In this document: positions 1-39,578 of the stretch, in pieces | Position numbering within the stretch: the first letter of the stretch is position 1 | Layout: each line of letters begins with the position of its first letter | Source of the DNA: an uncultured Meiothermus sp. | GTDB taxonomy: Bacteria; Deinococcota; Deinococci; Deinococcales; Thermaceae | Assembly (NCBI GenBank): GCA_937950405.1 | Contig: CALFDH010000151.1 | Span: 1 to 39,578, forward strand | Direction: 5' to 3' | Length of the DNA stretch: 39,578 nucleotides | Notes under the pieces: generated by a model | What the model was told of the DNA's origin: nothing | Database searches by the model: none | Seen by the model: only the letters and a program-made list of their open reading frames with translations | Made by a program: the position numbers and the translations under genes

Positions 1-1
1 G

Positions 2-328
2 GTGGCCCGCCTCGAGGCCCTGCTGCGCCGCAGCCAGCGCGAGTTGGAAGTGCTTTCCTACGCCGATGTGGTGCTATATCCGCGCAAAATGGAGGCCCGC
101 CGGGGGGAGCGGCTTTTGGAGCTTTCACCCAAGGCCTTGCAGATTTTGCAGTGTTTTTTGGAGCACCCCGAGCAGCTTTTGCCCAAAGAAACCCTGATGC
201 AGCGGGTCTGGGGCGAGGAGGTTGAGCCCAACACCCTCGAGGTGCACCTTTCGGCGCTGCGCCGGGCGCTGGGCGAACCCCCGCTGCTCCACACCCTGCG
301 GGGACATGGCTATATCTTGAGGAAGTAA
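2..328 (+). CDS. OmpR/PhoB-type response regulator, C-terminal part (5' truncated)
   Basis: The window opens inside this gene, so the receiver domain is missing. What remains is a complete winged-helix effector domain: LLELSPKALQILQCFLEHP, then the recognition-helix region PNTLEVHLSALRRAL and the C-terminal hairpin HTLRGHGYILRK, all typical of OmpR/PhoB transcription factors. The preceding MARLEALLRRSQ stretch looks like the end of the receiver or linker, so the GTG at base 2 is not the true start. It is followed after 83 bp by a histidine kinase on the same strand, so the pair is very likely one two-component system. The signal and target genes cannot be read from the sequence. Family assignment is secure; function beyond DNA-binding regulation is unknown. 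Confidence 0.9.
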   Translation: MARLEALLRRSQRELEVLSYADVVLYPRKMEARRGERLLELSPKALQILQCFLEHPEQLLPKETLMQRVWGEEVEPNTLEVHLSALRRALGEPPLLHTLRGHGYILRK

Positions 329-350
329 GCGAGGCCCACAGCATAGAACT

Positions 351-411
351 CACCCCTTTTGCTCTGACCCCCGACCCCTGTGCCCTGTTCCCTAACCCCT
401 AACCCCTCCCC
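351..411. repeat. Low-complexity CCCTAACCCC-type word repeat
   Basis: The short gap between response regulator and kinase consists of C-rich degenerate words (ccctgttccctaacccctaacccc). The reverse complement of the same words occurs near 9572 (gggaacaggg, ggggttaggg), and related words occur near 17739. No function is evident. The kinase ATG follows directly at 412 with no clear Shine-Dalgarno sequence. Confidence 0.6.
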
Positions 412-1671
412 ATGACCCTCCGGTTGCGCCTCCTGTTGTGGCTTCTGCTGGCCCTGGCCCTGCTCTGGGTTCCGCTGGGTGTTTTGACCGTTCGGCAGGC
501 CCAGCGCACCGTGCAGGACACCCTCGAGCGGGCCGCCCTCTTCCGGCTCGGTTTCCTGGTCAGCCAGGGGCGGGTACGCATTCAGGACTTAGCCCAGGTG
601 GTGCAGGAGTTTGGCGGGGTGGGCTTTATCCTGAGCGCCGGAGGGCGCATAGCCTATACCGACCTGGGCGATTACCGGCTACCCGAGGGCCTCGAGCAGG
701 CGCTATCCCGGGGCCAGAGCTTTCGTCAGATTCGGGACAACTGGCTCTGGGTGGCGCTGCCCAGCGACGAGGGGGGACTGGGCCTGGGCACGCCCCTGGA
801 AGAAGTGGCGGCCCTGCCGCAGCACTTGCTGCAAATCTACCTTGGCCTGGGCGGTTTACTGGCTTTGCTGGCCTTTGCGGTGGGGGCCTTTGGCCTTTCC
901 CGGTCGCTGCGCCCGCTGGACACGGTTTCGCGGGAGCTGGCCCGGCGCAGCGCCGAAAACCTCGAGCCGCTCCCACCCCCAAAGCTTCCCGAAGCCCGCC
1001 CGGCAGTTCGGGCCATGAACACCCTGATGGGCGAGCTCAAAACCGCCCTGCACCGGCTCAAAGTGCAGGAGCAAGCTGCCCGACGCTTCGCTTATGGCGC
1101 TTCGCACGAGTTGCGCAACCCCCTGACGGCCCTGAAGGGCTACCTGGAGGTGTTGCAGCGTCGGCCTGGGGAACTCCGGGCCACCGAAGGCGCACTGCGC
1201 GAGGCGCGGCGCATGGAGCTGCTGCTGGAGGGTTTGCTAACCCTGGCCCGGCTGGAAGGCCAGGCCCAGGTACCAACAGCGCCGCTGGACTTGAAAACCT
1301 TTCTGGAGCAGCAGGGGCTGCCGGTGGAGGGAAGCGGCTGGGTAGAGGCCGACCCCAGGCTGCTTTCGGTGGCCGTGGATAACCTTATTCAGAACGCCCA
1401 GAAGCACGCCGGGGGTCTGGAGAAGCTGGTCCTCGAGCCCGCACAGGGGGGCGTCTGGCTTTGGGCCTACGACCGGGGCCCCGGCTTCCGGCCCGAGGTG
1501 TTGCCCAGGGCCTTCGAGGCTTTTGTCAAAAGCGACCAGAGCGAAGGGGTGGGCCTGGGGCTGGCCCTGGTGGCGGCCACAGCCCAGATCATGGGGGGCC
1601 GAACCCAGGCCGAGAATCGCCCCGATGGGGGGGCTCGGGTGGGCCTCTGGTTGCCGGGGGCCAGGGGCTAA
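412..1671 (+). CDS. Sensor histidine kinase
   Basis: A membrane-bound histidine kinase of 419 residues. It has an N-terminal membrane segment (about residues 5-27), a short extracytoplasmic sensor region of roughly 110 residues, a second membrane segment (about 140-165), a HAMP-like linker, a HisKA dimerisation box with the phospho-acceptor histidine in ASHELRNPLTALKGYLEVL (His232), an N box DNLIQNAQKHA and a G box GVGLGLALVAATAQIMGG. It autophosphorylates on histidine and passes phosphate to the upstream response regulator by family logic. The sensor region is small and gives no ligand clue. Start at ATG 412 agrees with the membrane segment beginning immediately. A 9-bp perfect hairpin lies 80 bp after the stop. 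Confidence 0.93.
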   Translation: MTLRLRLLLWLLLALALLWVPLGVLTVRQAQRTVQDTLERAALFRLGFLVSQGRVRIQDLAQVVQEFGGVGFILSAGGRIAYTDLGDYRLPEGLEQALSRGQSFRQIRDNWLWVALPSDEGGLGLGTPLEEVAALPQHLLQIYLGLGGLLALLAFAVGAFGLSRSLRPLDTVSRELARRSAENLEPLPPPKLPEARPAVRAMNTLMGELKTALHRLKVQEQAARRFAYGASHELRNPLTALKGYLEVLQRRPGELRATEGALREARRMELLLEGLLTLARLEGQAQVPTAPLDLKTFLEQQGLPVEGSGWVEADPRLLSVAVDNLIQNAQKHAGGLEKLVLEPAQGGVWLWAYDRGPGFRPEVLPRAFEAFVKSDQSEGVGLGLALVAATAQIMGGRTQAENRPDGGARVGLWLPGARG

Positions 1672-1751
1672 GGGGCGGGGCAAACTCCACCGCCCTCAAC
1701 CCTGTCGCTGTCGGTCATTTACCATGGGCGCTGCCAGGCTTTTATCGTTAT

Positions 1752-1774
1752 CCCTCTCCCCTTGCGGGAGAGGG
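1752..1774. repeat. Hairpin CCCTCTCCC-loop-GGGAGAGGG
   Basis: A perfect 9-bp inverted repeat with a five-base loop (cttgc) downstream of the histidine kinase. No T tract follows, so it is not a textbook intrinsic terminator. It resembles the widespread ccctctcc..gggagaggg interspersed palindromes of bacterial genomes. It may still protect the 3' end of the two-component mRNA. Confidence 0.6.
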
Positions 1775-1816
1775 TGGCGACACCGCCGGCCAGCTTGGTG
1801 ATTATTTTGCCGAATA

Positions 1817-1942
1817 ATACCGGATTCAAAAAGATAGTTATCCAAAACAATAATCCAGAGGCTATCTTTTTGAATCCTAAAGTACTCCCTTCGGTCGGGT
1901 TAGTTCGCCACCATTCGGTGACGAACTAACCGAATCTGGTAT
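1817..1942 (+). repeat. Repeat family A, copy 1 (MITE-like, two hairpins)
   Basis: A 126-bp element bounded by imperfect 11-bp terminal inverted repeats, ATACCGGATTC and GAATCTGGTAT. Inside are two stems. The first is perfect over 16 bp (GGATTCAAAAAGATAG with CTATCTTTTTGAATCC). The second pairs GGTTAGTTCG with CGAACTAACC. Related copies are at 6262-6388 (inverted) and 20335-20468. It carries no coding sequence, so if mobile it would be non-autonomous. It fills most of the 1672-2073 intergenic gap together with the hairpin at 1752. Confidence 0.88.
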
Positions 1943-2036
1943 AAAACACTTCAGACGGTAACCCGGTGTCGTCGGGTGAGGGGTTGCAACAACGATGCCC
2001 ATGCAAATGATGAGCCTGCCAGCGCTGCCCTGGCAT

Positions 2037-2073
2037 TGGAGGTGTGTTTTCCTGGGTCGTACAATGGCCTCGA
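2037..2073 (+). promoter_or_regulatory. Leaderless promoter of the GMC oxidoreductase gene
   Basis: TTGGAG and TACAAT (2060-2065) are separated by 18 bp. The ATG at 2074 starts 8 nt after the -10 box, so transcription would begin at or very near the start codon. This supports ATG 2074 over the upstream GTG at 2044 in the ORF track, because the GTG lies inside the promoter. Confidence 0.7.
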
Positions 2074-3624
2074 ATGAGAAAGGAATACGACTACGTCATT
2101 GTGGGGGCGGGGTCGGCGGGGTGTGTGCTGGCCTACCGGCTGAGCGCCAAGCCCGACCTCAAGGTGCTGGTGCTCGAGGCCGGCGAGCCCGAGCAGGGCC
2201 TCTACCACAAAGCGCCTGCGGCCTTCCCCAAGCTCTTCAAAGGGCCTTCCGACTGGGCTTTTTACACCGCGCCGCAGCCCGAGCTGAACGGGCGCGAGCT
2301 CTACTGGCCCCGCGGCAAAGCGCTGGGCGGCAGCAGCAGCATTAATGCCATGATTGTCATTCGCGGCAACCCCCGCGACTACGACGACTGGCAGCAACCG
2401 GGGTGGTCGTTTGCCGAGGTACTGCCTTATTTCAAGCGACTCGAGGCCCATCCCCTGGGCCCCTCCGAGTACCACGGCGACCGGGGCCCCTTGCACGTGG
2501 AGGAGCGCAAGTACACCAACCCCCTCACCCACGCTTTCATCGAGGCGGCCAGGCAGTGGGGCCTGCCGCGCAACGACGATTTCAACGGTGCCACGCAGGA
2601 GGGGGTGGGCCTTTTTCATGTGAACCAGAAAAACGGCGCCCGCCACAGCGCGGCCAGCGCCTACCTGAGACCCGCCCTGCCGCGCCCCAACCTCGATGTG
2701 CAGACCGGGGCCAGGGCCCACCGCATTCTGTGGGAGGGGGCCCGGGCGGTGGGGGTGGAGTACCGGCATCAGGGCCAGCTCTGGCAGGTGCGGGCCAGCC
2801 GGGGGGTGATTGTCTCGAGCGGTGCGGTGCAGTCGCCCCAGCTCCTGATGCTCTCGGGGATTGGCCTCGCCGAACACCTTAAGTCGCACGGCCTCGAGGT
2901 ACGCCAGGATCTGCCGGTAGGGCAGAACCTCTGGGATCATCTGGCCCTGCCGGTCATCTGGCACTGCAAGGCCCCGGTCAGCCTGGACAAGGCCGAAACC
3001 CTGGCCCACATCCTTCGCTATCTGCTTACCCAGCGCGGGCCTTTTGTCAGCAACGTGGCCGAGGCGGGGGCTTTTGTGCGTACCCGGCCCCAGGCCCCAG
3101 CGCCCGATTTGCAGTTCCACTTTGGCCCGGCCTTCTTCAGCAACCACGGCTTCGACCGCGAGGAGGGCCATTTCTTTACCATCGGCCCCACCCTGGTTGC
3201 GCCCCAGAGCCGGGGGTGGATTGGGCTGAGGAGCGCCGACCCCGAAGACGCCCCGCTCATCCAGCCGCACTACCTGCGCGAACCCGCCGACCTCGAGGTG
3301 CTGCGGGCCGGCATGGAGCTAGCCCGCGAAATAGTCGCACAGAAAGCCTTTGATGCCTACCGGGGCCAGCCCCACGCCCGTCAGGCCGGGGTGCAGAGTG
3401 CTGCCGAGATGGTCGCTTACATCCGCCAGCACGCCCAGACCCTCTATCACCCCGCCGGGACGTGCAGCATGGGGCAGGTGGTGGACGAACACCTCAAGGT
3501 TTACGGTACCGAAAACCTTTTCGTGGTGGATGCCTCGGTGATGCCGGGGGTGGTGCGCGGCAACACCAACATTCCTACCCTGATGGTGGCAGAGCGGGCT
3601 GCCGACCTGCTGCTAGGGGTCTAG
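2074..3624 (+). CDS. GMC-family FAD oxidoreductase (choline dehydrogenase-like)
   Basis: A flavoprotein of 516 residues of the glucose-methanol-choline family, which oxidises alcohols with FAD. The N terminus carries the dinucleotide-binding fold YDYVIVGAGSAGCVLAYRLS (GAGSAG at 11-16). GMC signature 1 is visible around PRGKALGGSSSINAMIVIRG and signature 2 around SSGAVQSPQLLMLSGIG. The C-terminal catalytic region has the conserved histidine in YHPAGTCSMG and the NTNIPTLMVAERAAD ending. It matches COG2303 (BetA/AlkJ-like). The substrate cannot be read; choline, other alcohols or an aldose are possible, and no betaine aldehyde dehydrogenase lies beside it. Start 2074 is chosen from a leaderless promoter. 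Its end overlaps the convergent Uma2 gene by 12 bp. Confidence 0.9.
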   Translation: MRKEYDYVIVGAGSAGCVLAYRLSAKPDLKVLVLEAGEPEQGLYHKAPAAFPKLFKGPSDWAFYTAPQPELNGRELYWPRGKALGGSSSINAMIVIRGNPRDYDDWQQPGWSFAEVLPYFKRLEAHPLGPSEYHGDRGPLHVEERKYTNPLTHAFIEAARQWGLPRNDDFNGATQEGVGLFHVNQKNGARHSAASAYLRPALPRPNLDVQTGARAHRILWEGARAVGVEYRHQGQLWQVRASRGVIVSSGAVQSPQLLMLSGIGLAEHLKSHGLEVRQDLPVGQNLWDHLALPVIWHCKAPVSLDKAETLAHILRYLLTQRGPFVSNVAEAGAFVRTRPQAPAPDLQFHFGPAFFSNHGFDREEGHFFTIGPTLVAPQSRGWIGLRSADPEDAPLIQPHYLREPADLEVLRAGMELAREIVAQKAFDAYRGQPHARQAGVQSAAEMVAYIRQHAQTLYHPAGTCSMGQVVDEHLKVYGTENLFVVDASVMPGVVRGNTNIPTLMVAERAADLLLGV

Positions 3625-4194
3625 GGGTTTGGCCTCGGGCACGGTGAGCCCGGCGTAAACCTGGGCCAGGCTCAGATGGGCCTCGAGGCACGGAATCTCC
3701 AGGGTCCCTTCGTTGACCAGCTCACTCCACCAGAGGTTCCACGGGGTCTTCTGGTAGATTTCCACCCGGCGCTCTTCCTGCGAGACCAGCAGATAGGTTT
3801 TCAGCGTGGGGATTTTGAAGTAAGCATCGAGCTTCTCGCGCCGGTCGCGCTCGAGGGTACTGCTCGACAGCACCTCTGCAATGAAGCAGGGCTGATGAAT
3901 CTCGTGGCTGTGCGGCTCCTCGGCGCAACTGACCACCACATCGGGGTAGTAGTAGCGGTTGAGCTGAGCCACCCAGGTGCGAACGGTTTGCACCTGAAAC
4001 GCGCAGCCCCGTGTCTTGGCAATAGCTCTGAGGGCATCGGCTATGTTCAGCACGATTTCGTTGTGCTGCTTGCTCTCGCCGGCCATGGCGTACACGAAAC
4101 CGTCCAGGTACTCGTAACGCTGGTTGGTTTGCTTTTCGAGCTCGAGCCACTCCTCCTTGGATAGGCGCAGAGGGCGCGGGGCGCGGGCGACCAT
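3613..4194 (-). CDS. Uma2-family (DUF820) putative restriction-endonuclease-like protein
   Basis: 193 residues with the features of the Uma2/DUF820 family, a PD-(D/E)XK nuclease-fold group expanded in cyanobacteria and Deinococcota: N-terminal LSKEEWLELEKQTNQRYEYLDGFVYAMAG, then HNEIVLNIADALRA, the putative acidic metal site YYPDVVVSC, and CFIAEVLSSST followed by RREKLDAYFKIPTLKTYLLVSQEERRVEIY. Cellular function is not established for the family, and many members lie outside restriction loci. The gene is monocistronic and convergent with the GMC gene. A TAGAAT box (4201-4206, minus strand) ends 6 nt before the ATG, another likely leaderless start. No methyltransferase is nearby. Confidence 0.88.
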   Translation of the reverse strand: MVARAPRPLRLSKEEWLELEKQTNQRYEYLDGFVYAMAGESKQHNEIVLNIADALRAIAKTRGCAFQVQTVRTWVAQLNRYYYPDVVVSCAEEPHSHEIHQPCFIAEVLSSSTLERDRREKLDAYFKIPTLKTYLLVSQEERRVEIYQKTPWNLWWSELVNEGTLEIPCLEAHLSLAQVYAGLTVPEAKPLDP

Positions 4195-4200
4195 GAGGCA

Positions 4201-4206
4201 ATTCTA
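4201..4206 (-). promoter_or_regulatory. Probable -10 box (TAGAAT) for a leaderless Uma2 mRNA
   Basis: On the minus strand TAGAAT is followed by six bases and then the Uma2 ATG. No Shine-Dalgarno sequence can fit. No clear -35 was found. Confidence 0.5.
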
Positions 4207-4305
4207 GCGCAGGCGAGCGCTGCCATATACAAAGCCCTATTTTTCCGCTACACTGGCAGGGTTGCCGGCTGTTGTCATACCACAGCCATTCCCCCCGGAG
4301 ACCCA

Positions 4306-6093
4306 ATGGAACTCAGAAACATCGCAATTATTGCGCACGTAGACCATGGTAAGACCACCCTGGTAGACGCGATGCTCAAACAAGCCAAGGCCCTTTCGCG
4401 CCACGACGAGGGTAGCGAGCGCATCATGGACTCGGGCGATTTGGAGCGCGAGCGCGGCATTACCATTCTGGCCAAGAACACCGCGGTGGAATGGGGGGGC
4501 GTGAAGATCAACATTGTGGACACCCCCGGCCACGCCGACTTCGGGGGCGAGGTGGAGCGGGCCTTGAGCATGGTGGACGGGGTGCTCTTGCTGGTAGACG
4601 CCGCCGAAGGCCCCATGCCCCAGACCCGCTTTGTGCTCAAAAAGGCCATTGAGGCCAAACTCAAGCCCATTGTGGTCATCAACAAGGTAGACAAAAAAGA
4701 CGCCCGGCCCGACGAGGTGCTGAACGAAACCTTCGACCTGATGGCTGAGCTGGGCGCTTCGGACGAACAGCTCGACTTCCCCTACCTGTATGCGGTGGGC
4801 CGGGAGGGGACGGCCTGGCTGGGCGAGACCCCAAAGCCCGACCTGACCGACCTTTTCGAGACCATCCTGCAGCACATCCCTGCCCCCCAGGTGGCCGAGG
4901 GCCCCTTCCAGCTCCGGGTGGCCAACCTGGACTACTCCAACTTTCTGGGCAAGATTGCCCTGGGCAAGGTGCACCGGGGTACGGTACGCAAGAACCAGTT
5001 TGTGACCATCCTGGGTGAGCACGGCCAGCGCGACCTGAAGGTGGTGGCGGTCTTTACCCACCGGGGCTTGGAGCGCCTCGAGGTAGACGAAGTCACCCCG
5101 GGCGATATTGTGGCCATTGCGGGCATGGAGGGCGTGGAAATCGGCGATACCATCGCGGCCCGGGAGGCCCCCGAGGCCCTGCCCCGCCTGGCGGTGGACG
5201 AGCCCACCGTGAGCATCACCGTTACCCCCAACACCTCGCCCTTTGCGGGCAAGGAGGGCAAGTTCGTCACCAGCCGCCAGATCCGGGAGCGGCTTTTGAA
5301 GGAGCTCGAGACCAACGTGGCCCTGCGGGTGATCGAGGTTACCCCCGACACCTTCGAGCTGCACGGGCGTGGAGAGCTTCACCTTTCGGTGCTCCTGGAG
5401 ACCATGCGCCGCGAAGGCTTTGAGCTTTCGGTGGGCCAGCCCAGCGTATTGTTCAAGGAGACGGAGGGCCAGATTCAGGAGCCCTACGAATACCTGGTGG
5501 TGGACGTGCCGGAGGCCAGGTTCGGCCCGGTGATGGAAGCCCTGGGCAGCCGCAAGGCCCAGATGGTGCATATGGAACAGGAAGGCGGGCGCATCCGCGC
5601 CGAGTTCACCGTGCCGGCCCGGGCTTTGTTCGGTTTTCGCACCCTGTTCCTGACCCTCACGGCGGGCGAGGGCGTGATGAGCCACAACTTCCACGCCTAC
5701 GGCCCGCATGTGGGCAGCCTGGAAACCCGCACCACCGGATCGGCTGTGGCCATGGAGGCCGGGGTGGCCTACGCTTACAGTCTGTACCGCTTGCAGGAGC
5801 GCATCAATTTCTTTATTGAGCCCGGCACCGAGGTGTACGTGGGCATGATTGTGGGTGAGCACGTGCGGGAAAACGACCTGAACGTCAACGTCAACATCAA
5901 CAAAAAGCTCACCAACGTGCGGGCGGCGGGCTCCGACGAGAACATCCGGCTCATTCCCCCGCGCAAGTTCACTCTCGAGGAGGCCCTGGAGTTCTTAGCC
6001 CCCGACGAGTTGCTCGAGGTTACCCCGCAGAGTCTGCGCCTGCGCAAGCGGGTGCTCGACCCCAGCCAGCGCAAGCGGGCCGAGACAGCCTGA
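4306..6093 (+). CDS. typA: Translational GTPase TypA/BipA
   Basis: A ribosome-associated GTPase of 595 residues, the usual TypA length. G1 is AHVDHGKTTLVDAML (11-18), the switch region is RERGITILAKNTAV, G3 is DTPGHADFGGEVERAL and G4 is NKVDKKDARPDE. These are followed by domain 2, the EF-G-like domains III and V (LHLSVLLETMRREGFELSVGQPSV), and the TypA-specific C-terminal region ending in ..VTPQSLRLRKRVLDPSQRKR. TypA binds the 70S ribosome and aids 50S assembly and stress or cold adaptation in other bacteria. A ggag element 6-9 nt before ATG 4306 supports the start, and a TACACT box lies at 4249-4254. It is transcribed away from the Uma2 gene and appears to be alone in its operon. Confidence 0.97.
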   Translation: MELRNIAIIAHVDHGKTTLVDAMLKQAKALSRHDEGSERIMDSGDLERERGITILAKNTAVEWGGVKINIVDTPGHADFGGEVERALSMVDGVLLLVDAAEGPMPQTRFVLKKAIEAKLKPIVVINKVDKKDARPDEVLNETFDLMAELGASDEQLDFPYLYAVGREGTAWLGETPKPDLTDLFETILQHIPAPQVAEGPFQLRVANLDYSNFLGKIALGKVHRGTVRKNQFVTILGEHGQRDLKVVAVFTHRGLERLEVDEVTPGDIVAIAGMEGVEIGDTIAAREAPEALPRLAVDEPTVSITVTPNTSPFAGKEGKFVTSRQIRERLLKELETNVALRVIEVTPDTFELHGRGELHLSVLLETMRREGFELSVGQPSVLFKETEGQIQEPYEYLVVDVPEARFGPVMEALGSRKAQMVHMEQEGGRIRAEFTVPARALFGFRTLFLTLTAGEGVMSHNFHAYGPHVGSLETRTTGSAVAMEAGVAYAYSLYRLQERINFFIEPGTEVYVGMIVGEHVRENDLNVNVNINKKLTNVRAAGSDENIRLIPPRKFTLEEALEFLAPDELLEVTPQSLRLRKRVLDPSQRKRAETA

Positions 6094-6104
6094 AGGTTCA
6101 AGGT

Positions 6105-6577
6105 TCAGACCAGTGCCTCCGGCTCAGGCAGATCGAGCGCTGTGGCGAGCGCACGGTCGAGTTCCGCCATCTTTTGGGCCGATAGTTTACCCACATACTG
6201 GGTCAGACGGCTTTTTTCGATGCGGGTTAGATCGTCGCAGTGAATGCTGCTTTCGTGCTTGATACCAGATTCGGTTAGTTCGTTACCGAATGGTAACGAA
6301 CTAACCCGACCGAAGGGAGTGCTCTAGGATTCAAAAAGATAGCTCCTGGGGTTTTTGGTTTGGTGAAGTATCTTTTTGAATCCGGTATGAGACCTTCCTC
6401 GAGGCCCACCGGAACCTGGGTACTGATGCCGTGGTAGCTTGAGAAAACGGGCGCACAGACCACGGTGGAATGGGGGCTGTCTATTAGAAACTGTCGACTC
6501 ACGACCACATAGACCCGGCGGCGCTTGGGGTCGACGGTGTGTTAGTTCTGGGCCCGGTACAACTCCCCAGTTTCAAC
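6105..6577 (-). pseudogene. MazF/PemK-like toxin gene, interrupted by repeat A
   Basis: Two minus-strand pieces make one MazF/PemK-fold protein. The upstream piece reads [46 protein letters not shown]. The downstream piece reads KHESSIHCDDLTRIEKSRLTQYVGKLSAQKMAELDRAL. Between them lie 128 bp that are repeat A copy 2 plus one base. Removing exactly that segment rejoins ..EEGL and KHESS.. in frame, a junction typical of the family. The gene also carries an in-frame TAA (6542-6544) near the N terminus and has no clear start codon, so it is decayed beyond the insertion. No antitoxin gene could be recognised upstream. Family recognition comes from the conserved VVSR, TVV.AP and IHCD..T..KS blocks. 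Confidence 0.78.
6262..6388 (-). repeat. Repeat family A, copy 2 (inside the mazF-like gene)
   Basis: A 127-bp copy in inverted orientation: ATACCAGATTC at the left and GAATCCGGTAT at the right. Its second stem is the best preserved of the three copies, pairing GGTTAGTTCGTTACC with GGTAACGAACTAACC over 15 bp with loop gaat. The TATCTTTTTGAATCC stem is also present. It sits between codons of the toxin pseudogene with at most a 1-2 bp target duplication (c or tc). This is the copy that shows the element inserts into coding DNA. Confidence 0.88.
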
Positions 6578-6605
6578 CAGCCCGACGTAGATGCCAAGGG
6601 AGTCG

Positions 6606-7148
6606 TCACCCACAGCGATTAAACCTGGCGAGAGCGGCCCGGCCCTCCGACGTACCGCCCGCAACCTCCGCGCCGGCCAGTGAGATCATGTAATAGCCCC
6701 CGGCGCTCCCCGCATCTACCACCACATAGTAGGTGCCGCCCTGCAAGGTTTCCCGCAACAACGGCCCTTTACGGGCAAGCAGGCCGTGGCCCCGATAGTC
6801 GCGCCAGCCGCCCTCGAATATCCGGGCCCCCAGCCCGTCGGGGATGGCGAATGGTGGGCGCTGGTTACCCTGAACCCCCGGCCCTACCAGCCAGATACGG
6901 GGCTGAAAAGTGGCGGGGCAGGCCGCCCCCACAAAGAGCCCCAGATCCAGAACAAAACCTGCGGCCAGTTCGAAGGCATAAAAGTCGAGCTGGCCCGCGC
7001 TTAGTTGACCCGTTACAACCTTAGAGATGGTGGGCTCCAGAACCCGGTAGGCCTGCTGAAGGGTGGGCGAGCCGGGGTTCCAGAACGGCTGGTGGGCAAA
7101 GCCCAGCCAGCCAAGCCCGATAAAAAGGCTAATCATCCACTTTTTCAT
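6606..7148 (-). CDS. Small exported protein of unknown function
   Basis: 180 residues from ATG 7148 (MKKWMISLFIGLGWLGFA). The alternative upstream ATG at 7163 would put five residues before a normal signal peptide. A hydrophobic signal with likely cleavage after GFA is followed by a mature domain with alternating beta-type segments: QLSAGQLDFYAFELAAGFVLDLGLF and, near the end, GGTYYVVVDAGSAGGYYMISLAG. That last part resembles the PPC (bacterial pre-peptidase C-terminal) beta-sandwich, in which Y/F-Y-V-V-V-D and GGYY motifs recur, but the match is by eye and weak. A TGCAGAAT box just upstream could give a leaderless mRNA. No partner gene is apparent. It lies directly upstream of the toxin pseudogene on the same strand. 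Confidence 0.65.
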   Translation of the reverse strand: MKKWMISLFIGLGWLGFAHQPFWNPGSPTLQQAYRVLEPTISKVVTGQLSAGQLDFYAFELAAGFVLDLGLFVGAACPATFQPRIWLVGPGVQGNQRPPFAIPDGLGARIFEGGWRDYRGHGLLARKGPLLRETLQGGTYYVVVDAGSAGGYYMISLAGAEVAGGTSEGRAALARFNRCG

Positions 7149-7213
7149 GCCATGATTCTGCACGAGCCGCGCCAGCGCCAGTGTGCCGCTTGATAAACTC
7201 CCGGCTTACTTTC

Positions 7214-7272
7214 CGGCCTCCTTTAGGCTTGCTGATGCCTTGAGCTTTAGCCCTAAAGCCTTTAGCCTGATG
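7214..7272. repeat. Low-complexity GCCTTTAGCC/GCCTAAAGCC words
   Basis: The gap before purU is made of degenerate repeats of ctttag/gcctaaagcc type. Similar words (aagcctgaggctataagcctaaagcc) fill 18674-18715. A TAGCCT hexamer at 7263-7268, nine bases before purU, may act as a -10 box. Confidence 0.5.
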
Positions 7273-7277
7273 CCGGT

Positions 7278-8138
7278 ATGCAGAGCGATACCACGGCAAG
7301 GCTCTTGATTACCTGTCCCGACCGGCCCGGTATTGTGGCGGCGGTTTCGAACTTTCTTTTCAACCACGGGGCCAACATTACCGCCCTCGACCAGCACTCC
7401 ACCGACCCCGAGGGAGGGCTATTTTTCATGCGGCTGGAGTTTCAGACCCCCCACCTGGATGTCTCGCGGGAAATCCTGGAAAAAGCCTTTGCCGAGCGGG
7501 TAGCGGCCCGTTTCGAGATGGACTGGCGCATTACCTACGCAGCCGATCTCAAAAAGGTGGCCGTTCTGGTCTCTAAGTACGACCATGCCCTGCTCGAGCT
7601 GCTCTGGCGGCACAGCAACCAAGAACTCCCCTGCCAGCTTACCCAGGTGATCTCCAATCACGAGGATTTGCGCCCAGAGGTCGAGCGCTTTGGCATCCCC
7701 TTCCACCACGTACCGGTCAGCAAGGAAAACAAGGAGCAGGCCGAGGCCAGGATGCTGGAGCTGCTCGGCGCTACCGATTTGGTGGTGCTGGCCCGTTACA
7801 TGCAGATTCTGACCGCCGGTTTTGTGGCCCACTACCCCAACAAAATCATCAACATTCACCACTCCTTTTTGCCGGCCTTTGTGGGCGCCAACCCCTACAA
7901 GCAGGCCTACACCCGGGGGGTGAAGATCATCGGGGCTACCGCGCACTACGTGACCGAGGAACTCGACCAGGGGCCCATCATCGAGCAGGACGTGGCCCGG
8001 GTCTCGCACCGGCACGATGTGGCCGGTCTGGTGCGGCTGGGGCGGGACTTGGAACGCAACGTGCTGGCCCGGGCGGTGCAGTGGCACCTGGAAGACCGCA
8101 TCATCGTGTATGGAAATAAAACGGTGGTGTTTTCATAA
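7278..8138 (+). CDS. purU: Formyltetrahydrofolate deformylase
   Basis: 286 residues, the normal PurU length. It hydrolyses 10-formyl-THF to THF and formate, which balances one-carbon pools and can supply formate for purine synthesis. The N-terminal ACT domain is clear ([27 protein letters not shown], about 8-85). The C-terminal formyltransferase-fold domain contains the catalytic asparagine and histidine in [10 protein letters not shown] (Asn192, His194) and the aspartate in [11 protein letters not shown] (Asp230). The ACT domain separates it from GAR transformylase PurN. No adjacent folate or purine gene is present. Start ATG 7278 follows a TAGCCT box by nine bases, consistent with the leaderless pattern in this window. 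Confidence 0.96.
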
Positions 8139-8170
8139 TCGCACTTCATGCCGTCTTCACCGTACTTCGC

Positions 8171-8176
8171 TAGACT
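8171..8176 (+). promoter_or_regulatory. -10 box TAGACT and RBS of the HtrA-type protease gene
   Basis: TAGACT at 8171-8176 precedes a leader containing GGAGG (8184-8188), eight bases before ATG 8197. Unlike many neighbours this gene has a leader with a good Shine-Dalgarno site. That decides the start at 8197 rather than the long upstream extension in the ORF track, which overlaps purU. Confidence 0.55.
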
Positions 8177-8196
8177 ATGAGATGGAGGTTTTTGAG

Positions 8197-9447
8197 ATGT
8201 CTATGAGAAACACTTCGATTGCCCTGGGCGTGCTGCTGATGGTGGGGGGTGGGGTGGCCTGGTTTAATCTGAGTAAGAGCCAGAGCCCGCTTTCGGCCCC
8301 TAGTGAACCGCAGACGCAAGTACAGGCGCAGTTGTTCGACCAGAACCGGGCCTTGCTCGAGAACGAACGCAACACCGTAGATGTGGTACAGCGTAGCGGG
8401 GATGGCGTGGTGTTCGTGGCGGTGCGCAGCGCGCCGCAGATGGGCCGCGACTTTGGCTTTTTCTCGCCCTTTTTGCAGCCCCAGCCGCAGGAAGGCTCCG
8501 GCTCGGGCTTTGTGATCGACCAGGACGGTCTGATCCTCACCAACTACCACGTGATTGAGGGGGCCGACCAGATCACGGTGCGCTTTCACAATGACCCCAA
8601 AAGCTACCCAGCCCGGGTGGTGGGCCGGGCCGAGCCCTTAGACCTGGCCCTGATCCGGGTACAGGCCCCGCGGGAGAAGCTCAAGCCCATGCGCCTGGCC
8701 GACTCTGAACAGGTACGGGTGGGGCAGAAGGCCATTGCCATGGGGAACCCTTTTGGGCTGGAATTTACTGTTACCGAGGGGATTGTCTCGGCCATTCGGC
8801 GCAATCCTAACGACGGTAGCGGCGATGGCAAGGGGGCCTTCGTGCCTACCGTGATCCAGACCGATGCCGCCATCAACCCCGGCAACTCCGGGGGGCCTTT
8901 GCTCAACTCGCGCGGCGAGGTCATCGGCATCAATACCTTCATTTACAGCACCACCGGCATGCTGGGGGGCCAAGCCCAGTCTGCGGGCATCGGCTTTGCC
9001 ATCCCTATTAACTTGGCCAAGCAGTACCTGGCCGACCTCAAGGCCGGCAAAGACATTACCGCTGAGGAAATCCTGCGTTCTCGTCCGCGCCTGGGGGTCA
9101 CCTTGTCGGCGCTTTCGCTGAGCCAATACCCCGAGAACGTGCGTCGGCAGAACCGCCTGCCCGAGACTGGCCTGATGATTCAGCAGGTGGAGCGGGGCGG
9201 CCCTGCCGAGCGAGCGGGCCTACGGCCTGCGACCCGTACCGTGCAGCTTCAACTTCGCACAGGACAGGTCATCGAGCTGGGGGTCAATGGCGACATTCTG
9301 CTCGAGGCCGATGGCAACCCCATCAACAACATCAACGACCTGCGGGCCGTGCTGCTCTCCAAAAAGCCAGGTGAAGCCGTGAACCTGAAGGTCTGGCGCG
9401 ATGGCCAGACCCGCGATGTGCGGGTGGTGCCGCAGGTGATTCGCTGA
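8197..9447 (+). CDS. HtrA/DegP-family trypsin-like serine protease with PDZ domain
   Basis: 416 residues from the ATG after GGAGG. An N-terminal membrane anchor or signal (SIALGVLLMVGGGVAWF) places it at the cell envelope. The protease domain has the full catalytic triad: His118 in TNYHVIEGAD, Asp149 in PLDLALIRV and Ser231 in NPGNSGGPLLN. A C-terminal PDZ domain (about 275-410) includes GLMIQQVERGGPAERAGLRP and ends GEAVNLKVWRDGQTRDVRVV. Only one PDZ is present, which is DegS/HhoA-like rather than DegP-like. Proteins of this type degrade or sense misfolded envelope proteins. It is not obviously in an operon; purU ends 58 bp upstream on the same strand. Confidence 0.94.
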   Translation: MSMRNTSIALGVLLMVGGGVAWFNLSKSQSPLSAPSEPQTQVQAQLFDQNRALLENERNTVDVVQRSGDGVVFVAVRSAPQMGRDFGFFSPFLQPQPQEGSGSGFVIDQDGLILTNYHVIEGADQITVRFHNDPKSYPARVVGRAEPLDLALIRVQAPREKLKPMRLADSEQVRVGQKAIAMGNPFGLEFTVTEGIVSAIRRNPNDGSGDGKGAFVPTVIQTDAAINPGNSGGPLLNSRGEVIGINTFIYSTTGMLGGQAQSAGIGFAIPINLAKQYLADLKAGKDITAEEILRSRPRLGVTLSALSLSQYPENVRRQNRLPETGLMIQQVERGGPAERAGLRPATRTVQLQLRTGQVIELGVNGDILLEADGNPINNINDLRAVLLSKKPGEAVNLKVWRDGQTRDVRVVPQVIR

Positions 9448-9571
9448 GGGCGGACGTGGCGATTTGACCGCCAAAAAGCCTTGTGGTTGTGACCCCCATC
9501 GCCAGACACAGCCGGCTCGAGCCCATCCCATCTCTGCTTGAACACTTTGCATACTTCAGAAGCGGTGAGGC

Positions 9572-9650
9572 AGGGAACAGGGGGTAGGGGTTAGGGAACA
9601 GGGGACAGGTGTGGAGACCCACTACCTACCTCCTATCACCTACTCCCACC
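9572..9650. repeat. Low-complexity GGGGTTAGGG / CACCTACTCCC words
   Basis: Within the 388-bp gap after the protease, the stretch gggaacagggggtaggggttagggaacagggg is the reverse complement of the word set at 376-409. It is followed by pyrimidine-rich words (actacctacctcctatcacctactccc). No reading frame or stable stem was found here. Confidence 0.6.
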
Positions 9651-9701
9651 CTTGGTATCTCGAAAGTTGGCTACACGCCTAGAGTTGGTATCAGTGGCAG
9701 A

Positions 9702-9724
9702 CCCTCCCGTATGCGGGAGGGTTT
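9702..9724 (+). terminator. Intrinsic-terminator-like hairpin
   Basis: CCCTCCCG, loop tatg, CGGGAGGG, then TTT forms a perfect 8-bp stem. It lies 255 bp after the protease stop and 112 bp before the next start codon. The T run is short, so efficiency is uncertain; it could instead be an interspersed palindrome like that at 1752. Confidence 0.55.
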
Positions 9725-9750
9725 CGTGCTGTGAACGATGCATTGCGCTC

Positions 9751-9772
9751 CGACCTGAGACTTGCGACAGGC
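9751..9772. repeat. CGACCTGAGACTTGCGACA word repeat
   Basis: The string ctgagacttgcgaca recurs exactly at 18786-18800 upstream of gltX, and related words (cctgcgacatgggacatgcgacctg) lie at 31679-31703. All three are in gaps shortly before genes. No function is visible. Confidence 0.6.
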
Positions 9773-9822
9773 CTTGAGCGTCTGTACAACGGTGTACTAC
9801 ATTGCCCTTCATCTGCGTTGCC

Positions 9823-9835
9823 TATACTGAGCCCA
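9823..9835 (+). promoter_or_regulatory. Leaderless promoter TATACT, 7 nt before ATG 9836
   Basis: A near-consensus -10 box TATACT (9823-9828) is followed by seven bases and ATG 9836. TTGCCC 15 bp upstream could be the -35. This supports ATG 9836, where a signal peptide begins, over the GTG at 9731 in the ORF track. Confidence 0.7.
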
Positions 9836-12553
9836 ATGGGGCGTTTCTTGGCGGTTATTTTGTTGGTTTGGGCGGGGGCGCTGGCCCAGTTCGACCCCAC
9901 CCGGCAGTGGTTTACCCTGCGCACCGAGCATTTTGACATCCACTACCATGCGGGCCTCGAGCGCGTGGCCAGCGAGGCGGCCATCCATGCCGAAAACGCC
10001 TACCGGCTGCTCATCCCCGATTTCGAGGCGCCGCCGGGGCGGATTAGCATTGTGCTCTCGGATGTGGGCGACACCCTCAACGGTTTTGCCAATACCACCA
10101 ACAATGTGGTGGGCATTTTTACCGGGCAGTTCCGCAGTTCGGATTTGTTCAACCCCCGGCTTTCTTCCTGGTGGGAGACGGTCATCTTCCACGAGATCGT
10201 GCATATGTTCGACCTCTCGCAGGTGCGGGGCCCCCTGAAGGACCGTACCCGCATCTTTGGGCAACTGCCTTCACAAAACGCGGTGAAGCCCTTTCCCTTT
10301 GTGGAAGGTACGGTGCTTTACTTCAAGCATAAAAAGCTGGGCGAGTCGCGCCAGAGCGATGCCACTACCCGCATGGCCCTGCGCCAGATGGTGCTTTCAG
10401 GCCGGTTTCCCACCCTGGACGAGATTCGCCAGGCCTACAGCAAGTCCACCTGGCCCTATCTGGGCTTTCTGGTCTACAACTACAGCGCCTGGCTGGTGCA
10501 GTACCTGGAGGTGCGCTTTGGCGAGGAGGCTTACAAGCGCTTTACCGAGGCCAACGCCGGGATGCTGGCCTTAAAGGACTTCAACGAGCCCTTCCTGCAA
10601 GCCTTTGGGCTCTCGCTCGACCAGATTTACAGTGACTTTGTGCGCTGGCTGTCCAGCCAGTTTCAGGACGAAATCGCCCGCATCCGGGCCCAGGGCCTGA
10701 CCCCGGTGCAAAAGCTCAGCAGCCTGGGGTTTTTTAGCGAGGGCGCTACCGACTCGGCCAATGGCCTGGTGTATTCGCACGCCTCGCCCTTGCGCAGCGG
10801 CCTGCGCCTGATTGTGAACGACCGCGAGCGCGAGCTGCTGAGCGGCCCGGCCCAGCACCCGCAGTGGTCGCCGGATGGGCGCTACTTGCTGTTTACGGCC
10901 AGCACCACCACCAGCCCCTACTTTGTGGGCAGCGACCTTTACCAGTACGACCGTCTTGAAGACCGCGTGAAGCGGCTCACCAACGGGGAGCGGGTCTACT
11001 ATGCCCGCTATGCCCCCGATGGCAAGAGCATCTTTATGGCCAGGAACACCCCGGACGGCTCCACCGAGCTGGCCCGTTATTTTATCGAGCTCGAGCGCAC
11101 CCAGCCCCTGCGTAGCTTTCCATTCCAGGACGGGGTGGTGCATTCTTTTGCGGTAGCTCCGGACAGCGGCTCGCTCATTCTGTCGCTCCTGCGGCGTGGG
11201 GGCTTTCAGGACCTGTACCGCTATGTACTGCAAACTGGGGCCCTCCTGGCTCTGACCCAGGACAAAAACGTGGATAGCGACCCGGTCTTCAGCCCCGACG
11301 GTCAGTACGTGATTTACAGCAGCGATGTGAACCGAGTCTACAACCTGTATGCATACCGCCTGGCGGACGGCGCGGTTTTTCAGGTGACCAACCTGCTCAC
11401 CGGGGCCTACCGGCCCACCCTTTCACACAGCAAGCAGCAGATCATCTTTACCGGCTACGACGAAACGGGCTACAACCTCTACCAGACCCCCTACAACCCC
11501 AGCACCTGGAAACGGGTGGAACTCAAACCGGAGCCCCTGCCCCCCTTCGAGCCGGCGGAGGCGGCCAGAGGCCAGGCGTACGACCCCTGGCGCTACCTGC
11601 GCCCCTTGTACTGGCTGCCCCTGGCCGATGTGGGTGTGGATGGCTTTGGCTTGAACGCTTTTCTGGGGGTTTCCTTTGGCGCCTCCGACCCGGTGGGCAT
11701 CCATTCGTACTCGGTGGGGGCCGGGTTTGACAGCAACTTTCGGGGTATTTTTTACAACGCGGCTTACCAGTATGCAGGTCTGGGTTTTCCCATCACCCTG
11801 CAAGTGGCGGGTTCGGGCCGTGACAATGCCCAGGGCATAGGCACATCGTTCTGGTCGCCGCAGGGCAGCCTGGGCTTTGGCTACGTGCGCTCTGACCTCT
11901 TCGAGCCCCAGTTTGACCCTAACCAGAACACCGTGACGCACACCTTTTCGGTTCGCCTGGGCGCGGTGGGGAGTTCCTCGAGCGACCTCTTTCGTTCGCG
12001 CAGCAGCCTGAGCGCAGTCGGGACGGCCTTTGTGCGGGAGGGCAGCCCGGACTGGCGCTACAGCGTGCGGGGGGCTTTGGGGTTTCAGTTCCGCCTGCCG
12101 CTGGAAGCCACGCACCTATTAGGACTGCGTGTCGGGGGCGGTTTCACCACCTCGCCGCTAGCCTATGATGCCTTCGACCTGGGCTCGGTGCCGCTGGTAG
12201 TGGGCAGTGCGCCGGTGCTGGCGGTGCGGGGCTATGGGCCGGGTCAACTGCGCGGGTCGCAGGCGCTGGTGGGCTCCCTGGAATACCGCCTACCGCCCTG
12301 GAGCATCGAGCGAGGGCTGGGTAACTGGCCGCTGTTTTTCGACGACCTTAGCCTCTCGGTCTTTGTGGATGCGGGGGTGGCCGGTTCGCCCCTGAACCTG
12401 GATCAGGTGCGTTTTGCGGTGGGTACGGAGCTGCGCCTGGGCCTGACCCTGTTTTACTTGGCGCCGGGCTCGAGTGTGGCGCTGGGGGGTGCGCAGGGGA
12501 TTGGCGAGCCGGGGCCCAGGTTTTACCTGAACCTGATTTTGCCGGGGTTGTAA
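9836..12553 (+). CDS. Exported peptidase-MA-like / TolB-propeller / outer-membrane beta-barrel protein
   Basis: 905 residues from ATG 9836, starting with a signal peptide (MGRFLAVILLVWAGALAQ). Three parts follow. Residues 20-280 resemble a gluzincin-like metallopeptidase with zinc motif FHEIVHMFDL (HEIVH, 119-123) and a possible third ligand in FVEGTVLY (Glu157). Residues 290-570 hold PD40/TolB-like blades with repeated WSPDGRYLLF, YAPDGKSIFM and FSPDGQYVIY. Residues 600-905 alternate aromatic and small residues like an outer-membrane barrel of the surface-antigen/Omp85 C-terminal type (RGYGPGQLRGSQALVGSLEYRLPPW, ending FYLNLILPGL with a terminal hydrophobic strand). It probably sits in the outer envelope with the peptidase and propeller in the periplasm. 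The substrate is unknown. Domain reading is by eye; the HExxH and propeller parts are the firmest. Confidence 0.8.
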   Translation: MGRFLAVILLVWAGALAQFDPTRQWFTLRTEHFDIHYHAGLERVASEAAIHAENAYRLLIPDFEAPPGRISIVLSDVGDTLNGFANTTNNVVGIFTGQFRSSDLFNPRLSSWWETVIFHEIVHMFDLSQVRGPLKDRTRIFGQLPSQNAVKPFPFVEGTVLYFKHKKLGESRQSDATTRMALRQMVLSGRFPTLDEIRQAYSKSTWPYLGFLVYNYSAWLVQYLEVRFGEEAYKRFTEANAGMLALKDFNEPFLQAFGLSLDQIYSDFVRWLSSQFQDEIARIRAQGLTPVQKLSSLGFFSEGATDSANGLVYSHASPLRSGLRLIVNDRERELLSGPAQHPQWSPDGRYLLFTASTTTSPYFVGSDLYQYDRLEDRVKRLTNGERVYYARYAPDGKSIFMARNTPDGSTELARYFIELERTQPLRSFPFQDGVVHSFAVAPDSGSLILSLLRRGGFQDLYRYVLQTGALLALTQDKNVDSDPVFSPDGQYVIYSSDVNRVYNLYAYRLADGAVFQVTNLLTGAYRPTLSHSKQQIIFTGYDETGYNLYQTPYNPSTWKRVELKPEPLPPFEPAEAARGQAYDPWRYLRPLYWLPLADVGVDGFGLNAFLGVSFGASDPVGIHSYSVGAGFDSNFRGIFYNAAYQYAGLGFPITLQVAGSGRDNAQGIGTSFWSPQGSLGFGYVRSDLFEPQFDPNQNTVTHTFSVRLGAVGSSSSDLFRSRSSLSAVGTAFVREGSPDWRYSVRGALGFQFRLPLEATHLLGLRVGGGFTTSPLAYDAFDLGSVPLVVGSAPVLAVRGYGPGQLRGSQALVGSLEYRLPPWSIERGLGNWPLFFDDLSLSVFVDAGVAGSPLNLDQVRFAVGTELRLGLTLFYLAPGSSVALGGAQGIGEPGPRFYLNLILPGL

Positions 12554-12608
12554 ACGAACACAAAGGACTTCAGAGACCTTCAAACTGTTTATAGAACAAG
12601 ATTTTTCT

Positions 12609-12794
12609 TCAATTGCCAACGAGACAGTAAACCACTCCAGACCGACTCACCGCAAATAAAGCGTTACCATCGGCGATCCAAGGCGCGATCATCTCATTGT
12701 TTAGAAGGCTCAGGACACTGGCCTCAAAGCTAGTTCGACCACCATTGGAGAGACTGCTTCCCCAGGTGGAGCTGCATTTCTTGTGTTGCGAAGT
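12609..12794 (-). pseudogene. Remnant of a beta-propeller (PQQ-like repeat) protein
   Basis: Minus-strand frame reading ..TWGSSLSNGGRTSFEA.. and ..IAPWIADGNALFAVSRSGVVYCLVGN-stop. The NALFAVSRSGVVYCL segment resembles the blade motif of PQQ-like repeat proteins. The frame is open for about 61 codons but is blocked by a stop at 12795-12797. Further upstream another frame reads YYAVNFATQEM, suggesting at least one frameshift. There is no start codon or signal peptide, so this looks like the decayed C-terminal end of a lost gene. Evidence is short and by eye. Confidence 0.5.
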
Positions 12795-12885
12795 TCACGG
12801 CGTAGTACGGACGCTACCTTGCTGGAAAAACGGCCAGATAGCAAGCCCCTGATTTGTGATATGGGATTTCGGGTAGTTTGTGGTT

Positions 12886-13020
12886 AGAGCGCTCTTCACT
12901 GAAATCGAGACATCCGAGGTTAAGAATCTTTCGTTCTGAACAGAAACAGTGGCCGCCTGTATGGGCGGCCAAGTATGTGAAGAGCGCGATAAAGCGTCAT
13001 ATAAAGGTCAAACGCGCTCT
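12886..13020 (+). promoter_or_regulatory. Candidate operator/promoter region of the ugp-like operon
   Basis: Three related palindromic words precede the transporter operon. AGAGCGCTCT is a perfect palindrome at 12886-12895. AGAGCGCG (12981-12988) and CGCGCTCT (13013-13020) are exact inverted repeats 24 bp apart that bracket a TATAAA -10-like box (13000-13005). A GGCCGCC..GGCGGCC hairpin lies at 12951-12970. The arrangement is what a repressor site over a promoter would look like. The regulator is not identifiable; no Pho-box pattern was recognised. Confidence 0.5.
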
Positions 13021-13070
13021 GAAACTGCACTGATACGCTCGCGAAATGCTCTACAAGGTGAGGAGTTACC

Positions 13071-13997
13071 GTGTCGGTAGAGCGACGAGAGACCCCCTGG
13101 ACCGAAGCTAAACCCCAGACCCGCTTCAAAGCAGGGGAGGGCCTCGAGGCCGCCCTGCTGGTGGTTCCAGGGGTGGCGCTGATGCTCCTCTTTATCGTCT
13201 GGCCCACCCTGAATGCCTTCTGGCTTTCGTTTCACCGCGAGAACCTGCTGGGCACCAGCCGGGAGTGGGTGGGCCTGACCAACTATGCCGAGATGCTAAA
13301 GGACCCCGCCTTCTGGCGTTCGGTGGGGGCCACCTTCGTTTTTGCCGCCGTTGTGGCCCCGGTGCAGTTGGTGCTGGGCCTGGTGGCCGCGCTGATGGTG
13401 GCCCGGCCCTTTCCGGGGGTAGGGCTTTTTCGTACCCTTTTTTTTCTGACCACCGCCGTGCCTACCGCGGTGGCGGCGGTGGCCTGGGGCTGGTTTTTAC
13501 ACCCGGTGGGGGGCACCCTGAACCGTGCCCTCGAGGCCATCGGCCTCTCCCGCCAGCCCTGGCTCACCAGCCCCGAGCTGGCCCTGCCGGCCCTGGCCGT
13601 CCTGACAGCCTGGGCCGGGGTGGGTTTCACGGCCATCCTGCTCACGGCGGGGTTGCAGCAGATTCCCGAGGAACTCTACGAGGCCGCCCGCATAGACGGG
13701 GCCGGCAGCTGGACGCAGTTCTGGCGCATCACCCTGCCCCTGTTGTCGCCCACCTTGTTCCTGGTGGCCCTCCTGATTCTGCTCTCGAGCCTCACCGCCT
13801 TTGGCCAGATTCACCTGCTAACCCGTGGAGGGCCCATGGAGAGCACCACGGTCTGGATCTACCGGGTCTACCAGGATGCCTTCTTCAACTTCCGCTTCTA
13901 CTACGCCTCGGCCCAGGCAGTGGCCCTCTTCCTGGTGCTTCTGCTGCTGGCGGCTTTGCAGTTCCGCTTCTTTGGGAGGAAGGTGCACTATGGTTAG
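13071..13997 (+). CDS. ugpA: ABC transporter permease, UgpA/MalF type
   Basis: 308 residues with about six membrane segments and the cytoplasmic EAA loop EELYEAARIDGAGSWTQFWRITLPLLSP, which docks the ATPase. It is the first inner-membrane half of a carbohydrate-uptake-1 family importer. Start is GTG 13071 with aggag six bases upstream. The stop overlaps the next permease start by 8 bp, indicating translational coupling. The glycerol-3-phosphate assignment comes from the binding protein two genes downstream, so the symbol is by context; a sugar permease is the safe reading. The ATPase subunit is not in the window, and Thermus-group bacteria often share one MsmX/MalK-like ATPase among several importers. 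Confidence 0.85.
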   Translation: MSVERRETPWTEAKPQTRFKAGEGLEAALLVVPGVALMLLFIVWPTLNAFWLSFHRENLLGTSREWVGLTNYAEMLKDPAFWRSVGATFVFAAVVAPVQLVLGLVAALMVARPFPGVGLFRTLFFLTTAVPTAVAAVAWGWFLHPVGGTLNRALEAIGLSRQPWLTSPELALPALAVLTAWAGVGFTAILLTAGLQQIPEELYEAARIDGAGSWTQFWRITLPLLSPTLFLVALLILLSSLTAFGQIHLLTRGGPMESTTVWIYRVYQDAFFNFRFYYASAQAVALFLVLLLLAALQFRFFGRKVHYG

Positions 13998-14814
13998 CCT
14001 GCCCCACTGGCTGGCGCGGCCCCTGTTCTACCTGGGGCTTGGGGTGTATGCCTTCTTGCTGGTCCTGCCCCTGCTGAACCTGTTCGCGGCCAGCTTCAAG
14101 AGCGATGGCGAACTGTTTGCCCCAGGGCTCTGGCCGACCCACCCCACCCTGGAGCCCTACCAGGAGGCCCTGCAAAAATACCCCCTGGCCCGCTACCTGC
14201 TGAATAGCCTGGTGGTGGCGGTGGGTACCACGCTGGGGGTGCTGCTGGTCTCGGCTACGCTGGGCTACGCCCTGGCCCGCATCCCCTTCGCAGGGCAAAG
14301 CGCCCTGTTTGGCTTTGTGGTGGCCATGCTGCTGATCCCCGGCGAAGTCACCTTTTTGCCGCTCTACCTGCTGGTGCAACAGTTGGGCTGGCTCAATAGC
14401 TATACCGCCCTCATTGTTCCCTTTATCGCCTCGCCGCTGGGCATCTTCCTGTTGCGCCAGTTCATCAAGAGCCTGCCCCAGGATCTCTTTGACGCGGCCC
14501 GCATAGATGGGGCGGGGCACCTGCGCATGCTCTGGCACATCGCCCTCCCGCTTGCGGCCCCAGCGCTGGGGGCACTTGCCGCCCTCACCTTCCTGGGGGC
14601 CTGGAACATGTACCTCTGGCCCCTGGTGACGATCAACCGCAGCGAGATGATGACCGCCCAGATTGCCGTGGCCCAGGTGCAAAACGTCGAGGTCACCAGC
14701 TGGAACGTGGTCGCGGCGACGGCCATCCTGGTCTTGCTACCCACCCTGATTGCCTTTCTGCTCGCCCAGCGCTTCTTTATACGGGGAATTGCCCTGGGTG
14801 GGCTAAAGGGATAG
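13990..14814 (+). CDS. ugpE: ABC transporter permease, UgpE/MalG type
   Basis: 274 residues, six predicted membrane segments and an EAA loop DLFDAARIDGAGHLRMLWHIALPLAAPALG. It pairs with the preceding permease to form the membrane channel. ATG 13990 follows gggagga and overlaps the upstream stop codon by 8 bp. The ORF track extends it upstream to 13825, but that extension runs inside the first permease and lacks family similarity. The binding-protein gene follows after 11 bp. Confidence 0.86.
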   Translation: MVSLPHWLARPLFYLGLGVYAFLLVLPLLNLFAASFKSDGELFAPGLWPTHPTLEPYQEALQKYPLARYLLNSLVVAVGTTLGVLLVSATLGYALARIPFAGQSALFGFVVAMLLIPGEVTFLPLYLLVQQLGWLNSYTALIVPFIASPLGIFLLRQFIKSLPQDLFDAARIDGAGHLRMLWHIALPLAAPALGALAALTFLGAWNMYLWPLVTINRSEMMTAQIAVAQVQNVEVTSWNVVAATAILVLLPTLIAFLLAQRFFIRGIALGGLKG

Positions 14815-14825
14815 AGGAGATAATC

Positions 14826-16130
14826 ATGAAGCGAACCTTTGTACTGCTGGCGCTGGCCCTGGGAAGCCTTTCCCTGGCCCAGCAACGGGTCACCATAGAC
14901 TTCTGGCACTCCATGGGCGGGGTGCTGGGCGAGGCCACCGAGGCCCTGGTAAAGGACTTCAACGCCTCGCAGAACCGTATCACCGTGCGCAGTCAGTTCG
15001 TGGGCTCCTACGACGACGGCCTCAACAAGCTGCGGGCGGCCTTGCAGGCTGGCGGTCAGGGGCGGCCCAACGTGATCCAGGTCTACGATATTGGGGCCCG
15101 CTTCATGGCCGACTCCGGCGCGGTGCTGCCCCTGGAAGACCTGGCACGGGCCAACAACTTCGACCTCTCGCAGTTTGTGCCCCAGCCTCGCAACTACTAC
15201 AGCGTGGACGGCAAGCTCTACGGCCTGGCCTTCAACTCCTCCAACCCCATCCTCTACTTCAACGCCCAGGCCCTGGAGCAGGCCGGCATCCCCTACCGCA
15301 ACACCTGGAGCCTGGCGGACCTCGAGGTGGCCGCCCGCAAGCTGACCGTACGGGACGCCTCCGGCAAAACCACCCGCTATGGGCTGTCCATTCCCATAGA
15401 TAGCTGGTTCATGGAGCAGTTCAGCTACAACTCCGGCCAGTTCTTCTGCAACAACGAGAACGGCCGTAAGGCCCGGGCCACCGAGGTCACCTTCAATAAC
15501 CCCGCTGCGGTAGCCTTCCTGGACACCTGGGCGCGGCTGGTGCGTGAAGGGGTGGCGGCCAACACCGGGCGCACCTGGGCCGATAGCCAGAGCCTTTTTG
15601 CCCAGGGCAACGCGGCCATTGCCATCTACTCCACCGCCTCCCTGACCGGGGTGCTGCGCCAGGTGGGCAACCGCTTCCCCCTACGCACCGCCTTCTACCC
15701 CTACCTCAGGGAGCGCAATGGTACGGCCATTGGCGGGGCGGCAGTGTATCTGATCCGGGGATTTGGCGACGAGCAAAACCAGGCTTCCTGGGAGTTTATC
15801 CGCTACCTGCTGCGCCCCGAGACCCAGGCCAAGTGGATTATTGGCACCGGCTATTTCCCGGTAGTGCGGGGCGTAGCCGACCTTCCCGCTGTGCGCCAGG
15901 CCTATGTGCGCCAGCCCAACTACACCACCGCCCTGCGGCAGCTCGAGACCTCTAAGGTCAACACCGCCTCGGCGGGCTGCCTGATGGGGGGCTTCACCGA
16001 GATCCGCCAGATTGTGCAGTCGGCCATCGAGGAAGCCATGCGGGGCAAACCGGCCCAGCAAGCCTTGGATGAAGCCAAGCAGCGGGCCGACCAGGTGCTC
16101 GCCCGTTACAATGCCAGTGTACGACAGTAA
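14826..16130 (+). CDS. ugpB: Glycerol-3-phosphate-type ABC substrate-binding protein (UgpB-like)
   Basis: 434 residues with signal peptide MKRTFVLLALALGSLSLAQ. Sequence blocks closely follow E. coli UgpB as I know it: IDFWHSMGGVLGE, VIQVYDIGARFMADSGAVLPL, SQFVPQPRNYYSVDGKLYGLAFNSSNPILYFN, AIGGAAVYLIRGF and a C-terminal GKPAQQALDEAKQRADQVL. UgpB binds glycerol-3-phosphate and glycerophosphodiesters outside the membrane. Gene order permease-permease-binding protein differs from E. coli ugpBAEC, and no UgpC ATPase or UgpQ phosphodiesterase is present. An aggagat site lies before ATG 14826. A clear terminator hairpin ends the operon. The general class is certain; ligand is likely but unproven. 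Confidence 0.87.
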   Translation: MKRTFVLLALALGSLSLAQQRVTIDFWHSMGGVLGEATEALVKDFNASQNRITVRSQFVGSYDDGLNKLRAALQAGGQGRPNVIQVYDIGARFMADSGAVLPLEDLARANNFDLSQFVPQPRNYYSVDGKLYGLAFNSSNPILYFNAQALEQAGIPYRNTWSLADLEVAARKLTVRDASGKTTRYGLSIPIDSWFMEQFSYNSGQFFCNNENGRKARATEVTFNNPAAVAFLDTWARLVREGVAANTGRTWADSQSLFAQGNAAIAIYSTASLTGVLRQVGNRFPLRTAFYPYLRERNGTAIGGAAVYLIRGFGDEQNQASWEFIRYLLRPETQAKWIIGTGYFPVVRGVADLPAVRQAYVRQPNYTTALRQLETSKVNTASAGCLMGGFTEIRQIVQSAIEEAMRGKPAQQALDEAKQRADQVLARYNASVRQ

Positions 16131-16149
16131 ACGCGATTTTCGAATGGCT

Positions 16150-16177
16150 GTGGGGCAAATGCCCCACGCCGTTTTTT
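16150..16177 (+). terminator. Intrinsic terminator of the ugp-like operon
   Basis: GTGGGGC, loop aaat, GCCCCAC, then gccGTTTTTT. The 7-bp G/C stem and six-T run make a convincing intrinsic terminator 20 bp after the binding-protein stop. The convergent DUF3084 gene ends inside its T run (stop 16176-16178). Confidence 0.85.
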
Positions 16178-17735
16178 ATGGCAACAGTTTCAGCCCCAGG
16201 CGGGGCGGGTCGGTGGGGTAGAGGTTGCCCAGCGCCACCACCGCAATGCGGGCTCCGCCGCGTTTACCGTAGAGCTGGGAGGCCAGGCCCACAAACTCCT
16301 CGAGGGCAATCCCCCCCTGGGCCAGCTTTTCGGGAACCCAACCGGCGTCGCTGAGCCGATTTTCCGCTTGCTGGCTGAGGGCGTCGAACTTGCGCCGCAT
16401 CTCACTCATGCTGGCCGGGAGTACCAGGGCGGTGGCGGCCAGCACATCGCCCTCGGCAAAGGCTTGTTCGCGGGCGCGGTACTCGATCACCACCCGAACC
16501 CGCCCCTCGGGGCTGACGCTCTGAACCCGGGCCAGTAACAGCCCAGGCTTGAGGTTGTTCAAGCTGGGGTTCTCCTGCACTTCTAAGCCGCGCAGACCCA
16601 GCAGCCGCGCCCGGTTCTCCGCACGCCGGGTAACCTCGTTCAGGGCCAGTTGTTCGTTGCCTGGGATGACGAGTTCCTCGGCTAGCAGGCTCATGTTTAG
16701 GCTTTTGTCCAGGCTGTTAGCGATCAACCGGTTGCGCTCGCGCAGTTGTTGAAGCTCGCGCTGGGTCTCGAGCAGCTTGTTGCGCAGCTCGCTATTCTCG
16801 CGCTGGAGAGCCTCGAGGGCGCGGTTGGGGGGGTCGCTGGGGGGCGCTTGGGAGGCCCCGCCGCCCAACACCGCCACGTCACCCTCGAGGTTACGTTTGT
16901 CGGCCTCGAGCTGCCGTAGGCGGTGCTCTAGTTCGACGGAGCGGGCCTGGAGCACCGAGAGCCGGGCCAGGGCCTCACGGCTGGCGGCCTCGTAGCGGGC
17001 TAACTGCTGCTCCGCTTTGCGGGCCTGGGCTAAAAGCTCGGTTCGGCCAGCCAGCAGTCGATTTTTTTCGCTTTGAAGCCCTTCTTTCTCCTCTACTAGC
17101 CGGCTTTTTTCCAAGCTAAGCTGCTCTTTTTCCTGAAAAAGCCTGTTTTTTTCCAATTGGAGGCGCTCTTTGTCCTTTTGCAACAGTTCTTTCTCTAGCA
17201 GCAGGCTCAGACGGGCCTGCTTGAGCTGCTCTAGGGCCATGCGCTGCGAATTACCGGCAAGCTGTAATTTTTCGACTTCCTGGCGCAGTTTTTCTCGTTC
17301 TATCAGAGCGTTTTCCAGATCCTGGCGGGTCTGGCGCTGGAGCTCGACGTTTTGCTCGAGCTGCCGCGCAAGCAGAATGTTGTTTTTCTCGAACTCGTCC
17401 CGCTCGGTTTTGAGTTGCTCGTTCTGGGCAAAAGTGGTGGCGGCCCGGCTCTCCAGCCGATTCACCTCGGTGCGCAATCGGTCGCGTTCCTGGCGTACCG
17501 CTTCGGCCTGCAAGATGGTCTCACGGGCATCGCGAACCAGCAGAAAAAAAGCACCAAACGCCCCCAGGCCAATCAGCACCCCGGTGGCCACTGCGACCAA
17601 GGTGGCAGTGGTCTTAGGGCGCAGCCCCAGGAGTCGCCAGTGGCGCTTCCCCACCCGCTTGGCCACCAGGTCGCCCACATAGGCCACCAGGCCCGCCACG
17701 AGCACCAGAAGGATGAGGATGGCCCAGAAAGTCAT
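16176..17735 (-). CDS. DUF3084-family membrane-anchored coiled-coil protein
   Basis: 519 residues. Two N-terminal membrane segments (FWAILILLVLVAGLVAYVGDLVA and TATLVAVATGVLIGLGAFGAFFLLV) flank the conserved VGKRHWRLLGLRPKTTAT loop of DUF3084. A long coiled coil follows (about 75-350), rich in E/K/Q/L with repeated LQLEKNRLFQEKEQLSLEKSRL-like heptads, and then a C-terminal globular domain (GNEQLALNEVTRRAENRARLLGLRG.., RVRVVIEYRAREQAFAEGDVLAA). The family is known from cyanobacteria and Deinococcota and has no assigned function. The anchor-plus-rod layout suggests an envelope scaffold. It lies downstream of the LptB-like ATPase on the same strand with 75 bp of low-complexity sequence between. 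Confidence 0.88.
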   Translation of the reverse strand: MTFWAILILLVLVAGLVAYVGDLVAKRVGKRHWRLLGLRPKTTATLVAVATGVLIGLGAFGAFFLLVRDARETILQAEAVRQERDRLRTEVNRLESRAATTFAQNEQLKTERDEFEKNNILLARQLEQNVELQRQTRQDLENALIEREKLRQEVEKLQLAGNSQRMALEQLKQARLSLLLEKELLQKDKERLQLEKNRLFQEKEQLSLEKSRLVEEKEGLQSEKNRLLAGRTELLAQARKAEQQLARYEAASREALARLSVLQARSVELEHRLRQLEADKRNLEGDVAVLGGGASQAPPSDPPNRALEALQRENSELRNKLLETQRELQQLRERNRLIANSLDKSLNMSLLAEELVIPGNEQLALNEVTRRAENRARLLGLRGLEVQENPSLNNLKPGLLLARVQSVSPEGRVRVVIEYRAREQAFAEGDVLAATALVLPASMSEMRRKFDALSQQAENRLSDAGWVPEKLAQGGIALEEFVGLASQLYGKRGGARIAVVALGNLYPTDPPRLGLKLLP

Positions 17736-17738
17736 AAA

Positions 17739-17775
17739 AGGGTCTAGGGTCTGGGGCTTAGGGGCTAGGGTCGGA
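17739..17775. repeat. Low-complexity TCTAGGGTCTGGGGCTTAGGGG words
   Basis: Short G-rich degenerate repeats fill the gap between the LptB-like gene and the DUF3084 gene. They belong to the same word class as the tracts at 351 and 9572. Confidence 0.5.
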
Positions 17776-17810
17776 CAGGCGAAGGACTCTGGACACTCGA
17801 CCCCAGGCAG

Positions 17811-18581
17811 CTATAGCTCATACTCGTCGCCCAGGTAGTGCATGCGCACCCCCGAGTCGCGGGCGAACTCCTCCGGCGAGCCCTGGAAGGCCATCTGGCC
17901 GTCGTACATCAGGTAAATGCGGTCGGCAATGGCCAGGGTCTCGCGCACCGAGTGGTCGGTGATGAAGATGCCCACCCCCCGCCGCTCGCGCAGCTCGGAG
18001 ATGAGTTTCTGGATGTCGTGGACGTTCTTGGGGTCTACGCCGGTAAAGGGCTCGTCGAGCAGGATGAAGTCGGGGTTGGTGCACAGCGCCCGCGCAATCT
18101 CCAGCCGCCGCCGCTCGCCGCCCGAGAGGGTGTAGGCGTATTTATCTTTGAGGTGGGCGATACCGAGTTCCTCGAGCAACGCTTTGGCCCGCTCGGCCCG
18201 TTCGGCTTTGGAGAGGGGCTGAAACTCCAGCACCGCCAGCAGGTTTTCCAGCGCGGTCATGCGCCGGAAGGCCGAGGGTTCCTGGGGCAGGTAGCCCAGG
18301 CCCTGCCGGGCCCGCTTATACATGGGGAGTCGGGTGACGTCTTGCCCGCCCAGGCGAATCTGCCCGGCGTTGGGCTCAATAAAGCCCACCAGCATGTAAA
18401 ACGTAGTGGTTTTGCCGGCCCCATTGGGGCCAAACAGGGCCACAATCTCGCCGCGCGTGAGCTCGAGGCTCACGCCCCGCACCACCTCCCGCCTGCCGTA
18501 GCGCTTGACCAGCCCGGTGGCCTCGAGGCGGGTGGTCGGGCTGATGCTCGGGCCGAGGCTCTGCTGCAATGCCGTTTCCAT
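17811..18581 (-). CDS. lptB: LptB-like ABC transporter ATP-binding protein
   Basis: 256 residues from ATG 18581 ([10 protein letters not shown]). It has Walker [18 protein letters not shown], the Q-loop region [25 protein letters not shown], the signature [17 protein letters not shown], Walker [14 protein letters not shown] and the H-loop [22 protein letters not shown]. The [11 protein letters not shown] and NVHDIQKLI wording is characteristic of LptB, the ATPase that drives lipopolysaccharide extraction in LptB2FG; branched-chain amino-acid LivF/LivG proteins are the nearest alternative. No lptFG, lptA or lptC gene is adjacent. A TACCCT box lies nine bases upstream of the start; the 18 extra residues in the ORF track would run through that promoter. 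Confidence 0.88.
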
Positions 18582-18663
18582 CTGCTTTCTAGGGTAACAT
18601 CTGCTGCTAAGGCGGCTGTGAGAGGAATAACCCAAAGGGGGTCTGGGGTTGGTAACGCAAGAG

Positions 18664-18805
18664 GAGCCGAAGGCCGAAAGCCTGAGGCTATAAGCCTAAA
18701 GCCGAGAGCCAAAGGCTATCTGACCGGCCCGGTGCCCAACGCGCCGACCTGGGCCGTGCCCTTTGGGGTCATCCGTGACCTGCAACCTGAGACTTGCGAC
18801 ATGGG
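18664..18805. repeat. Low-complexity word repeats in the lptB-gltX divergent gap
   Basis: The 314-bp gap between the divergent lptB-like and gltX genes is mostly degenerate words. gccgaaggccgaaagcctgaggctataagcctaaagcc spans 18666-18710, and cctgcaacctgagacttgcgacatgggacat lies at 18779-18809. The latter shares ctgagacttgcgaca with 9754-9768 and gcgacatgggacat with 31682-31696. No coding sequence was seen. The promoters of both genes lie at its ends. Confidence 0.6.
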
Positions 18806-18882
18806 ACATTTTTCAAACAGCACCCATCCCTACGCAGCGAGGCTGCCCGAATCCCTGGCTTTCCGCTTTGGGCCTGGGGCCT

Positions 18883-18888
18883 TAAGCT
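18883..18888 (+). promoter_or_regulatory. Probable -10 box (TAAGCT) for a leaderless gltX mRNA
   Basis: TAAGCT ends seven bases before ATG 18896. There is no Shine-Dalgarno sequence. This fits the spacing seen at 2060, 9823 and 24895 and supports the 18896 start, where the conserved N terminus TRIAPSPTG begins. Confidence 0.55.
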
Positions 18889-18895
18889 ATCGGTT

Positions 18896-20335
18896 ATGGT
18901 TGTGACGCGCATTGCCCCCAGCCCCACCGGCGACCCCCATGTGGGCACGGCCTATCAGGCCCTGTTCAATTATGTTTTTGCCAAACAACACGGAGGGAAG
19001 TTCATCGTTCGCCTCGAGGACACCGACCGCACCCGCTACAACCCCACCTCCGAGCGGCGCATTCTGGAGATGCTCGAGTGGCTGGGGCTTTCCCCTGACG
19101 AGTCGCCCACCAAAGGCGGCCCCAACGGCCCCTATGTACAGTCGCAGCGCCTGCCCATCTACCGGCAGCACGTGCAGATGCTCCTGGAAAAAGGTGCGGC
19201 CTACCGGGCCTTCGACACCCCCGAGGAGCTGGCCGCCGCCCGCGAGGCAGCCCGCCGGGCGGGGAAGCAGGAGCAGGGCTACAACCGCCGCTACCGCGAC
19301 TACCCGGCCCAGGAGGCCGAGCGACGGGCTGCCGCCGGAGAGCCCCATGTGGTGCGGCTCAAGGTGCCGCTGGAAGGCAAAACCGTGGTACACGACCTGC
19401 TGCGCGGCTCCATCGAGTTCGAGAATGCCGCTCTGGACGACAAAGTCATCCTCAAGGCCGACGGCTACCCCACCTACCACCTGGCCGCCATGGTAGACGA
19501 TCACCTGATGGGCGTGACCCACGTCATTCGGGCCGAGGAATGGATTACCAGTACCCCCTTCCACATCCTGATTTTGCGGGCCTTTGGTTGGGAGGAGCCG
19601 GTCTGGTGCCACACCCCCCTGCTGCGCAACCCCGATAAGTCCAAGCTCTCCAAGCGCAAGATGGATACCAGCGTGGACAGCTACAAGGCCCAGGGCATCC
19701 TGCCCGAAGCCCTTTTGAACTATCTGGGTACCATGGCCTGGAGCATGCCCGACGGACGCGAAATTTTCAGTGTGCAGGACATGATCAAGCACTTCAGCCT
19801 GGAGCGCATCAGTCTGGGGGGGCCGGTTTTCGACCTGAACAAACTCAAATGGATGAACGGTAAGTACATCCGCGAAGTCCTGAGCCTGGACGACCTGGCC
19901 CAGAGGGTCAAGCCTTTCCTGGAACGTGCCGGGCTATCCTACCCCTCGGAAACCTACCTGAAGCAGGCGCTGGAGGCCATGCGGGCCCGCTTTGAGACCC
20001 TGCAGGAGTTTGTGGACAGGTCGCTTTACTTCTTCAGCGAGGCCTACCCCATGCAGGAAAAAGCCCTGGCCAAGCTGCGCGAGGGGGCTGCCTTCTTGCC
20101 CGAACTGAGGGAGCAGCTTTCCGGGCTGCCCGACCTGCTGCCAGACCACACCGAGCCCCTGCTCAAAGGCTTTGCCGAGGCCAAAGGGGTGAAGGCTGCG
20201 GCGGTGATGCAGCCCCTGCGAGCGGCCCTGACCGGAAGCCTCGAGACCCCCGGCATGTTCGACCTCCTCACCCTGCTGGGCAAGGAGCGCGTACTGAAGC
20301 GGCTCGAGCGGGCGATGGAGCTTGTAGGTGAATAA
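18896..20335 (+). CDS. gltX: Glutamate--tRNA ligase
   Basis: 479 residues, normal for a bacterial GluRS. It charges tRNA-Glu with glutamate. Class I signatures are present: VVTRIAPSPTGDPHVGTAYQAL contains the HIGH equivalent HVGT (15-18), and NPDKSKLSKRKMD contains the KMSKS equivalent. YNPTSERRILEMLEWLGLSPDES is typical of GluRS, and the helical anticodon-binding part occupies the last ~150 residues. The ORF-track start at 18794 adds 34 residues of translated repeat and is rejected. The last base of the TAA stop is the first base of repeat A copy 3, so the element abuts the gene and may have supplied the stop codon. Confidence 0.97.
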   Translation: MVVTRIAPSPTGDPHVGTAYQALFNYVFAKQHGGKFIVRLEDTDRTRYNPTSERRILEMLEWLGLSPDESPTKGGPNGPYVQSQRLPIYRQHVQMLLEKGAAYRAFDTPEELAAAREAARRAGKQEQGYNRRYRDYPAQEAERRAAAGEPHVVRLKVPLEGKTVVHDLLRGSIEFENAALDDKVILKADGYPTYHLAAMVDDHLMGVTHVIRAEEWITSTPFHILILRAFGWEEPVWCHTPLLRNPDKSKLSKRKMDTSVDSYKAQGILPEALLNYLGTMAWSMPDGREIFSVQDMIKHFSLERISLGGPVFDLNKLKWMNGKYIREVLSLDDLAQRVKPFLERAGLSYPSETYLKQALEAMRARFETLQEFVDRSLYFFSEAYPMQEKALAKLREGAAFLPELREQLSGLPDLLPDHTEPLLKGFAEAKGVKAAAVMQPLRAALTGSLETPGMFDLLTLLGKERVLKRLERAMELVGE

Positions 20336-20468
20336 TACCGGATTCAAAAAGATAATCACCAAAACTAAAGACCTTCAGAGGCTGTCTTTTTGAATCCTAG
20401 AGCACACCCCTCCCTTCGGTCGGGTCAGTTCGTCCCCGAATGGGAGAAGAACTGACCGAATCTGGTAT
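20335..20468 (+). repeat. Repeat family A, copy 3
   Basis: A 134-bp copy running from ATACCGGATTC to GAATCTGGTAT. Stem 1 is GGATTCAAAAAGATA with TGTCTTTTTGAATCC. Stem 2 reads GGTCAGTTC with GAACTGACC, where the other copies have GGTTAGTTC with GAACTAACC. That is a compensatory T-A to C-G change. It starts at the last base of the gltX stop codon. Confidence 0.88.
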
Positions 20469-20587
20469 TGAACCCACTTCATCTGAACGCTCAACTTTGA
20501 TGAATCCCCACACTCGGCGAACCCCCGGGGCTAAAGCGCAAAACCAGAGGCTCTGCTAGGAGTATGTAGGTCGTTGATCCCTTTGAC

Positions 20588-20631
20588 TGGGCTCGTTCGT
20601 CCCCGTTTAGCGACAAACCAACCGAATCTGA
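20588..20631 (+). repeat. Degenerate half copy of repeat family A
   Basis: gggctcgttcgtccccg..cgacaaaccaaccgaatctg resembles the right half (stem 2 and terminal repeat) of the family A element at 20430-20468. It lacks the left half and the last bases of the terminal repeat. It abuts the mqnA stop codon. The 120 bp between it and copy 3 contain nothing I recognise. Confidence 0.5.
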
Positions 20632-21522
20632 CTACACATCCCAGTAGTCGTCGGGATAGGGCAGCCCCACGGCCTGGGCAAAGGCTTGCAGGCCCAGCCG
20701 GTCGGGGGCTTCCAGGTGGTAGCGGAAGTTCCACAGGTAGTGCTGCATCAGGCGCTCGGGCACGTTCAGGCGCTGGGCCTCGGTGCCGGCCACGGCGGCC
20801 AGGTTGCCCAGCCCCAGCGAACGGGCTGCCCGCAGCCGCCGGATAATTTCGGGCGGTGGGGGGGCGGTTTTGCGGGTGGCCCAGACCGCGAATACAAAGG
20901 GTAGCCGGGTCTGCTCGAACCAGCGCATCGAGAGGTCGGTTATGCGAATGCCCTCGACCTGGGTGGGCACCTGGTGTACCGACTCGGGGATGATGGAGAG
21001 CAGGCCAAAGTAGGTGGAAATAGCCCGGTCGCCAATCAGGAGTACCCCGTCGTAGCGCTCCAAGAGCTCGAGGCCGACAGGCGCGAGCTTGCCCGAAGCA
21101 GCGGGGCTGTTCTCAGGGCTTTCCGAGGGCCTGGTTTGATGCTCGAGGCCGCCCTGCTCGGGGGTGAACCGGGCCTCGATTCCGTCGGTCTGTAGCAGGT
21201 ATTGCAATAGCCGCACCGAGGTGGCGCTCTCGGTGGTCAGGGCGATGTGCCGGAGCTCGCTCCAGGGCTTTCGGTGGAACAGATTAACCGAGTACACCGG
21301 GCCCAGGTCGGCCACGCTGAAGTCGGGGAGGGGCCGCAGGTGGTCGGCGTTTTCCAGGTAGAAATAGGAAGAAACCAGGCTCAGGTCTACCGAGCCCTCC
21401 AGCAGCCAGCGGTTGAGCTCGGTGGGCACGCCGTAGCGAAAGGCCACCCCGTCTCCCTCCTCCAGAAAGTGATAGAGCGGGGCGGTGTTGGCGTAGCGGG
21501 GGACACCCAATATATAGCTCAT
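20632..21522 (-). CDS. mqnA: Chorismate dehydratase (futalosine pathway), with a 25-residue insertion
   Basis: 296 residues. MqnA dehydrates chorismate to 3-enolpyruvylbenzoate, the first step of futalosine menaquinone synthesis. The family pattern is clear: ILGVPRYANTAPLYHFLE, PTELNRWLLEGSVDLSLVSSYFYLENADHLRPLPDFSVADLGPVYSVNLF, LTTESATSVRLLQYLL, YDGVLLIGDRA, and a C-terminal QHYLWNFRYHLEAPDRLGLQAFAQAVGL. Between ARFTPEQGG and LELLERYDGVLL sits HQTRPSESPENSPAASGKLAPVG, encoded by a 75-bp segment that recurs in the ABC-F gene. Without it the protein would be 271 residues with a smooth junction. Translation starts 9 bp after the mqnE stop, so the two form an operon. The insertion is in frame, so function may be kept. 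Confidence 0.93.
   Translation of the reverse strand: MSYILGVPRYANTAPLYHFLEEGDGVAFRYGVPTELNRWLLEGSVDLSLVSSYFYLENADHLRPLPDFSVADLGPVYSVNLFHRKPWSELRHIALTTESATSVRLLQYLLQTDGIEARFTPEQGGLEHQTRPSESPENSPAASGKLAPVGLELLERYDGVLLIGDRAISTYFGLLSIIPESVHQVPTQVEGIRITDLSMRWFEQTRLPFVFAVWATRKTAPPPPEIIRRLRAARSLGLGNLAAVAGTEAQRLNVPERLMQHYLWNFRYHLEAPDRLGLQAFAQAVGLPYPDDYWDV
21066..21148 (-). mobile_element. 75-bp in-frame coding insertion, copy 1 (in mqnA)
   Basis: On the minus strand CCTCGAGC (21141-21148) and CCTCGAGC (21066-21073) are direct repeats exactly 75 bp apart. The 67 bases between them match the ABC-F copy at 53 positions (about 79% by manual alignment). The longest identical blocks are CAGCCCCGCTGCTTC, GCTCGCGCCT and AAAGCCCT. 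The encoded peptide is HQTRPSESPENSPAASGKLAPVGLE. Both copies are read in the same frame of the element. Deleting one repeat plus the intervening DNA restores GGLELLERYDG. The direct repeats could be target duplications, or may simply reflect insertion at the very common CTCGAG. Confidence 0.8.
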
Positions 21523-21531
21523 GGCGGATGG

Positions 21532-22731
21532 CTAATAGCGGTGGGCTGCGGTAGGGGTCTGGCTATTGGCCATCGGCCATTGGCTATCGGCATAGATGCG
21601 TAGCTCGTTGTACAGTGCATCCCGCTCGACCGGCACACGCCCCGCGGCCTGGATGAGCTGCACCATCTTCTGTCGGGAGAGGCCCAGGGGCGAGGTGGCC
21701 CCGGCGGCGTGGGCGATGTGCTCCTCGATGATGGTGCCGTCAATATCGGAGACACCCCAGTCCAGCGCTACTTGCACCAGGTCGGAGGAGATCATCACCC
21801 AGTAGCCCTTGATGTGGTCGAAGTTGTCCAGGTAGAGCCGGGCCACGGCCAGGTTGCGCAGGTCGTCGAGGCCGGTGGTGAACTCGGTCTTGCCCAGGTT
21901 GAAGGCCAGCGCGTTGGCGTCAGGCTGAAAGGCCAGGGGGATGAAGCTGTAAAAGCCCCCGGTCTCGTCTTGCAGCTTGCGAAGCCGATCCATGTGGTCG
22001 AGGCGCTCTTCCAGGGTTTCGATGTGCCCGTAGAGCATGGTGGCGTTGGTGCGGATTCCCAGGCTGTGGGCCTCGAGGTGGATTTGCAGCCACTTCTCGG
22101 CCTTGACCTTGTTCTTGGCAATCTGGCGGCGCACCCGCTCGGCGAAGATTTCCGCCCCGCCGCCGGGCAGGGCCACCAGGCCGGCCTCCTTCAGTTCGCG
22201 CAAGACCTCGAGGGTGGGTTTCTTACTGATTTTGGAGAGGTGCTCAATTTCGGCTGCCGTGAAAGCCTTCACCTGGATACCGGGGAAGTTTTTGTTCAAG
22301 GCCCGCACCATCTCGGGGTAGTAGCTCCAGGGGCGGTTGGGGTGGTGGCCGCTGGACATATGCAGCTCGGTCAGGCCAGGCTCCCACTTTTCGCGCACTT
22401 TGGCCACCACGTCCTCCACACTGTAGTCCCAGGCCCGCGCCTCGCCTTTCTTGGCCGCAAACGCACAGAACGTACAGCCCACGTAGCAGATGTTGGTGAA
22501 CTCGAGGCGCATAGAGTGTACGAAGTAGGTCTTATTGCCGTGCTTGCGCTCGCGCACCCGGTTGGCCAGCCACATCAGGGTGTTGTAGTCGGGGGTGTGG
22601 TAGAGCGCCATTCCTTCGTCGAAGGTCAGGCGCTGCCCTGCCTCTACTTTCTCGAGGATCGGCAGCAGCCTGGGATCGCGCACTGGGGGAACGTACCGTG
22701 AGGTGCCAACGGAAGGGGAAGCCGCGTTCAT
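21532..22731 (-). CDS. mqnE: Aminofutalosine synthase (radical SAM)
   Basis: 399 residues. MqnE is a radical SAM enzyme that joins 3-enolpyruvylbenzoate to SAM-derived adenosine, giving aminodeoxyfutalosine. The [4Fe-4S] motif CYVGCTFC (Cys82, Cys86, Cys89) follows MRLEFTNI. NATMLYGHIETLEERLDHMDRLRKLQDETGGFYSFIPLAFQPD and VSDIDGTIIEEHIAHAAGA are MqnE-type; MqnC would normally show FIPWTFQP. Start ATG 22731 follows a TAGGAT box by eight bases; the ORF track runs 94 residues further through intergenic DNA. The last ~15 residues (ADSQWPMANSQTPTAAHRY) are encoded by a low-complexity repeat, so the C-terminal tail is probably acquired. mqnA follows after 9 bp. Confidence 0.94.
   Translation of the reverse strand: MNAASPSVGTSRYVPPVRDPRLLPILEKVEAGQRLTFDEGMALYHTPDYNTLMWLANRVRERKHGNKTYFVHSMRLEFTNICYVGCTFCAFAAKKGEARAWDYSVEDVVAKVREKWEPGLTELHMSSGHHPNRPWSYYPEMVRALNKNFPGIQVKAFTAAEIEHLSKISKKPTLEVLRELKEAGLVALPGGGAEIFAERVRRQIAKNKVKAEKWLQIHLEAHSLGIRTNATMLYGHIETLEERLDHMDRLRKLQDETGGFYSFIPLAFQPDANALAFNLGKTEFTTGLDDLRNLAVARLYLDNFDHIKGYWVMISSDLVQVALDWGVSDIDGTIIEEHIAHAAGATSPLGLSRQKMVQLIQAAGRVPVERDALYNELRIYADSQWPMANSQTPTAAHRY
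21536..21598. repeat. Low-complexity GGCTATTGGCCATCGGCC words at the mqnE 3' end
   Basis: Tandem degenerate words ggctattggccatcggccattggctatcgg are translated on the minus strand as the tail of MqnE. They belong to the general class of decayed interspersed words but are here inside a reading frame. Confidence 0.6.
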
Positions 22732-22792
22732 CAGAGATAATCCTAACACTGCCCGGTTGTGAAACCTGGTACTTGGCTGACGATTGGCGCGG

Positions 22793-23821
22793 TCAATCGG
22801 CGTAAACGCTACGGGTTTGGGTAGAGCTTCGGACGACCAGGGTGGGCTCGAAGCGCCGGGCCCGGGGGCTGCCCTTGTAGCCACGAATGCGCTCCAGCAG
22901 CATGCGGGCGGCCTCGGCCCCCATCTCCTCGATGGGCTGGGCCAGGGTGGAGAGGCCTTTGGCAGCGGTCCAGGGGTGGCCGTCGAAGCCCAGCAGGCGT
23001 ACCTCCTCCCCAATTTTCAGGCCCTGCCGCTCGGCCTCCTCCAGCACCCCCAGGGCCAGCAGGTCGGCTCCGGCGAAGATGTTGAAGGGGGGCTTGGACA
23101 GCCGCAGGAAGTGCTGCAAGGCCAGCCGCCCTCCCTCGGCGGAGAAGCGCGACACGAACACATGCGAGCTGGGGAGGGACTTGCCCGCTTTTTTGAGCCC
23201 TTCCCGGAAGCCCTCGATGCGCTCCTGACCTACGGTGTTTTTCAGCACCTCGTCGAGCTCTTCCTGAACCTGGATAGCAAACATGGCGCCGGGGAACTGG
23301 GCCAGGTGCAGAGCGGCCATCTGCCCGCCCAGGCGGTTGTCCATGAAGGCCGAGTCGTAGCGCGGGCTGTAGGCATCTACCAGCACCACCGGACGCTCGG
23401 TGGGGAACTTCTGGTTGGGTAGCAGATGGGCCAGACCCTGGGAGGAAACCAGCAGCCCATCGGTCTGGTAGGCCAGTGAGCGGCTTTCTAGGTAGCGCTC
23501 GAGGCGGCTCGGGGAAAGAATGGGGAAAAGCGCAATTTCGTAGCGTTCTTCCGCCAGAATGTGCTCGATGCCCTCGAGCAAGCGGCTGTAAAACTCGGTG
23601 GAGGCTACCGGCAACACCAACGAAACCGTATAGCTCTTGCCGCCTGCCACCCGGCGGGCATGGGGGTTGGGGCTGTAGCCGAGGTTGGCCATGGCCGTGA
23701 GCACCCGGTTGCGGGTCTCAGGACGTACCGAGGGATGGTTGTTGAGAACCCGGCTCACCGTGCCAATACCGACCTTAGCAAGGTGGGCGACTTCGTGGAT
23801 GGTGGGTTTGCGTTTGGCCAC
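22793..23821 (-). CDS. LacI-family transcriptional regulator
   Basis: 342 residues. The N-terminal helix-turn-helix KPTIHEVAHLAKVGIGTVSRVLNNHPSVRPETRNRVLTAMANLGYSPNPHAR is the LacI/GalR signature. It is followed by a periplasmic-binding-protein-like sensor domain (YTVSLVLPVASTEFYSRLLEGIEHILAEERYEIALF.., FNIFAGADLLALGVLEEAERQGLKIGEEVRLLGFDG). Start is GTG 23821 with aaagga upstream. A symmetrical site GAAGCGCTTTC lies 22 bp upstream and suits LacI-family autoregulation. The ligand, probably a sugar or nucleoside, is unknown and no transporter or catabolic gene is adjacent. It is transcribed toward mqnE, 61 bp away, but functional linkage is doubtful. Confidence 0.92.
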   Translation of the reverse strand: MAKRKPTIHEVAHLAKVGIGTVSRVLNNHPSVRPETRNRVLTAMANLGYSPNPHARRVAGGKSYTVSLVLPVASTEFYSRLLEGIEHILAEERYEIALFPILSPSRLERYLESRSLAYQTDGLLVSSQGLAHLLPNQKFPTERPVVLVDAYSPRYDSAFMDNRLGGQMAALHLAQFPGAMFAIQVQEELDEVLKNTVGQERIEGFREGLKKAGKSLPSSHVFVSRFSAEGGRLALQHFLRLSKPPFNIFAGADLLALGVLEEAERQGLKIGEEVRLLGFDGHPWTAAKGLSTLAQPIEEMGAEAARMLLERIRGYKGSPRARRFEPTLVVRSSTQTRSVYAD

Positions 23822-23842
23822 AGCACGTTCCTTTGTGGTTTG

Positions 23843-23853
23843 GAAGCGCTTTC
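23843..23853 (-). promoter_or_regulatory. Candidate LacI-type operator GAAGCGCTTTC
   Basis: AAGCGCTT (23844-23851) is a perfect 8-bp palindrome with the central CG step typical of LacI/CcpA-family sites. It sits between the regulator gene and its upstream promoter region (TTCATAAAG on the minus strand). Assignment to this regulator is by position only. Confidence 0.45.
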
Positions 23854-23912
23854 TTTATGAATCCGACCTTAGTTTATCACACAATCTGGGCTGGGAGAAC
23901 CCAAAAAAGGGC

Positions 23913-24123
23913 CTAGTGGTCTGGTAACAAAGTGCTTGAGATGCCTCCATTGAACCCAACTTCTGCCCTTGACTTCTTGTTGTCATTCCGAGGCGCGCGC
24001 CGTGCGACGAGGAATCTGGCTCTGCAAAGGGATAGTGATTACAGTGGGCTGAAGCACATCAGATTCCTCACTTCGCTTAGCCACGTTCGGAATGACACAT
24101 AAATTTACTTGCCAGACTACTAG
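23913..24123 (+). repeat. Repeat family B, copy 1
   Basis: A 117-bp core (23981-24097) runs from TGTCATTCCGAGG to CGGAATGACA and contains an inner pair GAGGAATCT / AGATTCCTC. It folds into a long imperfect hairpin. Outer inverted ends CTAGTGGTCTGGTAA (23913) and TTGCCAGACTACTAG (ending 24123) may mark a longer 211-bp unit. A second copy is at 30040-30156. It occupies half of the 450-bp gap between the LacI-type gene and the plsY-like gene; the rest of that gap shows nothing recognisable. Confidence 0.8.
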
Positions 24124-24271
24124 CGTTGATGGCGGTATGCTTAACCACTGCCATGAGGTTGACTCAGGGCCCTGATTGGTCTCTATTTTGGTTTTGCTTT
24201 CAGCTTTTGTTTAGCAGCTCAATGGTTCTTGTCCAAACCATTTAGCATATTTAGCATACTAATCAGCGGCT

Positions 24272-24841
24272 ATGGACTTGGTGTGGGTGGTAGTGGCCTA
24301 TCTGGTGGGTTCGCTCAGCTTTGGGCGCATTGCCGGGATTATCCGGGGTTTCGATCTGGCTGAACGGGATACCCCTGGCGCCAGCGGAACTTTTCGACAA
24401 CTGGGGCCTGCCTGGGGTATTGCGGTGGCGCTGGCCGATGTGCTCAAGGGGGTTCTGGTGGCCTACCTGAGCCAGGGGAACCAGGCACCCTGGGCCATGC
24501 CCCTGATGGGGGTGGCGGTGGTGGCGGGCCATAACTGGCCCCTCTACTTCGGTTTTCGGGGTGGGGGGGGTATTGCCCCCACCCTGGGTTTTTTTGGCTA
24601 TTTGTACCCCACCATCACGCTGGGGGCTGTTGGGATTGGTTTGGCTGTAGCGGGCCTGTACTGGCAACTGTACTGGAAAAACCATCGGGGTAGCTGGTAC
24701 CCCATTCCGGTGGGGGCCCTGGTGGGATATATCTACGCCCTGATTGCATTCTGGTCCACTGGCATGGGGTTCTGGGCGTTTCTTGGGGTGAGCCTGGCGG
24801 TGGCCTTGCGGGGTCTGCGAATGACCCGGAAGGGCCGATGA
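24272..24841 (+). CDS. PlsY-like acyl-phosphate:glycerol-3-phosphate acyltransferase family protein
   Basis: 189 residues with about five membrane segments. The PlsY pattern is recognisable: YLVGSLSFGRIAGIIRGFDL, GPAWGIAVALADVLKGVLVAYL, VVAGHNWPLYFGFRGGGGIAPTLGFF. True PlsY acylates glycerol-3-phosphate using acyl-phosphate. Two canonical motifs are altered here. The GSGNxGATN segment appears as DTPGASGTFRQLG, and FKGGKGVAT appears as FRGGGGIAP with the lysine lost. It may be a divergent paralogue with changed activity, and another plsY would be expected elsewhere in the genome. The ABC-F gene starts 66 bp downstream (or 3 bp by the longer reading). No SD is obvious; a CATACT box lies 11 bases before the ATG. 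Confidence 0.75.
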   Translation: MDLVWVVVAYLVGSLSFGRIAGIIRGFDLAERDTPGASGTFRQLGPAWGIAVALADVLKGVLVAYLSQGNQAPWAMPLMGVAVVAGHNWPLYFGFRGGGGIAPTLGFFGYLYPTITLGAVGIGLAVAGLYWQLYWKNHRGSWYPIPVGALVGYIYALIAFWSTGMGFWAFLGVSLAVALRGLRMTRKGR

Positions 24842-24894
24842 GCGGTGTCCGATCACATTCAACCTTGGCAAGTCTCCCAAAATGCTCCGCTTGC

Positions 24895-24900
24895 TAAACT
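24895..24900 (+). promoter_or_regulatory. Probable -10 box (TAAACT) for a leaderless ABC-F mRNA
   Basis: TAAACT ends seven bases before GTG 24908, where the conserved N terminus (MRIVFAENIEYSLGARDLL) begins. The alternative GTG 24845 in the ORF track would add 21 residues encoded across this promoter. Confidence 0.55.
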
Positions 24901-24907
24901 AGCAGTT

Positions 24908-26872
24908 GTGCGGATTGTTTTTGCCGAGAATATCGAATACAGCCTGGGCGCACGCGACTTGCTGGACGGGGTGAGCCTGGAACTGCGCCACGGCGACCGC
25001 CTGGCCCTGGTAGGAGCCAATGGCTCGGGCAAGACCACCCTGATGCGCTTGCTGATGGGGGAACTACAGCCGAGCTCGGGACGTGTTCACCGTACCGAGG
25101 GGGTGCACCTCGAGCTCTTGCCCCAGGACCCCCAGTACGGCCCCAGCGATACCGTAGAAAGCGTGCTCAAGCGTGGGTTTGCCCGGATACGGGCCATGGA
25201 AGCCGAACTGGCCCGGCTGGAAACCCACCTGGCCGATCCCGAAATGTATCAGCGCTGGGAGGCGCTGCACGAGCGCTACGAGGCCATTGGGGGTTATCAG
25301 CAGCGTTCGCGTTACGAGGCTGTGCTGAAGGGGCTGCGCTTCGAGGGGCGGGAACAGGAAAAAGCCAGCGTACTCTCGGGGGGCGAGACCCGGCGGCTGG
25401 CGCTGGGCGCACTATTGCTCTCGGGGTCGGATGCGCTCTTGCTGGACGAGCCCACCAACCACCTCGACCTCGAGATGGTGGGCTGGCTGGTAAACTTCCT
25501 GCAATCCTTCGGGGGGGCCACGGTCACGGTCTCGCACGACCGGCAGTTTCTCGACCAGGTGACGGAGCGGGTGGCCTGGCTGCGCAAGGGCAGGCTCCGA
25601 CTCTACGAAGGCAACTACTCAGCTTTTCGCCGCGAACGGGCGCTACAGGAAGAACAGGAAGCCCGCGAATACGCCAACTGGCTCAAGGAAAAAGAGCGGC
25701 GCGAAGGCATTCTGGAGCAGGCTCAGCGCTGGGCACATAGCAGCGCCAAACACGCCAGGCGGCTCCATAGCCTGGAAGCCCGCCTGGAGCAGTTCATGCA
25801 GGAGGCGGCAGAGGCCCCTGAATCAGACGACCCCGCCGTGCGGATTCGTTTTCCAGTCGAAAAAGAGGTAACCGCCGAGCGGGTATTGGAGGGCTGGAAC
25901 CTGCAAAAAACCCTGGGGGAGCGGAGGCTGTTTGAGATTCCCAATCTGCTGGTTCGGAATGGGGAGCGCATTGCCATCATAGGCCCTAACGGGGCTGGCA
26001 AGACCACCCTGCTCAAGGTGCTCCTGGGGCTGCTGCCCTCTGATCACCCGGCGGGGCGGGTCAAAACCGGGCCGGGGGTGCGGGTTGGCTACTACGACCA
26101 GAAGTTGTCGGATTTCGACCCCCAACTTACCCTGTTCGAGACGCTCTACCGGATGCTGGGCGAGAAGGCCCATGCCGCGCTGGCGGCATGGATGTTTCCC
26201 TACGAAGCCCAGTACAAGCAGGTAAAGAGCCTGTCCGGGGGCGAGCGGGCCCGGCTGGCCCTGCTGGCGCTCTCGTTGCAGCAAGCCAGCCTGCTGGTGC
26301 TGGACGAGCCCACCAACCACCTGGACCTGGAAACGGTGGAGGCCCTCGAGCAAGCCCTGCTGGCCTACCCCGGCACCCTGCTGTTGGTCTCGCACGACCT
26401 GTTTTTCCTCGATCAACTGGCCACGCGTACCTGGCACGTCTTCGAGGGGGAGTTTGCCGACTATCCGGGCCCACCCGGCGAGTACCTCGAGCGCAAGACG
26501 AGGCTCTCGCAAAGCCCTAAGAGCAGCCCCGCTGCTTCCAGCAGGCTCGCGCCTACCGGCCTCGAGCGCCGCAAGGCCGAGGGGGAGCCCAGGAAGCAGG
26601 AGCGTTCGGTGTCGAGGGTCGAAACCCAGAACCCCAAGCCCCCCAGAGCCAAAGGGCGCTGGCACCTGGAGCGCGAGAAAGAACGCCTGGAGGCCGAGAT
26701 TGCCGACCTCGAGGCCCAAGTACAGTCTGTTCTGGCCAGGGCCAACCAGCCGGGCCTGCACCACAGCGAGTACGCCCAGATTGCCCAGGAGCAGCAACGG
26801 CTCGAGGCCGCCCTCCAGCAGACCTTTAGCCGCTGGGCGGAGGTGGTTGAGGGGCTCGAGGGCCTGGCTTGA
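24908..26872 (+). CDS. ABC-F family ATPase (Uup/YdiF-like), with a 25-residue insertion
   Basis: 654 residues from GTG 24908. It has two ABC domains and no membrane segments. Walker A1 is ALVGANGSGKTTLMRLL, signature 1 is LSGGETRRLALGALLL, and Walker B1 is ALLLDEPTNHLDLEM. The inter-domain arm follows (EEQEAREYANWLKEKERREGILEQAQRWAHSSAKHARRLHSLE). The second set is [33 protein letters not shown] and LVLDEPTNHLDLETVE. The C-terminal coiled coil (LEREKERLEAEIADLEAQVQSVL) is typical of Uup/YdiF-type ABC-F proteins, which act on ribosomes or on DNA branch structures. In the linker before the coiled coil, RKTRLSQSPKSSPAASSRLAPTGLE is encoded by the 75-bp element also found in mqnA; removing it gives a natural GEYLERRKAEGE. 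Confidence 0.93.
   Translation: MRIVFAENIEYSLGARDLLDGVSLELRHGDRLALVGANGSGKTTLMRLLMGELQPSSGRVHRTEGVHLELLPQDPQYGPSDTVESVLKRGFARIRAMEAELARLETHLADPEMYQRWEALHERYEAIGGYQQRSRYEAVLKGLRFEGREQEKASVLSGGETRRLALGALLLSGSDALLLDEPTNHLDLEMVGWLVNFLQSFGGATVTVSHDRQFLDQVTERVAWLRKGRLRLYEGNYSAFRRERALQEEQEAREYANWLKEKERREGILEQAQRWAHSSAKHARRLHSLEARLEQFMQEAAEAPESDDPAVRIRFPVEKEVTAERVLEGWNLQKTLGERRLFEIPNLLVRNGERIAIIGPNGAGKTTLLKVLLGLLPSDHPAGRVKTGPGVRVGYYDQKLSDFDPQLTLFETLYRMLGEKAHAALAAWMFPYEAQYKQVKSLSGGERARLALLALSLQQASLLVLDEPTNHLDLETVEALEQALLAYPGTLLLVSHDLFFLDQLATRTWHVFEGEFADYPGPPGEYLERKTRLSQSPKSSPAASSRLAPTGLERRKAEGEPRKQERSVSRVETQNPKPPRAKGRWHLEREKERLEAEIADLEAQVQSVLARANQPGLHHSEYAQIAQEQQRLEAALQQTFSRWAEVVEGLEGLA
26485..26567 (+). 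mobile_element. 75-bp in-frame coding insertion, copy 2 (in the ABC-F gene)
   Basis: CCTCGAGC occurs at 26485-26492 and 26560-26567, exactly 75 bp apart, as in mqnA. The segment between encodes KTRLSQSPKSSPAAS and SRLAPTG. Small stems can be drawn (AGCAG-ccccg-CTGCT and AGGC-tcgc-GCCT); the second is imperfect in the mqnA copy. The insertion falls in the flexible linker between the second ABC domain and the C-terminal coiled coil (about residues 527-552), a site that tolerates extra sequence. Confidence 0.8.
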
Positions 26873-26974
26873 GCCGGGTGAGTCAGGGGCTGTACTGCCT
26901 GGGTGGTCAGAACCGCAACCGGGCCATCGTCTTCCTGCGTGCAACGGGTTTGGATGAAAGCATAATCCAACTCA

Positions 26975-27015
26975 GGATTTGTCTTAGGTCATATAAGATT
27001 GTCCTAGCACAATCC
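26975..27015 (+). promoter_or_regulatory. Candidate operator of the MocR-type regulator
   Basis: Direct repeats TTGTCTTAG (26979-26987) and TTGTCCTAG (26999-27007) are spaced 20 bp start to start, two helical turns. The pair is also framed by GGATT (26975) and AATCC (27011) inverted ends. MocR/PdxR-type regulators are known to bind direct repeats in such spacing. It lies 40-75 bp upstream of the regulator's -10 box. Confidence 0.5.
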
Positions 27016-27028
27016 GCCCATTTGTATC

Positions 27029-27081
27029 TTTCCGCTGCCTTAACCTTGTGCATATAATGCCTTCCATTCAACGGGGAGCCT
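27029..27081 (+). promoter_or_regulatory. Promoter and RBS of the MocR-type regulator gene
   Basis: A perfect TATAAT -10 box lies at 27053-27058. TTTCCG 18 bp upstream is a poor -35, which is common for regulated promoters. The leader carries GGGGAG (27073-27078) three bases before ATG 27082. Confidence 0.65.
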
Positions 27082-28536
27082 ATGGGGATGAGGGTCAAGC
27101 TTCGGCATGACAGACATGTGGCGTTATACCGTCATATTGCCGAGGAGTTTCGCACCCGCATTGCCAAGGGTGAACTACCCCCCGGCACCCGCCTGCCCAC
27201 GGTACGGGCCCTGGCCCGCGAGGTCGGCACCACCCGCCTCACCATTCACAACGCCTACCGCGAGCTGCAAACCGACGGACTGATCGAGTCAGTGGTGGGG
27301 CGGGGTACTTTTGTGAGTGCGCAGGCCCAGCCCACCGCACAGCCCAGCTTTAGCGAGCGGCTGGAGCCCGACTCGGTGCTCTCCGACCTGCACCGCTTGC
27401 AGCACACCCGGGTACTGCACAACCTGGCCCTGGCTACCGCCGACCCGGCGCTCTTTCCCTACGAGGCTTTTTGGGCCTGCCTGGAGGCGTTCAAACCCCT
27501 GGCCAAAGAGGTGTTTGGCTACGGCTCGGTGATGGGGGAGCCGGAGCTCAGGGTCTCCCTCAGCGAGCTCTTGGAGCAGCGCGGGGTGAGGGCCGACCCC
27601 GAAGAGGTGCTGGTTACGGTGGGGGGGTTGCAGGGGCTGGCCCTGGTCTGCCGGGCCCTGGCCGAACCCGGCGAAGAGGTGCTTCTGGAGGAGCCCACTT
27701 ACCTGGGTTTGTTGGGCATCCTCAAGCAGTTCCGCCTCAAGCCCCTGCCGGTACAACTCGATGCAGAGGGCCCCCGGCTGGAGGAGATCGAGGCCCTGCT
27801 AAAACGCCACCGCCCACGCTTTTACTACACCATTCCCAGCTACCACAACCCCACCGGGCTGCACTTCCACGAAGAGCGGCTCAGGCGGCTTCTGGAGCTG
27901 GCCCAGACCTACGGCTTTACCCTGGTCGAAGACGACACCCTGGGCCTTTTGAGCTACGAGAAGGTGCCCCCCACCCCGCTGTTGGCTCTGGCCCAGAAGA
28001 TGGGCCTGGAGGCTCGGGTTGTGCATCTGGCCAGCCTCTCCAAGGTGCTGATGCCGGGGCTGCGCATTGGCTATCTGGTGGCCTCTCCGGCCCTGCTCGA
28101 GCGCTTCACCGCCTTGCACAACGTCTCCGACATCACCGGCCCCCCGCCCCTGTTGCAGCGGGCTGCGGCCCAGTTCATCCGCCAGGGCGGCCTCAAGCAG
28201 CACCTGAGGCAGGTCATTCCCATCTACCAGAAGCGCCGGGATGTGCTGCTCCAGGCCCTGAAGCGCCACATGCCCGATGGCGTGCGTTGGAGCCATCCCG
28301 AAGGGGGGTTCTCCTGCTGGGTCAGCCTGCCCCGGCTGTTTTCGAACCTCGAGCTGCACCACCAGGCCCTGGCCCAGGGGGTGGCCATCACGCCGGGCGA
28401 GGTGTTTTTGGTACAGACCGACCAGACCATGCACTTCCGGCTGTGTTTTGGAGCCCAGACCGCCGAAGGTTTGGAAGAGGGGGTGAAAGAGCTGGCAAAA
28501 CTGATCCGTCTGCGGGTTTCACACGAACGGGCTTGA
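27082..28536 (+). CDS. MocR-type GntR/aminotransferase transcriptional regulator
   Basis: 484 residues. The N-terminal GntR winged helix (ALYRHIAEEFRTRIAKGELPPGTRLPTVRALAREVGTTRLTIHNAYRELQTDGLIES, 14-70) is joined to a fold-type I aminotransferase domain. PLP-binding features are kept: HNPTG (255-259), the aspartate region LVEDDTLG (near 285) and the Schiff-base lysine Lys321 in HLASLSKVLMPGLRIGYLV. MocR regulators sense amines or amino acids through PLP and control adjacent catabolic genes, as GabR and PdxR do. Here the downstream genes make up an amine-uptake and gamma-glutamylation set, and the permease starts 25 bp after the stop. I infer that it regulates this cluster and itself. A strong TATAAT precedes it. 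Confidence 0.93.
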   Translation: MGMRVKLRHDRHVALYRHIAEEFRTRIAKGELPPGTRLPTVRALAREVGTTRLTIHNAYRELQTDGLIESVVGRGTFVSAQAQPTAQPSFSERLEPDSVLSDLHRLQHTRVLHNLALATADPALFPYEAFWACLEAFKPLAKEVFGYGSVMGEPELRVSLSELLEQRGVRADPEEVLVTVGGLQGLALVCRALAEPGEEVLLEEPTYLGLLGILKQFRLKPLPVQLDAEGPRLEEIEALLKRHRPRFYYTIPSYHNPTGLHFHEERLRRLLELAQTYGFTLVEDDTLGLLSYEKVPPTPLLALAQKMGLEARVVHLASLSKVLMPGLRIGYLVASPALLERFTALHNVSDITGPPPLLQRAAAQFIRQGGLKQHLRQVIPIYQKRRDVLLQALKRHMPDGVRWSHPEGGFSCWVSLPRLFSNLELHHQALAQGVAITPGEVFLVQTDQTMHFRLCFGAQTAEGLEEGVKELAKLIRLRVSHERA

Positions 28537-28561
28537 AGCGAGCTGGTGGGAGGTAGCTCAC

Positions 28562-30019
28562 ATGGACAACAAACCCAAAGAAGTACGCGGGGCACACTAT
28601 GTAGATGTAGACAATACCTATCTAGAGAAGCGGCGCCTGCGCAAGAGCGCGGGCTGGGTGCTTTTGTGGGGCCTGGGGGTGGGGGCGGTCATCTCGGGCG
28701 ACTTCTTCGGCTGGAACTTCGGGCTGGCCGCGGGGGGCTTTGGCGGGCTTTTGCTGGCGACCATCGTGGTGGCGGTGATGTATGTGACTATGGTGCTCTC
28801 CATCGCCGAGCTCTCCACCGCCCTGCCCCACGCCGGGGGCTTTTACTCCTTCACCCGCAACGCCTTTGGCCCCAACTGGGCCTATCTGAACGGGGTCACC
28901 GACCTTATCGAGTACGTGATTACCCCGGCCGTGATCGTGGTGGGCATTGCGGGCTACATGAACGCCCTGATTCCGGGGGTGCCGGCCTGGATCTGGTGGG
29001 CGGCCTTTTACGCTATCTTTGTGGGTATCAACATCCGCGGCACCGCCCTGACCCTCCGGGTCTCGCTGATCGTAACCTTGCTGGCGCTGGCGGTGCTGGT
29101 CTTTTTCTACGTAGCTGCTGGGTTCTCCGGTGCCTTTAGCTGGGATAAGGTCTTCAACATCGCGCCAGCGGAGGGGGGCTCGAGCTTCCTCCCCTTCGGC
29201 TGGTACGGGGTTTTTGCGGCCTTGCCCTTTGCCATCTGGTTCTACCTGGCCATCGAGCAGCTACCCCTGGCCGCCGAGGAGTCGCACGACGTGGTGCGCG
29301 ACATGCCCCGGGCGCTTATTCTGGGCATCCTGACCCTGCTGGTGCTCTCGGTGCTGACCCTGATTCTCAATACCGGCGTGGCGGGCGCCAAGGAAGTAGG
29401 GGAGTCGGGCGCCCCCCTGGAACTCGGCTTCAAGGCGGTCTTTGGTGATGCGGCGACCAGTACTTTCCTGACGCTCATTGCCATTACCGGCCTGGTGGCC
29501 AGCTTCCACGCCATCATCTACGCCTACGGGCGGCTCATTTTTGCCCTCTCGAGGGCCGGCTATCTGCATACCGGGCTTTCCATCGTGAGCCGCTACCACA
29601 CCCCGCACTATGCCCTGGTTCTGGGCGCGGTGGTGGGTTTCTTGATGTGCGTGCTGATCAGCACATTCTCCGATAGCGTGGGGGCTGCGCTTTTGAACAT
29701 GGCGGTTTTTGGTGCGGTCATTTCCTACGCGATGGTGATGTTCGCCTATATCCGCCTGGCCCGCACCCGCCCCGACCTGCCCCGGCCCTACAAGAGCCCC
29801 CTGGGCGTGCCGGGGGCCTGGGTGGGGGCCATTCTGGCGCTGGTCTGCCTGGGCGCTACCTTCGCGGTGGAGAGCTACCGGCCCGGCGTGGTGGGCACCG
29901 CCGTCTTCGTGGTGCTGATGATGGCCTACTACTGGTTCTATAGCCGCTTCCGCCTGGTGGCCCAGGCCCCCGAGGAGGAGGCCGCCCTGATCGCCGAGGC
30001 GCAGCGAGAAATTCGCTAA
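28562..30019 (+). CDS. APC-family amine permease, ethanolamine-permease-like
   Basis: 485 residues, about twelve membrane segments, APC superfamily. WGLGVGAVISGDFFGWNFGLAAGGFGGLLLATIVVAVMYVTMVLSIAELSTALPHAGGFYSF, the following DLIEYVITPAVIVVGIAGYMNAL and PLAAEESHDVVRDMPRA match my memory of the ethanolamine permease subgroup (TIGR00908-type) rather than the PuuP putrescine importers. It would import ethanolamine or a related amine. The gene starts 25 bp after the MocR-type regulator with gggaggt eight bases before the ATG. A repeat B element sits immediately downstream, before the ligase gene. Confidence 0.85.
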   Translation: MDNKPKEVRGAHYVDVDNTYLEKRRLRKSAGWVLLWGLGVGAVISGDFFGWNFGLAAGGFGGLLLATIVVAVMYVTMVLSIAELSTALPHAGGFYSFTRNAFGPNWAYLNGVTDLIEYVITPAVIVVGIAGYMNALIPGVPAWIWWAAFYAIFVGINIRGTALTLRVSLIVTLLALAVLVFFYVAAGFSGAFSWDKVFNIAPAEGGSSFLPFGWYGVFAALPFAIWFYLAIEQLPLAAEESHDVVRDMPRALILGILTLLVLSVLTLILNTGVAGAKEVGESGAPLELGFKAVFGDAATSTFLTLIAITGLVASFHAIIYAYGRLIFALSRAGYLHTGLSIVSRYHTPHYALVLGAVVGFLMCVLISTFSDSVGAALLNMAVFGAVISYAMVMFAYIRLARTRPDLPRPYKSPLGVPGAWVGAILALVCLGATFAVESYRPGVVGTAVFVVLMMAYYWFYSRFRLVAQAPEEEAALIAEAQREIR

Positions 30020-30039
30020 CTCGTCCCATAACTTCTCGC

Positions 30040-30156
30040 TGTCTTTCCGAGGTGCGCGCAGTGCAACGAGGAATCAGGTACTGCATGGGTGCAGTGAATA
30101 CAGTGGACTGAAGCACATCAGCTTCCTCGCTTCGCTTTGCTCGGTTCGGAAAGACA
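30040..30156 (+). repeat. Repeat family B, copy 2
   Basis: A 117-bp core from TGTCTTTCCGAGG to CGGAAAGACA, exactly as long as copy 1. Compared with copy 1 the end pair changed from TGTCATTCC / GGAATGACA to TGTCTTTCC / GGAAAGACA, a compensatory A-T to T-A exchange that preserves pairing. Similarity continues to the right to about 30182 (ttgaccagaccatcag). It lies between the permease and the ligase within an otherwise tight gene cluster. Confidence 0.82.
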
Positions 30157-30259
30157 CCAAAATTTATTGACCAGACCATCAGCACTCGCTGAGATACAAC
30201 GAACCTCACCTGCCGCCGACGGGGCTTAGACGCGGGACTGCAGTCGCAAGGAGGTATGA

Positions 30260-31636
<1,377 letters not shown>

Positions 31637-31668
31637 GTCACGGGTTGCACCAGGCGAGTTATCGTTGG

Positions 31669-31706
31669 CCGACCTGCGTCCTGCGACATGGGACATGCGA
31701 CCTGTA
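31669..31706. repeat. Low-complexity CGACCTGCG/GGGACATGCGACCTG words
   Basis: gccgacctgcgtcctgcgacatgggacatgcgacctg lies between the ligase and SDR genes. It shares gcgacatgggacat with 18796-18809. The SDR Shine-Dalgarno site tttggaggt follows directly. Confidence 0.6.
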
Positions 31707-31724
31707 ACAACTTTGGAGGTGTAC

Positions 31725-32495
31725 ATGCAACTAGCCGATAAGGTGGCCCTCATCACCGGCGCTGCGAGCGGGATTGGCCTCGAGGCGGCCCTGCTCTTCG
31801 CCCGCGAGGGGGCGCGGGTGGTAACGGTGGACGTCTCGGAAAAGGGCCATGAAACCGCCGAGCGCATCCGGGCTGCAGGGGGCCAGGCCCACTTCGTACG
31901 GGCCGACGTTTCCCAGGCCGCCGATGCCGAGCGAATGGTGCAGGAAGCCGAGCAAGCTTTCGGGCGGCTCGACATCCTCTTCAACAACGCCGGCATCTCC
32001 CACGCCGACGACGACGATGCCATCCACACCAGCGAGGCCGTATGGGACGTGACCTTTGCAGTGAATGTGAAAGGGGTCTTTCTGGGCTGCAAGTACGGCA
32101 TCCCGGCCTTGCGCCGGGCGGGGGGTGGGGTGGTCATCAATACCGCCTCCTTTGTGGCCTTCCTGGGTGCGGCCACCCCCCAACTGGCCTACACCGCCAG
32201 CAAAGGGGCGGTGCTCTCCATGACCCGCGAGCTGGCGGTTATCCACGCCCGCGAGAACATCAGGGTCAACGCCCTGTGCCCGGGGCCCTTGCAGACCGAA
32301 CTCCTGATGAAGTATTTGAACACCCCGGAAAAGCGCCAGCGCCGCCTGGTGCACATCCCCATGGGCCGCTTCGGTCAGGCGAGCGAAATCGCCCAGGCTG
32401 CCTTGTTTCTGGCCAGTCCGTCGTCTTCCTTCATGACCGGGGCGGCGCTGCTGGTGGACGGGGGCATCACGGCGGCCTACGTCACCCCGGAGTAG
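31725..32495 (+). CDS. Short-chain dehydrogenase/reductase
   Basis: 256 residues, classical SDR. Cofactor motif TGAASGIG (11-18), VTVDVSEKG after strand 2 (acidic end, favouring NAD), NNAG (87-90), catalytic Ser142 in INTASFVAFLG, and Tyr156/Lys160 in YTASKGA; the C terminus ends in GAALLVDGGITAAYV. SDRs of this kind interconvert alcohols and carbonyls. In this cluster it takes the position held by the FAD amine oxidase PuuB in the putrescine pathway. I infer oxidation of the hydroxyl of a gamma-glutamylated amino alcohol to the aldehyde. ATG 31725 follows ggaggtgtac; the aldehyde dehydrogenase begins 5 bp after its stop. Confidence 0.9.
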   Translation: MQLADKVALITGAASGIGLEAALLFAREGARVVTVDVSEKGHETAERIRAAGGQAHFVRADVSQAADAERMVQEAEQAFGRLDILFNNAGISHADDDDAIHTSEAVWDVTFAVNVKGVFLGCKYGIPALRRAGGGVVINTASFVAFLGAATPQLAYTASKGAVLSMTRELAVIHARENIRVNALCPGPLQTELLMKYLNTPEKRQRRLVHIPMGRFGQASEIAQAALFLASPSSSFMTGAALLVDGGITAAYVTPE

Positions 32496-32500
32496 CAACC

Positions 32501-33889
32501 ATGAGGACGCAAAAAACCATCAGCCCGGTGGACGGGCGCGTTTACGTCGAGCGGGCGCTGGTGGGGTCGGAGGCGCTGGAGCAGGCCCTTTCGCAAGCGG
32601 CCAGGGCTCAGAAAGCCTGGGCCCGGACCCCCCTCGAGGACCGCATGGCCCTGGTGACCCGCATGGTGGAAATCTTGCTGGGGGCGGTGGACGCGGTGGC
32701 CGAAGAGCTCACCTGGCAGATGGGCCGCCCCATCCGCTATAGCCCCAAGGAGATTACGGGCGGCTTTGCCGAGCGGGCCCGCTACATGACCCGCATCGCC
32801 CCGGCGGCCCTGAAGGACGTTCCGGTGGATGAACTGCCGGGCTTCACCCGCTTCATCCGGCGGGAGCCTCTGGGGGTGGTGCTGGTGCTGGCCCCCTGGA
32901 ACTACCCCTACCTGACCTCGGTCAATACCATCGTGCCGGCCCTCCTGGCCGGGAACGTGGTGCTCTTGAAGCACTCCGCCCAGACCCCCCTGGTGGCCGA
33001 GCGCTACGCCTGGGCCTTCCAGGAGGCCGGACTGCCCGAGGGGGTCTTCCAGTACCTGCACATGGACCACGACCTGGTGGCCCAGGCCATTGCCGACCCA
33101 CGGGTGGCCTTTGTGGCCTTTACCGGCTCAGTGGCCGGGGGGCGGGCGGTGGAGCGGGCCGCGGCGGGGCACTTCAAGGGGGTGGCCCTAGAGCTGGGCG
33201 GCAAGGATCCGGCCTACGTGCGCCCGGACGCCGACCTCGAGTTCAGTGCGGTGAACCTGGTGGACGGGGCCATGTTCAACTCGGGCCAGTCCTGCTGCGG
33301 GGTGGAGCGCATCTACGTGCACGAGGCCATCTACGAGCCCTTCCTGGAGGCCTTTGTGGCCGAGACCCTGAAGCTCAGGCTGGGCAACCCCTTAGACCCC
33401 GAGACCACCCTGGGCCCCATGGTGCGCACCGAGGCCGCCGAGTTCGTGCGGGGCCAGATTGCCGAGGCACTGGCCCAGGGTGCGAAGGCCCTCATAGACC
33501 CCCGCCACTTTCCCGCCGACGCCCCCGGCACCCCCTACCTGGCGCCCCAGGTGCTGGTGGACGTGAACCACCGGATGCGGGTAATGGTGGAGGAAAGCTT
33601 TGGCCCGGTGGTGGGGATTATGAAAGTGCGAAGCGACGAGGAGGCCCTGGCCCTGATGAACGACTCCCCCTACGGCCTTACCGCCTCCATCTGGAGCCAG
33701 GACGAGGGGGCCGCGCTGGAGCTTGGAGCGGGCATAGAGACCGGCACGGTCTTCCTCAACCGCTGCGACTACCTCGACCCCGCCCTGGCCTGGACGGGGG
33801 TCAAGGAGTCCGGGCGGGGCTGCTCGCTTTCCATTCTGGGCTACGAGCAGCTGACCCGGCCCAAGTCGTATCATCTGCGTAAGGCTTGA
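32501..33889 (+). CDS. NAD(P)-dependent aldehyde dehydrogenase
   Basis: 462 residues. All ALDH landmarks are present: oxyanion Asn134 in VLAPWNYPYL, Lys157 in VLLKHSAQTP, FTGSVAGGRAV, general base Glu231 in VALELGGKDP, catalytic Cys265 in NSGQSCCGVERIY, and EESFGPVVGIM near the C terminus. It oxidises an aldehyde to the acid. By position it should act on the aldehyde made by the SDR, giving gamma-glutamylglycine if the starting amine is ethanolamine; this is inference. ATG 32501 lies 5 bp after the SDR stop, so the two are translated together. The ORF-track extension to 32042 overlaps the SDR gene and is rejected. Confidence 0.93.
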   Translation: MRTQKTISPVDGRVYVERALVGSEALEQALSQAARAQKAWARTPLEDRMALVTRMVEILLGAVDAVAEELTWQMGRPIRYSPKEITGGFAERARYMTRIAPAALKDVPVDELPGFTRFIRREPLGVVLVLAPWNYPYLTSVNTIVPALLAGNVVLLKHSAQTPLVAERYAWAFQEAGLPEGVFQYLHMDHDLVAQAIADPRVAFVAFTGSVAGGRAVERAAAGHFKGVALELGGKDPAYVRPDADLEFSAVNLVDGAMFNSGQSCCGVERIYVHEAIYEPFLEAFVAETLKLRLGNPLDPETTLGPMVRTEAAEFVRGQIAEALAQGAKALIDPRHFPADAPGTPYLAPQVLVDVNHRMRVMVEESFGPVVGIMKVRSDEEALALMNDSPYGLTASIWSQDEGAALELGAGIETGTVFLNRCDYLDPALAWTGVKESGRGCSLSILGYEQLTRPKSYHLRKA

Positions 33890-33942
33890 GCGAAGGTGGC
33901 CCAGCGCCTCGCTTCCAGCCGCTGCTGCCGCCGAGGACGCCT

Positions 33943-34638
33943 ATGAAGGTTGCTGTTTTGGTTTGTGACGACCCCCCGCCGGGCCTTCAGGGCATCGCGG
34001 GCGACTACCCCGCCATGTTCGAGCGGCTCCTGGGCCTGGCCCTCACCCCCTTCGATGTGCGAAAGGGAGCCTACCCCGCCCGGGTGGAAGATTTTTCGGG
34101 ATACCTGATTACGGGCTCCCGCGCCTCGGTCTACGACCCCCTGCCCTGGATACCCCCCCTGGAAGACTTTGTGCGGGCGATAGCGGCCTCCCGGAGCCGG
34201 TTGGTGGGGGTCTGTTTTGGGCACCAGATGATTGGGAAGGCCCTGGGGGGTAAGGTGGAGCGCTGGCCCCTGGGCTGGGGGGTGGGGGTGCACCGGTTTT
34301 CGATGTACCAGAAGGCCCCCTGGATGGCGCCGCCGCTGGAGGAAGTCCGGCTGATCCTCTCCTGCCAGGATCAGATTACCGTGCTCCCGCCGGGGGCGGT
34401 GGTGCTGGGGGGGAGCGAGTTCAGCCCCTATGCCTTTATTCAGGTAGGGGCGAACGTGCTGGGGATGCAGCCCCACCCCGAGTTTCCAAAAGCCTTTGCT
34501 GAAGCGCTGCTGGAGCAGCGGCGCGAGCGGGTGGGCGAGGCCCGCTACGCCGAGGCCCGGGCCAGCTTTGCCTTGGAGCCCACCGCGAAGGAGGTGGCGG
34601 GCTGGATTCGGCGTTTTCTCGCTACCGGGCCTTCCTGA
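33943..34638 (+). CDS. Class I glutamine amidotransferase-family hydrolase
   Basis: 231 residues. The triad-type residues are visible: nucleophile Cys91 in GVCFGHQMIGKALGG, and His178/Glu180 in MQPHPEF. SGYLITGSRASVYD and EFSPYAFIQVG fit the stand-alone GMP-synthase-like amidotransferases (COG0518) rather than PuuD itself. As the last catabolic step it could cleave the gamma-glutamyl amide and free glutamate, as PuuD does in the putrescine pathway. That role is inferred from position. ATG 33943 is preferred over TTG 33886, because residues before it have no family similarity. The stop codon overlaps the probable start of the next gene. Confidence 0.86.
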   Translation: MKVAVLVCDDPPPGLQGIAGDYPAMFERLLGLALTPFDVRKGAYPARVEDFSGYLITGSRASVYDPLPWIPPLEDFVRAIAASRSRLVGVCFGHQMIGKALGGKVERWPLGWGVGVHRFSMYQKAPWMAPPLEEVRLILSCQDQITVLPPGAVVLGGSEFSPYAFIQVGANVLGMQPHPEFPKAFAEALLEQRRERVGEARYAEARASFALEPTAKEVAGWIRRFLATGPS

Positions 34639-36404
34639 CGCAGTACCCGCCCTTCGATACCCTTACCGAGGCCGAGTGGGTGGGCCTCGAGGGGGCTTTG
34701 CGCCGGGTGCGCTTTGCGCCGGGGGAGGTCATCCTCTCCCCGGCCCAGCCCGAGGCCGAGGGGCTATTTGTGGTCTACCAGGGGGCGGTGCGCCTCGAGC
34801 AGGACGCTCAGGGAGTAGCCTGGCTCGAGCCTGGCGAGGCATTTGGCTACCCCTCGCTCTTGGGCCAGCAGCCCCCCAGCCTGACGGTGCGGGCCGAGGG
34901 CGAGGCCGAGTGCTTGCTTTTGAGCAAGGAAGCCTTCCGCCGCCTTTTGGAAAGGCCCGCCTTTGCCCTCTTCTTCAGCGCCCGCCTGGCCGAGCGGCTT
35001 CGGCTCCTGCAGCCTGCCGCCCTGAGCCTGCCCGACCTGGGGCAAGAGGCCCGCGAGGTGGCCGAAGCGGCAGTCTGGCTCGAGGCCGAGGCAAGCGTGG
35101 CCCAAGCCGCCCGACACATGCGCGACACGGGGGTGAGCGCCCTGCTCCTGCGTGCTCCAACCGGTCTGGCTATCCTCACCGACCGCGATCTGCGCAACCG
35201 GGTACTGGCCGAGGAGCGGCCCCCCAGCGCCCCCGCCCTCTCGGTGGCCAGCGCCCCGGCTCGCACCCTGCCGGCCCGCGCCCCCCTCTACGAAGCCCTG
35301 GCCTACATGGAGGCGCAGGGCATCCACCACCTGCCCCTGGTGGAGGGGGATAGGGTGGTGGGCCTCCTCACCGACCGGCTCTTTTTGCGTCGCTGGTTGC
35401 AGACCCCGCTGGCCCTGCTGCGTCGCTTGGAGGAGGGGAGCGATTCCGGTCTACTGGCCGAGTACCGCGAGCGGCTTCATGGCATTGTGCGGCAAATGTG
35501 GGCTGTGGGCTTTAGCCTGCCAGCCATCACCCGCCAGGTGAGCCTGCTGAACGATGCCCTGACCCAGAGCCTCCTGCGCTGCGCTGAAGCCCGCTTGGGC
35601 CCGCCCCCCTGCCCCTACGCCTGGCTGGCCCTGGGCTCCGAGGGCCGCACCGAGCAGGCCCTCCTGACCGACCAGGACAACGCCCTGGCCTACAAGGATC
35701 CCCAGGCCCGCCCCTACTTCCAGACCCTGGCCCAGCAGGTGCTCTCCGGGCTAATGGAGGCCGGGTTTCCCCCCTGCCCAGGGGGCTACATGGCCGACCG
35801 CTGGGGCTACGCTCTTTCTGAGTGGGAGGCCCACTTTCGCGCCTGGCTTGCACAACCCGAAGGGGATGCGCTCTTGGAGGCGCAGATTTTTTTGGACTTT
35901 CGCCCGATTGCCGGCACCCTCTCGCTGGAGCCCCTGCAGAACTACCTGCGCCAGGCCGCCAGAAGCCGCGCTTTCCTGACCGCCCTGGCCCGCTCGGCCC
36001 TGGTCTTCACCCCGCCGCTGGGGTTTCTGGGCCGTATCCACTGGGAGGAGGGGCAGGTCAACCTCAAGAAAGGGGGCCTCGCGGCCCTTGTGGCGCTGGC
36101 CCGGGTATACGGCCTCGAGGCCGGCTCGCTGGCCCGCCCCACCCTGGAGCGCCTGCGGGCCGCCGCTGAGGCCAGGCTCCTCCCCAGGGAAGAGGCCGAA
36201 GACCTCAGCGAGGCGTTTTTGTTTCTCTCCCACCTGCGCCTCAAGCACCAGCTCGAGGCCCTGAGCCGGGGCCAGCCCCCCTCCAACCGCGTAGCCCAAT
36301 CCTCCCTCAGCCCCCGCGAGCAGCAGCTACTCAGGCAGGTCTTCTGGCGCATCCGCCAGGCCCAGCAGGCGTTGGCTGGGCGGTTTAGGCTGCACGTGTT
36401 GTAA
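34635..36404 (+). CDS. cNMP-binding / CBS / DUF294 nucleotidyltransferase-like signalling protein
   Basis: About 589 residues if started at CTG 34635, or 574 from GTG 34680. The domains are in the usual order of the DUF294 group: a cyclic-nucleotide-binding-like domain (FDTLTEAEWVGLEGALRRVRFAPGEVILSPAQPEAEGLFVVYQG), a CBS pair (TGVSALLLRAPTGLAILTDRDLRNRVL; GIHHLPLVEGDRVVGLLTDR), a GlnD-like nucleotidyltransferase domain with ALGSEGRTEQALLTDQDNALAY, and a helical C-terminal DUF294_C domain. The strand FLTQYPPFDTLTEAEW encoded before GTG 34680 belongs to the cNMP domain, so the GTG start looks too late. The CTG at 34635 overlaps the upstream TGA. It probably senses a nucleotide; its link to the cluster is unknown. 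Confidence 0.82.
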   Translation: MTQYPPFDTLTEAEWVGLEGALRRVRFAPGEVILSPAQPEAEGLFVVYQGAVRLEQDAQGVAWLEPGEAFGYPSLLGQQPPSLTVRAEGEAECLLLSKEAFRRLLERPAFALFFSARLAERLRLLQPAALSLPDLGQEAREVAEAAVWLEAEASVAQAARHMRDTGVSALLLRAPTGLAILTDRDLRNRVLAEERPPSAPALSVASAPARTLPARAPLYEALAYMEAQGIHHLPLVEGDRVVGLLTDRLFLRRWLQTPLALLRRLEEGSDSGLLAEYRERLHGIVRQMWAVGFSLPAITRQVSLLNDALTQSLLRCAEARLGPPPCPYAWLALGSEGRTEQALLTDQDNALAYKDPQARPYFQTLAQQVLSGLMEAGFPPCPGGYMADRWGYALSEWEAHFRAWLAQPEGDALLEAQIFLDFRPIAGTLSLEPLQNYLRQAARSRAFLTALARSALVFTPPLGFLGRIHWEEGQVNLKKGGLAALVALARVYGLEAGSLARPTLERLRAAAEARLLPREEAEDLSEAFLFLSHLRLKHQLEALSRGQPPSNRVAQSSLSPREQQLLRQVFWRIRQAQQALAGRFRLHVL

Positions 36405-36518
36405 TGCCAGATTTAGTTTGTGGTGCTTCGCGAAAACGAAAACCCTAAAACAGTAGGTGGCCTAGACACAGACCCTCGAGGTCTCCTGAGCGTTATGACC
36501 TTGTTATATCCTTTTTTG

Positions 36519-36605
36519 TTGCATCCTTCCTCCATGCTGACCGTAGCCCACAGACCCTTCAGTGGCACATCCTCTTCCACTGGTGGCCTAGAGTGAAGGA
36601 TGTAA
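36519..36605. repeat. Nested inverted repeat (87 bp)
   Basis: TTGCATCCTTC (36519-36529) and GAAGGATGTAA (36595-36605) are inverted with one mismatch. Inside lies CAGTGG (36560) with CCACTG (36577). The flanks 36405-36518 hold nothing recognisable. It could be a small mobile-element relic or regulatory structure; a second copy was not seen in the window. Confidence 0.4.
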
Positions 36606-36611
36606 CGTGAA

Positions 36612-36895
36612 GTGGTATCACTCCTGGCAACTCTGGTCTTTATGGCTGGGTCGGCTCTAGCCTGGGCCTCCCCCGATGCCTATCACGACTCACATCAAAG
36701 TTCGACGCAACGAACCGCACCTTCCAGGTGAATGGGGTCTTGGTGAGCGTCACTGCGGCCACCCGCTACGAAGTCCAAGACGTATTGGTTAGCGCCGATA
36801 CCTTCTTCGCTACCAACCGCAACGGTGCGCGTGTGGAGGTCAAAGGTCTGCTGAGCTCGAGCGGCCTGGTGGCCAGCAAAGTCGAAATTAAGTAA
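36612..36895 (+). pseudogene. Remnant of an exported DUF5666-domain protein
   Basis: Two frames together look like the two ends of one exported protein. VVSLLATLVFMAGSALAWASPDAYHDSH (from 36612) is a signal peptide with cleavage near AWA. After a frame change near 36695 the sequence reads KFDATNRTFQVNGVLVSVTAATRYEVQDV..ARVEVKGLLSSSGLVASKVEIK-stop, a DUF5666-type beta unit. The central part is missing and no intact start codon is in frame; GTG AAG at 36607 is one frame off. An excellent terminator follows 17 bp after the stop, which supports a once-functional gene. Family recognition is by eye. Confidence 0.6.
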
Positions 36896-36911
36896 CCCGA
36901 CCCACTCCTAG

Positions 36912-36940
36912 CCCGGCGTGCCAGCACGCCGGGTTTTTTT
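36912..36940 (+). terminator. Strong intrinsic terminator
   Basis: CCCGGCGTGC, loop ca, GCACGCCGGG, then TTTTTTT: a perfect 10-bp stem and seven T residues. It terminates the DUF5666 remnant and insulates the helicase remnant downstream. Confidence 0.93.
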
Positions 36941-36975
36941 GTTATCAAGAGATTGAACCACCAAGAGAAGTTTCG

Positions 36976-37131
36976 ATAAGCCTCGCTGACTTGGGAATTT
37001 ATTAGCGCATAGAGTAGACCCCAATTCGGAAAAGCGACCCCCCCCACCATCTCCAGCCCGCACCCATAAGCGCAAGGAGCCGTCAAGCGGGGTTGTGCTC
37101 CGCCTCAATAAGCCTAGTTGACTTGGGAATT
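36976..37131 (+). repeat. Pair of 24-bp direct repeats 132 bp apart
   Basis: ATAAGCCTCGCTGACTTGGG (start of copy 36976-36999) and ATAAGCCTAGTTGACTTGGG (start of copy 37108-37131) match at 22 of 24 positions. The second copy supplies a TTGACT -35 element. The 108 bp between them contain no recognised gene. Confidence 0.6.
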
Positions 37132-37146
37132 CAGTCAGTGTAAAGT
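37118..37146 (+). promoter_or_regulatory. Promoter upstream of the helicase remnant
   Basis: TTGACT (37118-37123), 17 bp, TAAAGT (37141-37146) is a good housekeeping-type promoter. A CATAAT box at 37181-37186, nine bases before ATG 37196, is an alternative leaderless promoter. Confidence 0.55.
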
Positions 37147-37195
37147 TGAATTTCTCACTGCCTTCTGCTGTGTATTGTGGCATAATCAGGCTCAA

Positions 37196-39483
37196 ATGGA
37201 AATGGCAATTGACCGTGCTACTCGGCTCACAAGTTCCTGAGGGAGCTTCACAACATTAGGAGCCCGCTCCTCACTACTTTAGACAAGTATCCCTGGAGTT
37301 ACCGTCTCGACACGCTTCCAGAGCACCCCGATGTAAACTTTGTGGGCTTCTCGGGTGAGGGACTTGATTACATCTTTCGGGTAGCCCGACCAAAAATATC
37401 GCCACCCCCTACGCATCCTCACCTACTGGAGGGCTGGATAAAGGGCCCGCTCAATGACCCTAACAACCAGCCTGATCGAGTTGAATCGCGCGAGCTAGAT
37501 GTCGAAGGGGAACCCCGGATCATCCTGTTCGCGGAAGACCCTCGCCGCGAGAAAGCATGGCAGGACTGGTTTCAGGAGTGGAGTTCCTGGGCTAGTGCCG
37601 AACGCGCCAACCTGCTTGCTAAAAAGGTTTTTGAAGATTTCTACGCCCTAAAAGGTCGGCTTGACCGTGAAGGCGACCTTTTAGAGCTGGTGCTAGGGGA
37701 TGGAATACTGAGCTGGAGCCATCAGGGTGAGAGCGTGTTCCACCCGCTATTGTTACAACGGGTGCAGCTCGTGTTTGAACCGAATAAAGTCAAACCCGAG
37801 TTTCGCATAGTTGAAGCGGATTCGCCGCCAGAGTTATACGGGGCTGCACTTAGGGTGTGCATTGAGGATGCTGAAGCGGAGTCCCATATTCGAAAGGAGC
37901 TAGAAAAAGTAGGTTATCATCCGCTTGCGCCGGAGACCTCTGAGTTTTATATTTACACAGTCAATCGTTTGTATCAATCGGGTGAGTTTATCGGAGAAGG
38001 CCTTCCTCCGAAGTATTCCAGCGAGCCGCTTATAGGTCGCGTACCGGTGCTGTTTTTACGTCTTCGCAGCCAAGGGTTCTCGAGGCTTATTGATGGGGTG
38101 CTCGAAGTACTGCTGGAGCGCATAAGCGTTCTCACGCCGCTGCAACGGGTAGTAGGGGTAGAGGCAGGCCCGTACATTTCCGGCCAAACCTCTCTGGATG
38201 ATGTGGCTGAGTCCGAGACACGAAGCTGGGATCATGAAAGCATATTGGTGAGCAAGCCCATCAACCGTGAGCAACTCTTGGTTTTTAAAAATGTGCGCAA
38301 GCAAACCGGTGTTGTAGTGCAGGGCCCACCGGGCACCGGGAAGACCCACACCATCGCTAATCTTATTGGCCAGTTGTTAGCTGAGGGGAAAAGTGTGTTG
38401 GTCACAGCACACACCTCCAAAGCCCTTCGGGTGCTACGCGACAAGGTGGCCCCAGAACTCCAGCCCTTGTGTGTGAGTGTTTTGGACAACGACCAGGAGA
38501 GCCGACGACAGCTCGAGGCATCGGTTGCCTTCATTACAGAGAAGATGGGCCAGGGTCCTGAGAAGCTCTACGAGGAGTCCCGCACGCTTGAAAAGGCTCG
38601 TGAGCGTGTGCAAAGGGAACTGGCGGAAAAACGGCAAAAGCTAATTGAAGCCCTGGGTGGGGAGTATCGGGAGGTGGTTGCCGCCGGAGAAGGTTATGCT
38701 CCTTCCGAGGCCGCCCGCCTCGTGCGCGAGTACCAAGAAAAAGGTTACAACTGGATACCCGGTAAAGTACATACGAACGGCCTGATGCCTCTATCTACCG
38801 GTGAACTGGAAGAGCTGTACCAAAGCAATGCGGACATTAGCCCAGAGGACGAGGCCGAGCTTCGCGTGGGGCTGCCATTAATCGAGAAGCTTCCAGAGCC
38901 AAGTAGGGTAGAGAATTTGCAGCAACTCCTCCAGCAGCAGGTTCAGGAAAATAGCGAAAGACCTGAACTTTGGAAACACGAACCAAACCTAGAGCAACTT
39001 GAAGCACTCCAAAAGCAATTGAACCAAGTGCTCCACCCAGTCTTGCAAATCGAGCAATGGCAGCTATCTGTCATTGCGGCGGGTTTTGAGCCGCAGACTA
39101 TGCAAATCTGGACAGGTTTTATTGAGCAAATTGAGTCTACCCGAAAGCTTGCGCTTGAAGCTCAAAATATGCTTATCCAGTTTGAACCCTCGCTTTCGGA
39201 GGGTATTCCAGTTGCTGAGCAGGTTCAGCAAGCTGGCGAAATTGCAAACTTTCTGAAGAGTGGTAGGAAACTTGATTTGCTTACCCTGCTAGCCAAGCCC
39301 AAATGGAAAGCCTTCATCGAAAAAGCCCAAGTATCATCCGGTAAACCACGCACTTATGAGCATTTCCGAGCCCTCGAGTTCGACGCACGCCTTAGAGTAG
39401 AACGGCAGCACCTCTTGAAGCTTTGGGAGAAGCTATTACCTCGTTTGCTACCTGAAGTCAGCCCAACACACCTGAGTGCATGA
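37196..39483 (+). pseudogene. SF1 (Upf1-like) helicase, frameshifted and C-terminally truncated
   Basis: The track ORF starts at GTG 37342, but the same frame is open back to 37213 and reads HKFLRELHNIRSPLLTTLDKYPWSYRLDTLPEHPDVNFVGFSGEG. A second frame from ATG 37196 reads MEMAIDRATRLTSS-stop. Restoring one base near 37228 (ctc-cac-aag) joins them as MEMAIDRATRLHKFLREL, so the gene carries a frameshift. The Walker A motif is GVVVQGPPGTGKTHTIANLIGQLL, followed by VLVTAHTSKALRVLRDKV and a long helical insert. The frame stops at 39483 without the DE.. Walker B box or helicase motifs III-VI, so roughly half the enzyme is missing. The last residues overlap transposase DNA. Such helicases occur in DNA-repair and defence loci, but the role here is unknown. 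Confidence 0.78.
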
Positions 39484-39578
39484 GGTTGTGGGCAGCGATT
39501 TTGAGGTTGACCCTGGCTCGTAAAGACCAGAAGGTCTTGACCTGCCCCACGTGCAGGTGAAGCGAGCGGACCAGGGAA
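39458..39578 (-). mobile_element. C-terminal end of an insertion-sequence transposase (partial)
   Basis: The minus strand reads SLVRSLHLHVGQVKTFWSLRARVNLKIAAHNLMHSGVLG-stop, entering from beyond the window edge. The wording (..WSLRARVNLKIAAHNLM..) resembles the C-terminal helix of DDE transposases. Only 39 residues are visible, so the IS family cannot be assigned. Its stop lies inside the last codons of the helicase frame, so the element end is probably just upstream of 39458 and has truncated the helicase. No terminal inverted repeat could be defined with one end only. Confidence 0.6.

Follow-up and report, generated by a model that had tools for sequence, protein, structure and literature searches.

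The analysed window, a 39.6-kb contig from the genome assembly of a hot-spring Meiothermus bacterium (2.89 Mb, 237 contigs, 86% complete), contains three copies of a short repeat, located within a different dispersed repeat (copy 1), within a PemK/MazF-like reading frame (copy 2) and immediately after gltX (copy 3), together with a degenerate half copy between gltX and the next gene. The named protein matches nearby are to Meiothermus hypogaeus, M. taiwanensis and M. rufus, at 81-87% identity. The three copies recognised in the first-pass annotation are real, although their edges had been placed one base too far out; the revised positions are presented in Table 1.

Table 1. Positions of the MITE copies and their parts in the window, and of one IS5-type element from a relative.
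Feature	Position	Strand	Basis or remark
MITE copy 1, short form (124 bp), TACCGGATTC...GAATCTGGTA	1818..1941	+	own sequence; end and duplication rule
TAA target-site duplication, left side of copy 1	1815..1817	.	window sequence
TAA target-site duplication, right side of copy 1	1942..1944	.	window sequence
Hairpin 1 of copy 1, arms 1822-1837 / 1862-1877, long A-rich loop	1822..1877	+	folding, covariation
Hairpin 2 of copy 1, 15-bp arms 1898-1912 / 1917-1931, 4-nt loop 1913-1916	1898..1931	+	covarying, flipping stem
MITE copy 2 (125 bp), within PemK/MazF-like reading frame	6263..6387	-
TGA target-site duplication of copy 2, one side	6260..6262	.	window and M. taiwanensis comparison
TGA target-site duplication of copy 2, other side	6388..6390	.	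window and M. taiwanensis comparison
MITE copy 3 (132 bp), immediately after gltX	20336..20467	+	hairpin 2 GGTCAG/CTGACC, inverted loop GAAT
Left TAA of copy 3, the gltX stop codon	20333..20335	.
Right flank of copy 3, decayed to TTG	20468-20470
Degenerate right half of an older MITE copy, between gltX and the next gene	20578..20632 (approx.)	+
IS5-type element, L091 (G002), with a short MITE on one side and a partial long one on the other	1314-2480		ends GAGGCTGTCGTAAAAG, TGA both sides

Duplication and end statistics were obtained from 129 well-formed copies in 16 genomes. Identical triplets flank 103 of these copies, and all 103 are of the form TNA (TAA 38, TTA 31, TGA 17 and TCA 17), with the T and the A fixed and the middle base free. 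The next base outward matches in 41 of the 129 copies, close to the chance level, which sets the length of the duplication at 3 bp. The terminal inverted repeats, as set by the ends together with the duplication, are TACCGGATTC (exact at 113/129 left ends) and TACCAGATTC (exact at 114/129 right ends). The ends ATACC(G/A)GATTC proposed previously do contain the shared terminal repeat, but their leading A is part of the flanking TNA duplication, and TACC[G/A]GATTC are the true ends. The dispersed repeat is a bacterial MITE, that is, a short non-coding element with terminal inverted repeats, a fixed 3-bp duplication and empty sites. Palindromic repeats of the REP/BIME type, mobilised by RAYT (single-strand HUH) transposases, are likewise short and dispersed, but such an origin is contradicted by the true terminal inverted repeats and the 3-bp duplications, and we regard it as extremely improbable. 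HUH single-strand transposition is not known to make either of the two.

The source genome yielded at least 40 scored copies, 85-96% identical, in a genome-wide search of the kind recommended with the first-pass annotation. Exact TNATACCRGATTC ends occur 180 times, which corresponds to roughly 90 or more copies, whereas the same pattern reversed, used as a control, does not occur (0 matches). Together, these counts exclude chance. Three relatives have 172, 274 and 203 exact ends. When 81 genomes were searched (the source genome and 80 relatives), the family was matched in 20 genomes of three genera, comprising most Meiothermus genomes and two neighbouring genera. No matches were found in 28 genomes of genus g5 (probably Thermus) or, within the same search, in any other family of the order. 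The same-genus genomes are 71-95% identical in gltX at the DNA level, which, together with the named protein matches, places the source genome in Meiothermus. Among mobile replicons, phages gave no match and plasmids gave matches in two records, from Meiothermus and Allomeiothermus. The 129 copies are 115-235 bp long and lack coding capacity, and two size classes recur, one of about 125 bp and one of about 156-211 bp that has an additional middle segment between the hairpins. Neither this longer class nor the TNA duplication had been recognised in the first-pass annotation.

Other repeats were also observed in the window. A direct repeat of 159 bp with 79% identity (23966-24124 and 30025-30183) is not among the MITE copies; an inverted repeat of 83 bp with 83% complementarity (21066-21148 and 26485-26567) possibly represents another dispersed family; and a CCCTAACCCCTAACCCCT-type motif is present in inverted copies at 374-407 and 9579-9612.

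The insertion sites could be compared with relatives. The TNA triplet at the place of copy 2 is single in M. taiwanensis, and two congeners, G006 (95% identical in gltX) and G002, have no MITE at the place of copy 3. The alternative that had been named as a refutation of mobility, with all copies at conserved positions across species and no empty sites, is thus at odds with these two copies. The repeat that hosts copy 1 is uninterrupted elsewhere in the source genome (L018) and in G006 (L360), and in its second copy (L005) a MITE of another sequence type lies at the same TAA, which is a target hot spot. This host repeat is about 145 bp long (CCCTCTCCCCTTGCGGGAGAGGG...GTCGGGTGAGGGG; window 1740-1817 and 1945-2010; L018 1673-1816; L360 1305-1436). 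The gap corresponding to that of copy 1 is occupied in M. hypogaeus by another, oppositely oriented insertion. The degenerate half, noted previously at 20588, was confirmed; an orthologous remnant is present in G006 and a decayed whole copy fills the gap in G014. It is the leftover of an older copy common to several species.

Copy 2 interrupts its PemK/MazF-like reading frame, an intact relative of which is found in M. taiwanensis (L221 8415-8762); PemK is a bacterial toxin-antitoxin family. The frame (window about 6100-6600, minus strand) has a further in-frame stop upstream. A gene stop codon was hit by 13 of the 77 informative insertions, compared with 1.9% of nearby TNA sites, a control that ignores coding avoidance. 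Selection removes insertions that fall within genes, and the enrichment therefore reflects target preference only in part. TAA and TGA are both stop codons and TNA sites, and insertions there would be harmless to the gene.

The first-pass annotation had suggested that movement depends on a transposase supplied in trans, and an IS630-family group in the Meiothermus relatives has a matching tip, internal box and duplication. The ends of these elements start with TACC and are mostly flanked by TNA, with TNA duplications in several copies. The candidate transposases belong to NCBIfam NF033545 and contain the Pfam domains DDE_3 and HTH_33, and the D-D-E positions are conserved in an alignment of three of the proteins. 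Other IS630 elements in the genomes of the same relatives have ends of other types. The group was reached through an element in G014 (L071), which was considered as the autonomous parent of the MITE and rejected, being nested in a long-form MITE. It duplicated TTC upon insertion, and uninterrupted long MITEs of the same genome represent the empty site, so that a 3-bp stagger is directly demonstrated for this one IS copy. In G010 (L357), a fragment of an IS630 adjoins the left end of a MITE; it belongs to another IS type and was set aside as a chance neighbour. TACC-ended IS630 elements lie inside MITE copies at L071 (G014) and L212 (G023), which indicates that these ISs also target MITEs.

The best candidate, an IS630 element of 1128 bp, is flanked by matching duplications in G009 (L193) and G003 (L209); further ends of it were found in G006 (L202) and G018 (L332, L356). 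Its left end, TACCAACCTTAGATAGATAGTCATTC, has the same TACC tip as the MITE left end, TACCGGATTCAAAAAGATAGTCATTC, and agrees with it over an unbroken run of 12 bases (positions 15-26). A run of this length was reached in 0 of 2000 shuffles, even when the best-matching of 59 MITE variants was taken. At the right end of the MITE, the similarity to the IS ends is only weak. An IS with ends exactly TACCRGATTC was not found in 22 genomes, and among the 8 matches in these genomes to MITE ends without hairpin sequence after them, no IS was recognised by eye. No IS630 transposase was detected in the source genome, whose assembly (237 contigs) is 86% complete. IS630 elements classically duplicate 2 bp, TA, and 3-bp TNA is unusual for the family. 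The MITE departs from the 2-bp rule with its 3-bp TNA, and the candidate IS630 itself also duplicates 3 bp. As judged from these sequence comparisons, the TACC/TNA group of the IS630 family is the likeliest source of the transposase that would mobilise the MITE in trans.

A 3-bp TNA duplication is typical of the IS1031/IS427-type group of the IS5 family, and the element could accordingly be regarded as a Tourist-like MITE moved by a transposase of that type. IS5-type elements do occur in the genus; in G002 (L091), one of them separates two MITE halves and is bordered on each side by TGA. This locus was considered as an autonomous parent, with TACCGGATTC and TACCAGATTC 1166 bp apart and TAA on both sides, yet it proved to be an IS5 element with its own ends (GAGGCTGTCGTAAAAG, unrelated to TACCRGATTC) between MITE pieces. 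In the scanned IS5 loci (DUF4096, DDE_Tnp_1), MITE-like ends were present solely as nested or neighbouring MITEs, whereas IS630 elements exist that have TACC ends, the same duplication and the common box. We therefore consider an IS5-family transposase an unlikely driver of the family.

The two stems described in the first-pass annotation form two hairpins in each of the three window copies, with DNA folding z-scores of -6.9, -6.5 and -4.2 (single-stranded DNA versus dinucleotide shuffles). The reported pair change in stem 2, GGTCAG/CTGACC in copy 3 versus GGTTAG/CTAACC in copies 1 and 2, was also verified. In 50 distinct copies, 97.6% of the pair cells are paired and 10 of 30 pairs contain double changes; there are 62 double-change cells versus 12.4 expected, and none of 500 shuffles reached this number. 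The covariation is strong in hairpin 2. The change in copy 3 had been called compensatory; as a sequence change it is real, but the meaning thereby implied has to be qualified, since flips of the hairpin show that DNA template switching can yield such changes.

Seven 34-nt hairpin-2 sequences were found in both orientations, each alongside its exact reverse complement, often in one genome. In two of the seven, an arm mismatch flips too (C/A to T/G), and because the mismatch is carried along, hairpin 2 must have been inverted in place. Of the hairpin-2 loops, 89 are forward and 16 inverted, whereas not one inversion was seen among 124 long loops of hairpin 1. Moreover, intermediates are rare or missing in several hairpin pairs that alternate between TA, CG, AT and GC. 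The asymmetry between A-C and G-U mismatches is dominated by two pair positions; elsewhere the two are about equally frequent, so that neither strand is favoured. When template switching occurs within a hairpin, compensatory changes of several bases and inverted loops are expected, each as a single event of DNA replication (PMC8794818). The flips, the paired changes with few intermediates and the absence of a favoured strand argue for a process at the DNA level over selection on RNA.

The same covariation could be read as base-pair selection on a functional RNA or regulatory structure (e.g. an RNA processing site or a terminator) that was spread by transposition and is now kept by selection. 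The strength of the covariation in hairpin 2 speaks for this reading, as do the stop-codon enrichment given above, subject to the same limit of its control, and the old copy that three species retain between gltX and the adjacent gene. However, copies 2 and 3 occupy lineage-specific positions, the orientation flips of hairpin 2 are predicted by template switching and not by RNA selection, and the mismatches outside the two pair positions favour no strand. In addition, Rfam gave no family match above the gathering score for the window, and the long forms, searched at a permissive threshold, gave only noise. A functional RNA as the explanation is quite improbable in our view. The flips of hairpin 2 point to template switching at DNA hairpins, so that its covariation does not count as evidence for a functional RNA; selection on paired RNA or DNA may act on hairpin 2 as a second force.

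Taken together, the MITE is probably moved in trans by a TACC-ended, TNA-targeting IS630 transposase of the genus, with the arms of hairpin 2 kept paired mainly by template switching. The element of 124-132 bp (about 156-211 bp in its longer form), with 10-bp terminal inverted repeats and no protein of its own, inserts at TNA and duplicates 3 bp. We infer that the IS630-family transposase most likely recognises the TACC tip and the internal box around positions 15-26. In the source lineage, this transposase now appears to be lost, unassembled or intermittent. The arms of hairpin 2 would be held perfectly paired, and occasionally flipped, mainly via template switching during replication of the DNA hairpin, as suggested by the orientation flips and the paired changes with few intermediates.

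Comparable elements have been described in other bacteria. RUP of Streptococcus pneumoniae (107 bp) was proposed to be mobilised by IS630-Spn1, and the Correia/NEMIS elements of Neisseria are 107 and 155 bp long (PMC2229807). Like RUP, the Meiothermus MITE is a short non-coding element with terminal inverted repeats that occurs in about 100 copies and is linked to an IS630-family transposase through the resemblance of its ends; unlike RUP, which targets TA, it duplicates 3 bp of the form TNA, has two hairpins and another host, and its match to the IS consists of the internal box and the 4-bp tip. With the Correia/NEMIS elements it has in common the short and long classes differing by an internal segment, the capacity to form hairpins and the duplications, but those elements have a TA motif, ends of about 24 bp and RNase III processing, whereas the Meiothermus MITE, as known from its sequence, has TNA and 10-bp ends. 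Its putative partner transposase belongs to the IS630 family (NCBIfam NF033545), although the Meiothermus group duplicates 3 bp, usually TNA, instead of the usual TA. The 3-bp TNA duplication resembles that of IS5/IS1031 and of Tourist-like MITEs, but the MITE ends do not match the IS5 elements found in the genus. The Meiothermus repeats form a genuine MITE family of an established kind that follows much the same logic as RUP and the Correia elements; their 3-bp TNA duplication is unusual and probably tied to an IS630 subgroup. In the open-access literature searched, neither Meiothermus MITEs nor IS630 elements with TNA were found to be described. The template-switch study was based on RNA-gene trees (PMC8794818), whereas in Meiothermus the record consists of numerous parallel copies of one mobile element, both inside single genomes and across them.

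These results explain a large dispersed repeat family of Meiothermus genomes and link it to a candidate transposase, and they document IS630-type elements with a 3-bp TNA duplication. It is also reasonably probable that the Meiothermaceae harbour an IS630 subgroup with a 3-bp TNA stagger, whose MITEs constitute a many-copy record of template switching, with arms kept perfect and flipped in place in a manner that mimics RNA covariation. It is important to mention that DNA template switching can produce strong compensatory change among the copies of a repeat, and that covariation alone is no proof of a functional RNA.

Follow-up and report, generated by a model that had tools for sequence, protein, structure and literature searches.

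A CTCGAG-bounded repeat of 72 to 75 bp, present in frame in unrelated Meiothermus genes and cleanly missing from their orthologues

The DNA analyzed here, called the window below, is the whole of contig CALFDH010000151.1 (39,578 nucleotides; assembly GCA_937950405.1) from an uncultured Meiothermus sp. Two genes within it, mqnA and an ABC-F ATPase gene, each carry one copy of a short repeat bounded by CTCGAG. The features are listed by window position, with the strand where one applies.

20632..21522, minus strand: open reading frame of the host gene mqnA (chorismate dehydratase, menaquinone biosynthesis), identified by family model PF02621; 296 aa including the insert
21067..21147, minus strand: element copy 1, of the 75-bp type, in frame in mqnA, both CTCGAG included (sequence match; empty site in orthologues)
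21067..21072: CTCGAG repeat on the 3' side of the mqnA insert
21142..21147: CTCGAG repeat on the 5' side of the mqnA insert
24845..26872, plus strand: open reading frame of the host ABC-F ATPase gene, identified by family models
26486..26566, plus strand: element copy 2, of the 75-bp type, in frame in the ABC-F gene, both CTCGAG included (sequence match; empty site in six orthologues)
26486..26491: CTCGAG repeat on the 5' side of the ABC-F insert
26561..26566: CTCGAG repeat on the 3' side of the ABC-F insert

In both genes the hexamers are spaced 75 bp apart and CTC GAG is in frame; the encoded peptides are LEHQTRPSESPENSPAASGKLAPVGLE (mqnA) and LERKTRLSQSPKSSPAASSRLAPTGLE (ABC-F). When the mqnA copy was searched against the whole genome, its match to the ABC-F copy extended over 83 bp with 83% identity (E = 1e-18), a resemblance far above chance. 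The two copies, 5.4 kb apart, are each other's closest relatives. A preliminary description of this DNA had claimed an in-frame segment common to mqnA and the ABC-F gene and lying between CTCGAG direct repeats 75 bp apart. Both copies are present as placed in these genes, with one correction: the ABC-F copy is real, but it begins at 26486, near the end of a gene that starts at about 24845-24908. It follows the second ABC domain and precedes the C-terminal domain PF16326. The MqnA insert is located in the gap separating two stretches that match solved MqnA structures. Downstream of mqnA, at 20411-20630, the window also harbors a different intergenic hairpin repeat, in two copies 166-167 bp apart (GTTCGTCCCCG...CCGAATCTG).

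The mqnA copy, used as DNA, found further copies on other contigs of its own assembly, and a peptide search recovered the same set, so the absence of further copies, which would have refuted the preliminary description, did not occur. With a covariance model built from 14 copies, this genome (G000) gave 28 matches at E ≤ 1, 19 of which were strong. The genus-wide search with the model identified carriers among 14 of 18 Meiothermus genomes, with E values down to 1e-17, and did not detect the element in the remaining four (G001, G008, G011, and G015). When orthologous sites were merged by their flanks, about 35 distinct sites remained in the genus. The weak model matches L167 and L160 were excluded from this count; L167, considered as a copy, was rejected because it looks like a Walker-A ATPase segment of the usual kind. 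Outside the genus, 43 genomes from the same family and order, Thermus included, yielded no convincing match, only three borderline ones (E of 0.003-0.009) that we regard as noise. No real match came from collections of phages, plasmids, and viral contigs. A scan across genomes for the pattern of the ends returned one record from Meiothermus hypogaeus; four others, scattered among unrelated bacteria, look like chance. Literature searches, in which most subscription journals were not covered, revealed no earlier description of such a Meiothermus repeat.

The layout of a typical copy is CTCGAG-CGTCAGACGAGGC-(some 37-40 bases that vary)-GCTCGCGCCTGTCGGC-CTCGAG, with conserved ends and a variable middle. 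Counting one CTCGAG, the units are 72, 73, 74, or 75 bp long and form rough subfamilies; the commonest unit is 72 bp within genes and 74 bp outside them. The 75-bp type, introduced in the preliminary description as a 25-codon element, thus exists, but it is one of several subfamilies and lengths, and some copies are non-coding. Units also form tandem arrays with a period of 72-75 bp, arranged head to tail, in which neighbors have one CTCGAG in common. An array near a gene start on contig C1 of G016 (L161:2009-2388) has a composite period of 149 bp (74 + 75); automated annotation could mistake arrays like this one for CRISPR. At one orthologous site, in a host protein without a Pfam match (L163:2005-2160, L146:2006-2299, L179:2025-2105, and L169:1995-2381), a related unit occurs in varying number and reads LEARRARA...ASSSLE on the other strand. 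Elsewhere in G000 (contig C168, L051:776-3076), a copy lies between an IclR/BhcR-like regulator and acetate-CoA ligase; a single open frame spans both, running 767 aa to the end of the locus, and the pair is possibly fused or overlapping.

The central evidence for the family is the existence of empty orthologous sites. Filled host genes were aligned at the DNA level with orthologues from other Meiothermus species, and nine hosts display a clean insertion at one CTCGAG: mqnA, the ABC-F gene, trpA, an allantoate-amidohydrolase-like gene, abxC, an addB-like gene, dnaG, priA, and metH. Where the insert is missing, the site consists of a single CTCGAG or a close variant (e.g., CCTGGAG); where it is present, CTCGAG occurs twice. 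In all nine hosts the difference corresponds to one unit (several in the addB-like gene), and base-level orthologue alignments revealed no partial unit at the empty sites. The earlier proposal of a mobile, in-frame element that targets CTCGAG is supported by these nine genes, in which the net gain amounts to precisely one unit of 72 or 75 bp, or to several in tandem. Besides mqnA, family models identified trpA (TIGR00262), dnaG (TIGR01391), metH (TIGR02082), the ABC-F and allantoate amidohydrolase-like genes, the bacilliredoxin gene abxC, and priA; no family model matched the addB-like gene, which we take to be addB from our own reading of the sequence only. Orthologues of this gene contain 0, 1, 2, or 3 units depending on the species. 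The copy in dnaG has the orientation opposite to that in the other hosts, indicating that both orientations occur, and the metH insert is translated in another frame, indicating that more than one frame is used. All of this comes from comparison, each species being represented by a single genome, and movement was not directly observed; it is not always possible to distinguish insertion from loss, or from replacement of a whole gene through natural transformation.

Among 12 MqnA orthologues that are 80-97% identical to the window protein, 10 lack exactly 25 residues; occurrence of the same peptide in orthologues without any mobile history would have spoken against the preliminary description, and this was not encountered. 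The insert at the mqnA site is common to G000 and G002 only, and the two inserts are 77% identical to each other, compared with 83% between the mqnA and ABC-F inserts of G000 and 90% between the addB inserts of G000 and G002. The close relatives G006, whose MqnA is 97% identical to that of the window, and G003 have no mqnA insert. Taken together, these comparisons suggest, as the simplest reading, that G000 and G002 acquired their inserts by two independent insertions at the same CTCGAG, although one old insertion followed by several losses is not excluded.

Within the window, 70 of the 77 CTCGAG hexamers located in open reading frames lie in the CTC GAG frame, and insertion at CTCGAG will therefore usually add a Leu-Glu-flanked peptide in frame. 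The total insert length is a multiple of three at all 16 verified in-gene sites, in contrast to 10 of 19 other sites (Fisher p = 0.0015; orthologous sites merged), and the copies at these 16 in-gene sites are all stop-free in the host frame. Copies with other lengths or with stops were seen only between genes or at the 3' ends of genes. As the in-gene class was defined by open frames plus family or orthologue support, broken genes would have escaped it, and the length test is therefore suggestive of selection but not a measure of it. The trpA gene with an insert harbors a second copy at its extreme 3' end (L188:2060-2137; G000 C104:6259-6336), where a TAG within the element terminates the host frame (...RAGLER-stop).

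We infer that the inserts are translated, although expression has not been shown, and that the host proteins keep their function; the latter rests on the intact reading frames of genes such as dnaG, priA, and trpA and has not been shown either. In an AlphaFold2 model of TrpA (five sequences), the barrel has a mean pLDDT of 71, and the insert at residues 144-167, between the helix at 135-145 and the strand at 170-175, is the only long stretch below 50. The insert is thus predicted by the model to be a disordered loop. In a comparison with the Thermus TrpA structure 1ujp, it lies between the two matching stretches. The structure model of MqnA was too poor for use (mean pLDDT of 44.5).

Beyond CTCGAG itself, inverted repeats do not exceed chance (complementarity of the left and right arms, 5.15 versus 5.13 in shuffled sequences). 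A palindrome comprising the whole element was considered and rejected, as the first fold, that of A1, was without compensatory pairs and the arm test was negative. A small right-end hairpin (xCC..GGx') does exhibit compensatory change at its closing pair (66 G-C and 11 A-U); this is mostly confined to one subfamily and may therefore reflect a single event. Some copies fold as a hairpin with paired ends, with z-scores that are mostly weak (-0.4 to -1.3, and one of -3.5). A search of Rfam gave no match above the gathering score. When the 18 genomes were searched with the pattern of the ends, short copies and a single copy with another repeat nested in it were all that came up, and no autonomous relative of greater length with these ends; the survey of transposases was not exhaustive. 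The sole long copy, of 373 bp (contig C140 of G000, L264:4066-4438), contains an unrelated repeat and no transposase. It is situated at the 3' end of a gene resembling a TrmH-type RNA methyltransferase and is interrupted by a non-coding repeat of about 300 bp with CCCTACGACGTAGGGG-type hairpins.

Could the copies have arisen without a mobile family? A single recombination or gene conversion between mqnA and the ABC-F gene would fit the close relationship and the 5.4-kb distance of the window copies, but it is refuted as a general explanation by the further copies in the genome and by the roughly 35 distinct sites across the genus, and is the least credible of the alternatives; conversion between these two copies in particular remains possible. 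Minisatellites born locally, by tandem duplication in each gene, with the likeness between genes due to chance or to convergence on CTCGAG, would account for the arrays of 72- to 75-bp period and their varying copy number. However, single copies in unrelated genes have both ends and part of the middle in common, as in mqnA and the ABC-F gene, one model recovers copies throughout the genus, and the empty sites retain no partial unit. The common ends of single copies at unrelated sites largely refute a local origin, to which we assign very little weight. Bypassed elements occur in some yeast mitochondria, and it is conceivable that the element is spliced from RNA or skipped by ribosomes, leaving the host protein unchanged. 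Excision at the exact direct repeats would restore the gene, and the end-paired fold of some copies is compatible with such removal, but the fold scores are mostly weak, and neither a length in multiples of three nor the absence of stops would be needed, yet both hold at every verified in-gene site. RNA removal or ribosomal bypass is disfavored because of this frame rule and seems to us slightly less remote than a local origin, though still very improbable.

Other alternatives accept movement and differ in the enzyme. A CTCGAG-specific nuclease of the XhoI type might free a unit that is then religated into other CTCGAG sites, which would agree with the bounding of all units by CTCGAG, the single CTCGAG at each joint, and the two orientations of insertion. 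A nuclease, however, would not require conserved ends beside CTCGAG around a variable middle, the arrays observed are head to tail, and no XhoI-family endonuclease was matched in the 18 genomes; the control genomes also gave none, so that this search is without a positive control. We regard cutting and ligation as no more plausible than RNA removal. The right-end hairpin with its compensatory change, mostly in one subfamily, would be consistent with movement, by a Y1 (RAYT) transposase, of an element that is REP-like or derived from IS200/IS605. The distribution of Y1_Tnp argues strongly against this mover: it is missing in the carriers G000, G014, G004, G013, and G017 (genome completeness is 86% for G000 and 99% for G014) and present in the non-carriers G001 and G015. 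We therefore place it among the poorest candidates, on a par with the local minisatellites.

We propose that the repeat represents a family of small, non-autonomous, site-specific mobile elements of the genus Meiothermus, whose stop-free subfamilies with lengths divisible by three survive inside genes as translated linkers, and we estimate the probability of this reading at roughly 85%. The family, its spread, the empty sites and their precision, the length rule, and the changes in tandem copy number are observed, while mobility through a trans-acting enzyme is inferred. Units of 72-75 bp would enter exactly at CTCGAG, either way round, with one CTCGAG remaining on each side. In these genomes CTCGAG is mostly read as CTC GAG (Leu-Glu), and units of 72 or 75 bp are divisible by three and lack stops in the frames used; for these reasons such units would persist in genes as translated linkers of 24-25 residues. 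Head-to-tail amplification could proceed via the CTCGAG common to adjacent units. The putative mover is a transposase or site-specific recombinase acting in trans and reading the conserved ends; no such enzyme was found. Insertion may duplicate a 6-bp target, or a circular form may recombine at a core of 6 bp; the data do not choose between these routes.

The nearest parallel is offered by the palindromic elements of Rickettsia (RPE; Ogata 2000, 2002), which are about 150 bp long and lie in frame in unrelated metabolic genes (summarized in PMC10969869). The Meiothermus element resembles them in being dispersed, in its in-frame insertion into unrelated genes with empty orthologues, and in forming translational fusions. 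The parallel with Rickettsia drawn in the preliminary description thus holds for behavior but not for membership: the Meiothermus units are shorter, at 72-75 bp, are not significantly palindromic beyond CTCGAG, and are found in a free-living thermophile of the Deinococcota, with a fixed hexamer target and clean empty sites. Palindromic repeats that code for protein are also known from Wolbachia and Methanocaldococcus jannaschii; there too, stretches of several codons are inserted in frame into housekeeping genes, typically in unstructured segments. They differ in lineage, and the accessible portion of that account mentions no fixed hexamer target (PMC2996958). The same source describes PARCEL coding repeats, which are likewise mobile, form tandem arrays inside proteins, and have empty sites in relatives, but lie mostly in membrane or surface proteins and are spread over distant taxa (PMC2996958), whereas the Meiothermus element is limited to one genus and occurs largely in cytoplasmic enzymes. 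Like MITEs, it is short, non-autonomous, and present in many copies with a direct target repeat at both ends. The change from one CTCGAG at the empty site to two at the filled site satisfies target-site duplication, although it is indistinguishable from recombination at a 6-bp core. Unlike MITEs, the element has no significant terminal inverted repeats inside CTCGAG, and the duplicated target is always the same palindrome. No partner insertion sequence came to light in the end-pattern searches and a non-exhaustive survey of transposases. REP sequences with RAYT differ in that they are extragenic, while the Meiothermus element occupies at least 16 independent in-gene sites, and several of its carriers are without the Y1 transposase.

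A bolder proposal can be held only tentatively, and we consider it rather unlikely as a whole: that Meiothermus has a dedicated recombination system that places a coding cassette in CTCGAG (mainly in-frame Leu-Glu) by means of an enzyme whose family has not yet been associated with elements of this sort, so that the target itself would deliver an in-frame linker to many proteins, including enzymes of replication and core metabolism. To our knowledge, in-frame coding mobile repeats are known mainly from Rickettsia, Wolbachia, and one archaeon, and their mechanism and target rule are unsettled. A free-living thermophile now provides a case independent of these: the empty sites of the Meiothermus family are precise, its target is fixed, the number of tandem copies varies, and its hosts are central ones (DnaG, PriA, TrpA, and MqnA). 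Two questions thereby become testable: by what route such elements move, and how a folded protein can gain a new peptide segment and stay intact.
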